Below are positions 1 to 47,796 of a stretch of 47,796 nucleotides of DNA, in pieces. The notes under the pieces were generated by a model, which had not been told where the DNA came from, made no database searches, and saw only the letters and a list, made by a program, of their open reading frames with translations. This DNA is from a virus. The translations under genes were made by a program, and so were the position numbers. How positions within the stretch are numbered: position 1 is the first letter of the stretch; each line of letters begins with the position of its first letter. The stretch is taken from IMG/VR virus record IMGVR_UViG_3300030104_005414, positions 1-47,796 of that record. One strand, given 5' to 3'.

Positions 1-101
1 CTCGCCTCCTCCCGCTTCATCTTCAATGCTGCCTTTTCGTCTTTCACAATAAATGTCTGCTTTCCGGTGTTGTAATCTTCATAGTCTTCATGTTTTGACA
101 T
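1..101 (-). CDS. Start of a head gene cut by the left edge, probably scaffold or capsid related
   Basis: Only the first 33 codons lie in the window. The start is the ATG at 101, preceded by AAGGA about seven bases upstream, a clear ribosome binding site. The visible peptide begins MSKHEDYEDYNTGK and continues as a charged, Lys/Glu-rich stretch that looks helical. It follows the prohead protease gene by 16 bases on the same strand. In T4 the gene after protease 21 is scaffold gene 22, then the major capsid gene 23, so position suggests a scaffold or capsid-related protein. The residues alone do not prove this, and the rest of the gene lies outside the window. Confidence 0.6.
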   Translation of the reverse strand, partial: MSKHEDYEDYNTGKQTFIVKDEKAALKMKREEA

Positions 102-117
102 GGTTCATTCCTTGGGT

Positions 118-1401
118 TTATTGATTGTTTCGTTTTTTAGGCTTTACAGGTGCTCTCACTCCGGTCGCTCTAGCGCGTGCTCTTGCTGCTGCCGCTTCAC
201 CACTTCTTCCATATTTTTTAGCCTGCATGTATGACTTTGCTACTCGACTAAAGTCACCTTTGAGAGCATCATATGCCTTAGACCGGGCGGTGTCTGGTGT
301 ATCAAGGCTTGGTCTTTGTGCTCCAGCCCGCGTCTCTATAGCCTGCCTCTTACGTTTATTTGCTTTTTTTACATCACCTTCATCGTAACGATCACCCCAA
401 CAGATACGCTTAAGGCCCTCTACTGCAATTTCAACAGCATCTTTAATGCCATGCTTGGCTGGCTTGGGAGGTGGGGGAGGCAGTTCTGTTTTCTTACCCT
501 TAGCCTTAGCTCTGGCTTTAGCTTTCTTAAAAGCATCTGGATCATCCTTAATACTGCCCTCCTTCACGGGTTTCTTCTTTTTGGATTTTTTACCAGTCTT
601 CTCATCTTCCTCATCCTCATCCTCATCACTACCTTTTAAACGACCTTTTAAGATATCAGCAAAAGTAATCTTGCCGTCTTTGTTTAAATCAGGGAAAGAT
701 TTCTCATCTGATCTTTTCTTATTACCCCTAAGCATCTCGAAATCTTCCGCATCGATCTTATTGTTTTTATTCTTATCCAGCTTCTTCTGCTTACCCTTCA
801 ACGCTTCACTAATTTTACTTTCAAGCATTGTAAGCAAAACTCGGTCCTGCTTGTGCTTAGAGACAATCTGTTGAGCACGCTCACTGTTCTCACGCATCGA
901 CTCCGAAAGCTCAGGGAAAGCGCCTCGTGTGGAGGGGTCCGAAACAAGATCAAACGTGATAAGTTTAAAATCTTCGTTGACGATCTTACCCTTGATGCCT
1001 TCTGTGACACTACCAACGCCACGGCTAGAGATGCCAATCTTTACACCATCGTTGATTAGGGCCTCAACAATCTTGCCGTTAGGGGTTGAAAGGATTTCGC
1101 ACTCACCTATAACTGAACCATCTTTAGCAACATTTAATCCAGTGATAAGGTGAGAGGCTTGCGAAAGGTGGATAGCGTCATTGGCTGGGTGATCAAGAGC
1201 GCCAACTAAAGAACGATCACCGATCTTTTCTTGAATAGCTTTAACTTGGCTCTCCAAGATCTTTCTCGGGTAAATCCTTCCATTATTGTTCTGCTCGTCG
1301 CACTGTTGGAATTTGCCTCGCAGACGAAGGCGAGTGTTACCCTCTTTGCCTTCATTGATAACTTCTACTTTCTCTAAAACATTGCACTCGACGAGTAACA
1401 T
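118..1401 (-). CDS. 21: Prohead core protease, T4 gp21 type, with EF-hand-like C-terminal extension
   Basis: This should be the serine protease that cleaves scaffold and capsid proteins inside the prohead during maturation. Residues 1-170 carry the gp21 pattern: GALDHPAND with the candidate catalytic His71, GISSRG with Ser125/126, and the conserved tail LITFDLVSDPS. The start at 1401 has AGGA seven bases upstream. T4 gp21 is about 212 residues; this protein is 427. The extra half holds two EF-hand-like loops (D209-D220 and D238-D249, Asp/Asn at positions 1, 3 and 5 and Asp at 12), then an acidic patch, a Lys-rich patch and a very basic Arg/Lys/Ala-rich tail from about residue 285. The basic tail may be cleaved off or may contact DNA or scaffold. 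The protease assignment is strong; the role of the extension is unknown. Confidence 0.88.
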   Translation of the reverse strand: MLLVECNVLEKVEVINEGKEGNTRLRLRGKFQQCDEQNNNGRIYPRKILESQVKAIQEKIGDRSLVGALDHPANDAIHLSQASHLITGLNVAKDGSVIGECEILSTPNGKIVEALINDGVKIGISSRGVGSVTEGIKGKIVNEDFKLITFDLVSDPSTRGAFPELSESMRENSERAQQIVSKHKQDRVLLTMLESKISEALKGKQKKLDKNKNNKIDAEDFEMLRGNKKRSDEKSFPDLNKDGKITFADILKGRLKGSDEDEDEEDEKTGKKSKKKKPVKEGSIKDDPDAFKKAKARAKAKGKKTELPPPPPKPAKHGIKDAVEIAVEGLKRICWGDRYDEGDVKKANKRKRQAIETRAGAQRPSLDTPDTARSKAYDALKGDFSRVAKSYMQAKKYGRSGEAAAARARARATGVRAPVKPKKRNNQ

Positions 1402-1409
1402 AATAAATC

Positions 1410-1808
1410 CTATTTTTGCTTACGGGACCAGTATTTCTTGCTCTTGAACTTACCGGAACTTTGCTTACCATGCCGAACTAAAGTTCGAACAGCATATTTT
1501 TTAACGTCTGAAAATTTGGAGGGAATTGTGCCTGGGGAAAATCCTTTAGCAACACGACCTCCAACTTCCTGTTCATCGTCCTTACCCCATTTACGCTTGG
1601 TAATTACATAAAGACGATTTGAATTTTTTGTGGAGAAGATTTGACCAACAAATCCTTTCTTTAAAGCAGTTGTAATAGAGTCGTAAACTTTGACTCGGGA
1701 TTTAGAAGCTTTAGTTGTAGATCCACCCTTTCTCATCTTGGCTCTACCTTCAGCAGACCCTTGAGCTTTAGTTGCTCTTGTTTCTTTTATTACGTTTACG
1801 AGATCCAT
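1410..1808 (-). CDS. Small very basic protein, candidate prohead core component
   Basis: A 132-residue protein with many Lys and Arg residues and no membrane segment. The C-terminal third (about 100-132) is almost all Lys, Arg, Ser and Tyr. The middle contains a hydrophobic strand-like stretch around FVGQIFSTKNSNRLYVITKR. Its first 41 bases overlap the end of the upstream gene, which suggests coupled translation; the start at 1808 has no clear Shine-Dalgarno. It sits just before the prohead protease, where T4 carries the core genes 67 and 68, so a small internal head protein is a reasonable inference. I recognise no family. Confidence 0.6.
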   Translation of the reverse strand: MDLVNVIKETRATKAQGSAEGRAKMRKGGSTTKASKSRVKVYDSITTALKKGFVGQIFSTKNSNRLYVITKRKWGKDDEQEVGGRVAKGFSPGTIPSKFSDVKKYAVRTLVRHGKQSSGKFKSKKYWSRKQK

Positions 1809-2217
1809 TTTTCTTAGGGGGAGCTAGGTTGACACCGATTAAGCCAGTGGTAGTCATCTCTTCCATGACATCTCTCGCCTCTTTTAATAATTTCTTGAGA
1901 TGCTCTACTAAAGTTTCAAGCCTCTCTTTCAGTATGCTTGCCTCTGAGATAGGCTCAAAGGTAGGCATCATATCTTGCTTCTTCTCAGGGTCATCGCTTT
2001 CGTTTAAAGCGTTACTGAAACCAACGATTTGATTAACGTAAGAGTTTGGTACAACGACAGATTCTATACCAGCATCCGTGACAGGTGCCCCCAGCATAGC
2101 AGTCGCTATGGGTGGGATTTCCGCGACGGGGGCAGGAGCAGGCACCTCCTTCACGGGAGAAGCTTGAGCTAGAATGCCTTCAGTTAAGGCTAAAAGATCT
2201 TTAGTGCTAGCACTCAT
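1768..2217 (-). CDS. Pro/Ala-rich then helical protein, candidate prohead core component
   Basis: A 149-residue protein. Residues 1-60 are rich in Pro and Ala and look unstructured; residues 90-125 form a strongly amphipathic helix of Leu, Glu and Lys (SILKERLETLVEHLKKLLKE), a probable coiled coil. The last 15 residues are basic. The ATG at 2217 follows GAGG about eight bases upstream. The gene lies between an acidic small protein and a basic one, directly upstream of the protease, matching the T4 arrangement of small core genes (67, 68) before 21. The function is inferred from position and composition only. Confidence 0.6.
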   Translation of the reverse strand: MSASTKDLLALTEGILAQASPVKEVPAPAPVAEIPPIATAMLGAPVTDAGIESVVVPNSYVNQIVGFSNALNESDDPEKKQDMMPTFEPISEASILKERLETLVEHLKKLLKEARDVMEEMTTTGLIGVNLAPPKKNGSRKRNKRNKSN

Positions 2218-2226
2218 CTTTTAACC

Positions 2227-2550
2227 TCAATCTTCGTCTTTGTCGTTTTCTGCCTCGTCCTCGTCGTCCTCGTCGTCGTCGTCGTCTTTATCAGCTTCCT
2301 CAAGGAACTCGCCGTCCTGCTCAAGGGCCTCATTGATGGTGCCAAGGATGAAGTCAACGCACTCTTGCATCGCCTCTTCCGAGATTGGGTCGTCTAACTC
2401 CGACTCACACAACGGGCAAACATGGCCCTCTTCGCAAGCCTCTTCAACGGTCTCAACTTCTTGAGCCTCATTCACCTCTTTCGATTCAACGAGTTGGTTG
2501 GCGGCAAGAATCTTACCGACGTAGTCTTCTTCAACATTAATGTAACGCAT
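2227..2550 (-). CDS. Small acidic protein with Asp/Glu tail, gp67-like candidate
   Basis: A 107-residue, extremely acidic protein. The last 30 residues are almost all Asp and Glu, encoded by a run of GAC/GAT codons. A single CPLC pair at about residue 45 resembles half a zinc knuckle, but no second pair exists. The ATG at 2550 follows AGGAG, the best ribosome binding site in this part of the window, and the 53-base gap upstream is the largest in the run. T4 gene 67 encodes a short acidic prohead core protein in the same position relative to protease 21, so a core (internal peptide precursor) role is plausible. Sequence similarity to gp67 cannot be judged by eye. Confidence 0.6.
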   Translation of the reverse strand: MRYINVEEDYVGKILAANQLVESKEVNEAQEVETVEEACEEGHVCPLCESELDDPISEEAMQECVDFILGTINEALEQDGEFLEEADKDDDDDEDDEDEAENDKDED

Positions 2551-2592
2551 AATATACTCCTGTATTACTATGTATTCAATTTCTCTGAATAA

Positions 2593-2600
2593 ATTTTATA
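2593..2600 (-). promoter_or_regulatory. Possible promoter TATAAAAT ahead of the head-gene cluster
   Basis: On the minus strand TATAAAAT lies 43 bases before the ATG at 2550, inside the 53-base gap between the 1010-residue protein gene and the small acidic gene. It differs from the T4 late element TATAAATA at the last two positions and also resembles a sigma-70 minus-10 box. The gap is the only one over 20 bases in the run below 33 kb, so a head-cluster promoter here makes sense, but the match is imperfect and the gap is AT-rich. Confidence 0.3.
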
Positions 2601-2603
2601 AAA

Positions 2604-5600
2604 TTATACTCTAATTTTAGTAACGTTCTTTCGATCCTCTGAGGATACTATAGTTTTAGAGTCTTCCTCAATAACTCTAGAGGAGGTATTGAATCCCGAC
2701 TCAACATTTTCTATCTTGATGCCGCCCCTAAGTCCATTTGCAATACTAAGAATTAAATCCTTGTCGCTATCGTAAAAGACTTGACCCATCTTATTAACGG
2801 GCATTCTGCTGAAAACATCATACCAAGTTATCGTGGTGGTATTGTAAGTTGAAGAGAGATAATCAACAACCTCCCTGAGCATGTAAGCAGTTCCTTGGGC
2901 AGACACTGGTGAAGAGCTAGCCCCATACTCGTTGGAACTGCCAGAGTAAAAAGTTTGTGTAAAATCTTCTTCTAGATATTTATATCCAATATTTTGATCA
3001 CTCCCCTCTTCACCGTTGCCAACACGATCTACCCCACTTGCAACATTTAAACTATAAGATCTGAACATGGGCGGATTACCTCCGTCAATGAAAGCATCTG
3101 TTGCAGGTAGTACAGAGAGAGATCTTACATGAGTCTCACCGTGAGTTTTCAGATTTGAATTTCCGTTAAATGGATTATATTTACCACCAGCAACTGGAGT
3201 TACTACAAACCCAAAAGGTATATTTTTAACAAAACGCGACCCTATCGAGGAGAACCCTTTGTCTTTAAATCCATTAAGGTTGAAGTCGTTGAGTGATGCC
3301 ATAAATCCAGAAGTATCAAGAATGTATCTGTATATTGGATCTCTGTAATCAACAGAAAGCATAGGGGTATTCAAAGCGTTATTATTTACGTGTCTTTGAA
3401 TGTCTGCGGAATCGGTTAGCAGTGTGTAAGTTCCGCTATAATTCTCAACCAACGAATTGCTAGCATAATTTCCATTAACAGAACTTAGATCAAGAATGAA
3501 ATACAGAGGCTTTGTGGCAGAGGCACCAAGATCCCCAGCGATAAATTCATGTTGATTTGGAATTGATGATGCCGTAATAGTGATGGCTGGATCTATATCC
3601 AGCATCTCTAGAACTTTCAATCTAACTGACGGAGGGGCATAATATGAATCAGGTATAATGTTACCTGTGTACACAGCGTCTGTCTCATTACCAGACTTTA
3701 AAGCATCAATGTAATAACCGCCACCATCTCCAATGTTTAGTTTGTTTGGAGCACCCAAAGCTGGGATAGTTACCTGACCCACCGCACTAAGTGTGCTAAC
3801 TTCAAAACCATCATTAGGTATATTTAAATCTTTTACTGTGCCGTCTAGAGTTGTAACAGCCACCTGTAATTTAACGTCTTCATTAAGGGGTCTAACTCTA
3901 TTGATTTGAAAGTTTCTCCACGAGGAATTTTTACTATTCTCGTAGGTGTTAGCAGCGTTAGTGAGAAATTTAATGGCTAGACGGTCGGCTAGCTCTTTGT
4001 CCTTCGGCCTTTCCAACACATCAAACTTTTGATTTAGTTGCCCCTCAGCAGCTTGTAAGTAGTAATTAGGATCGAATTCATCAATGGTGCCCTCAAGTAA
4101 ATGTTTTCTTACGACATTCAATAACGTAGAAACACCGATTGGTTGACCACCAGGGTACCTTAAATATTGAAAAGTATTTGATAGAAGGGGGTTCAAGCTG
4201 GTTAGCAACTTATCGTCCGATAAATTTTGAAGAGTTATCTCATCCCAAGGACCAGTAGAATTTTTGGATTGAAGTAAATTAGCAACCTCTTCGGTCACTT
4301 CAGATTTGAATACATTTAAATTTAGATTGTTGGATACAATAATGGTTTCCTGGGTTGGCTCAGTTCTAAAGAAATTTAAATTAGGATCAAATAGAAAGGG
4401 CTCCGATATACCTTTTTCAATGTCTACGTAGTTTTCTTCTTCAACCATCTCATTTGCAGTTATGAGGTTGCCGTTGACAGCTTGCTGATTATTAACTATT
4501 TGATTAGCTTGATTGGTAGTGTTTATACTTACTGATGGCGATTGAGGTTGGACAGTCTGTGGTAGCCCAGGAGCAATCACACTAGGCTCATTTGCTGTGG
4601 AAAATGGCACAATAACAATAGGATCTCCAAGAGGTGTTGTAGGTTCAGACGTTGTAGTGGTCCCTAAAGCTGGAGGAGTTGGTTGAGAGATTGAAACACC
4701 TTGGCCTCTTGTAGGATCAGTCGTTGAACCTCCAGGCTCAGACGTTGTAGTGGTCCCTAAAGTTGGGTCTGGCTCCTGAGTGGGTACTTCCGGTGGGCAT
4801 GGGAGGTTTGTAAACGTGGGTGAGATACAGTTAGCTTCACACAAGGCTAAACTAGAAAAAGTGCAAGTAGGATCAGGCTCAACTGACCCATTAGCATTTA
4901 CAATATTTGGACTACACGTTCGACACTCGGTAAACACCGATGTGATAGTAGCCTCATTCAGAGGTAATCCTTCTTCCCCAGGACAAACACCCAGAGCCAC
5001 AACCTCGCATCTGTAATATATAATACCACCAGTCGTAGGGCCTTGCGGTGGTGGAGGAGCAGGGGGGAAAGGAGGAAGACCGGGGAATCGTGTGCCCCCA
5101 GGATTGGGAGTTATTGGCTTAAGAGGGCCGCGAGATGGAGGTACGACATCAGCGGGACGGCCAGTCGTTGGTCGTGACGATGGGCGAGATGGGGGCACGA
5201 CATCACCCGGCTCACGAACTCTCTCTTGAGGATTTAAACAATTTGGCCTACAGTCATTCAGACTTACATATATACATCCTGCATCTCCCGGCGATGGATT
5301 ATTTGGATCGCCAATACGAAGACCCGTTCTAGGGTCCGTTATGGTATTCTGCAAACCATCACAAGGCATACATTGCCTGTAGGGGGGATTGGTAAACGTA
5401 AATCCAGGAGCAGGGCTTGGAGCGCCTTGTCCAGGACTAATCTCAACACACTTTACTGCCGGTTCTTGAGGCGGTATGACAGGAGGGATGTAAGGTGGTA
5501 TAGGCTCTATTGGAGGTTTAGGCACTAACACCGGAGGTGTTATAGTTGGCTCTTGACCGCCAAATCCAGGGCCTTGAGTACCGGGCCTGACCCCTCTACC

Positions 5601-5636
5601 ACAAGGGAAGATTAAAGGATTCTCGGGGTCAGTCAT
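2604..5636 (-). CDS. Large virion protein with Pro-rich region and two cysteine-rich modules
   Basis: A 1010-residue protein, presumably a baseplate- or tail-attached structural or fibre protein. Residues 1-200 are very rich in Pro, Gly and Arg. Two cysteine modules share the spacing C-x2-C ... C-x7-C-x3-C: Cys 63, 89, 92, 121, 129, 133 and Cys 210, 238, 241, 258, 266, 270. A Thr/Ser/Pro linker with a repeated LGTTTTSEP follows (about 290-340), then from about residue 400 a large globular part without a motif I recognise. It is the last tail-type gene before the head-core genes, eight bases after the 891-residue gene. No clear Shine-Dalgarno precedes the ATG at 5636. The function is inferred from size, composition and position. 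Confidence 0.7.
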   Translation of the reverse strand: MTDPENPLIFPCGRGVRPGTQGPGFGGQEPTITPPVLVPKPPIEPIPPYIPPVIPPQEPAVKCVEISPGQGAPSPAPGFTFTNPPYRQCMPCDGLQNTITDPRTGLRIGDPNNPSPGDAGCIYVSLNDCRPNCLNPQERVREPGDVVPPSRPSSRPTTGRPADVVPPSRGPLKPITPNPGGTRFPGLPPFPPAPPPPQGPTTGGIIYYRCEVVALGVCPGEEGLPLNEATITSVFTECRTCSPNIVNANGSVEPDPTCTFSSLALCEANCISPTFTNLPCPPEVPTQEPDPTLGTTTTSEPGGSTTDPTRGQGVSISQPTPPALGTTTTSEPTTPLGDPIVIVPFSTANEPSVIAPGLPQTVQPQSPSVSINTTNQANQIVNNQQAVNGNLITANEMVEEENYVDIEKGISEPFLFDPNLNFFRTEPTQETIIVSNNLNLNVFKSEVTEEVANLLQSKNSTGPWDEITLQNLSDDKLLTSLNPLLSNTFQYLRYPGGQPIGVSTLLNVVRKHLLEGTIDEFDPNYYLQAAEGQLNQKFDVLERPKDKELADRLAIKFLTNAANTYENSKNSSWRNFQINRVRPLNEDVKLQVAVTTLDGTVKDLNIPNDGFEVSTLSAVGQVTIPALGAPNKLNIGDGGGYYIDALKSGNETDAVYTGNIIPDSYYAPPSVRLKVLEMLDIDPAITITASSIPNQHEFIAGDLGASATKPLYFILDLSSVNGNYASNSLVENYSGTYTLLTDSADIQRHVNNNALNTPMLSVDYRDPIYRYILDTSGFMASLNDFNLNGFKDKGFSSIGSRFVKNIPFGFVVTPVAGGKYNPFNGNSNLKTHGETHVRSLSVLPATDAFIDGGNPPMFRSYSLNVASGVDRVGNGEEGSDQNIGYKYLEEDFTQTFYSGSSNEYGASSSPVSAQGTAYMLREVVDYLSSTYNTTTITWYDVFSRMPVNKMGQVFYDSDKDLILSIANGLRGGIKIENVESGFNTSSRVIEEDSKTIVSSEDRKNVTKIRV
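4641..4766. repeat. Pair of 33-bp direct repeats, 93 bp apart
   Basis: Bases 4641-4673 and 4734-4766 match at 31 of 33 positions. Both encode the peptide LGTTTTSEP in the linker of the 1010-residue structural protein. The near identity at DNA level, beyond what the peptide needs, suggests recent duplication within the linker. Confidence 0.8.
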
Positions 5637-5644
5637 GATTCAAA

Positions 5645-8320
5645 TTAGCTGCAAATAACAGTTGGGTCTTTTTCTCTCATTCGAGTTCTTCCCGCACCTA
5701 GGGAGTTTGTAAGGTAATCATCAGCCACTCCGATTACCTCCCATTGCACAGATGGGTAAAGAACTGGTACAAGTGTGTTAAAGAAGTTGGGCTCAGTGGT
5801 ATGGCCGGGATTCATTATGTTGTTGAAATATTGATCTGCTCTATTTTGCTGAAGATTCAAGGACTGTTTAATTTTAGAAGATCCGCCTTGACTGAACGTG
5901 CCATTGCTTAGGATCGGCATTTGAGGCATAACAAATCCTGTGAATTTACTAGGATTATTTCTGTTTTTCCAAGGACAGTGGTCTTCTACGTTAAAAATGG
6001 GTAAATCACATCCAGCCCAAGCCACACAAATTACAAAGTGATCTTTAAATTTTTGAACCCAAACATTGGAAGTTTGCCTTAAAGATGCTTTTTCGCCTTG
6101 TCCAAGGGGATTACAATGTAGAAGATTTACTTTTACGTGATAATCTTTTACCCAAGGAGTGGCATCTAAATTTAATTTTATTCTTTTAGTAACAAAATTA
6201 ACTTGAACATTTCTAGCGTTTATGCTGTTTCTTGAGGATTGATTTATACCAAGAAGAGCCGTTATTATCCGGTTGGGAAAGTTGGCGTTGTTGCTTGTGT
6301 TTATGCTGGCAGTAGGCAGACGACCAGTATTACGTGGAGAACCCCAGGTGTAGTTGGCGTATGCATCAAATCCAAATTGAGTTCTGAGTGCATCAACTGT
6401 GGATTGTTGATTACCCGTAGAGTCTATCCAAGGAGGTAAATACTTAACATCGTTATCAGGTCCAGCGAACTCAGTGATCATTCCATTGCCAATATTAATG
6501 TGATCGCATATCTGATCTCCAGTGAACTGACCGTTAGAATACCATTTCGCCTTATCCCAATTTGGGCGGAAAGGAATAGATCCTTCAGGGTAACCAAACT
6601 CGGATTCCACTAAATCTACTAGTTGGTTCATCTGAGCTTCTCTTAATCCGCCTGCCGCATCTCGTTTAGCTTGTTTAATAAGAGCGCCCTCAGGACCCCA
6701 ATAACCACCTAAAACATTACCAGCCGCGATTGGTCTAGCACCAGAATTTCCAGGACCTTGAATGTTCCCTACATTAGTTGAGACGGTAACAATAGATCCC
6801 TCGATGGCCCCAAGTCTATTATCTAAATCTGTATAAACTTCTTTCCTAACTCGCTCTAAACCCGCTTCGGTAACAACGGGGTTAGCTATTGAAGCTTGAG
6901 GCATTGCAGCGGCGATGCCCGCACGCTCGTTATAGGCTAATTCAGTCGTCCTAAAGAATGGACGAATATCAATAATATCCTCTTCGGTAATTAGATCAGT
7001 AATAGGTCCAGAATCAGCTTGAACTCTAATGTAAGCGATTGGAAGAATAGACTGTCCAATTAATTGAAAAGCAGCAGTCTCTAACTGCTCAGATAACGCG
7101 GGAGCTAAGTTCATCAAATCATCAGGAGATGGGAACGAACCTCTAATTATGCCCGCCGAAGTTGTAAAGCCATTATTAGTTCCATTTTCATCCCCAGGAT
7201 GAGCCAACATAATTGGGACACCATCAAGAGTTTGAAGGTTTACTCGATCATCGGTATCATTAGAATTGGCGGCTGTTTGCCTAGAAACACCAATACCAGC
7301 CCCTTTTAAAATACCTAGAGTTGCCGTAGTTAAGTTTGTGGGATTACCATTACTATCAAACTTAGGAATTGTGGTTGATTCCTCATCAACCCCCTTCGAG
7401 TAAATAAAGAGAAGATCTATTCTTTGATTAGCAGCAAGAGTTTGCTTAGTGCCTGCTGAATCCAAGAAAAAGAAATCGTTTTCATCAAAGTCGGGAACAG
7501 TAATTTCAAGCTGTTCAGGAACATCCACAATCGATGTCCTAATCGCGCCTCTCCATCTCTTTATAAACTCGGACTCCAAACGGCCTTGCTCAGTGCCTTG
7601 AGGATCGGTGTTCTCATCTCCGTCAAAAACGTTTTTTATGAGAGTTAAATTTCTGGTGGTCTCGGGAGTGCTATGCTTTAAGATAGCTCCAATAAAGTTG
7701 GGGTAAAGCGGTCTTTCATCAGCATCAAAGTCATCATCAAATTGAGAATAGCCGGGAGAGTCGGTACCAGACACAGCTATTCCCTGAGCTAAATGAAAAC
7801 CTGATTCAGTAAAGAAGGGGAAAACAAAAGCTCTCTCTGCGAGACCGTTCATGTTCAAAGCATTACCTAGAAGACCCTTTTGAAATTCTTCAAGAACAGC
7901 GGCAGCGGCGGTGCCTATGTTTGTTTGAACTTGGTAAGTATTCAAATCTGAAATTGTGCCATCAGTGTTTCTCGTGTTACTAAAGCCTCCAATTTGTTGA
8001 ATTACTTGTAAAGGAGTAAGTGTAAAAGCGTTGTTAATTCTAGCTGTGAACTTACCGGGCTTAACTTTTACCTTCCTATCATTACCCGTAGCAAAAGGCT
8101 TTAATTCAGAGAAACCGCTTCTATCTATTTCTATCTCTTGTTTGTTGTTCTGACGAGAAATGATACCGTCAACTTGGTCCTTAAGGAAGTTTTGAGATTC
8201 CTCTAATTGTTTGACTGGAATGTTATCAACCTCATAGTAGTAAGGGTCATTAGCCTTAAAATGCCTAACAGGGCTGATAAAAGTGAAAGGTGTTTGGTAA
8301 TATCTAATTTCGTTAGCCAT
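5645..8320 (-). CDS. Large baseplate or tail-fibre structural protein with N-terminal anchor motif
   Basis: An 891-residue protein without membrane segments. Near the N-terminus (residues 26-41) it has PYYYEVDNIPVKQLEE, which aligns with a similar segment in the next gene upstream (FYNFEQDNLPLHDLDE) and may dock both proteins on the same virion partner. The middle is mixed strand and loop; residues about 480-560 look helical, with AGLERVRKEVYTDLDNRLG. The C-terminal third contains several Trp-rich strands. AAGGA lies about eight bases before the ATG, and the start shares one base with the upstream stop (TAATG), so translation is probably coupled. I cannot name a family; baseplate-periphery or fibre is inferred from size and position. 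Confidence 0.7.
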   Translation of the reverse strand: MANEIRYYQTPFTFISPVRHFKANDPYYYEVDNIPVKQLEESQNFLKDQVDGIISRQNNKQEIEIDRSGFSELKPFATGNDRKVKVKPGKFTARINNAFTLTPLQVIQQIGGFSNTRNTDGTISDLNTYQVQTNIGTAAAAVLEEFQKGLLGNALNMNGLAERAFVFPFFTESGFHLAQGIAVSGTDSPGYSQFDDDFDADERPLYPNFIGAILKHSTPETTRNLTLIKNVFDGDENTDPQGTEQGRLESEFIKRWRGAIRTSIVDVPEQLEITVPDFDENDFFFLDSAGTKQTLAANQRIDLLFIYSKGVDEESTTIPKFDSNGNPTNLTTATLGILKGAGIGVSRQTAANSNDTDDRVNLQTLDGVPIMLAHPGDENGTNNGFTTSAGIIRGSFPSPDDLMNLAPALSEQLETAAFQLIGQSILPIAYIRVQADSGPITDLITEEDIIDIRPFFRTTELAYNERAGIAAAMPQASIANPVVTEAGLERVRKEVYTDLDNRLGAIEGSIVTVSTNVGNIQGPGNSGARPIAAGNVLGGYWGPEGALIKQAKRDAAGGLREAQMNQLVDLVESEFGYPEGSIPFRPNWDKAKWYSNGQFTGDQICDHINIGNGMITEFAGPDNDVKYLPPWIDSTGNQQSTVDALRTQFGFDAYANYTWGSPRNTGRLPTASINTSNNANFPNRIITALLGINQSSRNSINARNVQVNFVTKRIKLNLDATPWVKDYHVKVNLLHCNPLGQGEKASLRQTSNVWVQKFKDHFVICVAWAGCDLPIFNVEDHCPWKNRNNPSKFTGFVMPQMPILSNGTFSQGGSSKIKQSLNLQQNRADQYFNNIMNPGHTTEPNFFNTLVPVLYPSVQWEVIGVADDYLTNSLGAGRTRMREKDPTVICS

Positions 8321-11300
8321 TAGTTATCCTTCTTAAGATCAAAGTTATTTATGGATGCAATACCCTTACCATAAGCATAATCATTGTAAGAGTCCCCACC
8401 GAATCCACTAGCTGCATAATAGCCCTGCACGACTTTGCCCAAGCCAGACTTACCAACCGTATTATGTTTTGCGTTAGCAAAACTGTTGAGCGCAGAATCA
8501 TCGAGAACAGCTTTTACGTTATTTGGGGTTGCCAACATCGCTGATGCGTAGTAGAAGCCTGAGGGCTCAACTACTCTAGTAGAAACATTTTGTCGCTGTA
8601 AAATACCTAAATTATTCTCTACCGCTGAGAAGTATGTAGAGCCAGCGTCACCTGAAGCAACAAGGTTTCCTGAGAAGTTATATCCTTGAGCGAATATTTG
8701 CCTAGCCCAGCCTGCTAAAGAATTATGACTAAGCCCTTCCTGCTCAGTCGCAACCATAAAGTTAGTTACGGGATCTACAGAGAAGTATAGTCTAAACGCT
8801 CCAAAGTTTTCGCCACTAACAGACTTGCCAAACGGGTTAGCTGGACCATGCCCATAGTAATCAAGAACTGAAAGACTGCTGGTATCGGGTGTTGCATGAG
8901 GTGCGCCAGAAGCTACAAACCCCCCTGCAACGCCACTGGTGTATACACCTGAGGGACCATGATATCCGGCATCTCTAGGGTGTTTACCGTTTACTGACAA
9001 GTAAGAGGCTTTCAAGAGAGAGTCATCAGCAATGTTCCAGATAAACAATCTAGAACATTTGGGACCTAGCAATGGAGCCGCGCCCACGAGGTCATAAACC
9101 ATTGAGGAAGTATTATGCCATGTAGCGGGGAAGTGAACGTTATTAGCATGAACAACACTATTCTCGACGGCTCGAACACACATACCTCCTGTGGAAATAC
9201 CTGAGATGTCGTTAGTCACATCATGTACAAATTTTCGAGGAGCAGGATTAGTACCGTCAACAAAAGTGTATCTACTATTTCCAGTGGGTAAGATAAAGTC
9301 ACTAACCACAAGACCACCGGGCATGGGGTCAGTATTAGCGTTAGGGTAGAACTGTAAGAATCCACCACTGGCAAAAGTTGCGGCAGAGGGGCTCGCATAA
9401 TCTTGAGTGATATCAATAGAGCCACCATAAGCTCCACTGGCCCATTTATTTGAGTAATCTCCTAAATTCTCAAGGAAAATATTTGAGTTTTTATTAGCTA
9501 CTAGGCAAGCTCTAGTCGAGTGTAGTTCAACCATCGTGTGGTTGTTCGAGTCCGATAGATTGAACGATGATACCAGTAATGCACCTTTGTTAGTCTGGTG
9601 AGGTGTCATCTCAATGTTCGAACTGTCCTCAGCTAAAATGTTAACACCCATTCTTACCAGGGATGTAGGTCCTTGAACTTTAATTGTGGATCCGTTGTTA
9701 ACATATATGCCAGCCACTTTAGAGTTTTCAAACCTTCCACCAGGGCCTATAAGGATATTAGCGTAATCGTTAGAGCCTCGCATGGTCATGGTCGAGTTGT
9801 CTTCGACATTAGCGAGAAGTCCATATTGAGCAGCGCCTGTACCACCAGAAACCACTTGCTCTAAGTGAGTGTGGATAAAATCAGCATCAGATCCACCCTT
9901 TAAATGAACAGTAGGTAGAATCTTGGTGGAATCATTTTCCATGCCAAAACAACCACTAGCATACACCATCTTATAAGTAGAGGGCATCGAGCTTGTGTAC
10001 AAGGGCCTGACGACAGAGTTATCAGACGCTATAGCTTGACCGTTATCTATAAAAGCAACTTGAGATTGCAAGAAGGATTCAACGTGATCGGTGTCGGATT
10101 GGAGAAGACCACCATACAAGTCTTTATTGTATGCAAAGTCTGAGTTTACAAGATTCAATGCAGTTGATTGATTAAATCTAGCTGCGAACGAATCAACATA
10201 CATTTTGGAGTTTACAGAGTCTAATCCAAAATAATTACCATCTACAAGTAATCTACCACTGTAATTCAGAACACTGTTGTTAAGGCGAATACCTGCCTCG
10301 GTGCTTAATTCTGAGAAGATTTGAGTAGCATCATTGTAGGAGGCTAAAGAACTACCATTAAGTTCAGTGCGACCGCCTGTAATGTTAGAGTCAACAGCAT
10401 CAATACCTATGTCATTTCTTGATAAACAGTATAGAGCTTCAAGAGAAGGAGCAGGCAATCCACCCACGTAACCATCGTATGCGCCTAAACCAAGGGATGC
10501 ACTTGCTTGAAGCGATTTATCAAGGTCTCTAACATATGTCGATTTGAAGTTAACATGAGAGTTAACTGCTCGAATACCAGCGCCGTACGAACCCATGACT
10601 TGGTAAGTTTCACGCTTGCCGCGATATGGGATACCTGTTCTGGTGGCATTGTCAAATCCGTAGTTACGGTAGCTTACAAAGCCTCTAAGTAAGTTAACCT
10701 CTGAGTTGTCAGTGTGCAGCCCAGCCTCGGTGCATCTAGAAACCGAACACCTCTCCAGGTTTACTGTTGAGTTCTTAATCTCGATACCACGAGTTCTAGA
10801 GTTCTCACCATCAACGTTGAAATTCCTAATAAATATAGGACCGTTACAATCGTGAACCTTAATGGAGGCTAGGTTATTAAAGTATGCAAATGCGGCAGCG
10901 GCAACATCCTTACTTGCTGTTGAATCAGATCCAGAGTCGAAGAAGTCTCTACCATCACCCCAATTGATATCAGTGTTAGTTATGATATTAAGTGTGCTGG
11001 CATCATAAACATTAATATTAGATTCTGCTCCGCCTGCTGTCGCTCTATTTTTATCGAAAGGTACAAACTTAAAAGAATTAGCGGCAGCATAACTTCCAAG
11101 ACTGCTAACCCAAGGAGCTATAGTGCTACTTAGGGATCCTGTTAATCTATTCAGTTGTGTTCCTCTAACTTTCTTGGAGAAAACATAAGGAGCATTGTAG
11201 TTGTATCTAAGATCTGTCCAACGATTAACAGCAGAAGAAATGTATTGACCTGTAGAGAAAATCTGAGCAGACTGCATATCGAAAGCCAACCCTGGGCCGG

Positions 11301-11823
11301 AAGCGCCACTTGCTGCCGATGTAGGAGCTACTGCTGAGGCAAGATTGAAGTCTGTGTATGCAGTATCATACTGCTCTGCTGCCATAACGTTACCCGAAAG
11401 GTCCATGGCTCCTGCGAAAGCACTATTTCGATTGATAATTTCTAAGGACCCGTTAGGTCCAAATGCTTTGTTAGAAATATTAAGAGTGCCAAGGTCACCA
11501 AAGCTAGCGACTTCAACTAATATCGGATAGTTAATAACTTCAGGTAAAGCGTTGATGCAAGCACTAAGTGTGGTAAAATACAAAGGGTTGCAGGATGAGA
11601 CAGCATCAGCAGAAACCACGAACGACATACCAGTTAAGGAAGACGTTGGGTGGCCAAACTTCTCCCAGAGAAGAGTCGTTCGCTCATCTAAATCATGAAG
11701 AGGTAGATTGTCCTGCTCAAAGTTATAGAATGAACTGGCGTCATACTTAGTAACCTTATCAGTCCAACAGGCTAAAAGGTTGTCAGAGCCTCCTTGTACG
11801 TATACGTCGCTTGGGTTTAACAT
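8320..11823 (-). CDS. Right-handed beta-helix tail or baseplate protein (spike-like)
   Basis: A 1167-residue protein. Residues 31-50 hold the anchor motif FYNFEQDNLPLHDLDERTT shared with the downstream 891-residue protein. From about residue 270 to 800 it shows repeated coils of the form NSxVNLxxxxV with regular Asn, Ser and Gly turns (for example IEIKNSTVNLERCSVSRC and GLHTDNSEVNLLRGFVSYRN), typical of parallel right-handed beta-helix spikes that bind or cut polysaccharide. The C-terminal 350 residues are different, probably a trimerisation or capping part. No clear catalytic cluster is visible, so binding rather than cleavage is possible. It ends with a one-base overlap with the next gene. 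Confidence 0.75.
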   Translation of the reverse strand: MLNPSDVYVQGGSDNLLACWTDKVTKYDASSFYNFEQDNLPLHDLDERTTLLWEKFGHPTSSLTGMSFVVSADAVSSCNPLYFTTLSACINALPEVINYPILVEVASFGDLGTLNISNKAFGPNGSLEIINRNSAFAGAMDLSGNVMAAEQYDTAYTDFNLASAVAPTSAASGASGPGLAFDMQSAQIFSTGQYISSAVNRWTDLRYNYNAPYVFSKKVRGTQLNRLTGSLSSTIAPWVSSLGSYAAANSFKFVPFDKNRATAGGAESNINVYDASTLNIITNTDINWGDGRDFFDSGSDSTASKDVAAAAFAYFNNLASIKVHDCNGPIFIRNFNVDGENSRTRGIEIKNSTVNLERCSVSRCTEAGLHTDNSEVNLLRGFVSYRNYGFDNATRTGIPYRGKRETYQVMGSYGAGIRAVNSHVNFKSTYVRDLDKSLQASASLGLGAYDGYVGGLPAPSLEALYCLSRNDIGIDAVDSNITGGRTELNGSSLASYNDATQIFSELSTEAGIRLNNSVLNYSGRLLVDGNYFGLDSVNSKMYVDSFAARFNQSTALNLVNSDFAYNKDLYGGLLQSDTDHVESFLQSQVAFIDNGQAIASDNSVVRPLYTSSMPSTYKMVYASGCFGMENDSTKILPTVHLKGGSDADFIHTHLEQVVSGGTGAAQYGLLANVEDNSTMTMRGSNDYANILIGPGGRFENSKVAGIYVNNGSTIKVQGPTSLVRMGVNILAEDSSNIEMTPHQTNKGALLVSSFNLSDSNNHTMVELHSTRACLVANKNSNIFLENLGDYSNKWASGAYGGSIDITQDYASPSAATFASGGFLQFYPNANTDPMPGGLVVSDFILPTGNSRYTFVDGTNPAPRKFVHDVTNDISGISTGGMCVRAVENSVVHANNVHFPATWHNTSSMVYDLVGAAPLLGPKCSRLFIWNIADDSLLKASYLSVNGKHPRDAGYHGPSGVYTSGVAGGFVASGAPHATPDTSSLSVLDYYGHGPANPFGKSVSGENFGAFRLYFSVDPVTNFMVATEQEGLSHNSLAGWARQIFAQGYNFSGNLVASGDAGSTYFSAVENNLGILQRQNVSTRVVEPSGFYYASAMLATPNNVKAVLDDSALNSFANAKHNTVGKSGLGKVVQGYYAASGFGGDSYNDYAYGKGIASINNFDLKKDN

Positions 11824-11824
11824 G

Positions 11825-12442
11825 TTATCCGAATGAGATTGTCCATCTAAAAACTAGAGCAAAGTCTGATGTTTTTCTAATGTCACTAAAATATCTATAA
11901 GCGGCAAGAATGGATGTCTCCGTAGCACTTGCCTTTGGATTCTTAATAAACAATCCAATTTCATTTAAATTAACAACGTCCCCGTGCCGAGTAAGATTAT
12001 TGCAAGAATCCTCATCTACAAAGATAGTAAATCTAACAGTCCTATCATCGACCTTGGTTACTTTGCTAAAGGGAATTTTTGCAAAAGGTTCAAGAGTTGT
12101 GGTGGCAAAGTTATCAGCCCATCTAAAACCAGACACAACCTCCAGGTTACTATCTCCCGTGGTCCCTAAATATTCTGTAATAGAAGATAATTCCCCAGAC
12201 AGGTTGTTTGTAGTGCTAACCTGCAACTCAGCACCACCACTAACACCTAATTTGAATCTGTCAATCTGGTAGTCAGTAATACTATCTGAGCCTACCTTAC
12301 CGTAAAGGTGAGAAAGTGCCCAGCCAAATCCTGAGACAATGACATTATCCTCGTCATATACAAGCTCTTCCTGACCATCAACGATCTTGTGAACCGTTAA
12401 ATGACCCTTAATACCTAACTGATTTGTCAGAGACTTAATCAT
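11825..12442 (-). CDS. Small structural protein of the baseplate region
   Basis: A 205-residue protein of beta character. The N-terminal part reads like a domain opening (LTVHKIVDGQEELVYDEDN then VIVSGFGWALSHL), and the C-terminal part has the pattern VNLNEIGLFI ... AYRYF ... FALVFRWTISF. A NEIGLF motif before a final F-x-W-x-I-x-F strand is common in phage tail, collar and fibre-attachment proteins. Its ATG overlaps the stop of the upstream 354-residue gene by four bases (ATGA), and the next gene starts one base after it ends. It probably joins wedge and fibre proteins; the exact T4 counterpart is uncertain. Confidence 0.6.
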   Translation of the reverse strand: MIKSLTNQLGIKGHLTVHKIVDGQEELVYDEDNVIVSGFGWALSHLYGKVGSDSITDYQIDRFKLGVSGGAELQVSTTNNLSGELSSITEYLGTTGDSNLEVVSGFRWADNFATTTLEPFAKIPFSKVTKVDDRTVRFTIFVDEDSCNNLTRHGDVVNLNEIGLFIKNPKASATETSILAAYRYFSDIRKTSDFALVFRWTISFG

Positions 12443-13503
12443 TTGAAATCAAAATTTAAAGAAATTAATACAGAGTTGGAAGCCAACCAATAAGCCAACC
12501 CAGATTCGGGATTTGGACGGCCCGGTAAGGCTATGTCCCTGTGAAATAAAGGATTATCCAAGATGGTTGATTTTGCCACCAGCTTATACTTCCTGTTATT
12601 ATTTAGAGCGTCCCAATCATAAGGGGGCATTAACCCTGTAGATAACATTTGCTGCAAGTCTAAACAATAAACTCCAACATGTTTAATACTACCAAATGAT
12701 ACCAATGAAATTGCATCACCCCCAGATACGCTAGCTCTTAGTATTAACTGACCGCTAGTAACCAAGGTATCCACGCTTGATGTTACGATAGCTCCTCGTG
12801 TATAGTTAACACCCGCTGAGGCAGCATCAGGAGAAACCGTTAAGTAGCCGTTCTTGTCCATTAAACCGCTAGTGTTGAAAGCCCCACTTAATGTAGTTTC
12901 AAACACTATGGTTTCATCTCTGTTGTAGAAGAACGCAGACGCACCACCAGAAGGTGCGAATCCTCCGATCTTATTCCATATGGAGCTTAACTGAGGGTTC
13001 AGGATGGCATTAGGATAATGTCCTAAATTAGGGAATGAACTTACATCGACTCCCGTTCTAGGACCCTCAACTGCTGAGAAAGAAGACAGATTAGTTGATA
13101 ATGTTGACCCACGTTCAAGTCTAGTATCTGATGGAAAAGGATCATTAGGCACAGAATTGTAATAGCTAGAGGTCGTAACGGCCTTCCTGAATGCTGGCGT
13201 TTCATACTGTGCGCTAACTACATATGATGAGGTGCTACTAATATCTGAAAGATCACGGTTTATAATTAACAGTACGCCGTTATCATACCCGCTGATCGAG
13301 GATGCGGTGTCACCGTCCATGCGCTGAATTGAGGATACTGCGTGAGAGTGTCTAGTAAACCCATCAGCTTCTTTGCCAAAGGTCACAGCTTGGAAAGTGT
13401 AGTTTGAAGCATCAAGAATTGACGATGCACTGGGTAAATCGGCGATTGCCGGGTTTACCGTGAAGACATCAGTTAAAACTTCTCCAAATCCTTGAACAAA
13501 CAT
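12439..13503 (-). CDS. Structural protein of the baseplate region, unknown family
   Basis: A 354-residue protein, mostly beta-strand with Ser, Thr, Gly and Asn-rich loops, and no membrane or coiled-coil segment. The C-terminal region has several aromatic positions (YCLDLQQMLSTGLMPPYDWD). It lies between the gp I/gp7-type wedge protein and a small structural protein, with a one-base start-stop overlap upstream and a four-base overlap downstream, so it is almost certainly co-translated with baseplate parts. I do not recognise a named family and assign it to the virion from context only. Confidence 0.55.
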   Translation of the reverse strand: MFVQGFGEVLTDVFTVNPAIADLPSASSILDASNYTFQAVTFGKEADGFTRHSHAVSSIQRMDGDTASSISGYDNGVLLIINRDLSDISSTSSYVVSAQYETPAFRKAVTTSSYYNSVPNDPFPSDTRLERGSTLSTNLSSFSAVEGPRTGVDVSSFPNLGHYPNAILNPQLSSIWNKIGGFAPSGGASAFFYNRDETIVFETTLSGAFNTSGLMDKNGYLTVSPDAASAGVNYTRGAIVTSSVDTLVTSGQLILRASVSGGDAISLVSFGSIKHVGVYCLDLQQMLSTGLMPPYDWDALNNNRKYKLVAKSTILDNPLFHRDIALPGRPNPESGLAYWLASNSVLISLNFDFK

Positions 13504-16500
13504 TATACCGTAATTTTAACCTCAGTTTTGTAGTTTCCTTGTGTTGAATAAGTTACCGAAAGCATTTCATCAGGTAACCTGTAATCAATCTTTGAACCAC
13601 CCTCAGATTCCATTATAGTCGCGGTCTTAGCCTTGTCTCGACTAGCGTACGCCGTAGCAGCGTTCTTACCAGCTATGTTATTAAAGTGCTTGAATATATC
13701 AAAAAGATCTTGCTTACTAAGCTCAAGGCGATACTCTTGGCACTCCCTCTTAAGTTCCTTTAAAACACACAAGGGGTCGCTTAGTTTACCTGCTGCAAAG
13801 ATCTCAGAAAGCTTCTTCAAAGTTAAATCCTGAATCTCAACACTATCAACAAGCATGAACTCATCCATAGCAGCACCAGGAGCCATGAAGACTTCAACAA
13901 CATAGTTTTGATTCAGTCGATGTAGCTGCTTATATGTTTTTTGATAATCAGCGGGTAACCTTAAATCTCTGTTGCGAGTGTTGAAGGTAACCTCAAAGTC
14001 CTCAAAGTCCTCCTCGCCAATACCAATAACAGGGGATGTTCGGTTTGTAGTAACTTGATTTAAGCATACAAAATCTGTTGAGTTGGTCGAGTTTGGAACA
14101 TTATTTTTAAATGGCAACTGTTTGGTATGAGCGAAATTGTTGATCATGCTTGATCTAGTTATCAATTGATTATGTTGAACCCATTCACCCTTTGGTGTAA
14201 AGCTCCACATCATACCACTCTCAGGTTTCGTGTGAATCCATATCCCCACGCTCCGACCGCCTAGAGTTGTCCCAGAATCCTTACTGGTAAGACTATGTAA
14301 ATTAACTTTAAAATCGTGATCTGGAGATAAGAAATTTTTATTGATTGGGTAGGAGGCTGGTGTTGGGTATTTTGAAATATCAAACCTCAACCTAGTGGCT
14401 GCGTCATTTCCCGACCTCATTAACACCAAAGTATTATCAAACAAGTAAGGGTCCTCATAGGAAGCCCTCTGAGAACCTGGGACATCTATGATAGAGAATG
14501 ACCCTTCACCCGTCACACCAGACGTTAGAACCAGTTCTACGGCCTCTAGAATGCCAGAGGAAACACGTTCAAAGGTCTCCAGATACATTTGGGAATCACC
14601 TTCAGCGGCGAAAGATCCCACCCCTGTAAACGGAACACTAGATACATCTATCCTTGTAGGGTTGGCGAAAGAGGATGCAACCAACGCTCTCACAGTTCCA
14701 AGTTCTTCAAAGTCGTGATTATAAAGGAGAGGTCCAAAAGTGTGTGAGAATATATTCGGACCATCCTGCTTTTGAATATCGGGGCTTAATCTGTGCCAAA
14801 TAAAGTTTTCTTGATATGTTTTGTAAAGCCTGTGGAAATCTCTCCCAAATTCAAAATTGTAATAATCATTTATAGACTCTGGGAATTTGTAACCAGCAGC
14901 ATCTGCGTTGGTGCCACTAGTAATAAGAGATCTAAAGTCTCCGTTAACTAGGGCTCGAACTCGCTCTATCTCACTAAGAATTACAGCAGATTCGTCAGGG
15001 TTACTTGCGTGAAGCGGTAAGATATAAATTAACGCCTCCAAGTATTCATTCAAATCAGGGATGATATCATCCAAAGCTTTAAAGTATTTTTTGCCTTCCC
15101 CGATTCTATGCATCGCAGCATAAATACCTGGAAGCTGACCACGGTCGGTAGTGCGATCTGCGTTGGATTGAAATACATCTGTCTTTCCTCTAGTATTCTG
15201 AGTGTTACTTACATCATACTCAAAATAACTATTAATAGAATTCAAGTCTTCGCATTGAGCGTATATTGGAGGGAGATTAATATGGCTGCTTACGGGAGTG
15301 TAAGATAGCGAACTTGGGATTAATCCCAAAGGAATCGCGCTAGGTCCTGAGGAAGCACCAAACGAAACGGGCATGTTAAATCCAGTTCGATCATAATAAC
15401 CGTTAAAGGGCATTATCTTCTCAAAAGATCTTCTTCTGGATGTATTTCTTGGTATTGAGTCAATACTAGAAGCACTTAAGAACCTGGAAGTCACCAGAGA
15501 TTGTGTATCTGATCTAGGGAATACGTCACCATCCGACCTAACACCACGCATATAGCTATTGAAGAAAAGTCCAGATGTGAAAGTGTTATTACCAGCAGCT
15601 ACTTTAATCTGCTCGCGATCCTGGTATATGTGGGGTAACGCACTTGCCTCAAACGATAGGTTGTCTGGTCCTGCTGAGACTTCTAATGAAATTAAAGGAA
15701 TGGAGTGAGCCGGTGCAGTCTTACCAACAGCTTGCGAAACAAATTGAACAGCATCGCCAGTCCCTGTGGTATTTAAGTTTTTCTTTGAGAAATCAAAGTC
15801 ACTTGCCTCCAGGACAAGTTTAAAGTGAGATGATTTACCGGACCAAAGAGATGCATAATCAAATCTATTATCGTTTAAGTTCCTAACCAAATTATCAAGA
15901 TTTGGAGGAGCATTGTATCCCGATGTAAATATTAGCCAAGACCCTAATCTGGGCTGGTCTTCAACATTTAAAGCGTTGTCTGTTATGTACGAACTTACAT
16001 CTATTGCAAACTCTTTCCTAACACCATAACAAGCCAATCTGTCTGCTATGAAGGTGACCATATCAGCATCCAACTCAGTGTTTGCGTAATAGGGATATTC
16101 CTCAAAAGGAGGTATGGAGAAGTCTCTACCTCTATAAGTAAATGTGCCCTCAAATTCAGACAACCATGAATTAATAGGGAAATTACTTGGGAATTGTCTG
16201 ATAATCTCCAACAATATTTGATCTACTGCTAATCTAATATTGTCATCCATGCTAGAGGTTGAATATTTTTCAATATTCAAAGCGGTAGCATCACCGGGGG
16301 TGTAGCTTTCAAAACTTCTAAATTTAGAAGATTCAGTAGCCAAAGAATAATAAATTAGGAAGGGAACATAAGACTCCCAAAGCTCTGTAATTTTACCTTG
16401 AATTGGAAAACTGTCTTTTGGAAAGACCGTATCGACTGTGCTTTGAACAGATTTTTTAGTACCTATGGCCTTATAGATAGGGACTGCGTTTCTAAGCTGA

Positions 16501-17504
16501 AGCCTCCATCTTTCAGGTTTATTTCCAAATAAGTCCCAGCCGATTAGTTGGGCAATTAAGGGAAGGTATTCGTCTGGGCAATCATCTAAATCATAAAGGG
16601 TTGATATTTCTTCAGTGTCGTTGTTTACATCAAACGCAAAGAAAGACAAAGCTCTTATCAATCTTGCAAAAGGCCCATCCTCAATTTTTTTAGCAGACTT
16701 TAGATTGCTTTCAATATATGTTGTAAACTTGTCTCTAACTCTAAAGTCTGAGGAGTCTGCGAATAGAGGGGAATAAATAATCTCATTCCAGGTTTTTAGC
16801 TTATCTAACTGTTGTGTTCCACTTAAATCAGATCTAGTTCCGCTGGAAAATAAATCTGAAGGGTAGTATGCTGATGAAGCATTCTTCCAAAGAAACTCAC
16901 TAAGACCGTTAATTCCATCAGCCAGATTAAAAGATTTGCCTTCAAAAAGGCTGCTTACTATAGAATCTTTAACATAAGATGAAGGATCAAAATACTGCCC
17001 AGAAGTATTTAAGAAATACATCCAAGACAGATTTGAAATTAAATAATTGTGAATGTCCGACGCTCTACCAAGACTGGCAAATATGGTTGGATCTGGATTA
17101 TTTAACTCTATAGCAGGCAGTAAGGTTGTTTCAACATAATCAGAGAAAGTATCTTGAGAGGCAAAGTCTTTGAATTTTTTTCCAAAAAAAGATAGAATAT
17201 TATTTTCAAAGTTTTCAGTATTAACATTTGTTAATTCATTTTGCTTAATAAAATAAGGCACTATGCCGTTTATAGTATTTATCGAGCTAAAGGCAGTGCT
17301 CTCAACTGCGCTTACATTTATAACAGATCCAAAGTTAGAAGCCACATCAATGTGGCTGTTGATTATTGTGTCTATAGGGTCATCTGCTTTAGGTGTCCCC
17401 GATACATCGTCTTCATATAGGTATTCTGGTAGGATATACTTTAATGCCTCAAAGTAATTCCTTTGGAAAAATTTATTATTTCTTAAATAAGTTTTACCTG
17501 ACAT
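13503..17504 (-). CDS. Large baseplate wedge protein with P2 gpI (T4 gp7-type) tail domain
   Basis: A 1333-residue protein. Residues about 303-361 match the phage tail protein I pattern: DEYLPLIAQLIGWDLFGN, then a basic helix (PERWRLQLRNAVPIYKAI), then GTKKSVQSTVDTVF. In P2-type tails gpI pairs with gpJ in the baseplate; in T4 the corresponding wedge partner of gp6 is gp7 (1032 residues). The gene directly upstream is the gp6/gpJ-type protein, the same order as P2 J-I and T4 6-7. The rest is a long, mainly beta, Ser/Asn-rich part with no clear motif. The start overlaps the gp6-type stop by one base. The wedge role is well supported; the domains beyond residue 400 are not identified. Confidence 0.8.
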   Translation of the reverse strand: MSGKTYLRNNKFFQRNYFEALKYILPEYLYEDDVSGTPKADDPIDTIINSHIDVASNFGSVINVSAVESTAFSSINTINGIVPYFIKQNELTNVNTENFENNILSFFGKKFKDFASQDTFSDYVETTLLPAIELNNPDPTIFASLGRASDIHNYLISNLSWMYFLNTSGQYFDPSSYVKDSIVSSLFEGKSFNLADGINGLSEFLWKNASSAYYPSDLFSSGTRSDLSGTQQLDKLKTWNEIIYSPLFADSSDFRVRDKFTTYIESNLKSAKKIEDGPFARLIRALSFFAFDVNNDTEEISTLYDLDDCPDEYLPLIAQLIGWDLFGNKPERWRLQLRNAVPIYKAIGTKKSVQSTVDTVFPKDSFPIQGKITELWESYVPFLIYYSLATESSKFRSFESYTPGDATALNIEKYSTSSMDDNIRLAVDQILLEIIRQFPSNFPINSWLSEFEGTFTYRGRDFSIPPFEEYPYYANTELDADMVTFIADRLACYGVRKEFAIDVSSYITDNALNVEDQPRLGSWLIFTSGYNAPPNLDNLVRNLNDNRFDYASLWSGKSSHFKLVLEASDFDFSKKNLNTTGTGDAVQFVSQAVGKTAPAHSIPLISLEVSAGPDNLSFEASALPHIYQDREQIKVAAGNNTFTSGLFFNSYMRGVRSDGDVFPRSDTQSLVTSRFLSASSIDSIPRNTSRRRSFEKIMPFNGYYDRTGFNMPVSFGASSGPSAIPLGLIPSSLSYTPVSSHINLPPIYAQCEDLNSINSYFEYDVSNTQNTRGKTDVFQSNADRTTDRGQLPGIYAAMHRIGEGKKYFKALDDIIPDLNEYLEALIYILPLHASNPDESAVILSEIERVRALVNGDFRSLITSGTNADAAGYKFPESINDYYNFEFGRDFHRLYKTYQENFIWHRLSPDIQKQDGPNIFSHTFGPLLYNHDFEELGTVRALVASSFANPTRIDVSSVPFTGVGSFAAEGDSQMYLETFERVSSGILEAVELVLTSGVTGEGSFSIIDVPGSQRASYEDPYLFDNTLVLMRSGNDAATRLRFDISKYPTPASYPINKNFLSPDHDFKVNLHSLTSKDSGTTLGGRSVGIWIHTKPESGMMWSFTPKGEWVQHNQLITRSSMINNFAHTKQLPFKNNVPNSTNSTDFVCLNQVTTNRTSPVIGIGEEDFEDFEVTFNTRNRDLRLPADYQKTYKQLHRLNQNYVVEVFMAPGAAMDEFMLVDSVEIQDLTLKKLSEIFAAGKLSDPLCVLKELKRECQEYRLELSKQDLFDIFKHFNNIAGKNAATAYASRDKAKTATIMESEGGSKIDYRLPDEMLSVTYSTQGNYKTEVKITV

Positions 17505-19108
17505 TAAACGTACTCTACTCGTAGGGTTAGATTGTTCAGTTGAATAATTTCATTAAACCCAACATTTATGGGCCTATCAACATTGTTAACTTCCGCATAT
17601 CTAATATTAGTTTCGTCTTTTAAAAGAACTCTTATAAGATCCTGAGGCACGAAAGGCTCAGAGAAATCTGTGTTGTCGATATTCATGTAATTCAGAATTG
17701 ATCTTCTTGCAGACTGAAGTAACTGAGTCTCACTTCTTCTGAATTTTTCATCAATATTCAAAGTGACCACTAAATCTAAAGTTCTAATTAATCCGTCAAC
17801 TACGACAACTTCATCAGTCAGCATTTTTTTACCGTCTATTGCCTCCAATAACTGACGCTTATACTCCTGGGTTGCTCTTCTCAATTGACTGTCTGAGGCT
17901 CTTTCAAGAACAAATAAATCAATAATATTAGCAGATGAGAAAGCTCTTCTAACTGATGCTGTAGCTTTACCTGTTGATCCATAATTGGATGCAAAAGAAT
18001 TAGCGAAACCTTTAAAGTCTGGCAGAGTTACAAGCCTGTCTTGTGTTCTAAACAATAAGGGTGCGTATCTCTTAGCTTGATTTACTGTCTCTGCATCTCT
18101 ACCACCAGTTGCAAGGCTTGTGTTCTCAAGAATCATTGTAACCTGTTCGCTAGCTCCACCCGAAACTGAGGTGCCAACAATTTGTGCGTTAATAAAACTT
18201 TCTGCTATGTTCCCACGGGAACCACCGCCCACACGGTAGGTCACCACGTAGCTGTCTCCCACGGCTGGGGATTTGCCTACACTGTCATCACCAAAGAGGA
18301 TCGATGCTTTAAACTTTTCATCAGTTGTAACTTGAAAAACTTTATCTGTGCCTCCTGAAGCGAAGTAAACATTTTCCTCTTCTTTGTAGATGCCCTGAGA
18401 CTCTGTATTCCCAGTTAGAAAAACTTGAGCACTTTTTTCGACATAAGGAAATTGTGATAAATTAATAGATTTGACAGCCTCAGGAGATGTGAAAGTGCCA
18501 GTCTCAACGACAAGGGCTCCTTCAAGTAAAACGGCATCTGTGATGAGAACATTTCCACCAGAGGCACTCACACTGAATGTTAAATCTTCTGAAGGATCAG
18601 TTAGATCAACCGTTCCATTATTGTTAACTTTATAAAGAGTATAAGTTAATGTGCCTCCATCCTCGGGGGAAGTAATAGTGGTTACACGATTTGATGCATC
18701 TACCGTAAGGGAAGCGGGAGCGGCTACAGTCCCTGTAGTATAGGATAGTGCGGCGTTGGCAGCCGCAGAGATAGGCCCCTTCATACGAACACCTATAAGC
18801 TCTAAAAGTCTTTTTACACTGTCCCTACTTCTAGCGGTCCCTATGTAATTCTCATTAGCTAGAAAATCAGATTTGTTGGATTGAATATGGCCAACTGCCG
18901 CCATTAATTCAATCAGTAAAACACCAAAGTCGGATGCCTCAAAATTATTGTAATCTAACGGAAAAGTAGCCTTAGTGTATTTTATTAAAGTTTCTCTTAA
19001 ACTTTCAAAGTCAGAAGCACTAAAATCAATAAGCTTTTCTTTATTATCTAGTTTGGACGGTATCAGCTTTAAAAAGTCTGATTCAACTGTTCCTGAAAAA
19101 ACAACCAT
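17504..19108 (-). CDS. 6: Baseplate wedge protein, T4 gp6 / P2 gpJ type
   Basis: A 534-residue protein that should form the inner baseplate ring which triggers sheath contraction. The N-terminal part has the gp6 signature: a helix starting FESLRETLIKYTKATFP, then NNFEASDFGVLLIELMAAVG, then a conserved segment with DFLANENYIGTARSRDSVKRL and LIGVRMKG. The C-terminal half has the baseplate-J pattern, with a strand-helix unit around DELVVVDGLIRTLDLVVTL-type sequence near residue 430 and a closing domain. T4 gp6 is 660 residues. It sits between gp25-type and gpI/gp7-type genes as in T4- and P2-like clusters, with one-base start-stop overlaps at both ends. Confidence 0.88.
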   Translation of the reverse strand: MVVFSGTVESDFLKLIPSKLDNKEKLIDFSASDFESLRETLIKYTKATFPLDYNNFEASDFGVLLIELMAAVGHIQSNKSDFLANENYIGTARSRDSVKRLLELIGVRMKGPISAAANAALSYTTGTVAAPASLTVDASNRVTTITSPEDGGTLTYTLYKVNNNGTVDLTDPSEDLTFSVSASGGNVLITDAVLLEGALVVETGTFTSPEAVKSINLSQFPYVEKSAQVFLTGNTESQGIYKEEENVYFASGGTDKVFQVTTDEKFKASILFGDDSVGKSPAVGDSYVVTYRVGGGSRGNIAESFINAQIVGTSVSGGASEQVTMILENTSLATGGRDAETVNQAKRYAPLLFRTQDRLVTLPDFKGFANSFASNYGSTGKATASVRRAFSSANIIDLFVLERASDSQLRRATQEYKRQLLEAIDGKKMLTDEVVVVDGLIRTLDLVVTLNIDEKFRRSETQLLQSARRSILNYMNIDNTDFSEPFVPQDLIRVLLKDETNIRYAEVNNVDRPINVGFNEIIQLNNLTLRVEYV

Positions 19109-19551
19109 TATATTCTAACTCCGATATTAAATGCGGAAGCAATAGCGTCCCTGATCGAACAGAAAAGATTGACCTTTAACTGACCGCTACGAGTTTCAAA
19201 AACTTGTAGCTTGCCTATTGCAACTGTGCTAAGATATCTACGTATCGAGATAACGACTTCCTCTTTTATCATGGAGAAAGTAACTTCATCCAGAGGCTCC
19301 ATTAGGAATTTCCTAAGATTACACCCCAGATCAGGACGCATGAATCTTTCACCTCTTCCAGTTTTTATCAGTGAGGATAAATTGGACTTTATTAGAGGTA
19401 GACCTGAAGCTTTGCTAAAATATCCATTCTCTGGGTTTAGGGGTATGGGATATCTTAAACCCTGAAATTTAGGATCTTCTATTGAAACAACCCTTCTTAT
19501 TTGACGAGGTGTTACATTACCATGAACAGTAACATTATTTGAAATAGGCAT
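19108..19551 (-). CDS. 25: Baseplate wedge protein gp25 (gpW/gp25 family)
   Basis: A 147-residue protein; T4 gp25 is 132. The family core is clear: NLSSLIKTGRGERFMRPDLG, then CNLRKFLMEPLDE, then a helix with IKEEVVISIRRYL. In contractile tails this protein nucleates sheath polymerisation onto the baseplate and contacts gp6. The gp6-type gene follows with a one-base overlap, as expected. About 30 residues at the N-terminus precede the usual fold. The start at 19551 lies one base after the stop of the giant glycosidase-like gene and has no obvious Shine-Dalgarno, so coupling to upstream translation is likely. Confidence 0.92.
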   Translation of the reverse strand: MPISNNVTVHGNVTPRQIRRVVSIEDPKFQGLRYPIPLNPENGYFSKASGLPLIKSNLSSLIKTGRGERFMRPDLGCNLRKFLMEPLDEVTFSMIKEEVVISIRRYLSTVAIGKLQVFETRSGQLKVNLFCSIRDAIASAFNIGVRI

Positions 19552-19552
19552 T

Positions 19553-22500
19553 TTAGGTTGTCTTAAATACTATGTTTGATCCTGCGCCAGAAGCAGAGTC
19601 TGGGTCGGTAACGGAAAGAGTGGCACTAACAGGGTTGTACCATAACGTAAAGTCGTCTACGTTAGTGTCTGTTAAGAATGTGTCAGAACCTATCTTAAAG
19701 TTGGTAAACGTTATATTCATTGGCCTATTGGCTGATTGAGGTGAGCCTGCTGCCGTCTGAGCAGGTGTCGGACCCGCAGAAAGACCGTAAATAGCACTTG
19801 ATGTTGCAAGTGAATCAGGAGGGTTCAACGCTGAAGGGTTCAGATTAATGTTAGTGATATTAATCCCTGACACAACCCCACAAGCACTCCCATCCCTGGT
19901 CTGGTATATATAGTTTTGATTCGCAATATGATACATTCCCATGTAGATAGCGGAACCATCTCCTTGATGAAGATCCCAGTTAGATATCTCAACATTGCCC
20001 AAACCACAATCAAAGGTTAAACCATCCTCAAAATCGGTATACATGTTGATAAGTGCATTCCCTGTGATAGGTGTTTTGGATGCATCAGTAACAGAGCCTG
20101 ACCAACTGTAGTTAAGGATATCAATATCCTTAATTATTGCTCTATTAGTGAGACCTCCACCAAAATAAGTTGCTACAACAGAGGATCTAAAGCTTCCTAC
20201 AAAGTTATTTCTGTAATACGAAGGAGCCCTGTAAAGGTAGGTAAACGGAGTCATGGTATCATCACCGCATAACATCATGGAGTTTGTGACACCGTACAAG
20301 CTATATTGACACTTCGGACTAGCCTTTAAACCATCAGAGTTAAAAGTGTAAGGAGCTAAATGCTTACAATTGTCAAATGAGTTACAAGCATAACGACCCG
20401 TTCCATAGAATGCCTGATTAGCTAAAACTAAACCCTCTACTACTGCTCCAGGCCATTGACTGCTTGTTGATCCTGGATATTGTTCGGATACAGAAGATAC
20501 ACTAATACCTATGGGCATGTAAAACCCAGCAGCGTCGTCCGAAATATCAGATTTAACAGACTCTATAAAGGGTTGTCTAGGATACATCTCTGCTGAAATT
20601 AGACCCCTACCTAAGAATCTACAATCATAGCCGCTTACAAGATCAAATCCACCTTTGATGTAAGCGTTAGCATCAATGTATACAACCGTGTTAGAAGATA
20701 ATGGAAGTCCTGCACTTAGATTATGAACCCCTGGAGGGAAGTAAAGACTATTAGGGTATGAGGTAAACCGATCAGCACTAGCATCCCAATTAACTCTGTT
20801 GTATGAGTTTGTGCTGGAGGTTAGATCAAGTCCCGGTTCATTACTGTAGCTGGCTCTGTTCTGACCTGCATAGGTTGTTAATCCAGAAGGTATCGCAGGT
20901 TTGAAAGGATCCGCGAATATACACAAAGGAGCACTTGTATTGCCGTCTATTTCAATATATAACTTATCACCAATGTAAGTAGTAAACTCAATACCCCTTA
21001 AGGATGTGTCACCAAATGTAAAGATGCTTGGTTGTCTACTCTTAGAGCTTCTCTTAGGATACACCTCACTTGATGTGATTGATTGAGAATTAGTTTTCTT
21101 AACTCTTACCTTAGCGATGCCACTCGTTCCGAAAGTTGTAAAGCTAATCGGAGCGTTAGACCCACTGACCCCTATACCGTAAGAAGAGAAAGGACCCGTA
21201 GATTGATCGCCTGTTATCTGTCTATCCTGACCTGATACAACTGTCACAAAAGAAGAATTCCAAACACTTGTAGACGGATTGTAAACTTCAACGGTGTAGA
21301 TAGGTGATTTTACAGAGTCCAAGCTCCCTGGGGTATAGGTGTCAGTACCAGTCACGGTCGAATCATAAATCTCAACAGAACTTATCGAAGAGGCTACGAA
21401 AGATATATCGTCCAGGAAGGAATCACTTACAATCTTAAACTCAGTATCCGTAGTTCCCTTCCAGTATATCCACATCAAACATTTCTTGAGTTGGTCTACT
21501 AATTTTTCGTAATAATTATCATAGTAGTTAGAGAAGTCCGTCCCGCTATCTGAAACTCCATAGAAAGCATAAGCATATTCGTAGGTAAAGGTAGATGACA
21601 GATCTTTTATTTTTGTAGTAGTTGGATTTCTAGTCCAAACTTCGCCCTTTTTACCGCCTGATTGTATAGTAAAGGAGTCCGTCATAAACTCTATTAATTC
21701 CGTCAATACGCCCCTTTCGTAATCAGGAATTGGGTTCGTATCATACGTGCTGTTTCTAAGCTCCGCATACCCCACGGTATCAGAATCATAATCAACCACA
21801 AACTTGGCAAGGGATTGTAAAAATCCATTTCTTATGACCATTGACTCATTAATCTTTTGCCAATTATCACCCGAAACAGAAAAAGTGAAGTTAGACAGAG
21901 GGGGAAAGTGAGTATCAAAATTATAAAGTATCCTAAGATTTTCCTCTAAGCTGTTATCGTTAAACGAGGAAGCCATCACATTGTGATTTACTGATTGACT
22001 AAATTCAGAATCAAATCCAGCTTTAAATTTCTGAGAAGCTTTATCAGATCTACCGAGCCCTTCAAGAAGATTAGGACCAGCGTTTACGTAATAATTTTTA
22101 AGGATGTCCCACGATTGGACCGCTTTCGTGGATACAGATCTATCTAAAGTTGTTAGTTCATTGGAAGTTCCCGAGAAAGAACTTTCTTGTTTTTCTTTAA
22201 GATTAGCAGCTTTAGATATATCCCTCCTATTGAACCAATTAGCATCTTGAGCTTTAAGAAGCAGGGAGTTTGCAGCTTTAAGATCTCGATATTCCCCATC
22301 AGAGTAAATGTTTCCAAATTTTAATTTATCAAATCCAAAACTAAAAGGCGAGTCAATAACACCCAAATTATTGAAGTATCCAACAGAACTAGCTTGAAGA
22401 ACATCTAAGGTTGTATTAAGATTCTGAGAAACTTCAGGATCGTAGGCCGCGTAAACCATGAAAGGTTTATTTATACCTGAAGAAGAGGTTCCACTTATAG

Positions 22501-23440
22501 ATCCATTTAAATATCTGTTAAATGCATAATCATTATTTGCAATAAAGGGAACTGATACAAAGTCAATCAAACTAGAAAACGTCTTAATATCTTCAATACC
22601 ATAAGAACCACTCGGGCCAGTGCCTCGACCATTGTCCAAGTAATCTGTGTCATTAAATATATTTAATCCATCCTTAGGGGAGAATGTATACTTTATGTTT
22701 GTTGATGACAAATTTTGATTAAGTCTTGCTTGAGAAGATACCGCTAAATTAAGAAATTCTGATGTAGGCTTATTGCACAAATCAAAGCACCACATAGACT
22801 GATAAGATGAGACAGAGCTAGCTAAAGCATCTATGTAAGGGCCAGCCGATGCAGTGAAAAATGAAGGGGAAGCTGCTAAAGTAATATTAGGGTTTCTAGC
22901 TTTCTCCAGAGTTAATGCCGTTGTAAGATTTGGTGTTGCTTGCTCAGGTATTAAGACGTTTCCGCTGACAGAGCTAATAGTTCTGATGCTTTGCTCAGAA
23001 TCCCATAAAACAAACTGAACTCTTATATTGTGCCGGTCGCACATTTTTAAGAAACTTTTTACATTCTCTAAGTAACTGGTGGCATTGAAATGGTAAATGT
23101 CATAGAATAAAGGAGTTCGTATACAGTTAATTCCTAATTTTTTTAACTTAATTAATCCCTTCTCATGATCACTTTCATTATAGTAATACCATATTGATGC
23201 CGGATTAACTCCTACAAAAATGTTGGATTCAGCTTTACCAATTTCTGTGAAGATAGGTGGAGGTGGCAAACCGTCCGAATTACCTTTAGCATTAAGATCG
23301 AACGCTGTAACAAAATCTGGTCTAGGTAGGTATCCACTCTCTTTCCACTCTGTATCTAACGAAGGGAGATAATTAACTCCTCTAGCATTGGAGAAGTATT
23401 GAACTGAGCTTGCAGGGATATCAGGATTAATTTTTGGCAT
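19553..23440 (-). CDS. Giant tail spike: degenerate TIM-barrel glycosidase plus dextranase-like beta-helix
   Basis: A 1295-residue protein with two sugar-enzyme folds. Residues about 70-400 resemble a GH5-type TIM barrel: LKKLGINCIRTPLFYDIYHF, DRHNIRVQFVLWDSE, WCFDLCNKP at 217-225 and KPFMVYAAYD at 325-334. In active GH5 enzymes the last two sites carry the catalytic glutamates (NEP and a Glu after KP); here they read NKP and Tyr/Ala. Residues about 770-1260 resemble GH49 dextranase: LYIEIDGNTSAPLCIFADPF, FPPGVHNLSAGLPLSSNTVV, YIDANAYIKGGF, FLGRGLIS, then NSDG and GDD as possible catalytic aspartates. It probably binds and cuts host or biofilm polysaccharide. Placement between LamG protein and gp25 suggests baseplate attachment. 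Family calls are by eye. Confidence 0.72.
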   Translation of the reverse strand: MPKINPDIPASSVQYFSNARGVNYLPSLDTEWKESGYLPRPDFVTAFDLNAKGNSDGLPPPPIFTEIGKAESNIFVGVNPASIWYYYNESDHEKGLIKLKKLGINCIRTPLFYDIYHFNATSYLENVKSFLKMCDRHNIRVQFVLWDSEQSIRTISSVSGNVLIPEQATPNLTTALTLEKARNPNITLAASPSFFTASAGPYIDALASSVSSYQSMWCFDLCNKPTSEFLNLAVSSQARLNQNLSSTNIKYTFSPKDGLNIFNDTDYLDNGRGTGPSGSYGIEDIKTFSSLIDFVSVPFIANNDYAFNRYLNGSISGTSSSGINKPFMVYAAYDPEVSQNLNTTLDVLQASSVGYFNNLGVIDSPFSFGFDKLKFGNIYSDGEYRDLKAANSLLLKAQDANWFNRRDISKAANLKEKQESSFSGTSNELTTLDRSVSTKAVQSWDILKNYYVNAGPNLLEGLGRSDKASQKFKAGFDSEFSQSVNHNVMASSFNDNSLEENLRILYNFDTHFPPLSNFTFSVSGDNWQKINESMVIRNGFLQSLAKFVVDYDSDTVGYAELRNSTYDTNPIPDYERGVLTELIEFMTDSFTIQSGGKKGEVWTRNPTTTKIKDLSSTFTYEYAYAFYGVSDSGTDFSNYYDNYYEKLVDQLKKCLMWIYWKGTTDTEFKIVSDSFLDDISFVASSISSVEIYDSTVTGTDTYTPGSLDSVKSPIYTVEVYNPSTSVWNSSFVTVVSGQDRQITGDQSTGPFSSYGIGVSGSNAPISFTTFGTSGIAKVRVKKTNSQSITSSEVYPKRSSKSRQPSIFTFGDTSLRGIEFTTYIGDKLYIEIDGNTSAPLCIFADPFKPAIPSGLTTYAGQNRASYSNEPGLDLTSSTNSYNRVNWDASADRFTSYPNSLYFPPGVHNLSAGLPLSSNTVVYIDANAYIKGGFDLVSGYDCRFLGRGLISAEMYPRQPFIESVKSDISDDAAGFYMPIGISVSSVSEQYPGSTSSQWPGAVVEGLVLANQAFYGTGRYACNSFDNCKHLAPYTFNSDGLKASPKCQYSLYGVTNSMMLCGDDTMTPFTYLYRAPSYYRNNFVGSFRSSVVATYFGGGLTNRAIIKDIDILNYSWSGSVTDASKTPITGNALINMYTDFEDGLTFDCGLGNVEISNWDLHQGDGSAIYMGMYHIANQNYIYQTRDGSACGVVSGINITNINLNPSALNPPDSLATSSAIYGLSAGPTPAQTAAGSPQSANRPMNITFTNFKIGSDTFLTDTNVDDFTLWYNPVSATLSVTDPDSASGAGSNIVFKTT

Positions 23441-26037
23441 TACGGTATCTCAAGGGGTTCCCACATTGAGTTGGGCACTTCAACATTCTTAAAGAAGTTC
23501 TGAGTTGCTTTGTAATTATTTAGCACCTCGCTGTCATCAAGAGGTTTTGAATAAAATCTAGTGCATCCCAAGTAACCCTTCAAACCGCTTACTTTACCGC
23601 CGAACTCACCTCCCATGAAGTTGCCTGCTGATAACCCATCTGTATATCCGCCTCCGAGAATCCAAGGAGTAAAGTAAGTGTCTAATGAAGGGCCTCCTGA
23701 ATATTCAAAAGAATTGTTCTGTTTTATGGAGGGAGCTTTGTAAGTTTGCCCCGTTCTTGTAGTTGGGAAAACGTCATGATAACTAGATGTCATCAGTTTG
23801 ACGCCGTCAGCATAGACTCTGACTTCATCCTTTTGAGGATCTAACGACACCGATAATTGCACAAAGGAATTGCCACAACTGGATAATGACTTTCCATTAA
23901 AGGTATCAAAGACAGGAACCGTCAAACCATAGGGAGAAGTTCTATTACAATCTCTCTGGCTAGTTGTAATAAATCCTGCGCTAGAGGAGTCGTAGGATTG
24001 TGTGGGAGCTAGAACAAGAGACAGGTTAGCTATATCGTTATCCCCATTATCATTGCTAGGGTCCAATCCCAATGTAAATCTCCTGTCTCGTGTAAACCCA
24101 AGTATAGCACCCCGAACAATACCAGTGCTACTATCTGCTTGTAATTTATTAATATTAGGTTGAGGAGATTTGGACTCGGACAACCCTACATTTTCATTAG
24201 CAAGAATTAATCTATATAATCCTAGCGTACTGTTATCATGCATATTCCAACCATACGTAGTCCCATCTAAATCGGGCATATGTACCCAAGATTCAAAGGT
24301 GGCTCCATTGGTGTTGTAGAGGAAATCTTGAAAATCAGAGTTTTCAGGAAGTTTAACATAACTACCCATGCTTTCAATTTCAGATGATCCCTCCTTAGGA
24401 AAGGAGACTCCACTAAAGAAGGGAACACCCAGACCCCTATCGAAAATGCTGGAGAAATCACCAACTATTTGAGAGTTAACATCAACTCCTAACCGGCTTG
24501 AATTGTGATTTCCAAAGTTAGAGCCTGAGGGGTTATCAGTTTCAACTGATAGATAATTGTATAGAGCAAACAAATCATCCTCCACTATCCTATCCGTTAT
24601 TTGTAACGAAGCGGCAGAAGGCTCTAAAGGAGATGCGACTGTTTCACCCCTGGCAACATTAGCAAGAAGAATATGATCAAGGAACACCGTGTCCGTAGTT
24701 TCAATCTTCTCAGTAAATTTAACTTCTAGTGGTAATACTACGCCTGTCACATCAGTTTGATCTAAAGTAATTTTACGTTGATTTTCAATATCCACTAAAA
24801 AGTTAGACCCAGCTAAGTACGAGAAGTCGTTGACAGGGACGTTACCTGGAGTATACTGAGGACCCTTACCTAAGAAAGTGGGAATCTTAACAGCTAATTC
24901 AATTTGCTTCTTTCGTTTATTGATTCTGTCTTGGAACTGAGCGGTATCAGAAAACATTACTTGACGCATATTATCAATAATCGCTTGAGATGAGTTGTCA
25001 TCAATTAACTCTTGTAACTCAGATGAAACATCGAAAACTCTTCTATCTTTCTGCCCCTCTAAGCTTAATAGAAGCTCATCCTGATTGTAGTACTTTGTAA
25101 TTGTCCGTGAGTTATCAACTTGATCAGGATCTAATATACTATTGAAATAATATCTTAAGTCATTGGATGTTAAGGGAATGCCTCTGCCACCTAAGCTGGG
25201 ATCAAATTCAAGTTTCCAAAGATCTCCGTTGGTAAATCCTCTTTCTTTAAATTTAAGGTCTTCCTCTCTTTCAGCAAGCTCAAGGAGGGCAGGTTGAATT
25301 CCATCGGTTTGAGAATCGTAGTATAACCCGTCAACGGATAGGATAAATTTACCAGATGTTGACTTTGGAGGACCAGCTTCAAGGCGAAATACCGATTCGG
25401 TGATCTCGTCTTCCTCCCCAGGCTCCAAGGAGGGATCTAAAGTTCTAGCAAGAAGGATGCCATCAATGACAGCTATTTGAGCGTTTGCCTCATCTATAAA
25501 GTCTTGAGCTTGTTGAGCTTGATCAAGATAAACAGAAAACTGAGAATCTATTAAGTCTTTGTAAATCTCAGGACTTAGATCTGCCAGTTCCTCCCTTTTC
25601 TTAGCAGCGTTACCTCCTGTAAAGTCCAAGTAATCCTTGAAGGACTTCATGCACTTTTTGGCCTCTTCGAGCTTTGCCTCTAATGCTTGAATCGTGCCAA
25701 CCACGGCAAGGAATGCTCCTATTGCCGCTGTGATACCAGCAAATAGATCTAATCCAAATCTAGAGGAATTTGAGAAGAAACCAAAAAATCCATCTCTATT
25801 AGGAAACAGTGAAATACCTAAAAGATCTCTAATGTAAGAGTTAATTCTTTTTATAATGGCATCAGCTATTTGGGTTGCCGCCACCATCGCCTGACGAAGA
25901 GCCAAAAGAATGGGGGTTGGGATTAAACCTAGAACATCGCTGGCAAGACCGAGAGCACAACTAGGAATACCAAAAGAGGTGGCTAAATTTGATATACTGC
26001 CTCCACCTGCTAAAAACGTTTTTGCATCAAATGCCAT
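23440..26037 (-). CDS. Virion protein with hydrophobic N-terminus and C-terminal LamG-like lectin domain
   Basis: An 865-residue protein. Residues 25-55 and about 95-120 (LDLFAGITAAIGAFLAVVGT) are hydrophobic, followed by a long Glu/Lys/Ala helix to about 200 that looks like a coiled coil. The middle is mixed. Residues about 590-855 resemble a LamG/concanavalin jelly roll, ending in the typical GKVSGLKGYLGCTRFYSKPL then DDSEVLNNY pattern. Such domains bind glycans. Hydrophobic stretches are unusual in an external fibre; they could be buried in a trimer or meet the host membrane during infection. It lies between the spike and the glycosidase-like gene, with one-base overlaps at both ends. The LamG call is fairly sure; the N-terminal role is unknown. 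Confidence 0.7.
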   Translation of the reverse strand: MAFDAKTFLAGGGSISNLATSFGIPSCALGLASDVLGLIPTPILLALRQAMVAATQIADAIIKRINSYIRDLLGISLFPNRDGFFGFFSNSSRFGLDLFAGITAAIGAFLAVVGTIQALEAKLEEAKKCMKSFKDYLDFTGGNAAKKREELADLSPEIYKDLIDSQFSVYLDQAQQAQDFIDEANAQIAVIDGILLARTLDPSLEPGEEDEITESVFRLEAGPPKSTSGKFILSVDGLYYDSQTDGIQPALLELAEREEDLKFKERGFTNGDLWKLEFDPSLGGRGIPLTSNDLRYYFNSILDPDQVDNSRTITKYYNQDELLLSLEGQKDRRVFDVSSELQELIDDNSSQAIIDNMRQVMFSDTAQFQDRINKRKKQIELAVKIPTFLGKGPQYTPGNVPVNDFSYLAGSNFLVDIENQRKITLDQTDVTGVVLPLEVKFTEKIETTDTVFLDHILLANVARGETVASPLEPSAASLQITDRIVEDDLFALYNYLSVETDNPSGSNFGNHNSSRLGVDVNSQIVGDFSSIFDRGLGVPFFSGVSFPKEGSSEIESMGSYVKLPENSDFQDFLYNTNGATFESWVHMPDLDGTTYGWNMHDNSTLGLYRLILANENVGLSESKSPQPNINKLQADSSTGIVRGAILGFTRDRRFTLGLDPSNDNGDNDIANLSLVLAPTQSYDSSSAGFITTSQRDCNRTSPYGLTVPVFDTFNGKSLSSCGNSFVQLSVSLDPQKDEVRVYADGVKLMTSSYHDVFPTTRTGQTYKAPSIKQNNSFEYSGGPSLDTYFTPWILGGGYTDGLSAGNFMGGEFGGKVSGLKGYLGCTRFYSKPLDDSEVLNNYKATQNFFKNVEVPNSMWEPLEIP

Positions 26038-27122
26038 TAAACTGCACCTCCAGGATCAAGATAATCGTTAGGTGTGAAAGTTGGTGCAGGAGCAGGTATG
26101 CCAGCACCGCCAGGGACGAGTGTGCTATTAGTAAAATCGGATCCAGGTGCTCCTGCCGAGAATAATAGCGGAATCCCATTCTGAAGGATGCTAGCCCCAT
26201 TTAGGGCCACTGAACCTGTTGATCCTAAATTAAGTCCCTGACCTCCAAAGATATTAACGCCCAAAGCTCCATTAAGATTAATCGAGCCAGCACTATTAAA
26301 ATCTATATTTCCTGCTGCTAAAACTTTCACTGCTCCTGTTCCATCTACTTGAATGGTTGCTCCAAGTGTATAGATATTTACATGACTTGCAGGACCAAGG
26401 GCTGCTAAATCAATATTACGAAACCTACTTTTTAGTCTGATATTACCAAACCACTTACCCAAGGACATAAGTCCTGTTGAGTTGTTCTCAATATTAATAT
26501 CTCCACCGTCTACAATACGCATGTTAATATCTGAGCCAGTGCATTTATACTGCTGGGATCCCCTGGTCTCGATCGAGAGAGATCTAGCTGCGTAAGCATC
26601 ATTAGGCTCCGCCCCATTTAAAATAATGGAATCTCCATCAGCATTTCGTATTTGAACACCCACCGGACCCACGTTCACCTCTTCACCACCTTCAGATCGC
26701 ATGGTGACGTTATTGCTGATTTTAGACGCTGTAAATTCTCTATGGATGTATAATCCAGCACCTGCATGATTTGTAAAATGCTGCATGACTGGCTTTGATT
26801 TATCACCATAAACTTGCCTATCATTGTCTGGTATAACCTTGAAGTTAGGATTCTCTTCTTCAGAGCTTAGGTTTTTCTTAGATACGATGGTAGAATGATA
26901 GTAAAACATCTGCTCATCGTCTGGTGGATCAGGATTAAAGACTGCTAAAATTTCATCGTTCACCTCGGGTATCGCAAGAAAACCTCCAGCGTTTACTTTG
27001 AAAAACGGTGAAGTGTAAGTAACTGGATGAGCCCCTGCGTTTATGCTAGGAAACTTTGCCATGAACACACCTGACCTAGTTCCGTCAACATTCGATACAA
27101 CTTGTCCTTTTACTATTTTCAT
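26037..27122 (-). CDS. Baseplate central spike, gp5/gpV type with OB fold, no lysozyme domain
   Basis: A 361-residue protein if it starts at the ATG at 27122 (MKIVKGQVV), one base after the hub stop; a longer open frame to 27212 lies inside the hub gene and is unlikely. Residues 1-85 look like the OB domain of gp5/gpV (VDGTRSGVFMAKF, GGFLAIPEVNDEILAVFNP). From about residue 130 regular short Gly/Asn/Ser-rich strands (GNIDFNSAGSINLNGALGVN) suggest the triple-stranded beta-helix needle. T4 gp5 has a lysozyme domain between these parts; none is seen here. The C-terminus is Pro/Gly-rich. It acts at the tail tip and pierces the outer membrane; hub and LamG genes flank it. Confidence 0.78.
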   Translation of the reverse strand: MKIVKGQVVSNVDGTRSGVFMAKFPSINAGAHPVTYTSPFFKVNAGGFLAIPEVNDEILAVFNPDPPDDEQMFYYHSTIVSKKNLSSEEENPNFKVIPDNDRQVYGDKSKPVMQHFTNHAGAGLYIHREFTASKISNNVTMRSEGGEEVNVGPVGVQIRNADGDSIILNGAEPNDAYAARSLSIETRGSQQYKCTGSDINMRIVDGGDINIENNSTGLMSLGKWFGNIRLKSRFRNIDLAALGPASHVNIYTLGATIQVDGTGAVKVLAAGNIDFNSAGSINLNGALGVNIFGGQGLNLGSTGSVALNGASILQNGIPLLFSAGAPGSDFTNSTLVPGGAGIPAPAPTFTPNDYLDPGGAV

Positions 27123-27123
27123 T

Positions 27124-29853
27124 TTAATCCGTAAATAAGTTTTTAAAATAGTTAACAAACCTTTGAATAGCCGGTTTAATAAACAGACCGCGCTCTTCAC
27201 CACGTTGAGCAAGCTTTTCTAGGTCTTCCTCCTCTCCTACCCTCACGTTCATGTAACTCATAACCTCCCCCACAAACTCACCAATGGTCATGTTTAAAAT
27301 GTCCAATGACTCTTGAGTAGGATTCCCCACTGCATCTATTCTTAACAACTTAAAACTTGAAAATGCATCATTGCTAGACATGTAGTGTCTAGTCCCCACT
27401 ACTAGATATCTTCCGGTAAAGGGAGCGTATGTTTTTGTTTTATCTAGAATGGATCCGACAACTTTATTGCTCAATCCAAAAAGAAAACACTCTCTTCCAA
27501 AAAGCTTGGGTTGATTAAAGAATGGAACGGTTCTAACATCTGCATTTATAGTATACTTGCTTATATCCTCTAGAACATCAGCATAAACTTTGTGCCTCTC
27601 TCCAGGTCGTACCTTTACAACGGGGCCTGGGGAAGGGAGGGCATCACCTGTTACTAAGAACGTGATAACATCTAAAAAGTCTACGACTTTTGTATTTTTT
27701 AAATCATCTTTTAAAAATACAAGTCTCTTAAGCCCTTTATCTTTTTTTAACATCTCCAAGACGTTTAACTTAATATCGTCTTTTGGAATGTCTTTTGTTT
27801 TCTTAGAAACGTATTCAGCTATCTCCGATAAGCCCAATCTGTTATCAGATATTATTTCAGAAGTTGCTTTGTTGTTTGCCACCGATAATAGTTTAGACTC
27901 CGCAGCTAAACTTAATAAACTCGCGTAATACCCTACATTCTCAAACCTAACGTCTAAAACATTTGTGTTTTTTACATTATGCATGAAAACCAAATCACTG
28001 CCTTTTACCTTATCTTTCAATGATTTAGTGAAAGGTCCAAAGTCGATCGCCTCCCCGAAAGAAGAAGTGCGGCCTCTGACAGAATTGTAAAAGTGATTTA
28101 CAAATTTCTTAGAATACCTAGGCCAATCACCCAAGCGGCCCGTGGGGTTGTATGTAAAAGTTGATTCAAATCCAACTTCACTTCCAGCAGCAGAGCCTTG
28201 GAAGTCTTTGAACTCATTATTTTCATGAGCGGCAGCTACAGTGGCATACTCCTGAGCAGGGTACATTAGGTTTTTAATTATCTCTTTCTCACCAAAAACA
28301 ATTACGGGCTTGGTTTCGTCCTCTATCACATTAGACTCTTTCAAGAATTTGAGAATGTGTGAGTCTGTCTCTTCAAACATTGTAAATTGAATGTTCTTGC
28401 TTCGACGTTGTCTCACACCTCTGTAAAAAGTGTAGAGGGGAGCCATTAAAGTGTTTAGAGAGTCTGAGGTGTCCTCGGCTTTCCACCTATGCATCATAGT
28501 CATTTTAGCTTTCTTAATGACTGGAGGTAGAAGATTGTCAGTCTCTGCTAGATAGTCTGGATTTTGTCTTGCTACTTTAGATTCGACCACCGGCTGTGAT
28601 ATCCCATCTGCTAAACGATTAAGAATCTCCTCCCTAGAGGGTGGTTGGCTAGATCTTGGGATACTACGTCCCCCTCTGGTTAATGAGTTCAGTTCTCTTC
28701 TCTCACGAGCAATGCGATTTGTCCTTTCATTGTCCGACTCTCCAGCTACGAATCTTGATGGGTCAAGAGGTGCGGCGTCTACAGAAATTGTGCCTGATTT
28801 AAATGCAGGGTCAACAGGAATTGTTTCTTGCTTAAATGCATCCACAGGAGAGTCCACTGTGCCAGAATCAATAGTAGAGTTAGGTCCTTTCTTTTGCTGT
28901 AAGACTTTTTCAGCTTGATCTTTTTTGGGTTTAGATTCTTTAACTTCTTCTTCAACGGTAATTAGTATCCCCAACTTCGCTAAGTTTTTAGCGTGATCCA
29001 GAATTGTTTTTTCATTTACATTTGGTATATTAATTATCCCATTAGTTATATCACTAGATCCTACGGCTGGCCTATCAAGATCAGTTCCAAATAAGGGTAG
29101 TATGTTTCCGACAGGCGTGCCTGGGTATAGGTTGTTTAAATATCCAGCTACTACTCTTCTAACCCAGTAATTCCATCTACTATCTCCCCCTGGCTTTCGA
29201 ACTGGGAGACTGCCGTTTTCAACATCAAAAATACAATCAGTCCTTATTTCTATCTCTTTGTTCTTTCTAGATTTAGAATCAAACTTGGATTCTAACTGAG
29301 CGTAACCAGCGTCATTAAAAAATCTGTTTGTGAATACTTTAATACTTTCAGGATTTGGAATAAAGCCTAAATCAATCTCCCTAACTCCATCAGCATTTAC
29401 GTTCATGACCGCATTGCTAATCTGCATTGAGTATGGGCCAGACCATTTTCTAAGATCATCACCAACACCAAAAGACAAGTAAAACCTTCCTGAATTCTTT
29501 ATTAGCTTTTGGATCTTGTCTTTAAAAAAATTATCAGATCTTTCTAATCTTCTAATAACTTCATTGTCCACGGGATGTCTATCAACAACAAAGAAATCAA
29601 CAATTTCTGAAGTATCAACCATCTTAAGATTGACATAGTTATTAACACCCCCACCTTCAGGAAAGTTTATGTCAAGCTCTAAAAAGCCATAACCTCTTCC
29701 TGGCGATAGAACAAGAAGGTTTGATTTATCTTCCTCTGGTAAGTCCCTTATAAATTGATCAAAACTTATCCTCTGCCTGTTCGTGGGGAAAAATAAGGAG
29801 TCTATCACTTCAGGAGACTTTGTGATGATCGCGTTGTAAGGGAAGGACTTCAT
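27124..29853 (-). CDS. Baseplate hub protein (gp27/gpD-type candidate)
   Basis: A 909-residue protein placed between LysM-type and spike genes, where contractile-tail clusters encode the hub that holds the spike. The N-terminal 200 residues are strand-rich with SGPYSMQISNAVMNVN, compatible with the tube-like hub domain. Residues about 310-430 are an insertion rich in Lys, Glu, Ser and Pro, probably disordered. The C-terminal part has FFNQPKLFGRECFLFGL and APFTGRYLVVGTRHYMSS followed by FKLLRI, a pattern common at the end of hub proteins. T4 gp27 is 391 residues, so this protein is more than twice as large. The call rests on position and this end pattern; the domain limits are rough. Confidence 0.65.
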   Translation of the reverse strand: MKSFPYNAIITKSPEVIDSLFFPTNRQRISFDQFIRDLPEEDKSNLLVLSPGRGYGFLELDINFPEGGGVNNYVNLKMVDTSEIVDFFVVDRHPVDNEVIRRLERSDNFFKDKIQKLIKNSGRFYLSFGVGDDLRKWSGPYSMQISNAVMNVNADGVREIDLGFIPNPESIKVFTNRFFNDAGYAQLESKFDSKSRKNKEIEIRTDCIFDVENGSLPVRKPGGDSRWNYWVRRVVAGYLNNLYPGTPVGNILPLFGTDLDRPAVGSSDITNGIINIPNVNEKTILDHAKNLAKLGILITVEEEVKESKPKKDQAEKVLQQKKGPNSTIDSGTVDSPVDAFKQETIPVDPAFKSGTISVDAAPLDPSRFVAGESDNERTNRIARERRELNSLTRGGRSIPRSSQPPSREEILNRLADGISQPVVESKVARQNPDYLAETDNLLPPVIKKAKMTMMHRWKAEDTSDSLNTLMAPLYTFYRGVRQRRSKNIQFTMFEETDSHILKFLKESNVIEDETKPVIVFGEKEIIKNLMYPAQEYATVAAAHENNEFKDFQGSAAGSEVGFESTFTYNPTGRLGDWPRYSKKFVNHFYNSVRGRTSSFGEAIDFGPFTKSLKDKVKGSDLVFMHNVKNTNVLDVRFENVGYYASLLSLAAESKLLSVANNKATSEIISDNRLGLSEIAEYVSKKTKDIPKDDIKLNVLEMLKKDKGLKRLVFLKDDLKNTKVVDFLDVITFLVTGDALPSPGPVVKVRPGERHKVYADVLEDISKYTINADVRTVPFFNQPKLFGRECFLFGLSNKVVGSILDKTKTYAPFTGRYLVVGTRHYMSSNDAFSSFKLLRIDAVGNPTQESLDILNMTIGEFVGEVMSYMNVRVGEEEDLEKLAQRGEERGLFIKPAIQRFVNYFKNLFTD

Positions 29854-29854
29854 G

Positions 29855-30145
29855 CTACAGGTCTAATATCTTAATACGATCTCCAGCGTTTAATTGTTGA
29901 AAAGGATCAGAAACGTTATTAGCCCAACAAACAAGCCAATCAAGATCAGGAGACTCGTAGAATAGATCAGCAATTTTATCCGCTCTATGCTCAAATCCAG
30001 GAGGGATAGTGCCGACTTTGTATGAGGACTCAGTTAAGCTTTTTAAAAAAGATTGAAACTCAGTGGAGTTTAAAGAAGATACAACTTTCTTATCTCGATG
30101 AGTAGTCTCCCTAAAGCCCGCTTTTAAGTGATTCTTATAAGTCAT
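29855..30145 (-). CDS. Small LysM-type tail protein (gp53 / P2 gpX-like)
   Basis: A 96-residue protein when started at the ATG at 30145, which has GGAG six bases upstream; a longer version would need the TTG at 30169. Residues about 50-93 follow the LysM-like pattern of gp53 and gpX: HRADKIADLFYESPDLDWLV, then CWANNVSDPFQQLNAGDRIK. In T4, gp53 is a wedge protein with such a domain; in P2 and Mu the small LysM protein clamps the hub to tail-tube proteins. It overlaps the upstream tube-initiator-like gene by 11 bases, and the hub gene starts one base after it, so a junction role is likely. Confidence 0.72.
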   Translation of the reverse strand: MTYKNHLKAGFRETTHRDKKVVSSLNSTEFQSFLKSLTESSYKVGTIPPGFEHRADKIADLFYESPDLDWLVCWANNVSDPFQQLNAGDRIKILDL

Positions 30146-31205
30146 TAAAATCTCCAGATTGACCAACAATTCCGTTGTATGGGTCTAATTCATTATTACC
30201 TATAATAGACTCCCAACCAGTTAGGTTATCTCCAGTCACGATCCTGCCAGCAGCGTAATCGCCAAAGTCACCAGTTCTTGTTTCTACCATGTTCATGGTA
30301 ATTTCTAGTCTTTTGGGAGTGAGAGTTGTGACTTCATATCCAGCTTCTTCTATTATATTTATGTCATAGTTTTCTACTAGGCATGGAATATTGTTATACA
30401 TTGCGCCATGAGTTAACCTAACAATGGGTGGCCCATAAATCGTATTGTCTGATCGGTTGAGAACAGAAGCTCTAATTAAGTTTAACCAAACATAAATGAG
30501 ATCTATGGAATCATTTAATGTTTTTACGTTATCTTGATCTTCCTCTTCATCATTAACCGTGAATGGAAGCAAGCTGTCTACAACTGCTTCAGCATCAAAG
30601 AAAGGCTCTTGATTAGTTATTAAACCAGCTATCTTCCGGTAGTATTTTCTGTTGAGTTGTGCGTGATTTCTTCCTTTGCCCTGAGGATCTTCAATACTAA
30701 TATCTGTCACTCTCTGCTTTTCATTAAGTTTCTTGGTAATATTTTTTACATTCTGATCTGTGAACTCTACACTTTGTAGCCCCAGAAATTGTGCCTCTCT
30801 TTCGGTGTTTATTTCATTCACAAGTGAAAATAGTTCAATAGCCTGTTCCCTCTCAGTGAAAAAAGTTTTAAATTGTCTGGTAAATTTATCAGTTATGCCC
30901 TCTTCAAGATTGACTTCAATTAAGTGCAACAAGCTAAAGTTGAATGTTAATGAGAATCTTCTAGATTGAGCGCCAGCATAAGAAAATAATTGTCCTGCTC
31001 GACCAACCAAATTATACTCATTCAGATTGGCCTTGCCTCGTTCCTTGATTATGGGGTTTTCTAAAAAAGGGATAAAGGTTCTAATAACCCTATCCTCACT
31101 ATGAGGGAACTCTATAGTTAGGTGGGATCTTTCTTGAAGAAGTCGCTTGTTTTTGTTAAGTCTCCCATCAAAGCCTTTGAATAAATCTTTTAAAAAGGTT
31201 ACCAT
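30135..31205 (-). CDS. Baseplate tail-tube initiator candidate (gp48/gp54-like)
   Basis: A 356-residue protein between the tape measure and the LysM-type gene. Residues about 55-90 (NEYNLVGRAGQLFSYAGAQ, then RRFSLTFNFSLLHL) and about 265-310 (GPPIVRLTHGAMYNNIPCLV, then a strand ending TPKRLEITMNMVE) show the strand pattern of tail-tube-like proteins at the baseplate. In T4, gp48 and gp54 fill this role and lie next to tape measure 29. The middle is charged and helical. Five bases separate it from the tape measure gene. The family is inferred from pattern and position. Confidence 0.62.
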   Translation of the reverse strand: MVTFLKDLFKGFDGRLNKNKRLLQERSHLTIEFPHSEDRVIRTFIPFLENPIIKERGKANLNEYNLVGRAGQLFSYAGAQSRRFSLTFNFSLLHLIEVNLEEGITDKFTRQFKTFFTEREQAIELFSLVNEINTEREAQFLGLQSVEFTDQNVKNITKKLNEKQRVTDISIEDPQGKGRNHAQLNRKYYRKIAGLITNQEPFFDAEAVVDSLLPFTVNDEEEDQDNVKTLNDSIDLIYVWLNLIRASVLNRSDNTIYGPPIVRLTHGAMYNNIPCLVENYDINIIEEAGYEVTTLTPKRLEITMNMVETRTGDFGDYAAGRIVTGDNLTGWESIIGNNELDPYNGIVGQSGDFNDL

Positions 31206-31210
31206 GTTTA

Positions 31211-32890
31211 TTATTGATCTCCAATTGGGAGCGTGCCCTTCTTACCCTTAGCTTCCAGCAAGGTGTTCATCTTCCTAATCTCTTTAAAAGTGTCCGCTAT
31301 CATTTGCTGTGTCTTAGGATCTGAAACTTGAGCCTCCCTCGTGTTCCTCCTAAGGTATTCGGCAGTAAACTGTAGCTGAGATGCTTCTTTGGATCTGGCG
31401 GCGGCACGCTCTCTATCTTTTCTCTCTTGATTAGCCCTTTGCTTTTCAAGTTCTTCGGCTGTATCTCCAGTATTTTCAACGATTGCCATGGTGAGTCCGA
31501 TTGCGCCACCGACAGCAGCCCCAAGCGGGCCTCCTAACATACCACCCATGCCTGCGTATTGAGCCGTGGTGCCTGCCCCAGCTATAAGAGGATTGTCAGA
31601 AGTTGAGGCAAAACCGCCTGCAAGTGTAGCCACGCCACCCCCGCCCATTCGCGTCTTAAGGAAGCCCCCGACTTTGCCGAGATTCCTGGATATAGCTCCA
31701 CCCTTCCCAAAAACGTTAGCCTGTGCTGTACCTACTTGTCCCGGCATTACTAGAGGACTAAATCCTTTCCCTGCGCCGACCAGGAAAGCAGCGTTAACTA
31801 GCTGTGAAATACCGCCAGCAGTAGCAGCTAAGTAGGTCAAGAGAAGCGGCACCTTGTCATCAAAAAAGTTTGTGGATCTTTCTTCAATGTTTTTCAAACT
31901 ACCGAAAGTATCGTCAGTAGTTTTCTTCATTCCCTCTTGAATTCTATAATCTTGATTAGCGATTTTCCCTAGATTCCTTAATTCTATAAATTGATCTTGC
32001 GTTATTCCAGCCCGCGAGGCTGCTGCTGCTAGCCTTGCCTCAGCATTTAAACCTTGGAACTCACCATATAACTCCTCTACCCTGCCGAGAACTGCGCGAG
32101 CGTCCCCTAAGCTTATCTGCCCACCTGCTCCGACTCTCTGTCTTTGATCCATCGCACCCAAAAGAACACCCGATCTAAGCGTTTCCTGGCCAGGAGTTAG
32201 AATCTGGAACAGAGCCCTAAGTCCACCCTCAATGTTAGTTCCTCCCGCACGGCCCTTAAGTTGCTGTGCGACCACCTCAAAAGAAGCAGCAGTTTCTTCA
32301 CCAAAGAAGGAGGCTTTTTTAAATTCCTCTCTAAGAGTATTGAGAGATTCTATTAATTTCTCATTAGACACCCCATACTTATCGCTAACATCTATGTTGG
32401 TCTTGGAGACCATTTTAAGAGCGTCTGAGTTGCCGCCCGTAAACAAAGTAAGGTCTGAAAGCTGTTTACCAAGGCCAGTGGTGTTCTGACCCGTTGCGAT
32501 CATCTCTTCAGTTAAATCAGCAATAGCTCCGCCCTGATCCCTAACACCTTGCTCAAAAAACTCAGTAAAAGTATTCAACAATTTCTGGGTACTGACCCTA
32601 CCTCTTTCTAATACGGTAGTGTTTTTAGCGATGTTTTCAGAGAGCTTTTTAGTCGTGGTGCCTAGTTGCAGAGCTTCCCTATTAGTAGCGTCCATTCTTC
32701 GGATGGAATCCTCTAAACGAACAACCGGATTTATGAAGCCTGTGAAACGATTAGCAAGTTGCCTTGTTGCTTGCTTTATACTTACATTAAGTTCTCTGAG
32801 CGCACGTTCATTTGCGACCTGTTGCGCCACAACATCCTGCTGCTCCTGAATAAATCTAGTTGTCTTTGGGGGCTTTTCGTTTTCGGTCAT
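31211..32890 (-). CDS. Tail tape measure protein
   Basis: A 559-residue protein that sets tail length and is packed inside the tube. The first 330 residues are mostly helical and charged with heptad-like stretches (KQATRQLANRFTGF, RVSTQKLLNTFTEFFEQG). Residues about 350-380 (VPLLLTYLAATAGGISQLV, then NAAFLVGAG) and about 455-490 (GGMLGGPLGAAVGGAIGLTM) are hydrophobic Gly/Ala segments as in tape measures that insert into the host membrane. T4 gp29 is 590 residues, so a tail of about T4 length is expected. AGGTGGA lies before the ATG. It overlaps the upstream small gene by four bases and is followed by tube, LysM, hub and spike genes. Confidence 0.85.
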   Translation of the reverse strand: MTENEKPPKTTRFIQEQQDVVAQQVANERALRELNVSIKQATRQLANRFTGFINPVVRLEDSIRRMDATNREALQLGTTTKKLSENIAKNTTVLERGRVSTQKLLNTFTEFFEQGVRDQGGAIADLTEEMIATGQNTTGLGKQLSDLTLFTGGNSDALKMVSKTNIDVSDKYGVSNEKLIESLNTLREEFKKASFFGEETAASFEVVAQQLKGRAGGTNIEGGLRALFQILTPGQETLRSGVLLGAMDQRQRVGAGGQISLGDARAVLGRVEELYGEFQGLNAEARLAAAASRAGITQDQFIELRNLGKIANQDYRIQEGMKKTTDDTFGSLKNIEERSTNFFDDKVPLLLTYLAATAGGISQLVNAAFLVGAGKGFSPLVMPGQVGTAQANVFGKGGAISRNLGKVGGFLKTRMGGGGVATLAGGFASTSDNPLIAGAGTTAQYAGMGGMLGGPLGAAVGGAIGLTMAIVENTGDTAEELEKQRANQERKDRERAAARSKEASQLQFTAEYLRRNTREAQVSDPKTQQMIADTFKEIRKMNTLLEAKGKKGTLPIGDQ

Positions 32891-33273
32891 TGAATATCCA
32901 CCTTAAGTATGTCCCTTGCTTTAGTGACGTTAAAAGTCCTGAAGTTCTGTTTACCCATAAAAACACCAATTATTGCTGGGGTGTAGTAGTTACAAGCCTT
33001 TTCGTTGTTATATAAATTATTTATCATTAAGGAAAACATTGCTTCGGATAACCCTCTAACCAGCACAATATTGAGCAAAGTATTGTTTTGTGTGGAAAGA
33101 AATAAGCCTCTTGATGTCCGTCTGGAGGAAACCACTATCCCATACCTGAGTGATCCGTCATACGTTACCTGTATCAGATCTCCAGGTCTTAGACCTAAGT
33201 AAGAAGTCTCCTTCACGCTAAATTTTAAGCCTTCTAACTTCTCCTCGAAGGATGGGTCTATTTCTCTGTTCAT
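32887..33273 (-). CDS. Small protein at the head of the tail operon, unknown function
   Basis: A 128-residue protein, first gene after the late promoter at 33335-33342 and overlapping the tape measure gene by four bases. Residues about 28-70 (GDLIQVTYDGSLRYGIVVSS ... NTLLNIVLV) look like an SH3-type small barrel. There is no signal or membrane segment. Its place directly before the tape measure suggests a tail-assembly or baseplate role, but I recognise no family. No Shine-Dalgarno is obvious before the ATG at 33273; the leader is AT-rich. Confidence 0.6.
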   Translation of the reverse strand: MNREIDPSFEEKLEGLKFSVKETSYLGLRPGDLIQVTYDGSLRYGIVVSSRRTSRGLFLSTQNNTLLNIVLVRGLSEAMFSLMINNLYNNEKACNYYTPAIIGVFMGKQNFRTFNVTKARDILKVDIQ

Positions 33274-33332
33274 TGTAATATTTTTGAAAGATTCAAATAT
33301 TTAGTGTATTTGCTAAACCCTCAATTCCTATA

Positions 33333-33341
33333 ACTATTTAT
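33333..33341 (+). promoter_or_regulatory. ACTATTTAT start-site motif ahead of small gene at 33347
   Basis: ACTATTTAT begins 14 bases before the ATG at 33347. Near-identical elements precede the primase, helicase and glycosyltransferase starts. None has a Shine-Dalgarno. It could be a minus-10 element for a leaderless transcript. Here it also reads as a late promoter on the other strand. Confidence 0.4.
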
Positions 33342-33342
33342 A
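33335..33342 (-). promoter_or_regulatory. T4-type late promoter TATAAATA for the tail operon
   Basis: The minus strand reads TATAAATA exactly, the T4 late minus-10 consensus recognised through gp55, 62 bases before the ATG at 33273. It lies in the 73-base gap between divergent genes and faces an uninterrupted minus-strand run of about 20 structural genes. A start of transcription near 33330 would leave a leader of about 55 bases. The same bases overlap the plus-strand start motif described at 33333-33341, so orientation is not settled by sequence alone. Confidence 0.6.
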
Positions 33343-33346
33343 TAAG

Positions 33347-33637
33347 ATGAATACGTTAGAAGAGGATTTAGTCGAAACTATTGACTTGCTTAACTTTACT
33401 TTCTCTAGTGACTTTGTAGATAAGTGGAGTTTTAAATATGGCAAAAGGCTTCCTAGCCTCTATCAACTTAGATTGTTGAAATCCTTAGACACAAGAAAGC
33501 CTTTAAAGCTTCAAACCGTCTACAAGTTTTTAGTGGTAGACTCGGGATTCAATGAGGAAGTCATCAAATCTTTCCTAGAGGATATTGACTACGAGGTTTA
33601 CTTTCCTATAATTAAAGGAAAGATAATAGACCTATGA
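33347..33637 (+). CDS. Small unknown protein, 96 residues
   Basis: A 96-residue, mostly helical protein with balanced charge and no membrane segment (begins MNTLEEDLVETIDLL; contains PSLYQLRLLKSLDTRKPLKL). It opens a plus-strand island inside the late minus-strand block. No Shine-Dalgarno precedes its ATG, but the CTATT-core motif does. The second gene of the pair overlaps its stop as ATGA at 33634. The pair lies beside nuclease and primase genes, so a role in DNA metabolism or early takeover is possible. I recognise no family. Confidence 0.6.
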   Translation: MNTLEEDLVETIDLLNFTFSSDFVDKWSFKYGKRLPSLYQLRLLKSLDTRKPLKLQTVYKFLVVDSGFNEEVIKSFLEDIDYEVYFPIIKGKIIDL

Positions 33638-33798
33638 AAACCGACGAAGACAAGATGATCTCCGCGCTGTTCAGAGAGCGTTCAATTGCAGATAATAAAT
33701 ATGATCCTGGACCTAACTGGGAACAGACGAATCTATTTGAAGATATAATTAGATACTTTGCTATCGGGTTCGTTTTTTACTGCTTTCTGACTTCTTGA
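33634..33798 (+). CDS. Tiny unknown protein, 54 residues, ATGA-coupled to upstream gene
   Basis: A 54-residue frame starting in the ATGA that ends the 96-residue gene. The peptide begins MKTDEDKMISALFRERSIAD, has NWEQTNLFEDIIRYF in the middle and ends in a short hydrophobic FAIGFVFYCFLTS. Its last 38 bases overlap tail-to-tail with the minus-strand nuclease gene (stop at 33761). The ATGA coupling, sensible composition up to the overlap and lack of other coding in 33638-33760 support it as real. The hydrophobic end could be a membrane tail. No family is recognised. Confidence 0.5.
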   Translation: MKTDEDKMISALFRERSIADNKYDPGPNWEQTNLFEDIIRYFAIGFVFYCFLTS

Positions 33799-34561
33799 GT
33801 TCTTTCTGCTCATCAATCCTCTGGCAGACAACTGACTCCGATTGAAACCTGGGGCAAGCCTCCTTATACTCACACCAATCACAGAAGACGTTTTCTTGAG
33901 CCCAAAACTCATCTTTCTTCTTCTTGCGAATCCTCCATACTTTTTCAGTCTGCACTTTCTTCCAGCGATCAATTTGGAACTTACTAAACTTCACCGCAAC
34001 AAAATTCCCAGTAACGGGGTAGTAGTGAGCGCAGTAGATCTTGTTGTAGGGGACATCATAAAGTTTGTGAATCGCCCATGCGTAACCCTTTAACTGATTG
34101 TCGTCCATGAGAGTCTTTTTCTTCTTCTCTCGTTTGGATGTCTTATAGTCAATAACCAGATAGCCACCATCATTACCCTTGATTACTCGGTCAATGACGC
34201 CTATGAAGTTGATGTCGTGCTTCTCATCCATCGGGACATTAACTACTTGCTCAGTAGACATAGTTTCCCCGAGTCCCTGATTCCAAAGTATGAAGTTTTC
34301 TAGACAAGACTTCATCCTATCATTATCACGGAAGGGGACCTTATAGGTCGCACGCTCTTGCTCCGCAATCCTCAACAAGGACTTAATGTCCTTCTCCTTG
34401 TAGCCCAGTTCAAATATCTTGTGAATAAAAGACCCGAAATTCAAAGCATCCTCATTCTTCGAGCCGAATCCCGGCAGTTTCAAGATGTATTTCAGTCTGT
34501 ATTTCCACAGGCACTGGTCTATGATGTCACTCTTAGAGGCACTAATACTATTTATGAACAT
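33761..34561 (-). CDS. PD-(D/E)XK exonuclease with four cluster cysteines (RecB/Cas4-like)
   Basis: A 266-residue nuclease of the RecB-like PD-(D/E)XK superfamily. The visible core is FIGVIDRV, then the catalytic strand YLVIDYKTSK with Asp and Lys, then QLKGYAWAIHKLY. Cys17 near the N-terminus and Cys227, Cys230 and Cys236 (FCDWCEYKEACPRF) match the four-cysteine arrangement that holds a [4Fe-4S] cluster in AddB, Cas4 and related exonucleases. The end is very basic. It probably acts in recombination or host DNA breakdown. Its ATG (34561-34559) shares CATG with the divergent primase start. It has no Shine-Dalgarno and converges on the tiny gene at 33634-33798. Confidence 0.82.
   Translation of the reverse strand: MFINSISASKSDIIDQCLWKYRLKYILKLPGFGSKNEDALNFGSFIHKIFELGYKEKDIKSLLRIAEQERATYKVPFRDNDRMKSCLENFILWNQGLGETMSTEQVVNVPMDEKHDINFIGVIDRVIKGNDGGYLVIDYKTSKREKKKKTLMDDNQLKGYAWAIHKLYDVPYNKIYCAHYYPVTGNFVAVKFSKFQIDRWKKVQTEKVWRIRKKKKDEFWAQENVFCDWCEYKEACPRFQSESVVCQRIDEQKELKKSESSKKRTR
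34547..34555 (+). promoter_or_regulatory. ACTATTTAT start-site motif ahead of primase
   Basis: Identical nine bases to the motif before the gene at 33347, here 13 bases before the ATG at 34560. It lies inside the first codons of the divergent nuclease gene, so a minus-strand promoter role there is unlikely, which favours plus-strand use. Confidence 0.4.
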
Positions 34562-35510
34562 GGAATCTGATTCTTATATTAGAAAATATTGTTTGGATAA
34601 GTTCCAGTCTAATTATAGACTTCAGAGTGACGATACAGAACTAGTAGTTCCATCTATATTCGTAGATAACGACTACAAACGTCACATGTCAATTAACACA
34701 GAAACTGGTTTGTGGAGGTGTTTTAAGACTGGGGAAGCAGGGAACTTTCTCAAGCTTTATGCCATTCTAGAGAAATGCAGCTATCGAGAGGCTTACGAAA
34801 AGTTTGTCTTCGAGGACTTCATGGCCGGTTACAAGGGTCGGCGTCCTATAGAGGAGTTTGATCCAAACCAGATTGAATCCGATCTTGATGAAGCTGAGAA
34901 CTTTAAGATTGTAGAAGATCATCCGTTTGTCCAGTCTCGTGGCGTGGATCAGTTTAATTTCTATATCGCCACGGGTGGAAAATACAGGGGCAGGTTAATT
35001 ATCCCGTTCATCAATCGCAACGGTAAGCTATTCTACTTCCAAGCAAGGGCTCTCGGAGATGAGCAACCCAAATATCTGAACTGTAAGAACCTAAAGAGTT
35101 CACAGGTTTTATACCCATTTGATTATGGATCTCAGGAGCCTCTATACATCACTGAAGGTGTATTCGATTGCCTTAGCCTACAGGCGGTAGGGTTGAATGC
35201 CACAACCACTCTAAGCTGCTTTACGAGCCGTGAGCAGATGCTACAACTCAGCCAGTATGCAGGGCCGTTGGTGTGTGCTTTTGACAGTGATGGTCCTGGC
35301 ATCACAGGTCGCAAAAAGTTCATGGATCTAGCGCATTGGATTCGGCGGGATGATCTGTATACTGTTGTGCCTCCTGAACCCTTCAAAGACTGGAATGAGA
35401 TCCTTGTCAAGAAGGACAGCGACTTTCTTAGGACAGAGGCAGAAAAGACTGGTAAGCTAGATGAACTTCACCTAACCTACCTAGCGTATAATAAAGGCCA
35501 TATCATTTGA
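34560..35510 (+). CDS. DNA primase with TOPRIM domain (T4 gp61-type role)
   Basis: A 316-residue protein from the ATG at 34560; an in-frame ATG at 34554 and others upstream would overlap the divergent nuclease more. It should make RNA primers for lagging-strand synthesis. The TOPRIM core is visible: PLYITEGVFDCLSLQAVGL with the catalytic Glu, then VCAFDSDGPGITGRKKF with the DxD pair. An N-terminal domain contains SINTETGLWRCFKTGEAGNF, like the zinc-ribbon region of primases but with only one of the expected cysteines. T4 gp61 is 342 residues. It converges on the minus-strand structural gene with a 30-base overlap. Family assignment is good; gp61 orthology is inferred from the T4-like setting. 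Confidence 0.82.
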   Translation: MESDSYIRKYCLDKFQSNYRLQSDDTELVVPSIFVDNDYKRHMSINTETGLWRCFKTGEAGNFLKLYAILEKCSYREAYEKFVFEDFMAGYKGRRPIEEFDPNQIESDLDEAENFKIVEDHPFVQSRGVDQFNFYIATGGKYRGRLIIPFINRNGKLFYFQARALGDEQPKYLNCKNLKSSQVLYPFDYGSQEPLYITEGVFDCLSLQAVGLNATTTLSCFTSREQMLQLSQYAGPLVCAFDSDGPGITGRKKFMDLAHWIRRDDLYTVVPPEPFKDWNEILVKKDSDFLRTEAEKTGKLDELHLTYLAYNKGHII

Positions 35511-36431
35511 CACGATAGTCTGATTCAAAGCCGTAAACTTCAGTCTAGCAACATAAGTCCCTGTCAGAGATCCTAAGTTACCGTTTAGCAACTCAGGGTG
35601 AGTCTTTAGAGCCTCTGTATCTAATGTGAAGATAACAGTGTTTTCAGAAGTAGTATCCATTAGACCGGAAGTCGCGGAGTACCCTGACACCTCAACACGA
35701 GCGCCCAAGTTCCTATCTTGATTCTTTTTGTAAATCTCAAGCATTGGATCAGTAACTAAAGACATCTTAAAAAGATTTACAATGCTACGATCTATGTTGG
35801 CATTCTCAAGAGTGAATTCATTGGTAATTTTAAGATCTACTTTTGAACCTAAAACAACATGATTATTCTCTAATCGAGTAGCTACTCTAAACAGCAGGGG
35901 TTCTGTGACGCCAAAGAATCTATCCTCAGTTAGAGTAAACTCATTGATGATGGTATCGAGATCTGACCCAGCAGTCCTCTTAACAGTCCATACATCGATA
36001 TAATCCCCCGTTGTTGAAACCGTATTAAGTATCTCAGTATCACCTGATAGATTAAATACACCACTAGGGATAACGTCAGCTTTATCCAATACACATGCAA
36101 ACTTACCAGTTTCCAATTTGTAGATACCAGATGCCATGGTAACTACGTCAGGTGTGTAGTTGCTTGCATTAAATGCAGAATCACTGGTGAGAGTAGCACT
36201 ATTAGAGAAGTGCATGAGCACGCTACCTGTCACATCAGAATTGATCTCTCCGTCAGAATTTATAACTGAACTTGGAGATTGGTTATCGGAAGCAGCAAAG
36301 ATAGAAACTCCACTAATTGCGTGAGGGTCCACGTATTGCCCGTCATTTATAAAGTACAATATTAGAGCAGTTGGACCCAGAACAGTGGGTCTCTCATGCC
36401 TCGTGGTGACTTGATTTCCGTTGATTTTCAT
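35481..36431 (-). CDS. Structural protein candidate downstream of the gp26-type gene
   Basis: A 316-residue protein, mainly beta with Ser, Thr and Asn-rich loops and no membrane segment. The sequence reads like a sandwich-domain tail component (GPTALILYFINDGQYVDPHA near the N-terminus; LKFTALNQTIVSNDMAFII at the end). Its ATG follows the end of the frameshifted gp26-type frame by one base (TAGC ATG), so the two are probably co-translated. It is the last gene of this minus-strand unit and overlaps the primase end by 30 bases. A virion role is inferred from context only. Confidence 0.55.
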   Translation of the reverse strand: MKINGNQVTTRHERPTVLGPTALILYFINDGQYVDPHAISGVSIFAASDNQSPSSVINSDGEINSDVTGSVLMHFSNSATLTSDSAFNASNYTPDVVTMASGIYKLETGKFACVLDKADVIPSGVFNLSGDTEILNTVSTTGDYIDVWTVKRTAGSDLDTIINEFTLTEDRFFGVTEPLLFRVATRLENNHVVLGSKVDLKITNEFTLENANIDRSIVNLFKMSLVTDPMLEIYKKNQDRNLGARVEVSGYSATSGLMDTTSENTVIFTLDTEALKTHPELLNGNLGSLTGTYVARLKFTALNQTIVSNDMAFIIR

Positions 36432-36432
36432 G

Positions 36433-37343
36433 CTAACTCTCCAGCTTCTTTATCTCTTCAGTATAAAAGTTAATAAAGGTCAAACGCTCTTTCTGAGTCA
36501 GAGTTTTTACCTCTGAGTATGTTAAGCCCACCTTATTTACTAATATATACGCTTGATAAAGAAGATCCTCTGGGGATAAACTGCTAGTTAGCTCACTGAA
36601 AAAAAACCAACATCCATCGGGATTGCCATAGTATCAGTGTGCCTGCATTCAGGGCATTCAAACAAGAATTTGGGGTCAACACCATACTCGGTCTCATTCA
36701 CACCAGCGATCAAGGTTTTGATATCTTGAATGTGCATTCTCTTCAGAGCCTTCGATATAAAGACAGGGTCGGAATTGTCGTTAATTGATACTACAAACCT
36801 GTAAAGATTTTTGTATACTTCTTCGGAGGAGCTTAAAAAAGATTCTTCTCGGCCTCTAGGGAATCTAACCTTAGCGGTAACTTTTAATCTAGGTAATTGA
36901 ACCTCACGAGGGTCTTCCATATCATCAGGCACTGGGTTCATATTTAAGTGTTCCGAGAGAACAAGAGACGATTTAATGTCAGCGTTGCAATTAGGGCAAA
37001 TAATATTAAAGCTATAATCCTTACCGTAAGACAACTCACGGACCTTCATCAGAAGATACAGCTTGTCCATCGAAAGCAAATCTCCTACGTCAACACCTTC
37101 TATGCACTTTTCCAGTAGTTTGGCTACGATGTCTTTATTGTTATCCTTGGCCGTAAGGATGGTCTGCTCATCCAAGAAAGTTAATGCTTTAATCTCCACT
37201 CCATTAAATCCATCATAAAACTTACCTTTAGACGGCAGGTCTGTAATTGTCATAGAATCTTCAACTGATCCTGCGAAAAGAGCATTTATGGCATCTTCTC
37301 TAGGATCCCCTGAACCTCCTACTATTTGTTTGTTTTCACTCAT
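36433..37343 (-). CDS. Predicted -1 frameshift product of the gp26-type gene (303 residues)
   Basis: The gp26-type frame ends with GGT TTT TTT TCA GTG AGC TAA. A -1 slip on the U8 run (36599-36606) enters a frame that stays open for 55 codons to the TAG at 36435, one base before the next ATG. The added peptide is plausible protein: LSPEDLLYQAYILVNK, then TYSEVKTLTQKERLTFINFY. This frame has a TGA 10-11 codons upstream of the slip and no ATG, GTG or TTG after it, so independent initiation is hard to explain. The layout matches the G/GT tail-chaperone frameshift of many long-tailed phages. In T4 the small gene 51 follows 26. Inferred, not demonstrated. Confidence 0.6.
36588..37343 (-). CDS. 26: Baseplate hub assembly protein, T4 gp26 type, with two CxxC pairs
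   Basis: A 251-residue protein. It follows the T4_baseplate (gp26) family plan: LPSKGKFYDG at the start, a helix LLEKCIEGVDVGDLLSMDKL, KVRELSYGKDYSFNI, then a cysteine pair (CPNCNADI) and a second pair near the end (CPECRHTD), probably a zinc ribbon completed by both pairs. T4 gp26 is about 208 residues. It acts in hub assembly rather than necessarily staying in the virion. The ATG at 37343 follows AAAGG and a TATAAT-like box. The 3-prime end contains the U8 slippery run that probably joins it to the next frame. Confidence 0.75.
   Translation of the reverse strand: MSENKQIVGGSGDPREDAINALFAGSVEDSMTITDLPSKGKFYDGFNGVEIKALTFLDEQTILTAKDNNKDIVAKLLEKCIEGVDVGDLLSMDKLYLLMKVRELSYGKDYSFNIICPNCNADIKSSLVLSEHLNMNPVPDDMEDPREVQLPRLKVTAKVRFPRGREESFLSSSEEVYKNLYRFVVSINDNSDPVFISKALKRMHIQDIKTLIAGVNETEYGVDPKFLFECPECRHTDTMAIPMDVGFFSVS
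36600..36606 (-). other. U UUU UUU slippery heptamer for -1 frameshifting
   Basis: On the minus strand eight T residues (36606-36599) sit in the zero frame as T TTT TTT T, a perfect X XXY YYZ slippery site, four codons before the zero-frame stop. After a -1 slip both codons still pair as UUU. The next 170 bases are open in the -1 frame. A pseudoknot was not identified by eye. Confidence 0.6.
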
Positions 37344-37366
37344 ATTTTACCTTTGTTGCAACAATT

Positions 37367-37375
37367 ACTATTATA
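37367..37375 (+). promoter_or_regulatory. ACTATTATA start-site motif ahead of helicase
   Basis: ACTATTATA begins 13 bases before the helicase ATG at 37380, at the same spacing as before the primase and glycosyltransferase. The embedded TATTAT is five of six to a sigma-70 minus-10 and ends five bases before the ATG, which would give a leaderless message. No Shine-Dalgarno is present. Confidence 0.4.
37370..37375 (-). promoter_or_regulatory. Possible minus-10 box TATAAT for the gp26-type gene
   Basis: TATAAT on the minus strand lies 27-32 bases before the ATG at 37343, giving a leader of about 20 bases that includes AAAGG. No good minus-35 hexamer is visible. The same bases form the plus-strand motif ahead of the helicase, so one of the two readings may be accidental. 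Confidence 0.3.
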
Positions 37376-37379
37376 GTAT

Positions 37380-38765
37380 ATGAAGATAGTGATAGGTAAC
37401 TTAACCTCCACCCTAGAGACTGATAACCCAAAAATTATCAATGCATTGAGGGATAAGTATGCTTTTTCAGTTCCAGGGCACGAATACTCGCAAGCCTATA
37501 AGAGACGACGTTGGGATGGTAAGAAGCGATACTTTGGTGCTAACGGTAAGTTTAGAACAGGTTTATTGCCTCGAATCGTAGAGGATTTAAAAAATATTGG
37601 AGTAAAGGATATCGAGTGGGAAAACAAGCCTGAACCAGAGACGTACTACCTACCTAACGTCGGTGATTTCGAATATCGTGAATATCAAGAAAAAGCCATA
37701 TATGAGTGCCTCAACAAAAAAAGAGCAATAGTTGATAGTCCAACGGGTTCAGGTAAGACGCTTATAATGGCCGGGTGCATTGCCGCATTACAATGGGGTG
37801 ATAATCCAAAGGCAGTTATTCTTTTTAGAGAGAAAGGTATTTTAAACCAGACTTACGAGTTTTTCAAAAAGTGCGGTATAAAAAACTTAGGTTACAATTC
37901 AGGGGAGGGATATTTACCTGGGAATGTTATGCTTTCAACTGTGCAGAGCATAGAAAAGATTATCGACACACACCTCAACGAGGCTGAGATTCTTATGGTT
38001 GATGAGGCTCATCAATTTTGCAGAGGTGACACAACCATAGCAGCCATTGAGAGCTTCCCTAACGCCTCCTACAGGCTTGCATTTACTGCTACACCTCCTA
38101 GAGAGGGTTCAAAAGACATCAACGCTAGAATGGTCCTAGAGGGATCATTCGGACCCGTATACACAACTCGCACCGCAGAGGCACTTATTAAAGATGGCGC
38201 TCTTGCAAAGCCGATCATACAAATCGTAGATAATAGCCCCACTTCATCAGTTAGAAGTGATTTAACGTATCTCGATATTTACGACCAATACGTGGTAAAT
38301 TGTGATCAACGTAACGACAAGATTAAAACAATTGTATCAAAGATATACCAGTCTAATCCTAAAGCTAAAATTTTAATTCTTGTAAAGAACTTGCAACACA
38401 TTGAGAATCTACAAGAACGAGTTAATAACTGCTACACTATCGAAGGTAAGGATGATATCGATAGTAGATATGATATTATCAACAAGTTTGTGAAGGACAA
38501 TAAGGCTGCTACTATCATTGGCACCAACGTCATGCAAACTGGTATTAGCATTGATGAGATTACCCACATGATCAACGCTAGAGGTTTATCAGGTGAGGTC
38601 CCCACACTACAGGGATTAGGTAGAGGTATTCGTAAAGCAGATGGTAAAGATAAGATGTATTTCTACGACTTCTATGATCGTATGCCTTATCTAGAGAACC
38701 ACTCAAAGCAGAGGATACGACACTACAAAAGATTAAAGTTCGAGGTAAACGATGTCCGATTCTGA
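37380..38765 (+). CDS. uvsW: SF2 DNA/RNA helicase, UvsW type
   Basis: A 461-residue superfamily 2 helicase. Motifs in order: Q-type YREYQEKAI at about 99-107, Walker A SPTGSGKT at 120-127, DEAH at 208-211, TATP at 236-239, and motif VI QGLGRGIRKA near 420. The N-terminal 95 residues include YKRRRWDGKKRYF, as in the small N-terminal domain of T4 UvsW. UvsW unwinds branched DNA and R-loops and controls the switch from origin-dependent to recombination-dependent replication. T4 UvsW is 503 residues counting its C-terminal part; here a separate small gene overlaps the end by 14 bases. No Shine-Dalgarno precedes the ATG; the CTATT-core motif does. Confidence 0.88.
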   Translation: MKIVIGNLTSTLETDNPKIINALRDKYAFSVPGHEYSQAYKRRRWDGKKRYFGANGKFRTGLLPRIVEDLKNIGVKDIEWENKPEPETYYLPNVGDFEYREYQEKAIYECLNKKRAIVDSPTGSGKTLIMAGCIAALQWGDNPKAVILFREKGILNQTYEFFKKCGIKNLGYNSGEGYLPGNVMLSTVQSIEKIIDTHLNEAEILMVDEAHQFCRGDTTIAAIESFPNASYRLAFTATPPREGSKDINARMVLEGSFGPVYTTRTAEALIKDGALAKPIIQIVDNSPTSSVRSDLTYLDIYDQYVVNCDQRNDKIKTIVSKIYQSNPKAKILILVKNLQHIENLQERVNNCYTIEGKDDIDSRYDIINKFVKDNKAATIIGTNVMQTGISIDEITHMINARGLSGEVPTLQGLGRGIRKADGKDKMYFYDFYDRMPYLENHSKQRIRHYKRLKFEVNDVRF

Positions 38766-38997
38766 AATTATTACTAAAGAGGCTCAAGTTGACACGATCA
38801 ACAAAATTACGAAAGATCAAACAAACTTGATCGACGGGTGCATTGATATGCTGAAAGAGATGAAAGATCACGGTAAGATAAATGAAGCTACCGTCAGAAA
38901 TCTCACCAGTATAATTAGAGAATTGGATTCTCTTCGTGAACTATTCTACACCCGCCTGTTCAACTCACTTAAGCGTGGTGATATGCTTTTAGGTTAG
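38752..38997 (+). CDS. Small helical protein coupled to UvsW-type helicase (UvsW.1-like candidate)
   Basis: An 81-residue protein predicted as two long helices (TKDQTNLIDGCIDMLKEM and NLTSIIRELDSLRELFYTRL) with a short turn. It starts inside the helicase gene with GAGG before its ATG and overlaps it by 14 bases. T4 also encodes a small helical-hairpin protein, UvsW.1, at the 3-prime side of uvsW, so this is a likely counterpart by position and shape, though sequence similarity is not established. Its stop overlaps the stop of the minus-strand fibre gene by four bases. Confidence 0.62.
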   Translation: MSDSEIITKEAQVDTINKITKDQTNLIDGCIDMLKEMKDHGKINEATVRNLTSIIRELDSLRELFYTRLFNSLKRGDMLLG

Positions 38998-40823
38998 ACG
39001 TATGAGTCTGGTATCAGCCTAACAATAAAGTGATCCACGGTAACTGTTTGCGCCGCATTAGATTGTTGAGCTTCAAGAGATAAGGCTAATGCAGTGCTCT
39101 CATCAGCGGCGGCATCATAGTTAACAATTATTCCGTCTCGGTGTATGCCTGACCAGCTACCTCTTCCAGCCGCTGAACTTGAGCCTGTTGATTGTCTAAA
39201 GCTAGCAGTTACTAACTGTTTATCGGTAGCTGTTTTAGATATCTGAATGTCCATGCTATAGGCCGTCATGTCCGAATATGTCCCTTGAGAGAAGGAAGAA
39301 TTAAGTATATTGGTTCCGCCTATTTTAAAATTCCATCTAAGGTTCGAACCCTGTGCAAGTTGACGACCTCTAACCGTAATGTCAATATCGCCTAGGGTAA
39401 GTGCGTTAGCAGGGAGAGTGTATGATACAAGCTCTGCAAGGCTGGTAGAGTTAGACGATGCTACTGGGGCTCCAACTTCTCTATGAAGCGTTGTCGTAAT
39501 TCCAGCGTTTGCAAGCGTCGAAGAGGTGGCATTCAGGTTGCCTGATATATTTAAGTTGTTGCGTGCGGTTATGTCTGTACCAGTGATATTAGGCGAGGAA
39601 ACGCTTGTCGTTCCTGATATATTTACCGCACGGATGTTTAAACCATCTTCAGGGTCTGGCACGATGTTTTTAGCAAAGATACCGGATGTTGCAATGTTGT
39701 TATTAACCGTCAACGATGTCATCGCTCTAGTGCCAGCAGACAACACATACTGAGTGTGATCATCATCTCCAAGACCAGATAAATCACCGTGATCAAATTT
39801 AACCGGAGAGCCGCCGTCGTCACCTCCCCCTCCACCCGCTGCTGATTGGACAATATCTATTCTTTGTGCTGTCCATACTCCACCCTGACGATACAGAATT
39901 GAACCATCTCCAGGAGAAGTCGAGTAAGTATCTTTTAAATTTCCTAAGTTTTTATCTTCAACTCTAACGTCAGCCTCTTCCATTATGGTCGGAATACCTG
40001 TAAGGACAGGCTTTGGAGTTGTTCCGGTGAAATAAGGAATAGTGCCCGAAGGACCTGAAACACTTGATACTCCTGAAGTCGGATCAGTTACCATTAAAGA
40101 ATTTTCTTCGATAGTCTTAATCGTCACACCTTCAAATGTGGTGGCTCCGGTCATAGTGCCGCCGCTTTTCATCAGCGCCCCTGCTGCCGCTACATTAGTC
40201 GCGTCTGTAACATCAGCACCACTCTCTACACTCAACGCAGTTAGAGTTTCGGCTACGGTCAGACCTTCTACCTCTGTTCCATTGATTCTAAGAAAATCAT
40301 CATCTGCTACCGCATCGTTGGCTGTTAAGACATTTCCATCTGAAATACCTCCTGTTAAGCCTTTTACAAATCCCAGGTTTGTTACTTCTGAATCCATTAC
40401 CGCGCCTGCTGTCGTCACATTGGCTGTGTCTGTAACATCTGCGTTAGGCTCAATATCGGCTAATTTAGCTTTTTCAGCGGGTAAGAGAAGTCCCGCGTCA
40501 GAGCCAGTGGCGGCTGGGAGGTCAGCGGCACTGCCAGCATCATTAGTGACTTGACCTGAGGCAGCGGCGGCATTGTAGCCTAAGTTAACTGAGGTAAGAC
40601 CACCTCCACCCCCGCCACCAACAGCAGCATTAGAGAGAACTCCATTAGTGAAAACGAGCCCTTGACCGTCTGATGGAACACTACTAAGATTAATCCCACT
40701 CAAAGAGGATACGGGAAGACCACTAAGGTCTTGGGATTCATCGATTCGAAACTCAACCAGACCATTTGCGTTACCCGTCGCGTCATCAAACTTCAGGGCA
40801 AGCGGTATTTTATTAAAACCCAT
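38994..40823 (-). CDS. Tail fibre protein with GDDDHTQY collagen-like fibre motif
   Basis: A 609-residue protein. It has the common phage fibre motif HGDLSGLGDDDHTQYVL at about residues 345-361, Gly-rich hinges (VGGGGGGG at about 68; AGGGGGDDGG at about 330), and two related segments NADVTDTANVTTAGAVMDS and GADVTDATNVAAAGALMKSG that are typical fibre repeats. The C-terminal 180 residues (SFRQSTGSSSAAGRGSWSGI) form a different, probably receptor-binding or head domain. AAGGAG before the ATG at 40823 is a strong ribosome binding site. It follows the head-associated acidic gene and ends against the plus-strand helicase pair. It should bind host surface or form whiskers. Confidence 0.82.
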   Translation of the reverse strand: MGFNKIPLALKFDDATGNANGLVEFRIDESQDLSGLPVSSLSGINLSSVPSDGQGLVFTNGVLSNAAVGGGGGGGLTSVNLGYNAAAASGQVTNDAGSAADLPAATGSDAGLLLPAEKAKLADIEPNADVTDTANVTTAGAVMDSEVTNLGFVKGLTGGISDGNVLTANDAVADDDFLRINGTEVEGLTVAETLTALSVESGADVTDATNVAAAGALMKSGGTMTGATTFEGVTIKTIEENSLMVTDPTSGVSSVSGPSGTIPYFTGTTPKPVLTGIPTIMEEADVRVEDKNLGNLKDTYSTSPGDGSILYRQGGVWTAQRIDIVQSAAGGGGGDDGGSPVKFDHGDLSGLGDDDHTQYVLSAGTRAMTSLTVNNNIATSGIFAKNIVPDPEDGLNIRAVNISGTTSVSSPNITGTDITARNNLNISGNLNATSSTLANAGITTTLHREVGAPVASSNSTSLAELVSYTLPANALTLGDIDITVRGRQLAQGSNLRWNFKIGGTNILNSSFSQGTYSDMTAYSMDIQISKTATDKQLVTASFRQSTGSSSAAGRGSWSGIHRDGIIVNYDAAADESTALALSLEAQQSNAAQTVTVDHFIVRLIPDSYV

Positions 40824-40833
40824 TTACGTCTCC

Positions 40834-42519
40834 TTATGTCTTGTACTGCTCAGGGTCTTTTTTCTCTTTATCATCATCATCAGGTTTGATATCGTCCAGA
40901 AGATCCTCAAGTTTAGAGAGAAGTGACGTTAAGTCATCCTGGTCCATCTCTTTCGGCTCTTCACCCTCTTCCTCACCTTCTTCCTCACCTTCTTCCTCAC
41001 CTTCTTCCTCATCGGGTTCAGGTTGATCTTCCTCGTCTTCGGCTTCTTCATTCTCAACCTCGTCCTTCACTTCCTCAGCGGCTTCCTCAGCATCCATGTT
41101 TTTATCCATGGGAACCTCAGCGTCACTATCTAGTTGATCGGGACTGCCCAAGGGATCCTCCCCCTCCGAGTCATCTTCACCGGCACCTTGGTCCTCTACC
41201 TTATCTTGAGCTTTTTCAACAGCCGGGACCAACATTTTTAAAACTTGCCCAATCTGGCCGAGATCATCAGCGACTTGATTAAAGTCCATGTAATCCATGA
41301 GACTAGCTTCATTTAAAGTCTCACCATGCCCTGCCTCATCAAACATCTCCTCAAGGAAGACGGCAAGATCAATCGCTTCCGCCCCATTCTTAATTTTAAG
41401 GCAATCAGCAAACTCATTGAGAGTCTTTTCTATTATCGATCCCGCTGGAGCGTGCTTGGCAATTTGTGTTATAAGCTCACCTTCAGTCATCGTTAAAGTC
41501 TTGAAGGTTGGCACCTCGTCAAGCTTTCGCACATCAATACCATACTTTTCGTTGAGAACGTCAAGCACATATTGCTTTATCGGCTTCTTCATCTCGTGAA
41601 TCTGACCCGCGAACCTGTTGAGGTCTTTTTGAGTGACTTTGACCTCATTCATCGACAGGCAGTTACTCAAGAGACTGCTGATTTGCTTCTTCGTTGCTAA
41701 AGCGAGGTAAGGAGCGTCCGAAACCACCTGTGCAACTTGATGACGAATTGCGTCCGAATCGTTTTCGAAGATCATCGAAGCTAAGTCTTGAACACCCGCA
41801 TTATCGACCCAGATATTATCGAAGTTTTGCCTTGCCTCAAGAAGTTCTTTCTGAATTAATTCTTTTCTGCAAAGATGCTCGTAAAGATCAGTCTTGCCAA
41901 CAAACTTAACTTCAATGTTACCTTGCTCTTCAATCTGGCTAACGGTCTGTTTCGGAAGGTCAAAACTTGTGGATACAAGCTTGATAAGCTTCATGCCTGT
42001 CTTCATACCAGTAGAGTCTAGTAGACCCTCACTTTCTTTAAGGAATGAAATCAACTGATCTTTAATTTCATTAACACGCTGAAACTCTTTGGATGAAACA
42101 ATCTTAGTAGATTCTCCAAATCTTTCAGTTTTTTCCTGAAGTCTACCCTTGATTCTTTCGTAGGTAAGTTTAGTCTCATACATCGACAGAATCTTATCAA
42201 ATGAGCCCTCAGCAGTCTGGTAATCATCTTCAAGAAGATTAGAGAGAACACTCATTACCTTCTTGTCGGCAGCTTCCTCAAACGCTTTTCTATTCTCAAG
42301 AATATCAGCATCCTCTACAACAATCTTAGAAAGACTCAGCGTTGGCTTGAAAGCATACTTACCGCTAATTACTGAACCATTCTCAGTTAGGTATGTCGCA
42401 ATACCATCTTCGAGAGAAAACAACTCAACGTTCTCTCTCAGAGTACGAGCCAAGTAATCACCAATTTTAATTAGGTTACTAAACTCTTTTCCACGATTTT
42501 CAATCAGATTCGTTAACAT
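40834..42519 (-). CDS. Helical protein with long acidic tail, probable head-assembly component
   Basis: A 561-residue, strongly helical protein without membrane segments. Residues 1-430 alternate charged and Leu-rich helices; residues about 455-560 are dominated by Glu and Asp, including four GEEE units and an Asp/Lys-rich end (DDIKPDDDDKEKKD). It follows the portal gene by 22 bases, where T4 has its acidic core gene 67. Acidic helical proteins here are usually scaffold or internal core components, so a prohead scaffold role is the leading guess. A host-directed function cannot be excluded. No strong Shine-Dalgarno precedes the ATG at 42519. Confidence 0.6.
   Translation of the reverse strand: MLTNLIENRGKEFSNLIKIGDYLARTLRENVELFSLEDGIATYLTENGSVISGKYAFKPTLSLSKIVVEDADILENRKAFEEAADKKVMSVLSNLLEDDYQTAEGSFDKILSMYETKLTYERIKGRLQEKTERFGESTKIVSSKEFQRVNEIKDQLISFLKESEGLLDSTGMKTGMKLIKLVSTSFDLPKQTVSQIEEQGNIEVKFVGKTDLYEHLCRKELIQKELLEARQNFDNIWVDNAGVQDLASMIFENDSDAIRHQVAQVVSDAPYLALATKKQISSLLSNCLSMNEVKVTQKDLNRFAGQIHEMKKPIKQYVLDVLNEKYGIDVRKLDEVPTFKTLTMTEGELITQIAKHAPAGSIIEKTLNEFADCLKIKNGAEAIDLAVFLEEMFDEAGHGETLNEASLMDYMDFNQVADDLGQIGQVLKMLVPAVEKAQDKVEDQGAGEDDSEGEDPLGSPDQLDSDAEVPMDKNMDAEEAAEEVKDEVENEEAEDEEDQPEPDEEEGEEEGEEEGEEEGEEPKEMDQDDLTSLLSKLEDLLDDIKPDDDDKEKKDPEQYKT
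40963..41010. repeat. Four 12-bp tandem units encoding Gly-Glu-Glu-Glu
   Basis: The unit ACCTTCTTCCTC occurs three times exactly and once with one mismatch, in frame, in the acidic tail of the 561-residue protein. Slippage would add or remove four residues without breaking the frame. Confidence 0.85.
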
Positions 42520-42541
42520 ATTAAATACACTTGTTACAAAA

Positions 42542-44344
42542 TTATTTAGAGCCGTCTTTAGGCGTTATTTTATTAAAATGATCTTTCCCTCGCATATCCT
42601 CCAGCAATTGAATGAGTTCGTCGTCACAACCCGATTCTATTGCTAAAGATTTCATAGATTCATAATCAAGGGATTCAGCCGCTGTTGGGGGAATATTCTC
42701 AGCAGATTCCATGGGCGCTCCTGGAGGTGCCCCCATAGGTGCCCCCATAGGTGCCCCACCGGGTGGTGGCAAGCCACCCATCATAGCTTGGCTAAGAACT
42801 GGATCTTTCTGATCTTGCTCAAGACCTTTCTTTGCTTCATCAATCTCACTGTCTGACATTTGGTAGTAATCCTTGTAGATTTTCTCTACCGGAAAAATAC
42901 CTAAACCCTTAACAGCCTGAACGACTCTTGCTTTTTGTTCATCCGTGTCAAGCATTCGCTTGAGAGCCATGTCCGAAGGAGCCGGAAGTTTAATTTTAAG
43001 TTTGCTAATTAATGTCGTTGGGAAGCCCTTAAGCATTAAGTGCCTCTTTGCTAAAGTCTCTAAGCCAAGCTCAATCGACTTCTGAATTCTGGAGATGACG
43101 CGAGCAAATTTAACATCTAGTTGAGACAGATTAGCCTTTCTCTCAGGGGATTGATCTTTTTCAACAATGTAATCTTTCGGAACCTTCAGTGCCGCTAAAA
43201 GCTTGTCCCTGAAGTATTTCACATCATCAACCTCACCAAGGTTCTCGGCTCCAGGTAGTGTATCGATCTTAGTGCCAGTGCCTTTACCATTCACAGCGAT
43301 GTAGAAATCTTCATCGGCAGCTAGGGCGTTAAAGTTCTCCTCAATGTTGCCTGTCTGAGCGTTATAGCTTTTACGTTTTTTAAACTTATCCATCTGCTTC
43401 TTAATGTGCATTTCAGCCTTAGAAGCAGGTAAAGAACCTGTATCAATGTAGAAAATACGACGCTCAGGAGCACGAACAAGACGATATATAAGCATCGCGT
43501 CCTCCATCATCTTGAGACTCTTATAGGTAACTCTCGCAGCAGCAGCCACTGATTTACCATAAGGATAGTGAGTTGGATCTGATGTGTGCAACCTAAAGTG
43601 AATAATCTGACCTGGGTCAAGGTTAATCATCTGTGCATCATCTAAGTAAGGTCCAACAGAGCCGTAAGAGGTGTAGTCATTCTTTTTAGGAATCTCTTGA
43701 AGGAATTGCTTCAGGTAACCAAACTCATCCTCAACTCTAAAGATAAAGTTAGGATTAAGAATTTTAATCCGCTGGATGCCTCGCTTTGCATTATTTAGGT
43801 CAACAATCGTCTCTAAGAAGATATCCCCATATTTAACAACGTTTCTAGAGATGTCCCAAAGATATCTGATCATGTTAGTTTGATCAAACATGGCCGTGAC
43901 CTCTTGCTTTGTCATCTCATCATCGGTTACAATATTCCAGGGCGTCCCATCAATGTTTTCCTGCGTGCAATCATCGCTGTAGATGTCGAAAGCTGAGGAA
44001 ATTTCAGGATATCCGTCCATATCCTCATACTCTTTGTATCTCCTTTTACGATCAAACTCAACTTGAGGCATGATCGGATAGTAAGTCTTTTTATGTCCGA
44101 ACTCTGACGGAACTTTAATAACTTCTCTCGATTGAAGCGTATCCCCCTGGAGAGGTTTAGGGACATTCACCGACCTACCCGATGTGGGATCCACATATTG
44201 ATCGTCTTCGTAATCTTCTACCTCTCTGGCGAAGAACTTCCTAAAGAACCTACCGATAAGGCCGTATGGTTTATTATACGGCTTCTGCGGATCAGCAAAC
44301 TGGGTATAACCTTCACCACCTTCTGTTAATTTCTTAGCAGCCAT
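42542..44344 (-). CDS. 20: Portal vertex protein, T4 gp20 type
   Basis: A 600-residue protein forming the twelve-fold portal through which DNA is packaged. Typical gp20 segments are visible: YPEISSAFDIYSDDC, RNVVKYGDIFLETIVD, RLVRAPERRIFYIDTGSLPA followed by KAEMHIKKQMDKFKKR, and LKVPKDYIV. T4 gp20 is 524 residues; the extra length is mainly a C-terminal tail with repeated MGAP units (12-bp tandem repeat at 42725-42757) and an acidic end. The first 19 bases overlap the terminase end, so translation is probably coupled. In T4 terminase 17 and portal 20 are separated by sheath and tube genes 18 and 19; here they are adjacent. Confidence 0.92.
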   Translation of the reverse strand: MAAKKLTEGGEGYTQFADPQKPYNKPYGLIGRFFRKFFAREVEDYEDDQYVDPTSGRSVNVPKPLQGDTLQSREVIKVPSEFGHKKTYYPIMPQVEFDRKRRYKEYEDMDGYPEISSAFDIYSDDCTQENIDGTPWNIVTDDEMTKQEVTAMFDQTNMIRYLWDISRNVVKYGDIFLETIVDLNNAKRGIQRIKILNPNFIFRVEDEFGYLKQFLQEIPKKNDYTSYGSVGPYLDDAQMINLDPGQIIHFRLHTSDPTHYPYGKSVAAAARVTYKSLKMMEDAMLIYRLVRAPERRIFYIDTGSLPASKAEMHIKKQMDKFKKRKSYNAQTGNIEENFNALAADEDFYIAVNGKGTGTKIDTLPGAENLGEVDDVKYFRDKLLAALKVPKDYIVEKDQSPERKANLSQLDVKFARVISRIQKSIELGLETLAKRHLMLKGFPTTLISKLKIKLPAPSDMALKRMLDTDEQKARVVQAVKGLGIFPVEKIYKDYYQMSDSEIDEAKKGLEQDQKDPVLSQAMMGGLPPPGGAPMGAPMGAPPGAPMESAENIPPTAAESLDYESMKSLAIESGCDDELIQLLEDMRGKDHFNKITPKDGSK

Positions 44345-45891
44345 TCAATATTCTCTTCTGTTAGACTCTCCGAAGATGTCTTCACCTTATATGTATGAGC
44401 GTTACGGACGGCTGGCGGTATATAATTGCCATCTTCTGCCCTTTCTATGAAGGCATTTCCTTTTAAGTTATTAAAAGTCTTGATAGCAGCCGCGAACGAC
44501 ATGATTAAATCGTCATGACAGTTAGTATCTGGCTTAATTCGACCAGTGTCCGAGTCAATAATGAAGGTTAAAAGCTCATTAACAAGCCTATCTGAGTTAA
44601 TTAAAACTTTACCTGACCTTATATTGTGCTCCAAGTCGGCAAGTAAATTTTCTTTATTTTTCTGAGTAATCATAATTCCAATGTCTCTTTTGTCGTCCAT
44701 CACTAGATTTTCATACTCAAACTCTTCTTGTAGGAAGTAAATTAAATTATTCCCGATACCATTTCTTTCAGGACAAACAAAGGCGGTGTTGTAAAGCCTA
44801 CCCTCATCTGCTATAATCTTAGCAAATTCATTGATTGGAGTTCTGTTTGAATAAAACTCAGCTACCTGCTTACCATTATAGATGTCAATTATATGAAAAG
44901 CTGAGTAGTCTCTCTCACGACCAATTGAGGGATCAGCAGCTAATACATACTCATGGTTTGGTTGAGGGTCTTCCCAAATTCTCATCCTGTTGTTATATTT
45001 AATCCAATAATCCTGACTGCAATTTTCTTTTAAGTTTCTAAGAATCTCACCTTCGATATATGTCTCACCCGTGCCTAAAAAGCTTGCTTCGTATTCTTGT
45101 AGCCATTCTTTATAGCTGTGTTTTCTTCGAGTTTGCTCTTCCCATCTATCCACATTTATTGGAGGGCTACATGATTCCATCTGCTCATATAACCAATCAA
45201 AGCCTCTTTGACGCTTGTACTCTGGATGCTCCTGCCATTTAATATCAATTGGGTGAAAACCGTTATCGCCCTCCATGGCCTGTGTATACATCTTGTGGAA
45301 CCAATTACCAATGCCATTAACCGTGGACAAGCACACAACACGCCCTCCAGTGGACGTAGTTGGCCCTACAGCGGCCCAAATAGTATCAATGTGTTCAATG
45401 AATGCCGCCTCATCTAAGATAAGTAGAGAAGCCGATATAGATCGTCCTGACTGCTTTCCAGATGCCTTTGATTGGATAGATGACCCATTTTCAAATGAGA
45501 GGGTGTGATCATTATCTCTGGTGGTCTTAGGCTTCATCCAGAAAGGTAATTCCTCATACATGATTTTAATGCGGGATATAACTTCTTTGGCTTCGGCATC
45601 ACCTTTCGATAAAATAGCAACTCTCTTGTTTGTACTAAATATGCAAAAGTGTAAAGCGTATGCAGCCATCAAGGTTGTACACCCCGCTTGTCTGAACTTA
45701 CGTAGAATGGTAAGTCTGTAATCCTGAAACTCGTCTAAGATTCTAGCCTGAAAGGGATATAACTTAAAATTAACAAGCCCTCTCATCGGGTGGACAACCT
45801 TGATGTAGTTGTTTGTAAAATATTCGCAATCACGAGAACATTTTTTAAATTCTTCTGCTATTTTTTCAAGCTCTTTGCTATTATTATTCAT
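44326..45891 (-). CDS. terL: Terminase large subunit, T4 gp17 type
   Basis: A 521-residue packaging motor: N-terminal ATPase and C-terminal RNase H-like nuclease. The Walker A-like segment is RKFRQAGCTT (64-73), with Cys71 where T4 gp17 has its Lys; Arg64/Lys65 lie upstream. Walker B is SLLILDEAAF with Asp160 and Glu161; coupling motif CLSTVNGIGNWF follows. Nuclease acidic residues are Asp320 (YVLAADPSIG), Glu375 (CPERNGIGNNL) and the Asp pair in CHDDLIMSFA. T4 gp17 is 610 residues. The ATG shares CATG with the divergent glycosyltransferase start, and no Shine-Dalgarno is seen. No small terminase subunit is visible in the window. Confidence 0.93.
   Translation of the reverse strand: MNNNSKELEKIAEEFKKCSRDCEYFTNNYIKVVHPMRGLVNFKLYPFQARILDEFQDYRLTILRKFRQAGCTTLMAAYALHFCIFSTNKRVAILSKGDAEAKEVISRIKIMYEELPFWMKPKTTRDNDHTLSFENGSSIQSKASGKQSGRSISASLLILDEAAFIEHIDTIWAAVGPTTSTGGRVVCLSTVNGIGNWFHKMYTQAMEGDNGFHPIDIKWQEHPEYKRQRGFDWLYEQMESCSPPINVDRWEEQTRRKHSYKEWLQEYEASFLGTGETYIEGEILRNLKENCSQDYWIKYNNRMRIWEDPQPNHEYVLAADPSIGRERDYSAFHIIDIYNGKQVAEFYSNRTPINEFAKIIADEGRLYNTAFVCPERNGIGNNLIYFLQEEFEYENLVMDDKRDIGIMITQKNKENLLADLEHNIRSGKVLINSDRLVNELLTFIIDSDTGRIKPDTNCHDDLIMSFAAAIKTFNNLKGNAFIERAEDGNYIPPAVRNAHTYKVKTSSESLTEENIEWLLRN
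45877..45885 (+). promoter_or_regulatory. GCTATTATT start-site motif ahead of glycosyltransferase
   Basis: GCTATTATT begins 13 bases before the ATG at 45890, with TATTAT at the same distance as in the helicase leader. It lies within the first codons of the divergent terminase gene. No Shine-Dalgarno accompanies it. Confidence 0.38.
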
Positions 45892-46609
45892 GATTTACTT
45901 TTCTGTTTGTAGTAGAGAAGGTAAACAACCAAAATCTCTAGATAAGCTCATCAAATACTGTAACAGTGATGAAGCTTTTAGAATTTCAGTAACTTACGAT
46001 GCCTCATCTATTTATGATGGACATAAACAAAACATTAGACTCTTCAAAAGATGGATGGCACTTGAAGACTCAGATATTATAGTTTTGTGTCATGATGATG
46101 TAGACATTATTTCCAATCAAAAAGAAGTTCTACAACTTTTAAGTGTGGCGAGGAAGCCTGGAGTTGGGTTTGTTGGCCTTGCAGGAGCTTGTCAGTTACC
46201 ACCCGATGGAGCTTGGTGGAATGCTAGGGCGGTAGGGGATACGAGAGGTTTTGTCTTTCAGGGCATAGATGCAACAACAATGTATCCAAATTATTTTGGA
46301 AAGAGTGGTCAAGTTATTGTTCTCGATGGCTGTTTTCTTGCTCTTACATACAGCACTCTTAAAACTATCGGCCTTGAAGAGCCAGACTACCTAGAGACAG
46401 GGTGGGACTTTTATGATATTCACCTTACATACAAGGCTCACTTAAAGGGATTTGCAAATTATACCGTTCCTATTATTGTAATGCATGAATCCGCTGGTAT
46501 AATGAGAGAAGGGTGGTTCGCGGCAAAAGATAAATTCTTAAGTAATCATGCAGCAACACTTCCCCATGCTAAACTAACTGTAAATAAAACTCACGGACTA
46601 CCAAAATGA
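45890..46609 (+). CDS. Glycosyltransferase, GT-A fold (family 2-like)
   Basis: A 239-residue protein from the ATG at 45890 (MIYFSVCSREG); the open frame continues 27 codons upstream but only across the terminase start. GT-A features: YFSVCSREG as the first strand, IIVLCHDDVDII with the metal-binding DxD-type acids near residue 70, FVGLAGACQL, VIVLDGCFLAL, and GWDFYDIHLTYKAHLKGF before IIVMHESAG. It should transfer a sugar from a nucleotide donor, to host lipopolysaccharide, phage DNA or a virion protein. It heads an operon with a lipoprotein and a membrane protein, which points to the host envelope. It is coupled to the next gene by ATGA. Confidence 0.75.
   Translation: MIYFSVCSREGKQPKSLDKLIKYCNSDEAFRISVTYDASSIYDGHKQNIRLFKRWMALEDSDIIVLCHDDVDIISNQKEVLQLLSVARKPGVGFVGLAGACQLPPDGAWWNARAVGDTRGFVFQGIDATTMYPNYFGKSGQVIVLDGCFLALTYSTLKTIGLEEPDYLETGWDFYDIHLTYKAHLKGFANYTVPIIVMHESAGIMREGWFAAKDKFLSNHAATLPHAKLTVNKTHGLPK
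46009..46016 (-). promoter_or_regulatory. Possible late promoter CATAAATA for the terminase operon
   Basis: CATAAATA on the minus strand, one mismatch from the T4 late consensus, lies 118 bases before the terminase ATG, inside the plus-strand glycosyltransferase gene. It is the nearest late-like element to this minus-strand unit. With AT-rich DNA it may be chance. Confidence 0.25.
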
Positions 46610-47070
46610 AATTACTAACTTCAATTATGTTGCCTCTTGTGCTTTTTGCATGTGAGAAGAAAACAATTAGAAACGAAATTCAAACTCCACTACCTCGTTA
46701 CGAGAGAGACATGGTGGACACGGTATACTCAACCGAGTATGGTGATTGGAATGTAGCTCTGGAATTTCATAGAGATAACGCGGGGTTGATTGCTATCTTG
46801 AATAGAGTTGAAGACAATTTAGATGTAACTTTCGATGTCACAACTGAGTTCTTTCCTTTTCAAACCTCACTTCCCACCTATCTTGTATTAATGCCAAGAG
46901 ATAGATGGGTTTTCACACCTTATGTGAACGCTGGCCTAACTGCATACTCTCCATTGTTAATGGAAGTATATCCTTACACTAGTAATGGAACTGTATGGCC
47001 ACCTTTTGGAATGGATAACTTAGCTCAGAATAACCCTATTCAATTTTTCGTATTTAACAGGATTCAATAA
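46606..47070 (+). CDS. Phage-encoded lipoprotein, unknown function
   Basis: A 154-residue protein with a lipoprotein signal peptide: MKLLTSIMLPLVLFACEKK, lysines, a hydrophobic core and a lipobox LFAC with Cys16 as the lipidation site. The mature part is soluble, mainly beta, with several aromatic residues (TEFFPFQTSLPTYLVLMPRD). It would be anchored in the host inner or outer membrane, facing periplasm. The ATG overlaps the glycosyltransferase stop (ATGA), and the next gene overlaps its stop (TAATG). Phage lipoproteins are often superinfection-exclusion factors (T5 Llp, for example) or spanin parts; it is too long and lacks the pattern expected of an o-spanin. Function unassigned. Confidence 0.68.
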   Translation: MKLLTSIMLPLVLFACEKKTIRNEIQTPLPRYERDMVDTVYSTEYGDWNVALEFHRDNAGLIAILNRVEDNLDVTFDVTTEFFPFQTSLPTYLVLMPRDRWVFTPYVNAGLTAYSPLLMEVYPYTSNGTVWPPFGMDNLAQNNPIQFFVFNRIQ

Positions 47071-47381
47071 TGGAGTATCTAGTAAGTGTATTGATTTGGA
47101 TTATGGCCGTCTATGGCATGACTACAATTATCGTAAGCTCAACGATAATGGAGCCGGTAAGAAAACTTATCACAGCTTGGGTTCCTCCACTTGGAAAACT
47201 AGTTAACTGTATGCTGTGTATGGCTTTCTGGAGTGGAGTATTTTGGAGTATGCTGTACTGGAATCCTTTTTCTAAAGCAGAAGGCAATGCATTTCTGCAC
47301 GCCCTTTTCTCAGGCTGCTTAGGATCCGCTACTACTTGGTTGATCTACCTTAAATTCTTCCCTTTAATGCAAGGTAAGTGA
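47070..47381 (+). CDS. Small membrane protein with CxxC-FW-G motif (DUF1360-like)
   Basis: A 103-residue protein with three hydrophobic helices (about 3-24, 46-63 and 76-97). Between the first two lies NCMLCMAFWSGVF, the C-x2-C-x2-F-W-x-G pattern of the DUF1360 family of small membrane proteins found in phages and bacteria. The function of that family is not known. ATG overlaps the lipoprotein stop by one base (TAATG), with AGGA upstream, so both proteins are made together, perhaps as partners in the envelope. It ends the plus-strand operon and faces the partial structural gene at the right edge. Confidence 0.65.
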   Translation: MEYLVSVLIWIMAVYGMTTIIVSSTIMEPVRKLITAWVPPLGKLVNCMLCMAFWSGVFWSMLYWNPFSKAEGNAFLHALFSGCLGSATTWLIYLKFFPLMQGK

Positions 47382-47446
47382 GGGTAGTCAACATCCACCA
47401 GCGCAGTTAGTGACAGGTCTGATGCCGAATTTTAATTTAATTAACA

Positions 47447-47796
47447 TTAGAATAGGTTAACAGGTGTAACTTGGTTTTTAAGTCTAGGACGCTCAAATGC
47501 ACCACAATCGACAGTCCCTAGCCTAGTAGATCTACCTAAATCTAATGAAGGTGATGACAAGCTTAAAGAGGGACCACTTACCACATAATCCAAAGCAAGA
47601 TTGTTAGCGTTATCAACTAGCTGGTAGGAGTCTCTGTTCCCTCCACCCGAGCCATCAAAGGAAACTTCACCATTCGATGGCGCAGTCCCACTAACGTTGA
47701 TTGTCGCTTCCATGGTTGTATTCTGGAGCGATGATGTGGCCCAAGCTTGATGATGAGACGTAGGTTCATTCGTTATATTATCGATGCTCGATCCTC
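47447..47796 (-). CDS. C-terminus of a beta-helix-type surface protein, cut by the right edge
   Basis: The minus-strand frame is open from the window edge to the TAA at 47447, giving 115-116 residues; the ATG at 47713 is internal because the frame continues upstream without a stop. The segment ends in TVDCGAFERP, matching the D-x-GAFE/GAYE ending of parallel beta-helix proteins with choice-of-anchor Q-type tails. Ser, Asn and Gly-rich strands precede it. It is probably the tail of a large virion adhesin encoded upstream of the terminase. Convergent with the DUF1360-like gene over a 65-base gap in which no clear terminator hairpin is visible. Confidence 0.6.
   Translation of the reverse strand, partial: GSSIDNITNEPTSHHQAWATSSLQNTTMEATINVSGTAPSNGEVSFDGSGGGNRDSYQLVDNANNLALDYVVSGPSLSLSSPSLDLGRSTRLGTVDCGAFERPRLKNQVTPVNLF

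Follow-up and report, generated by a model that had tools for sequence, protein, structure and literature searches.

The stretch of DNA analysed here (the window) comprises 47,796 nt of the virus record IMGVR_UViG_3300030104_005414 and carries on its minus strand a gene for a 251-aa protein of the PF12322 (T4_baseplate) family. The protein matches the PF12322 profile with E=1.2e-16 and 61.5 bits, well above the curated cut-off of 24.5, and covers most of it (positions 5-211 of 219); it also matches PHROG_150 (baseplate hub; E=1e-18). Its AlphaFold model, with a mean pLDDT of 83.9, finds its structural matches among predicted viral baseplate hub proteins, with that of phage SP-15 at the top (E=2.4e-15). 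No significant match was returned when the model was compared with the PDB using Foldseek, and the second-ranked entry there, YqbN (3klu), was not taken as evidence at E=2.0. A sequence search for relatives of solved structure likewise gave none.

The window also encodes a prohead protease, a gp25-like wedge protein, a second wedge subunit, a T4-type terminase and a portal protein, a gene content consistent with a fragment of a T4-related myovirus. The prohead protease (118-1401, minus strand) shows an unusual combination of a Peptidase_S77 domain at residues 15-162 and an EF-hand/dockerin-like stretch at residues 206-252. Plus-strand ORFs at 33347-35510 and 37380-38997, some of them helicase- or primase-like by eye, flank the PF12322 gene and break up the minus-strand structural genes. 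A tape measure protein is possibly encoded by a gene that lies not next to the PF12322 gene but two minus-strand genes further on; its 559-aa product has a high computed helix propensity, a length near that of T4 gp29 and no family match. DUF6760 may be linked to contractile injection systems; a literature search for such a link found no paper.

Features of the gp26-type locus in the window (positions as in the 47,796-nt stretch)
Feature	Position	Strand	Basis
Zero-frame gene, predicted short chaperone form, 251 aa, PF12322	36588..37343	minus	ORF; PF12322 and PHROG_150 matches
U8 slippery run, U_UUU_UUU as read in the zero frame	36599..36606	minus	sequence; invariant in 50 distinct relatives
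TAA, stop of the zero frame	36588..36590	minus	sequence
-1 frame tail of 55 codons counted from the slip, closed by TAG (36435..36433)	36433..36600	minus	dN/dS; gp51-tail homology
TGA, nearest -1 frame stop 5' of the U8 run	36634..36636	minus	sequence
Next gene, 316 aa, no family match	35481..36431	minus	ORF; family searches
Candidate tape measure gene, 559 aa	31211..32890	minus	weak inference from helix propensity and length

Read in zero-frame codons, the 3' end of the 251-aa gene is GGU_UUU_UUU_UCA_GUG_AGC_UAA, and its T8 run is the only eight-base A or T homopolymer in the window. The -1 frame is closed by a TGA nine codons upstream of the run, is open for 57 codons counted from the first T of the run (55 counted after the slip), and its TAG stands one base before the ATG (36431) of the next gene. 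An earlier note on this DNA had described this arrangement, namely a zero frame closing soon after U UUU UUU, a TGA a few codons upstream and a 55-codon -1 extension ending one base before the next gene, and it is borne out at these positions. The note had also called the -1 frame start-less. This is correct up to GTG 36531, the 26th codon of the tail, before which there is no ATG, GTG or TTG, but not beyond it, since that GTG and a TTG at 36483 (42nd codon) are present, both within the conserved domain. A slip at the run would yield a long form of 248 + 55 = 303 aa.

TTTTTTTTCAGTGAGCTAAC is retained, together with the same -1 tail, in all six full-length relatives that were compared first (69-90% identity), and this 20-mer is present in 54 stretches of viral contigs. 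To obtain an unbiased set, relatives were searched by protein alignment alone and not by slip site. Among the 64 loci thus selected that have their 3' end present (37-90% identity; near-duplicates included, 53 distinct besides the window), every one carries U_UUU_UUY close to where the zero frame stops, followed by 51-60 codons of -1 tail. Three of them have U_UUU_UUC instead of U_UUU_UUU, the run there being T6 followed by C. The eight T positions are invariant across 50 distinct relatives, as against a mean minor-base fraction of 0.48 at upstream third codon positions. The median dN/dS of the tail among distinct relatives is 0.133 in the -1 frame, whereas the zero and +1 frames give 1.36 and 2.32, respectively; for the chaperone gene itself it is 0.162. 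Conservation of slip site and tail is thus far beyond chance. The programmed -1 frameshift that the earlier note had proposed, joining a gp26-type gene to a frame without a start, is strongly supported by this comparison, and its suggestion to look for the extension and the T8 run in homologues led to both being found, the run as U_UUU_UUY. Searches at the slip site for a conserved downstream RNA structure in the window family and for an upstream Shine-Dalgarno-like stimulator gave no signal for either, so that the frameshift rate may be low.

The same arrangement is found in cultured phages. In each of S-PM2, P-SSM2, KVP40, HTVC008M and Atu_ph07, a single PF12322 gene has U_UUU_UUY at its end and continues in a -1 tail. 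Among S-PM2-like contigs, all 80 that were fetched share U_UUU_UUC, with -1 tails 55-64 codons long. The records of KVP40 (6613-6780 of the fetched stretch), S-PM2 (5191-5364) and HTVC008M (4367-4504) give the tail an entry of its own, as a short gp51 or a hub assembly gene, and the KVP40 record notes its resemblance to a 40-residue C-terminal stretch of T4 gp51. Probably, these short 'gp51' genes are frameshifted tails of gp26 and not independent genes. In all three phages a tail tube gene (in S-PM2 an unnamed gene) precedes the pair, and a long actual or possible tape measure gene follows 3' of it, directly or past one small gene. Together with SP-15, LIS04 and Mel-JY01, they have the pair ahead of a (putative) tape measure gene; it lies between the tail tube and tape measure genes in SP-15, LIS04 and HTVC008M and, by position, in S-PM2, KVP40 and Mel-JY01. 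Neither of these two genes has a certain assignment in the window, so that a placement of the chaperone between them is only a candidate there.

These annotations raise the alternative that the tail is translated independently, as a small protein with its own initiation or through termination-reinitiation. Indeed, an ATG in the tail frame overlaps the stop in KVP40 (TAATG), follows it by a few bases in S-PM2 and P-SSM2, and occurs at that place in 25 of 57 distinct S-PM2-like loci; where the stop has such an ATG beside it, as in KVP40 and some cyanophages, reinitiation may occur. However, the slippery heptamer is retained even in loci with the ATG, HTVC008M has no start near the stop, and neither do 46 of the 49 distinct window-family loci. 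In the window, where the earliest in-frame start is the GTG at the 26th tail codon, reinitiation is unable to produce the whole tail. We therefore consider separate initiation improbable as an account of this locus.

Still less probable is that RNA polymerase slips on T8 and the frame changes already in the mRNA, before translation. Such a homopolymer is, as a matter of general knowledge, suitable for it, but the run is T6 followed by C in the three window-family loci mentioned above and in every S-PM2-like locus, and these are still perfect tandem -1 sites; we therefore favour ribosomal over transcriptional slippage. For a break due to sequencing error or to recent pseudogenisation, nothing speaks beyond the error-prone nature of homopolymers. 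The earlier note had named an error in the T8 run as a refutation of its proposal, and this is excluded by the same run and break in dozens of independent contigs. With a tail frame under purifying selection and cultured-phage genomes of the same arrangement, the comparative data have refuted this reading already, and we give it next to no weight.

In T4, the full length of the PF12322 profile is matched by gp26 (E=8.8e-64) as well as by gp51 (E=3.9e-52); gp26 ends two residues past the matched domain, and gp51 extends 48 residues further. The gp51 tail is in frame and homologous to the -1 tail of the window, gp26 has no such tail, and T4 gene 26 has no slippery site. A direct comparison of the window tail with the single T4 gp51 sequence was too weak alone, and profiles were therefore used on both sides. 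Using hhalign, a profile of nine gp51 tails matched the window-family tails with probability 80 and a score of 29.3, against 17.3 for the best of 60 column shuffles; for the cyanophage tails the probability was 98.3 and the score 69.7 (best shuffle, 14.2). The profile match between window-family and cyanophage tails was weak (probability 21.5; z of 4.5 relative to column shuffles). The comparison with gp51 proposed in the earlier note thus gives a match, and its idea that T4 gp26 and gp51 represent a split chaperone fusion is supported, given that both belong to PF12322 and that the tail is present in gp51 alone. Strong comparative evidence points to gp26 as the short and gp51 as the long tail assembly chaperone of T4.

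Gene copy number follows the same pattern. Two PF12322 copies are present in nine sampled T4-like genomes (T4, RB43, Aeromonas 31, phiP4-3, SFHK24, phiAS4, PhT2-v2, RCIP0002 and Entb_45) and one in 22 other records, of which ten are named (S-PM2, P-SSM2, HTVC008M, KVP40, Atu_ph07, SP-15, LIS04, GXN1, LR756508 and LR756511) and 12 are uncultured contigs that may be fragments. The tail lies in another frame, and not as a clear gene of its own, in 21 of the 22 single-copy records, so that copy number and tail frame are associated across the 31 records, with LR756511 ambiguous. In LR756511, a tail-like frame starts at an ATG overlapping the zero-frame stop (TAATG; stop at 2215, reverse complement), and it may be either a separate gene or the product of a shift. 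The window, a 47.8-kb fragment, contains a single PF12322 gene and no second in-frame copy of the gp51 type; related contigs of 48-65 kb, from genomes that may be incomplete, also have one each.

In a sister group, to which SP-15, LIS04, GXN1, LR756508 and Mel-JY01 belong, the frame of the tail is +1 (or -2). An alignment-based scan for this type found at least 588 related stretches, of which 80 were kept as a sample, one of them without 3' sequence. In all 79 stretches with 3' sequence the +1 frame stays open beyond 60 codons, the -1 frame being open slightly further in six. Read in the +1 frame, the tail has a dN/dS of 0.36, compared with 1.17-1.47 for the other frames. UUU_UUU_UGG_CCU_G (FFWP) is the most frequent site (57/80); as candidate +1 shift codon, UUU_Y suits most members and CCC_A others, and a -2 shift is also compatible. 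In SP-15, LIS04 and GXN1, the +1 tail lies near a common CCCGAT (stretch positions 6712-6930, 6661-6890 and 6721-7080, respectively); the small ORF SP15_046 of SP-15 is part of the tail, which is unannotated in LIS04 and GXN1. Profile comparison relates these tails to the -1 type, with a probability of 92.6 between window-family and SP-15-group tails and of 91.0 between cyanophage and FFWP-group tails; matches of +1 tails to gp51 tails were weak (5.2 and 16.0). No PF12322 match was found at E 0.01 in Mel-JY01, nor in four out of nine uncultured contigs of the +1 type, and copy counts are therefore uninformative for these. We consider it likely that one chaperone family conserves the fusion and not the means to it, using a -1 shift (window family, cyanophages, KVP40), a +1/-2 shift (SP-15, LIS04, Mel-JY01 and the large uncultured FFWP sister group) or duplication (T4), and that the direction of the shift switched at a single locus during evolution.

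Phage lambda makes a short protein, G, and a -1-frameshifted longer form, GT. The window family resembles lambda G/GT and its counterparts (Xu, Hendrix and Duda 2004) in having a short form and a -1 long form, encoded by two overlapping frames, and a conserved slippery heptamer: an X_XXY_YYZ heptamer stands near the end of the first frame, and the second frame is open across the site, has no usable start of its own and is under purifying selection. It differs in belonging to PF12322 and in its U_UUU_UUU site, and the two are likened by arrangement, with no claim of sequence similarity. Because gp26 and gp51 both belong to PF12322, because of the gp51 tail homology and because of the pattern of copy number and frame, we assign the locus to the tail assembly chaperones of the lambda G/GT type. 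We are thus highly confident that at this locus a T4-related myovirus encodes its tail assembly chaperone, as a short form and a -1-frameshifted long form. Comparison supports the conserved slip site, the selected out-of-frame tail and the homology to gp26/gp51; the occurrence of slippage, its rate and product ratio, and the chaperone function are what we infer. In our working model, the majority of ribosomes would stay in the zero frame and produce the short form, and on some, both Phe-tRNAs would slip by -1 in tandem on U_UUU_UUU, adding the 55 codons of the long form. By analogy to lambda G/GT, the short form would coat the tape measure protein, the tail of the long form would recruit tail tube subunits, and both forms would depart before completion of the virion.

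T4-like tail assembly chaperones gp26/gp51 are reportedly the subject of Vladimirov, Gautam and Davidson 2022 (Virology 566:9-15). G-T frameshifting was reviewed in 2016 as conserved in long-tailed phages with the exception of T4 (PMC5009743), and a 2010 review of T4 counts both gp26 and gp51 among the hub assembly chaperones, with gp51 essential and of unknown function (PMC3004832). Going by the passages that cite them, Vladimirov et al. 2022 are credited with T4-like tail assembly chaperones, some phages having one short and one fused long gene (PMC10885494), and with poly-T slippery sites in T4-like chaperone genes (PMC12846349). The earlier note had known of no described frameshift in a gp26/gp51-type pair; on the word of these citing papers, novelty is not supported, and the locus therefore appears to be a further case of a known tail-assembly device. 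T4 shares with the window PF12322, the homologous tail and, according to the same citing passages on T4-like short-form genes, poly-T sites, but its long form is a separate paralogue, gp51, in place of one gene with a U8 site. Two other systems can be likened by description. The chaperone of Vandenendeviridae and Andersonviridae (PMC12846349), phage families other than that of the window, likewise serves tail assembly in myoviruses and has an unannotated tail and a -1 site rich in U (GTTTTT). For phage 0305phi8-36, gp143/gp144 were proposed as a two-gene version of G/GT, as in T4 and, unlike the window, without a frameshift (PMC2147016).

Our data add a widespread uncultured marine phage group to those with frameshifted chaperones, and the +1 (or -2) sister families with a homologous tail are apparently less described. 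They also call for a correction of annotation, as short 'gp51' or 'hypothetical' ORFs beside gp26 probably do not represent genes in their own right. With its -1, +1 and two-gene versions, this one family offers a natural experiment on how the ratio of the chaperones is set.
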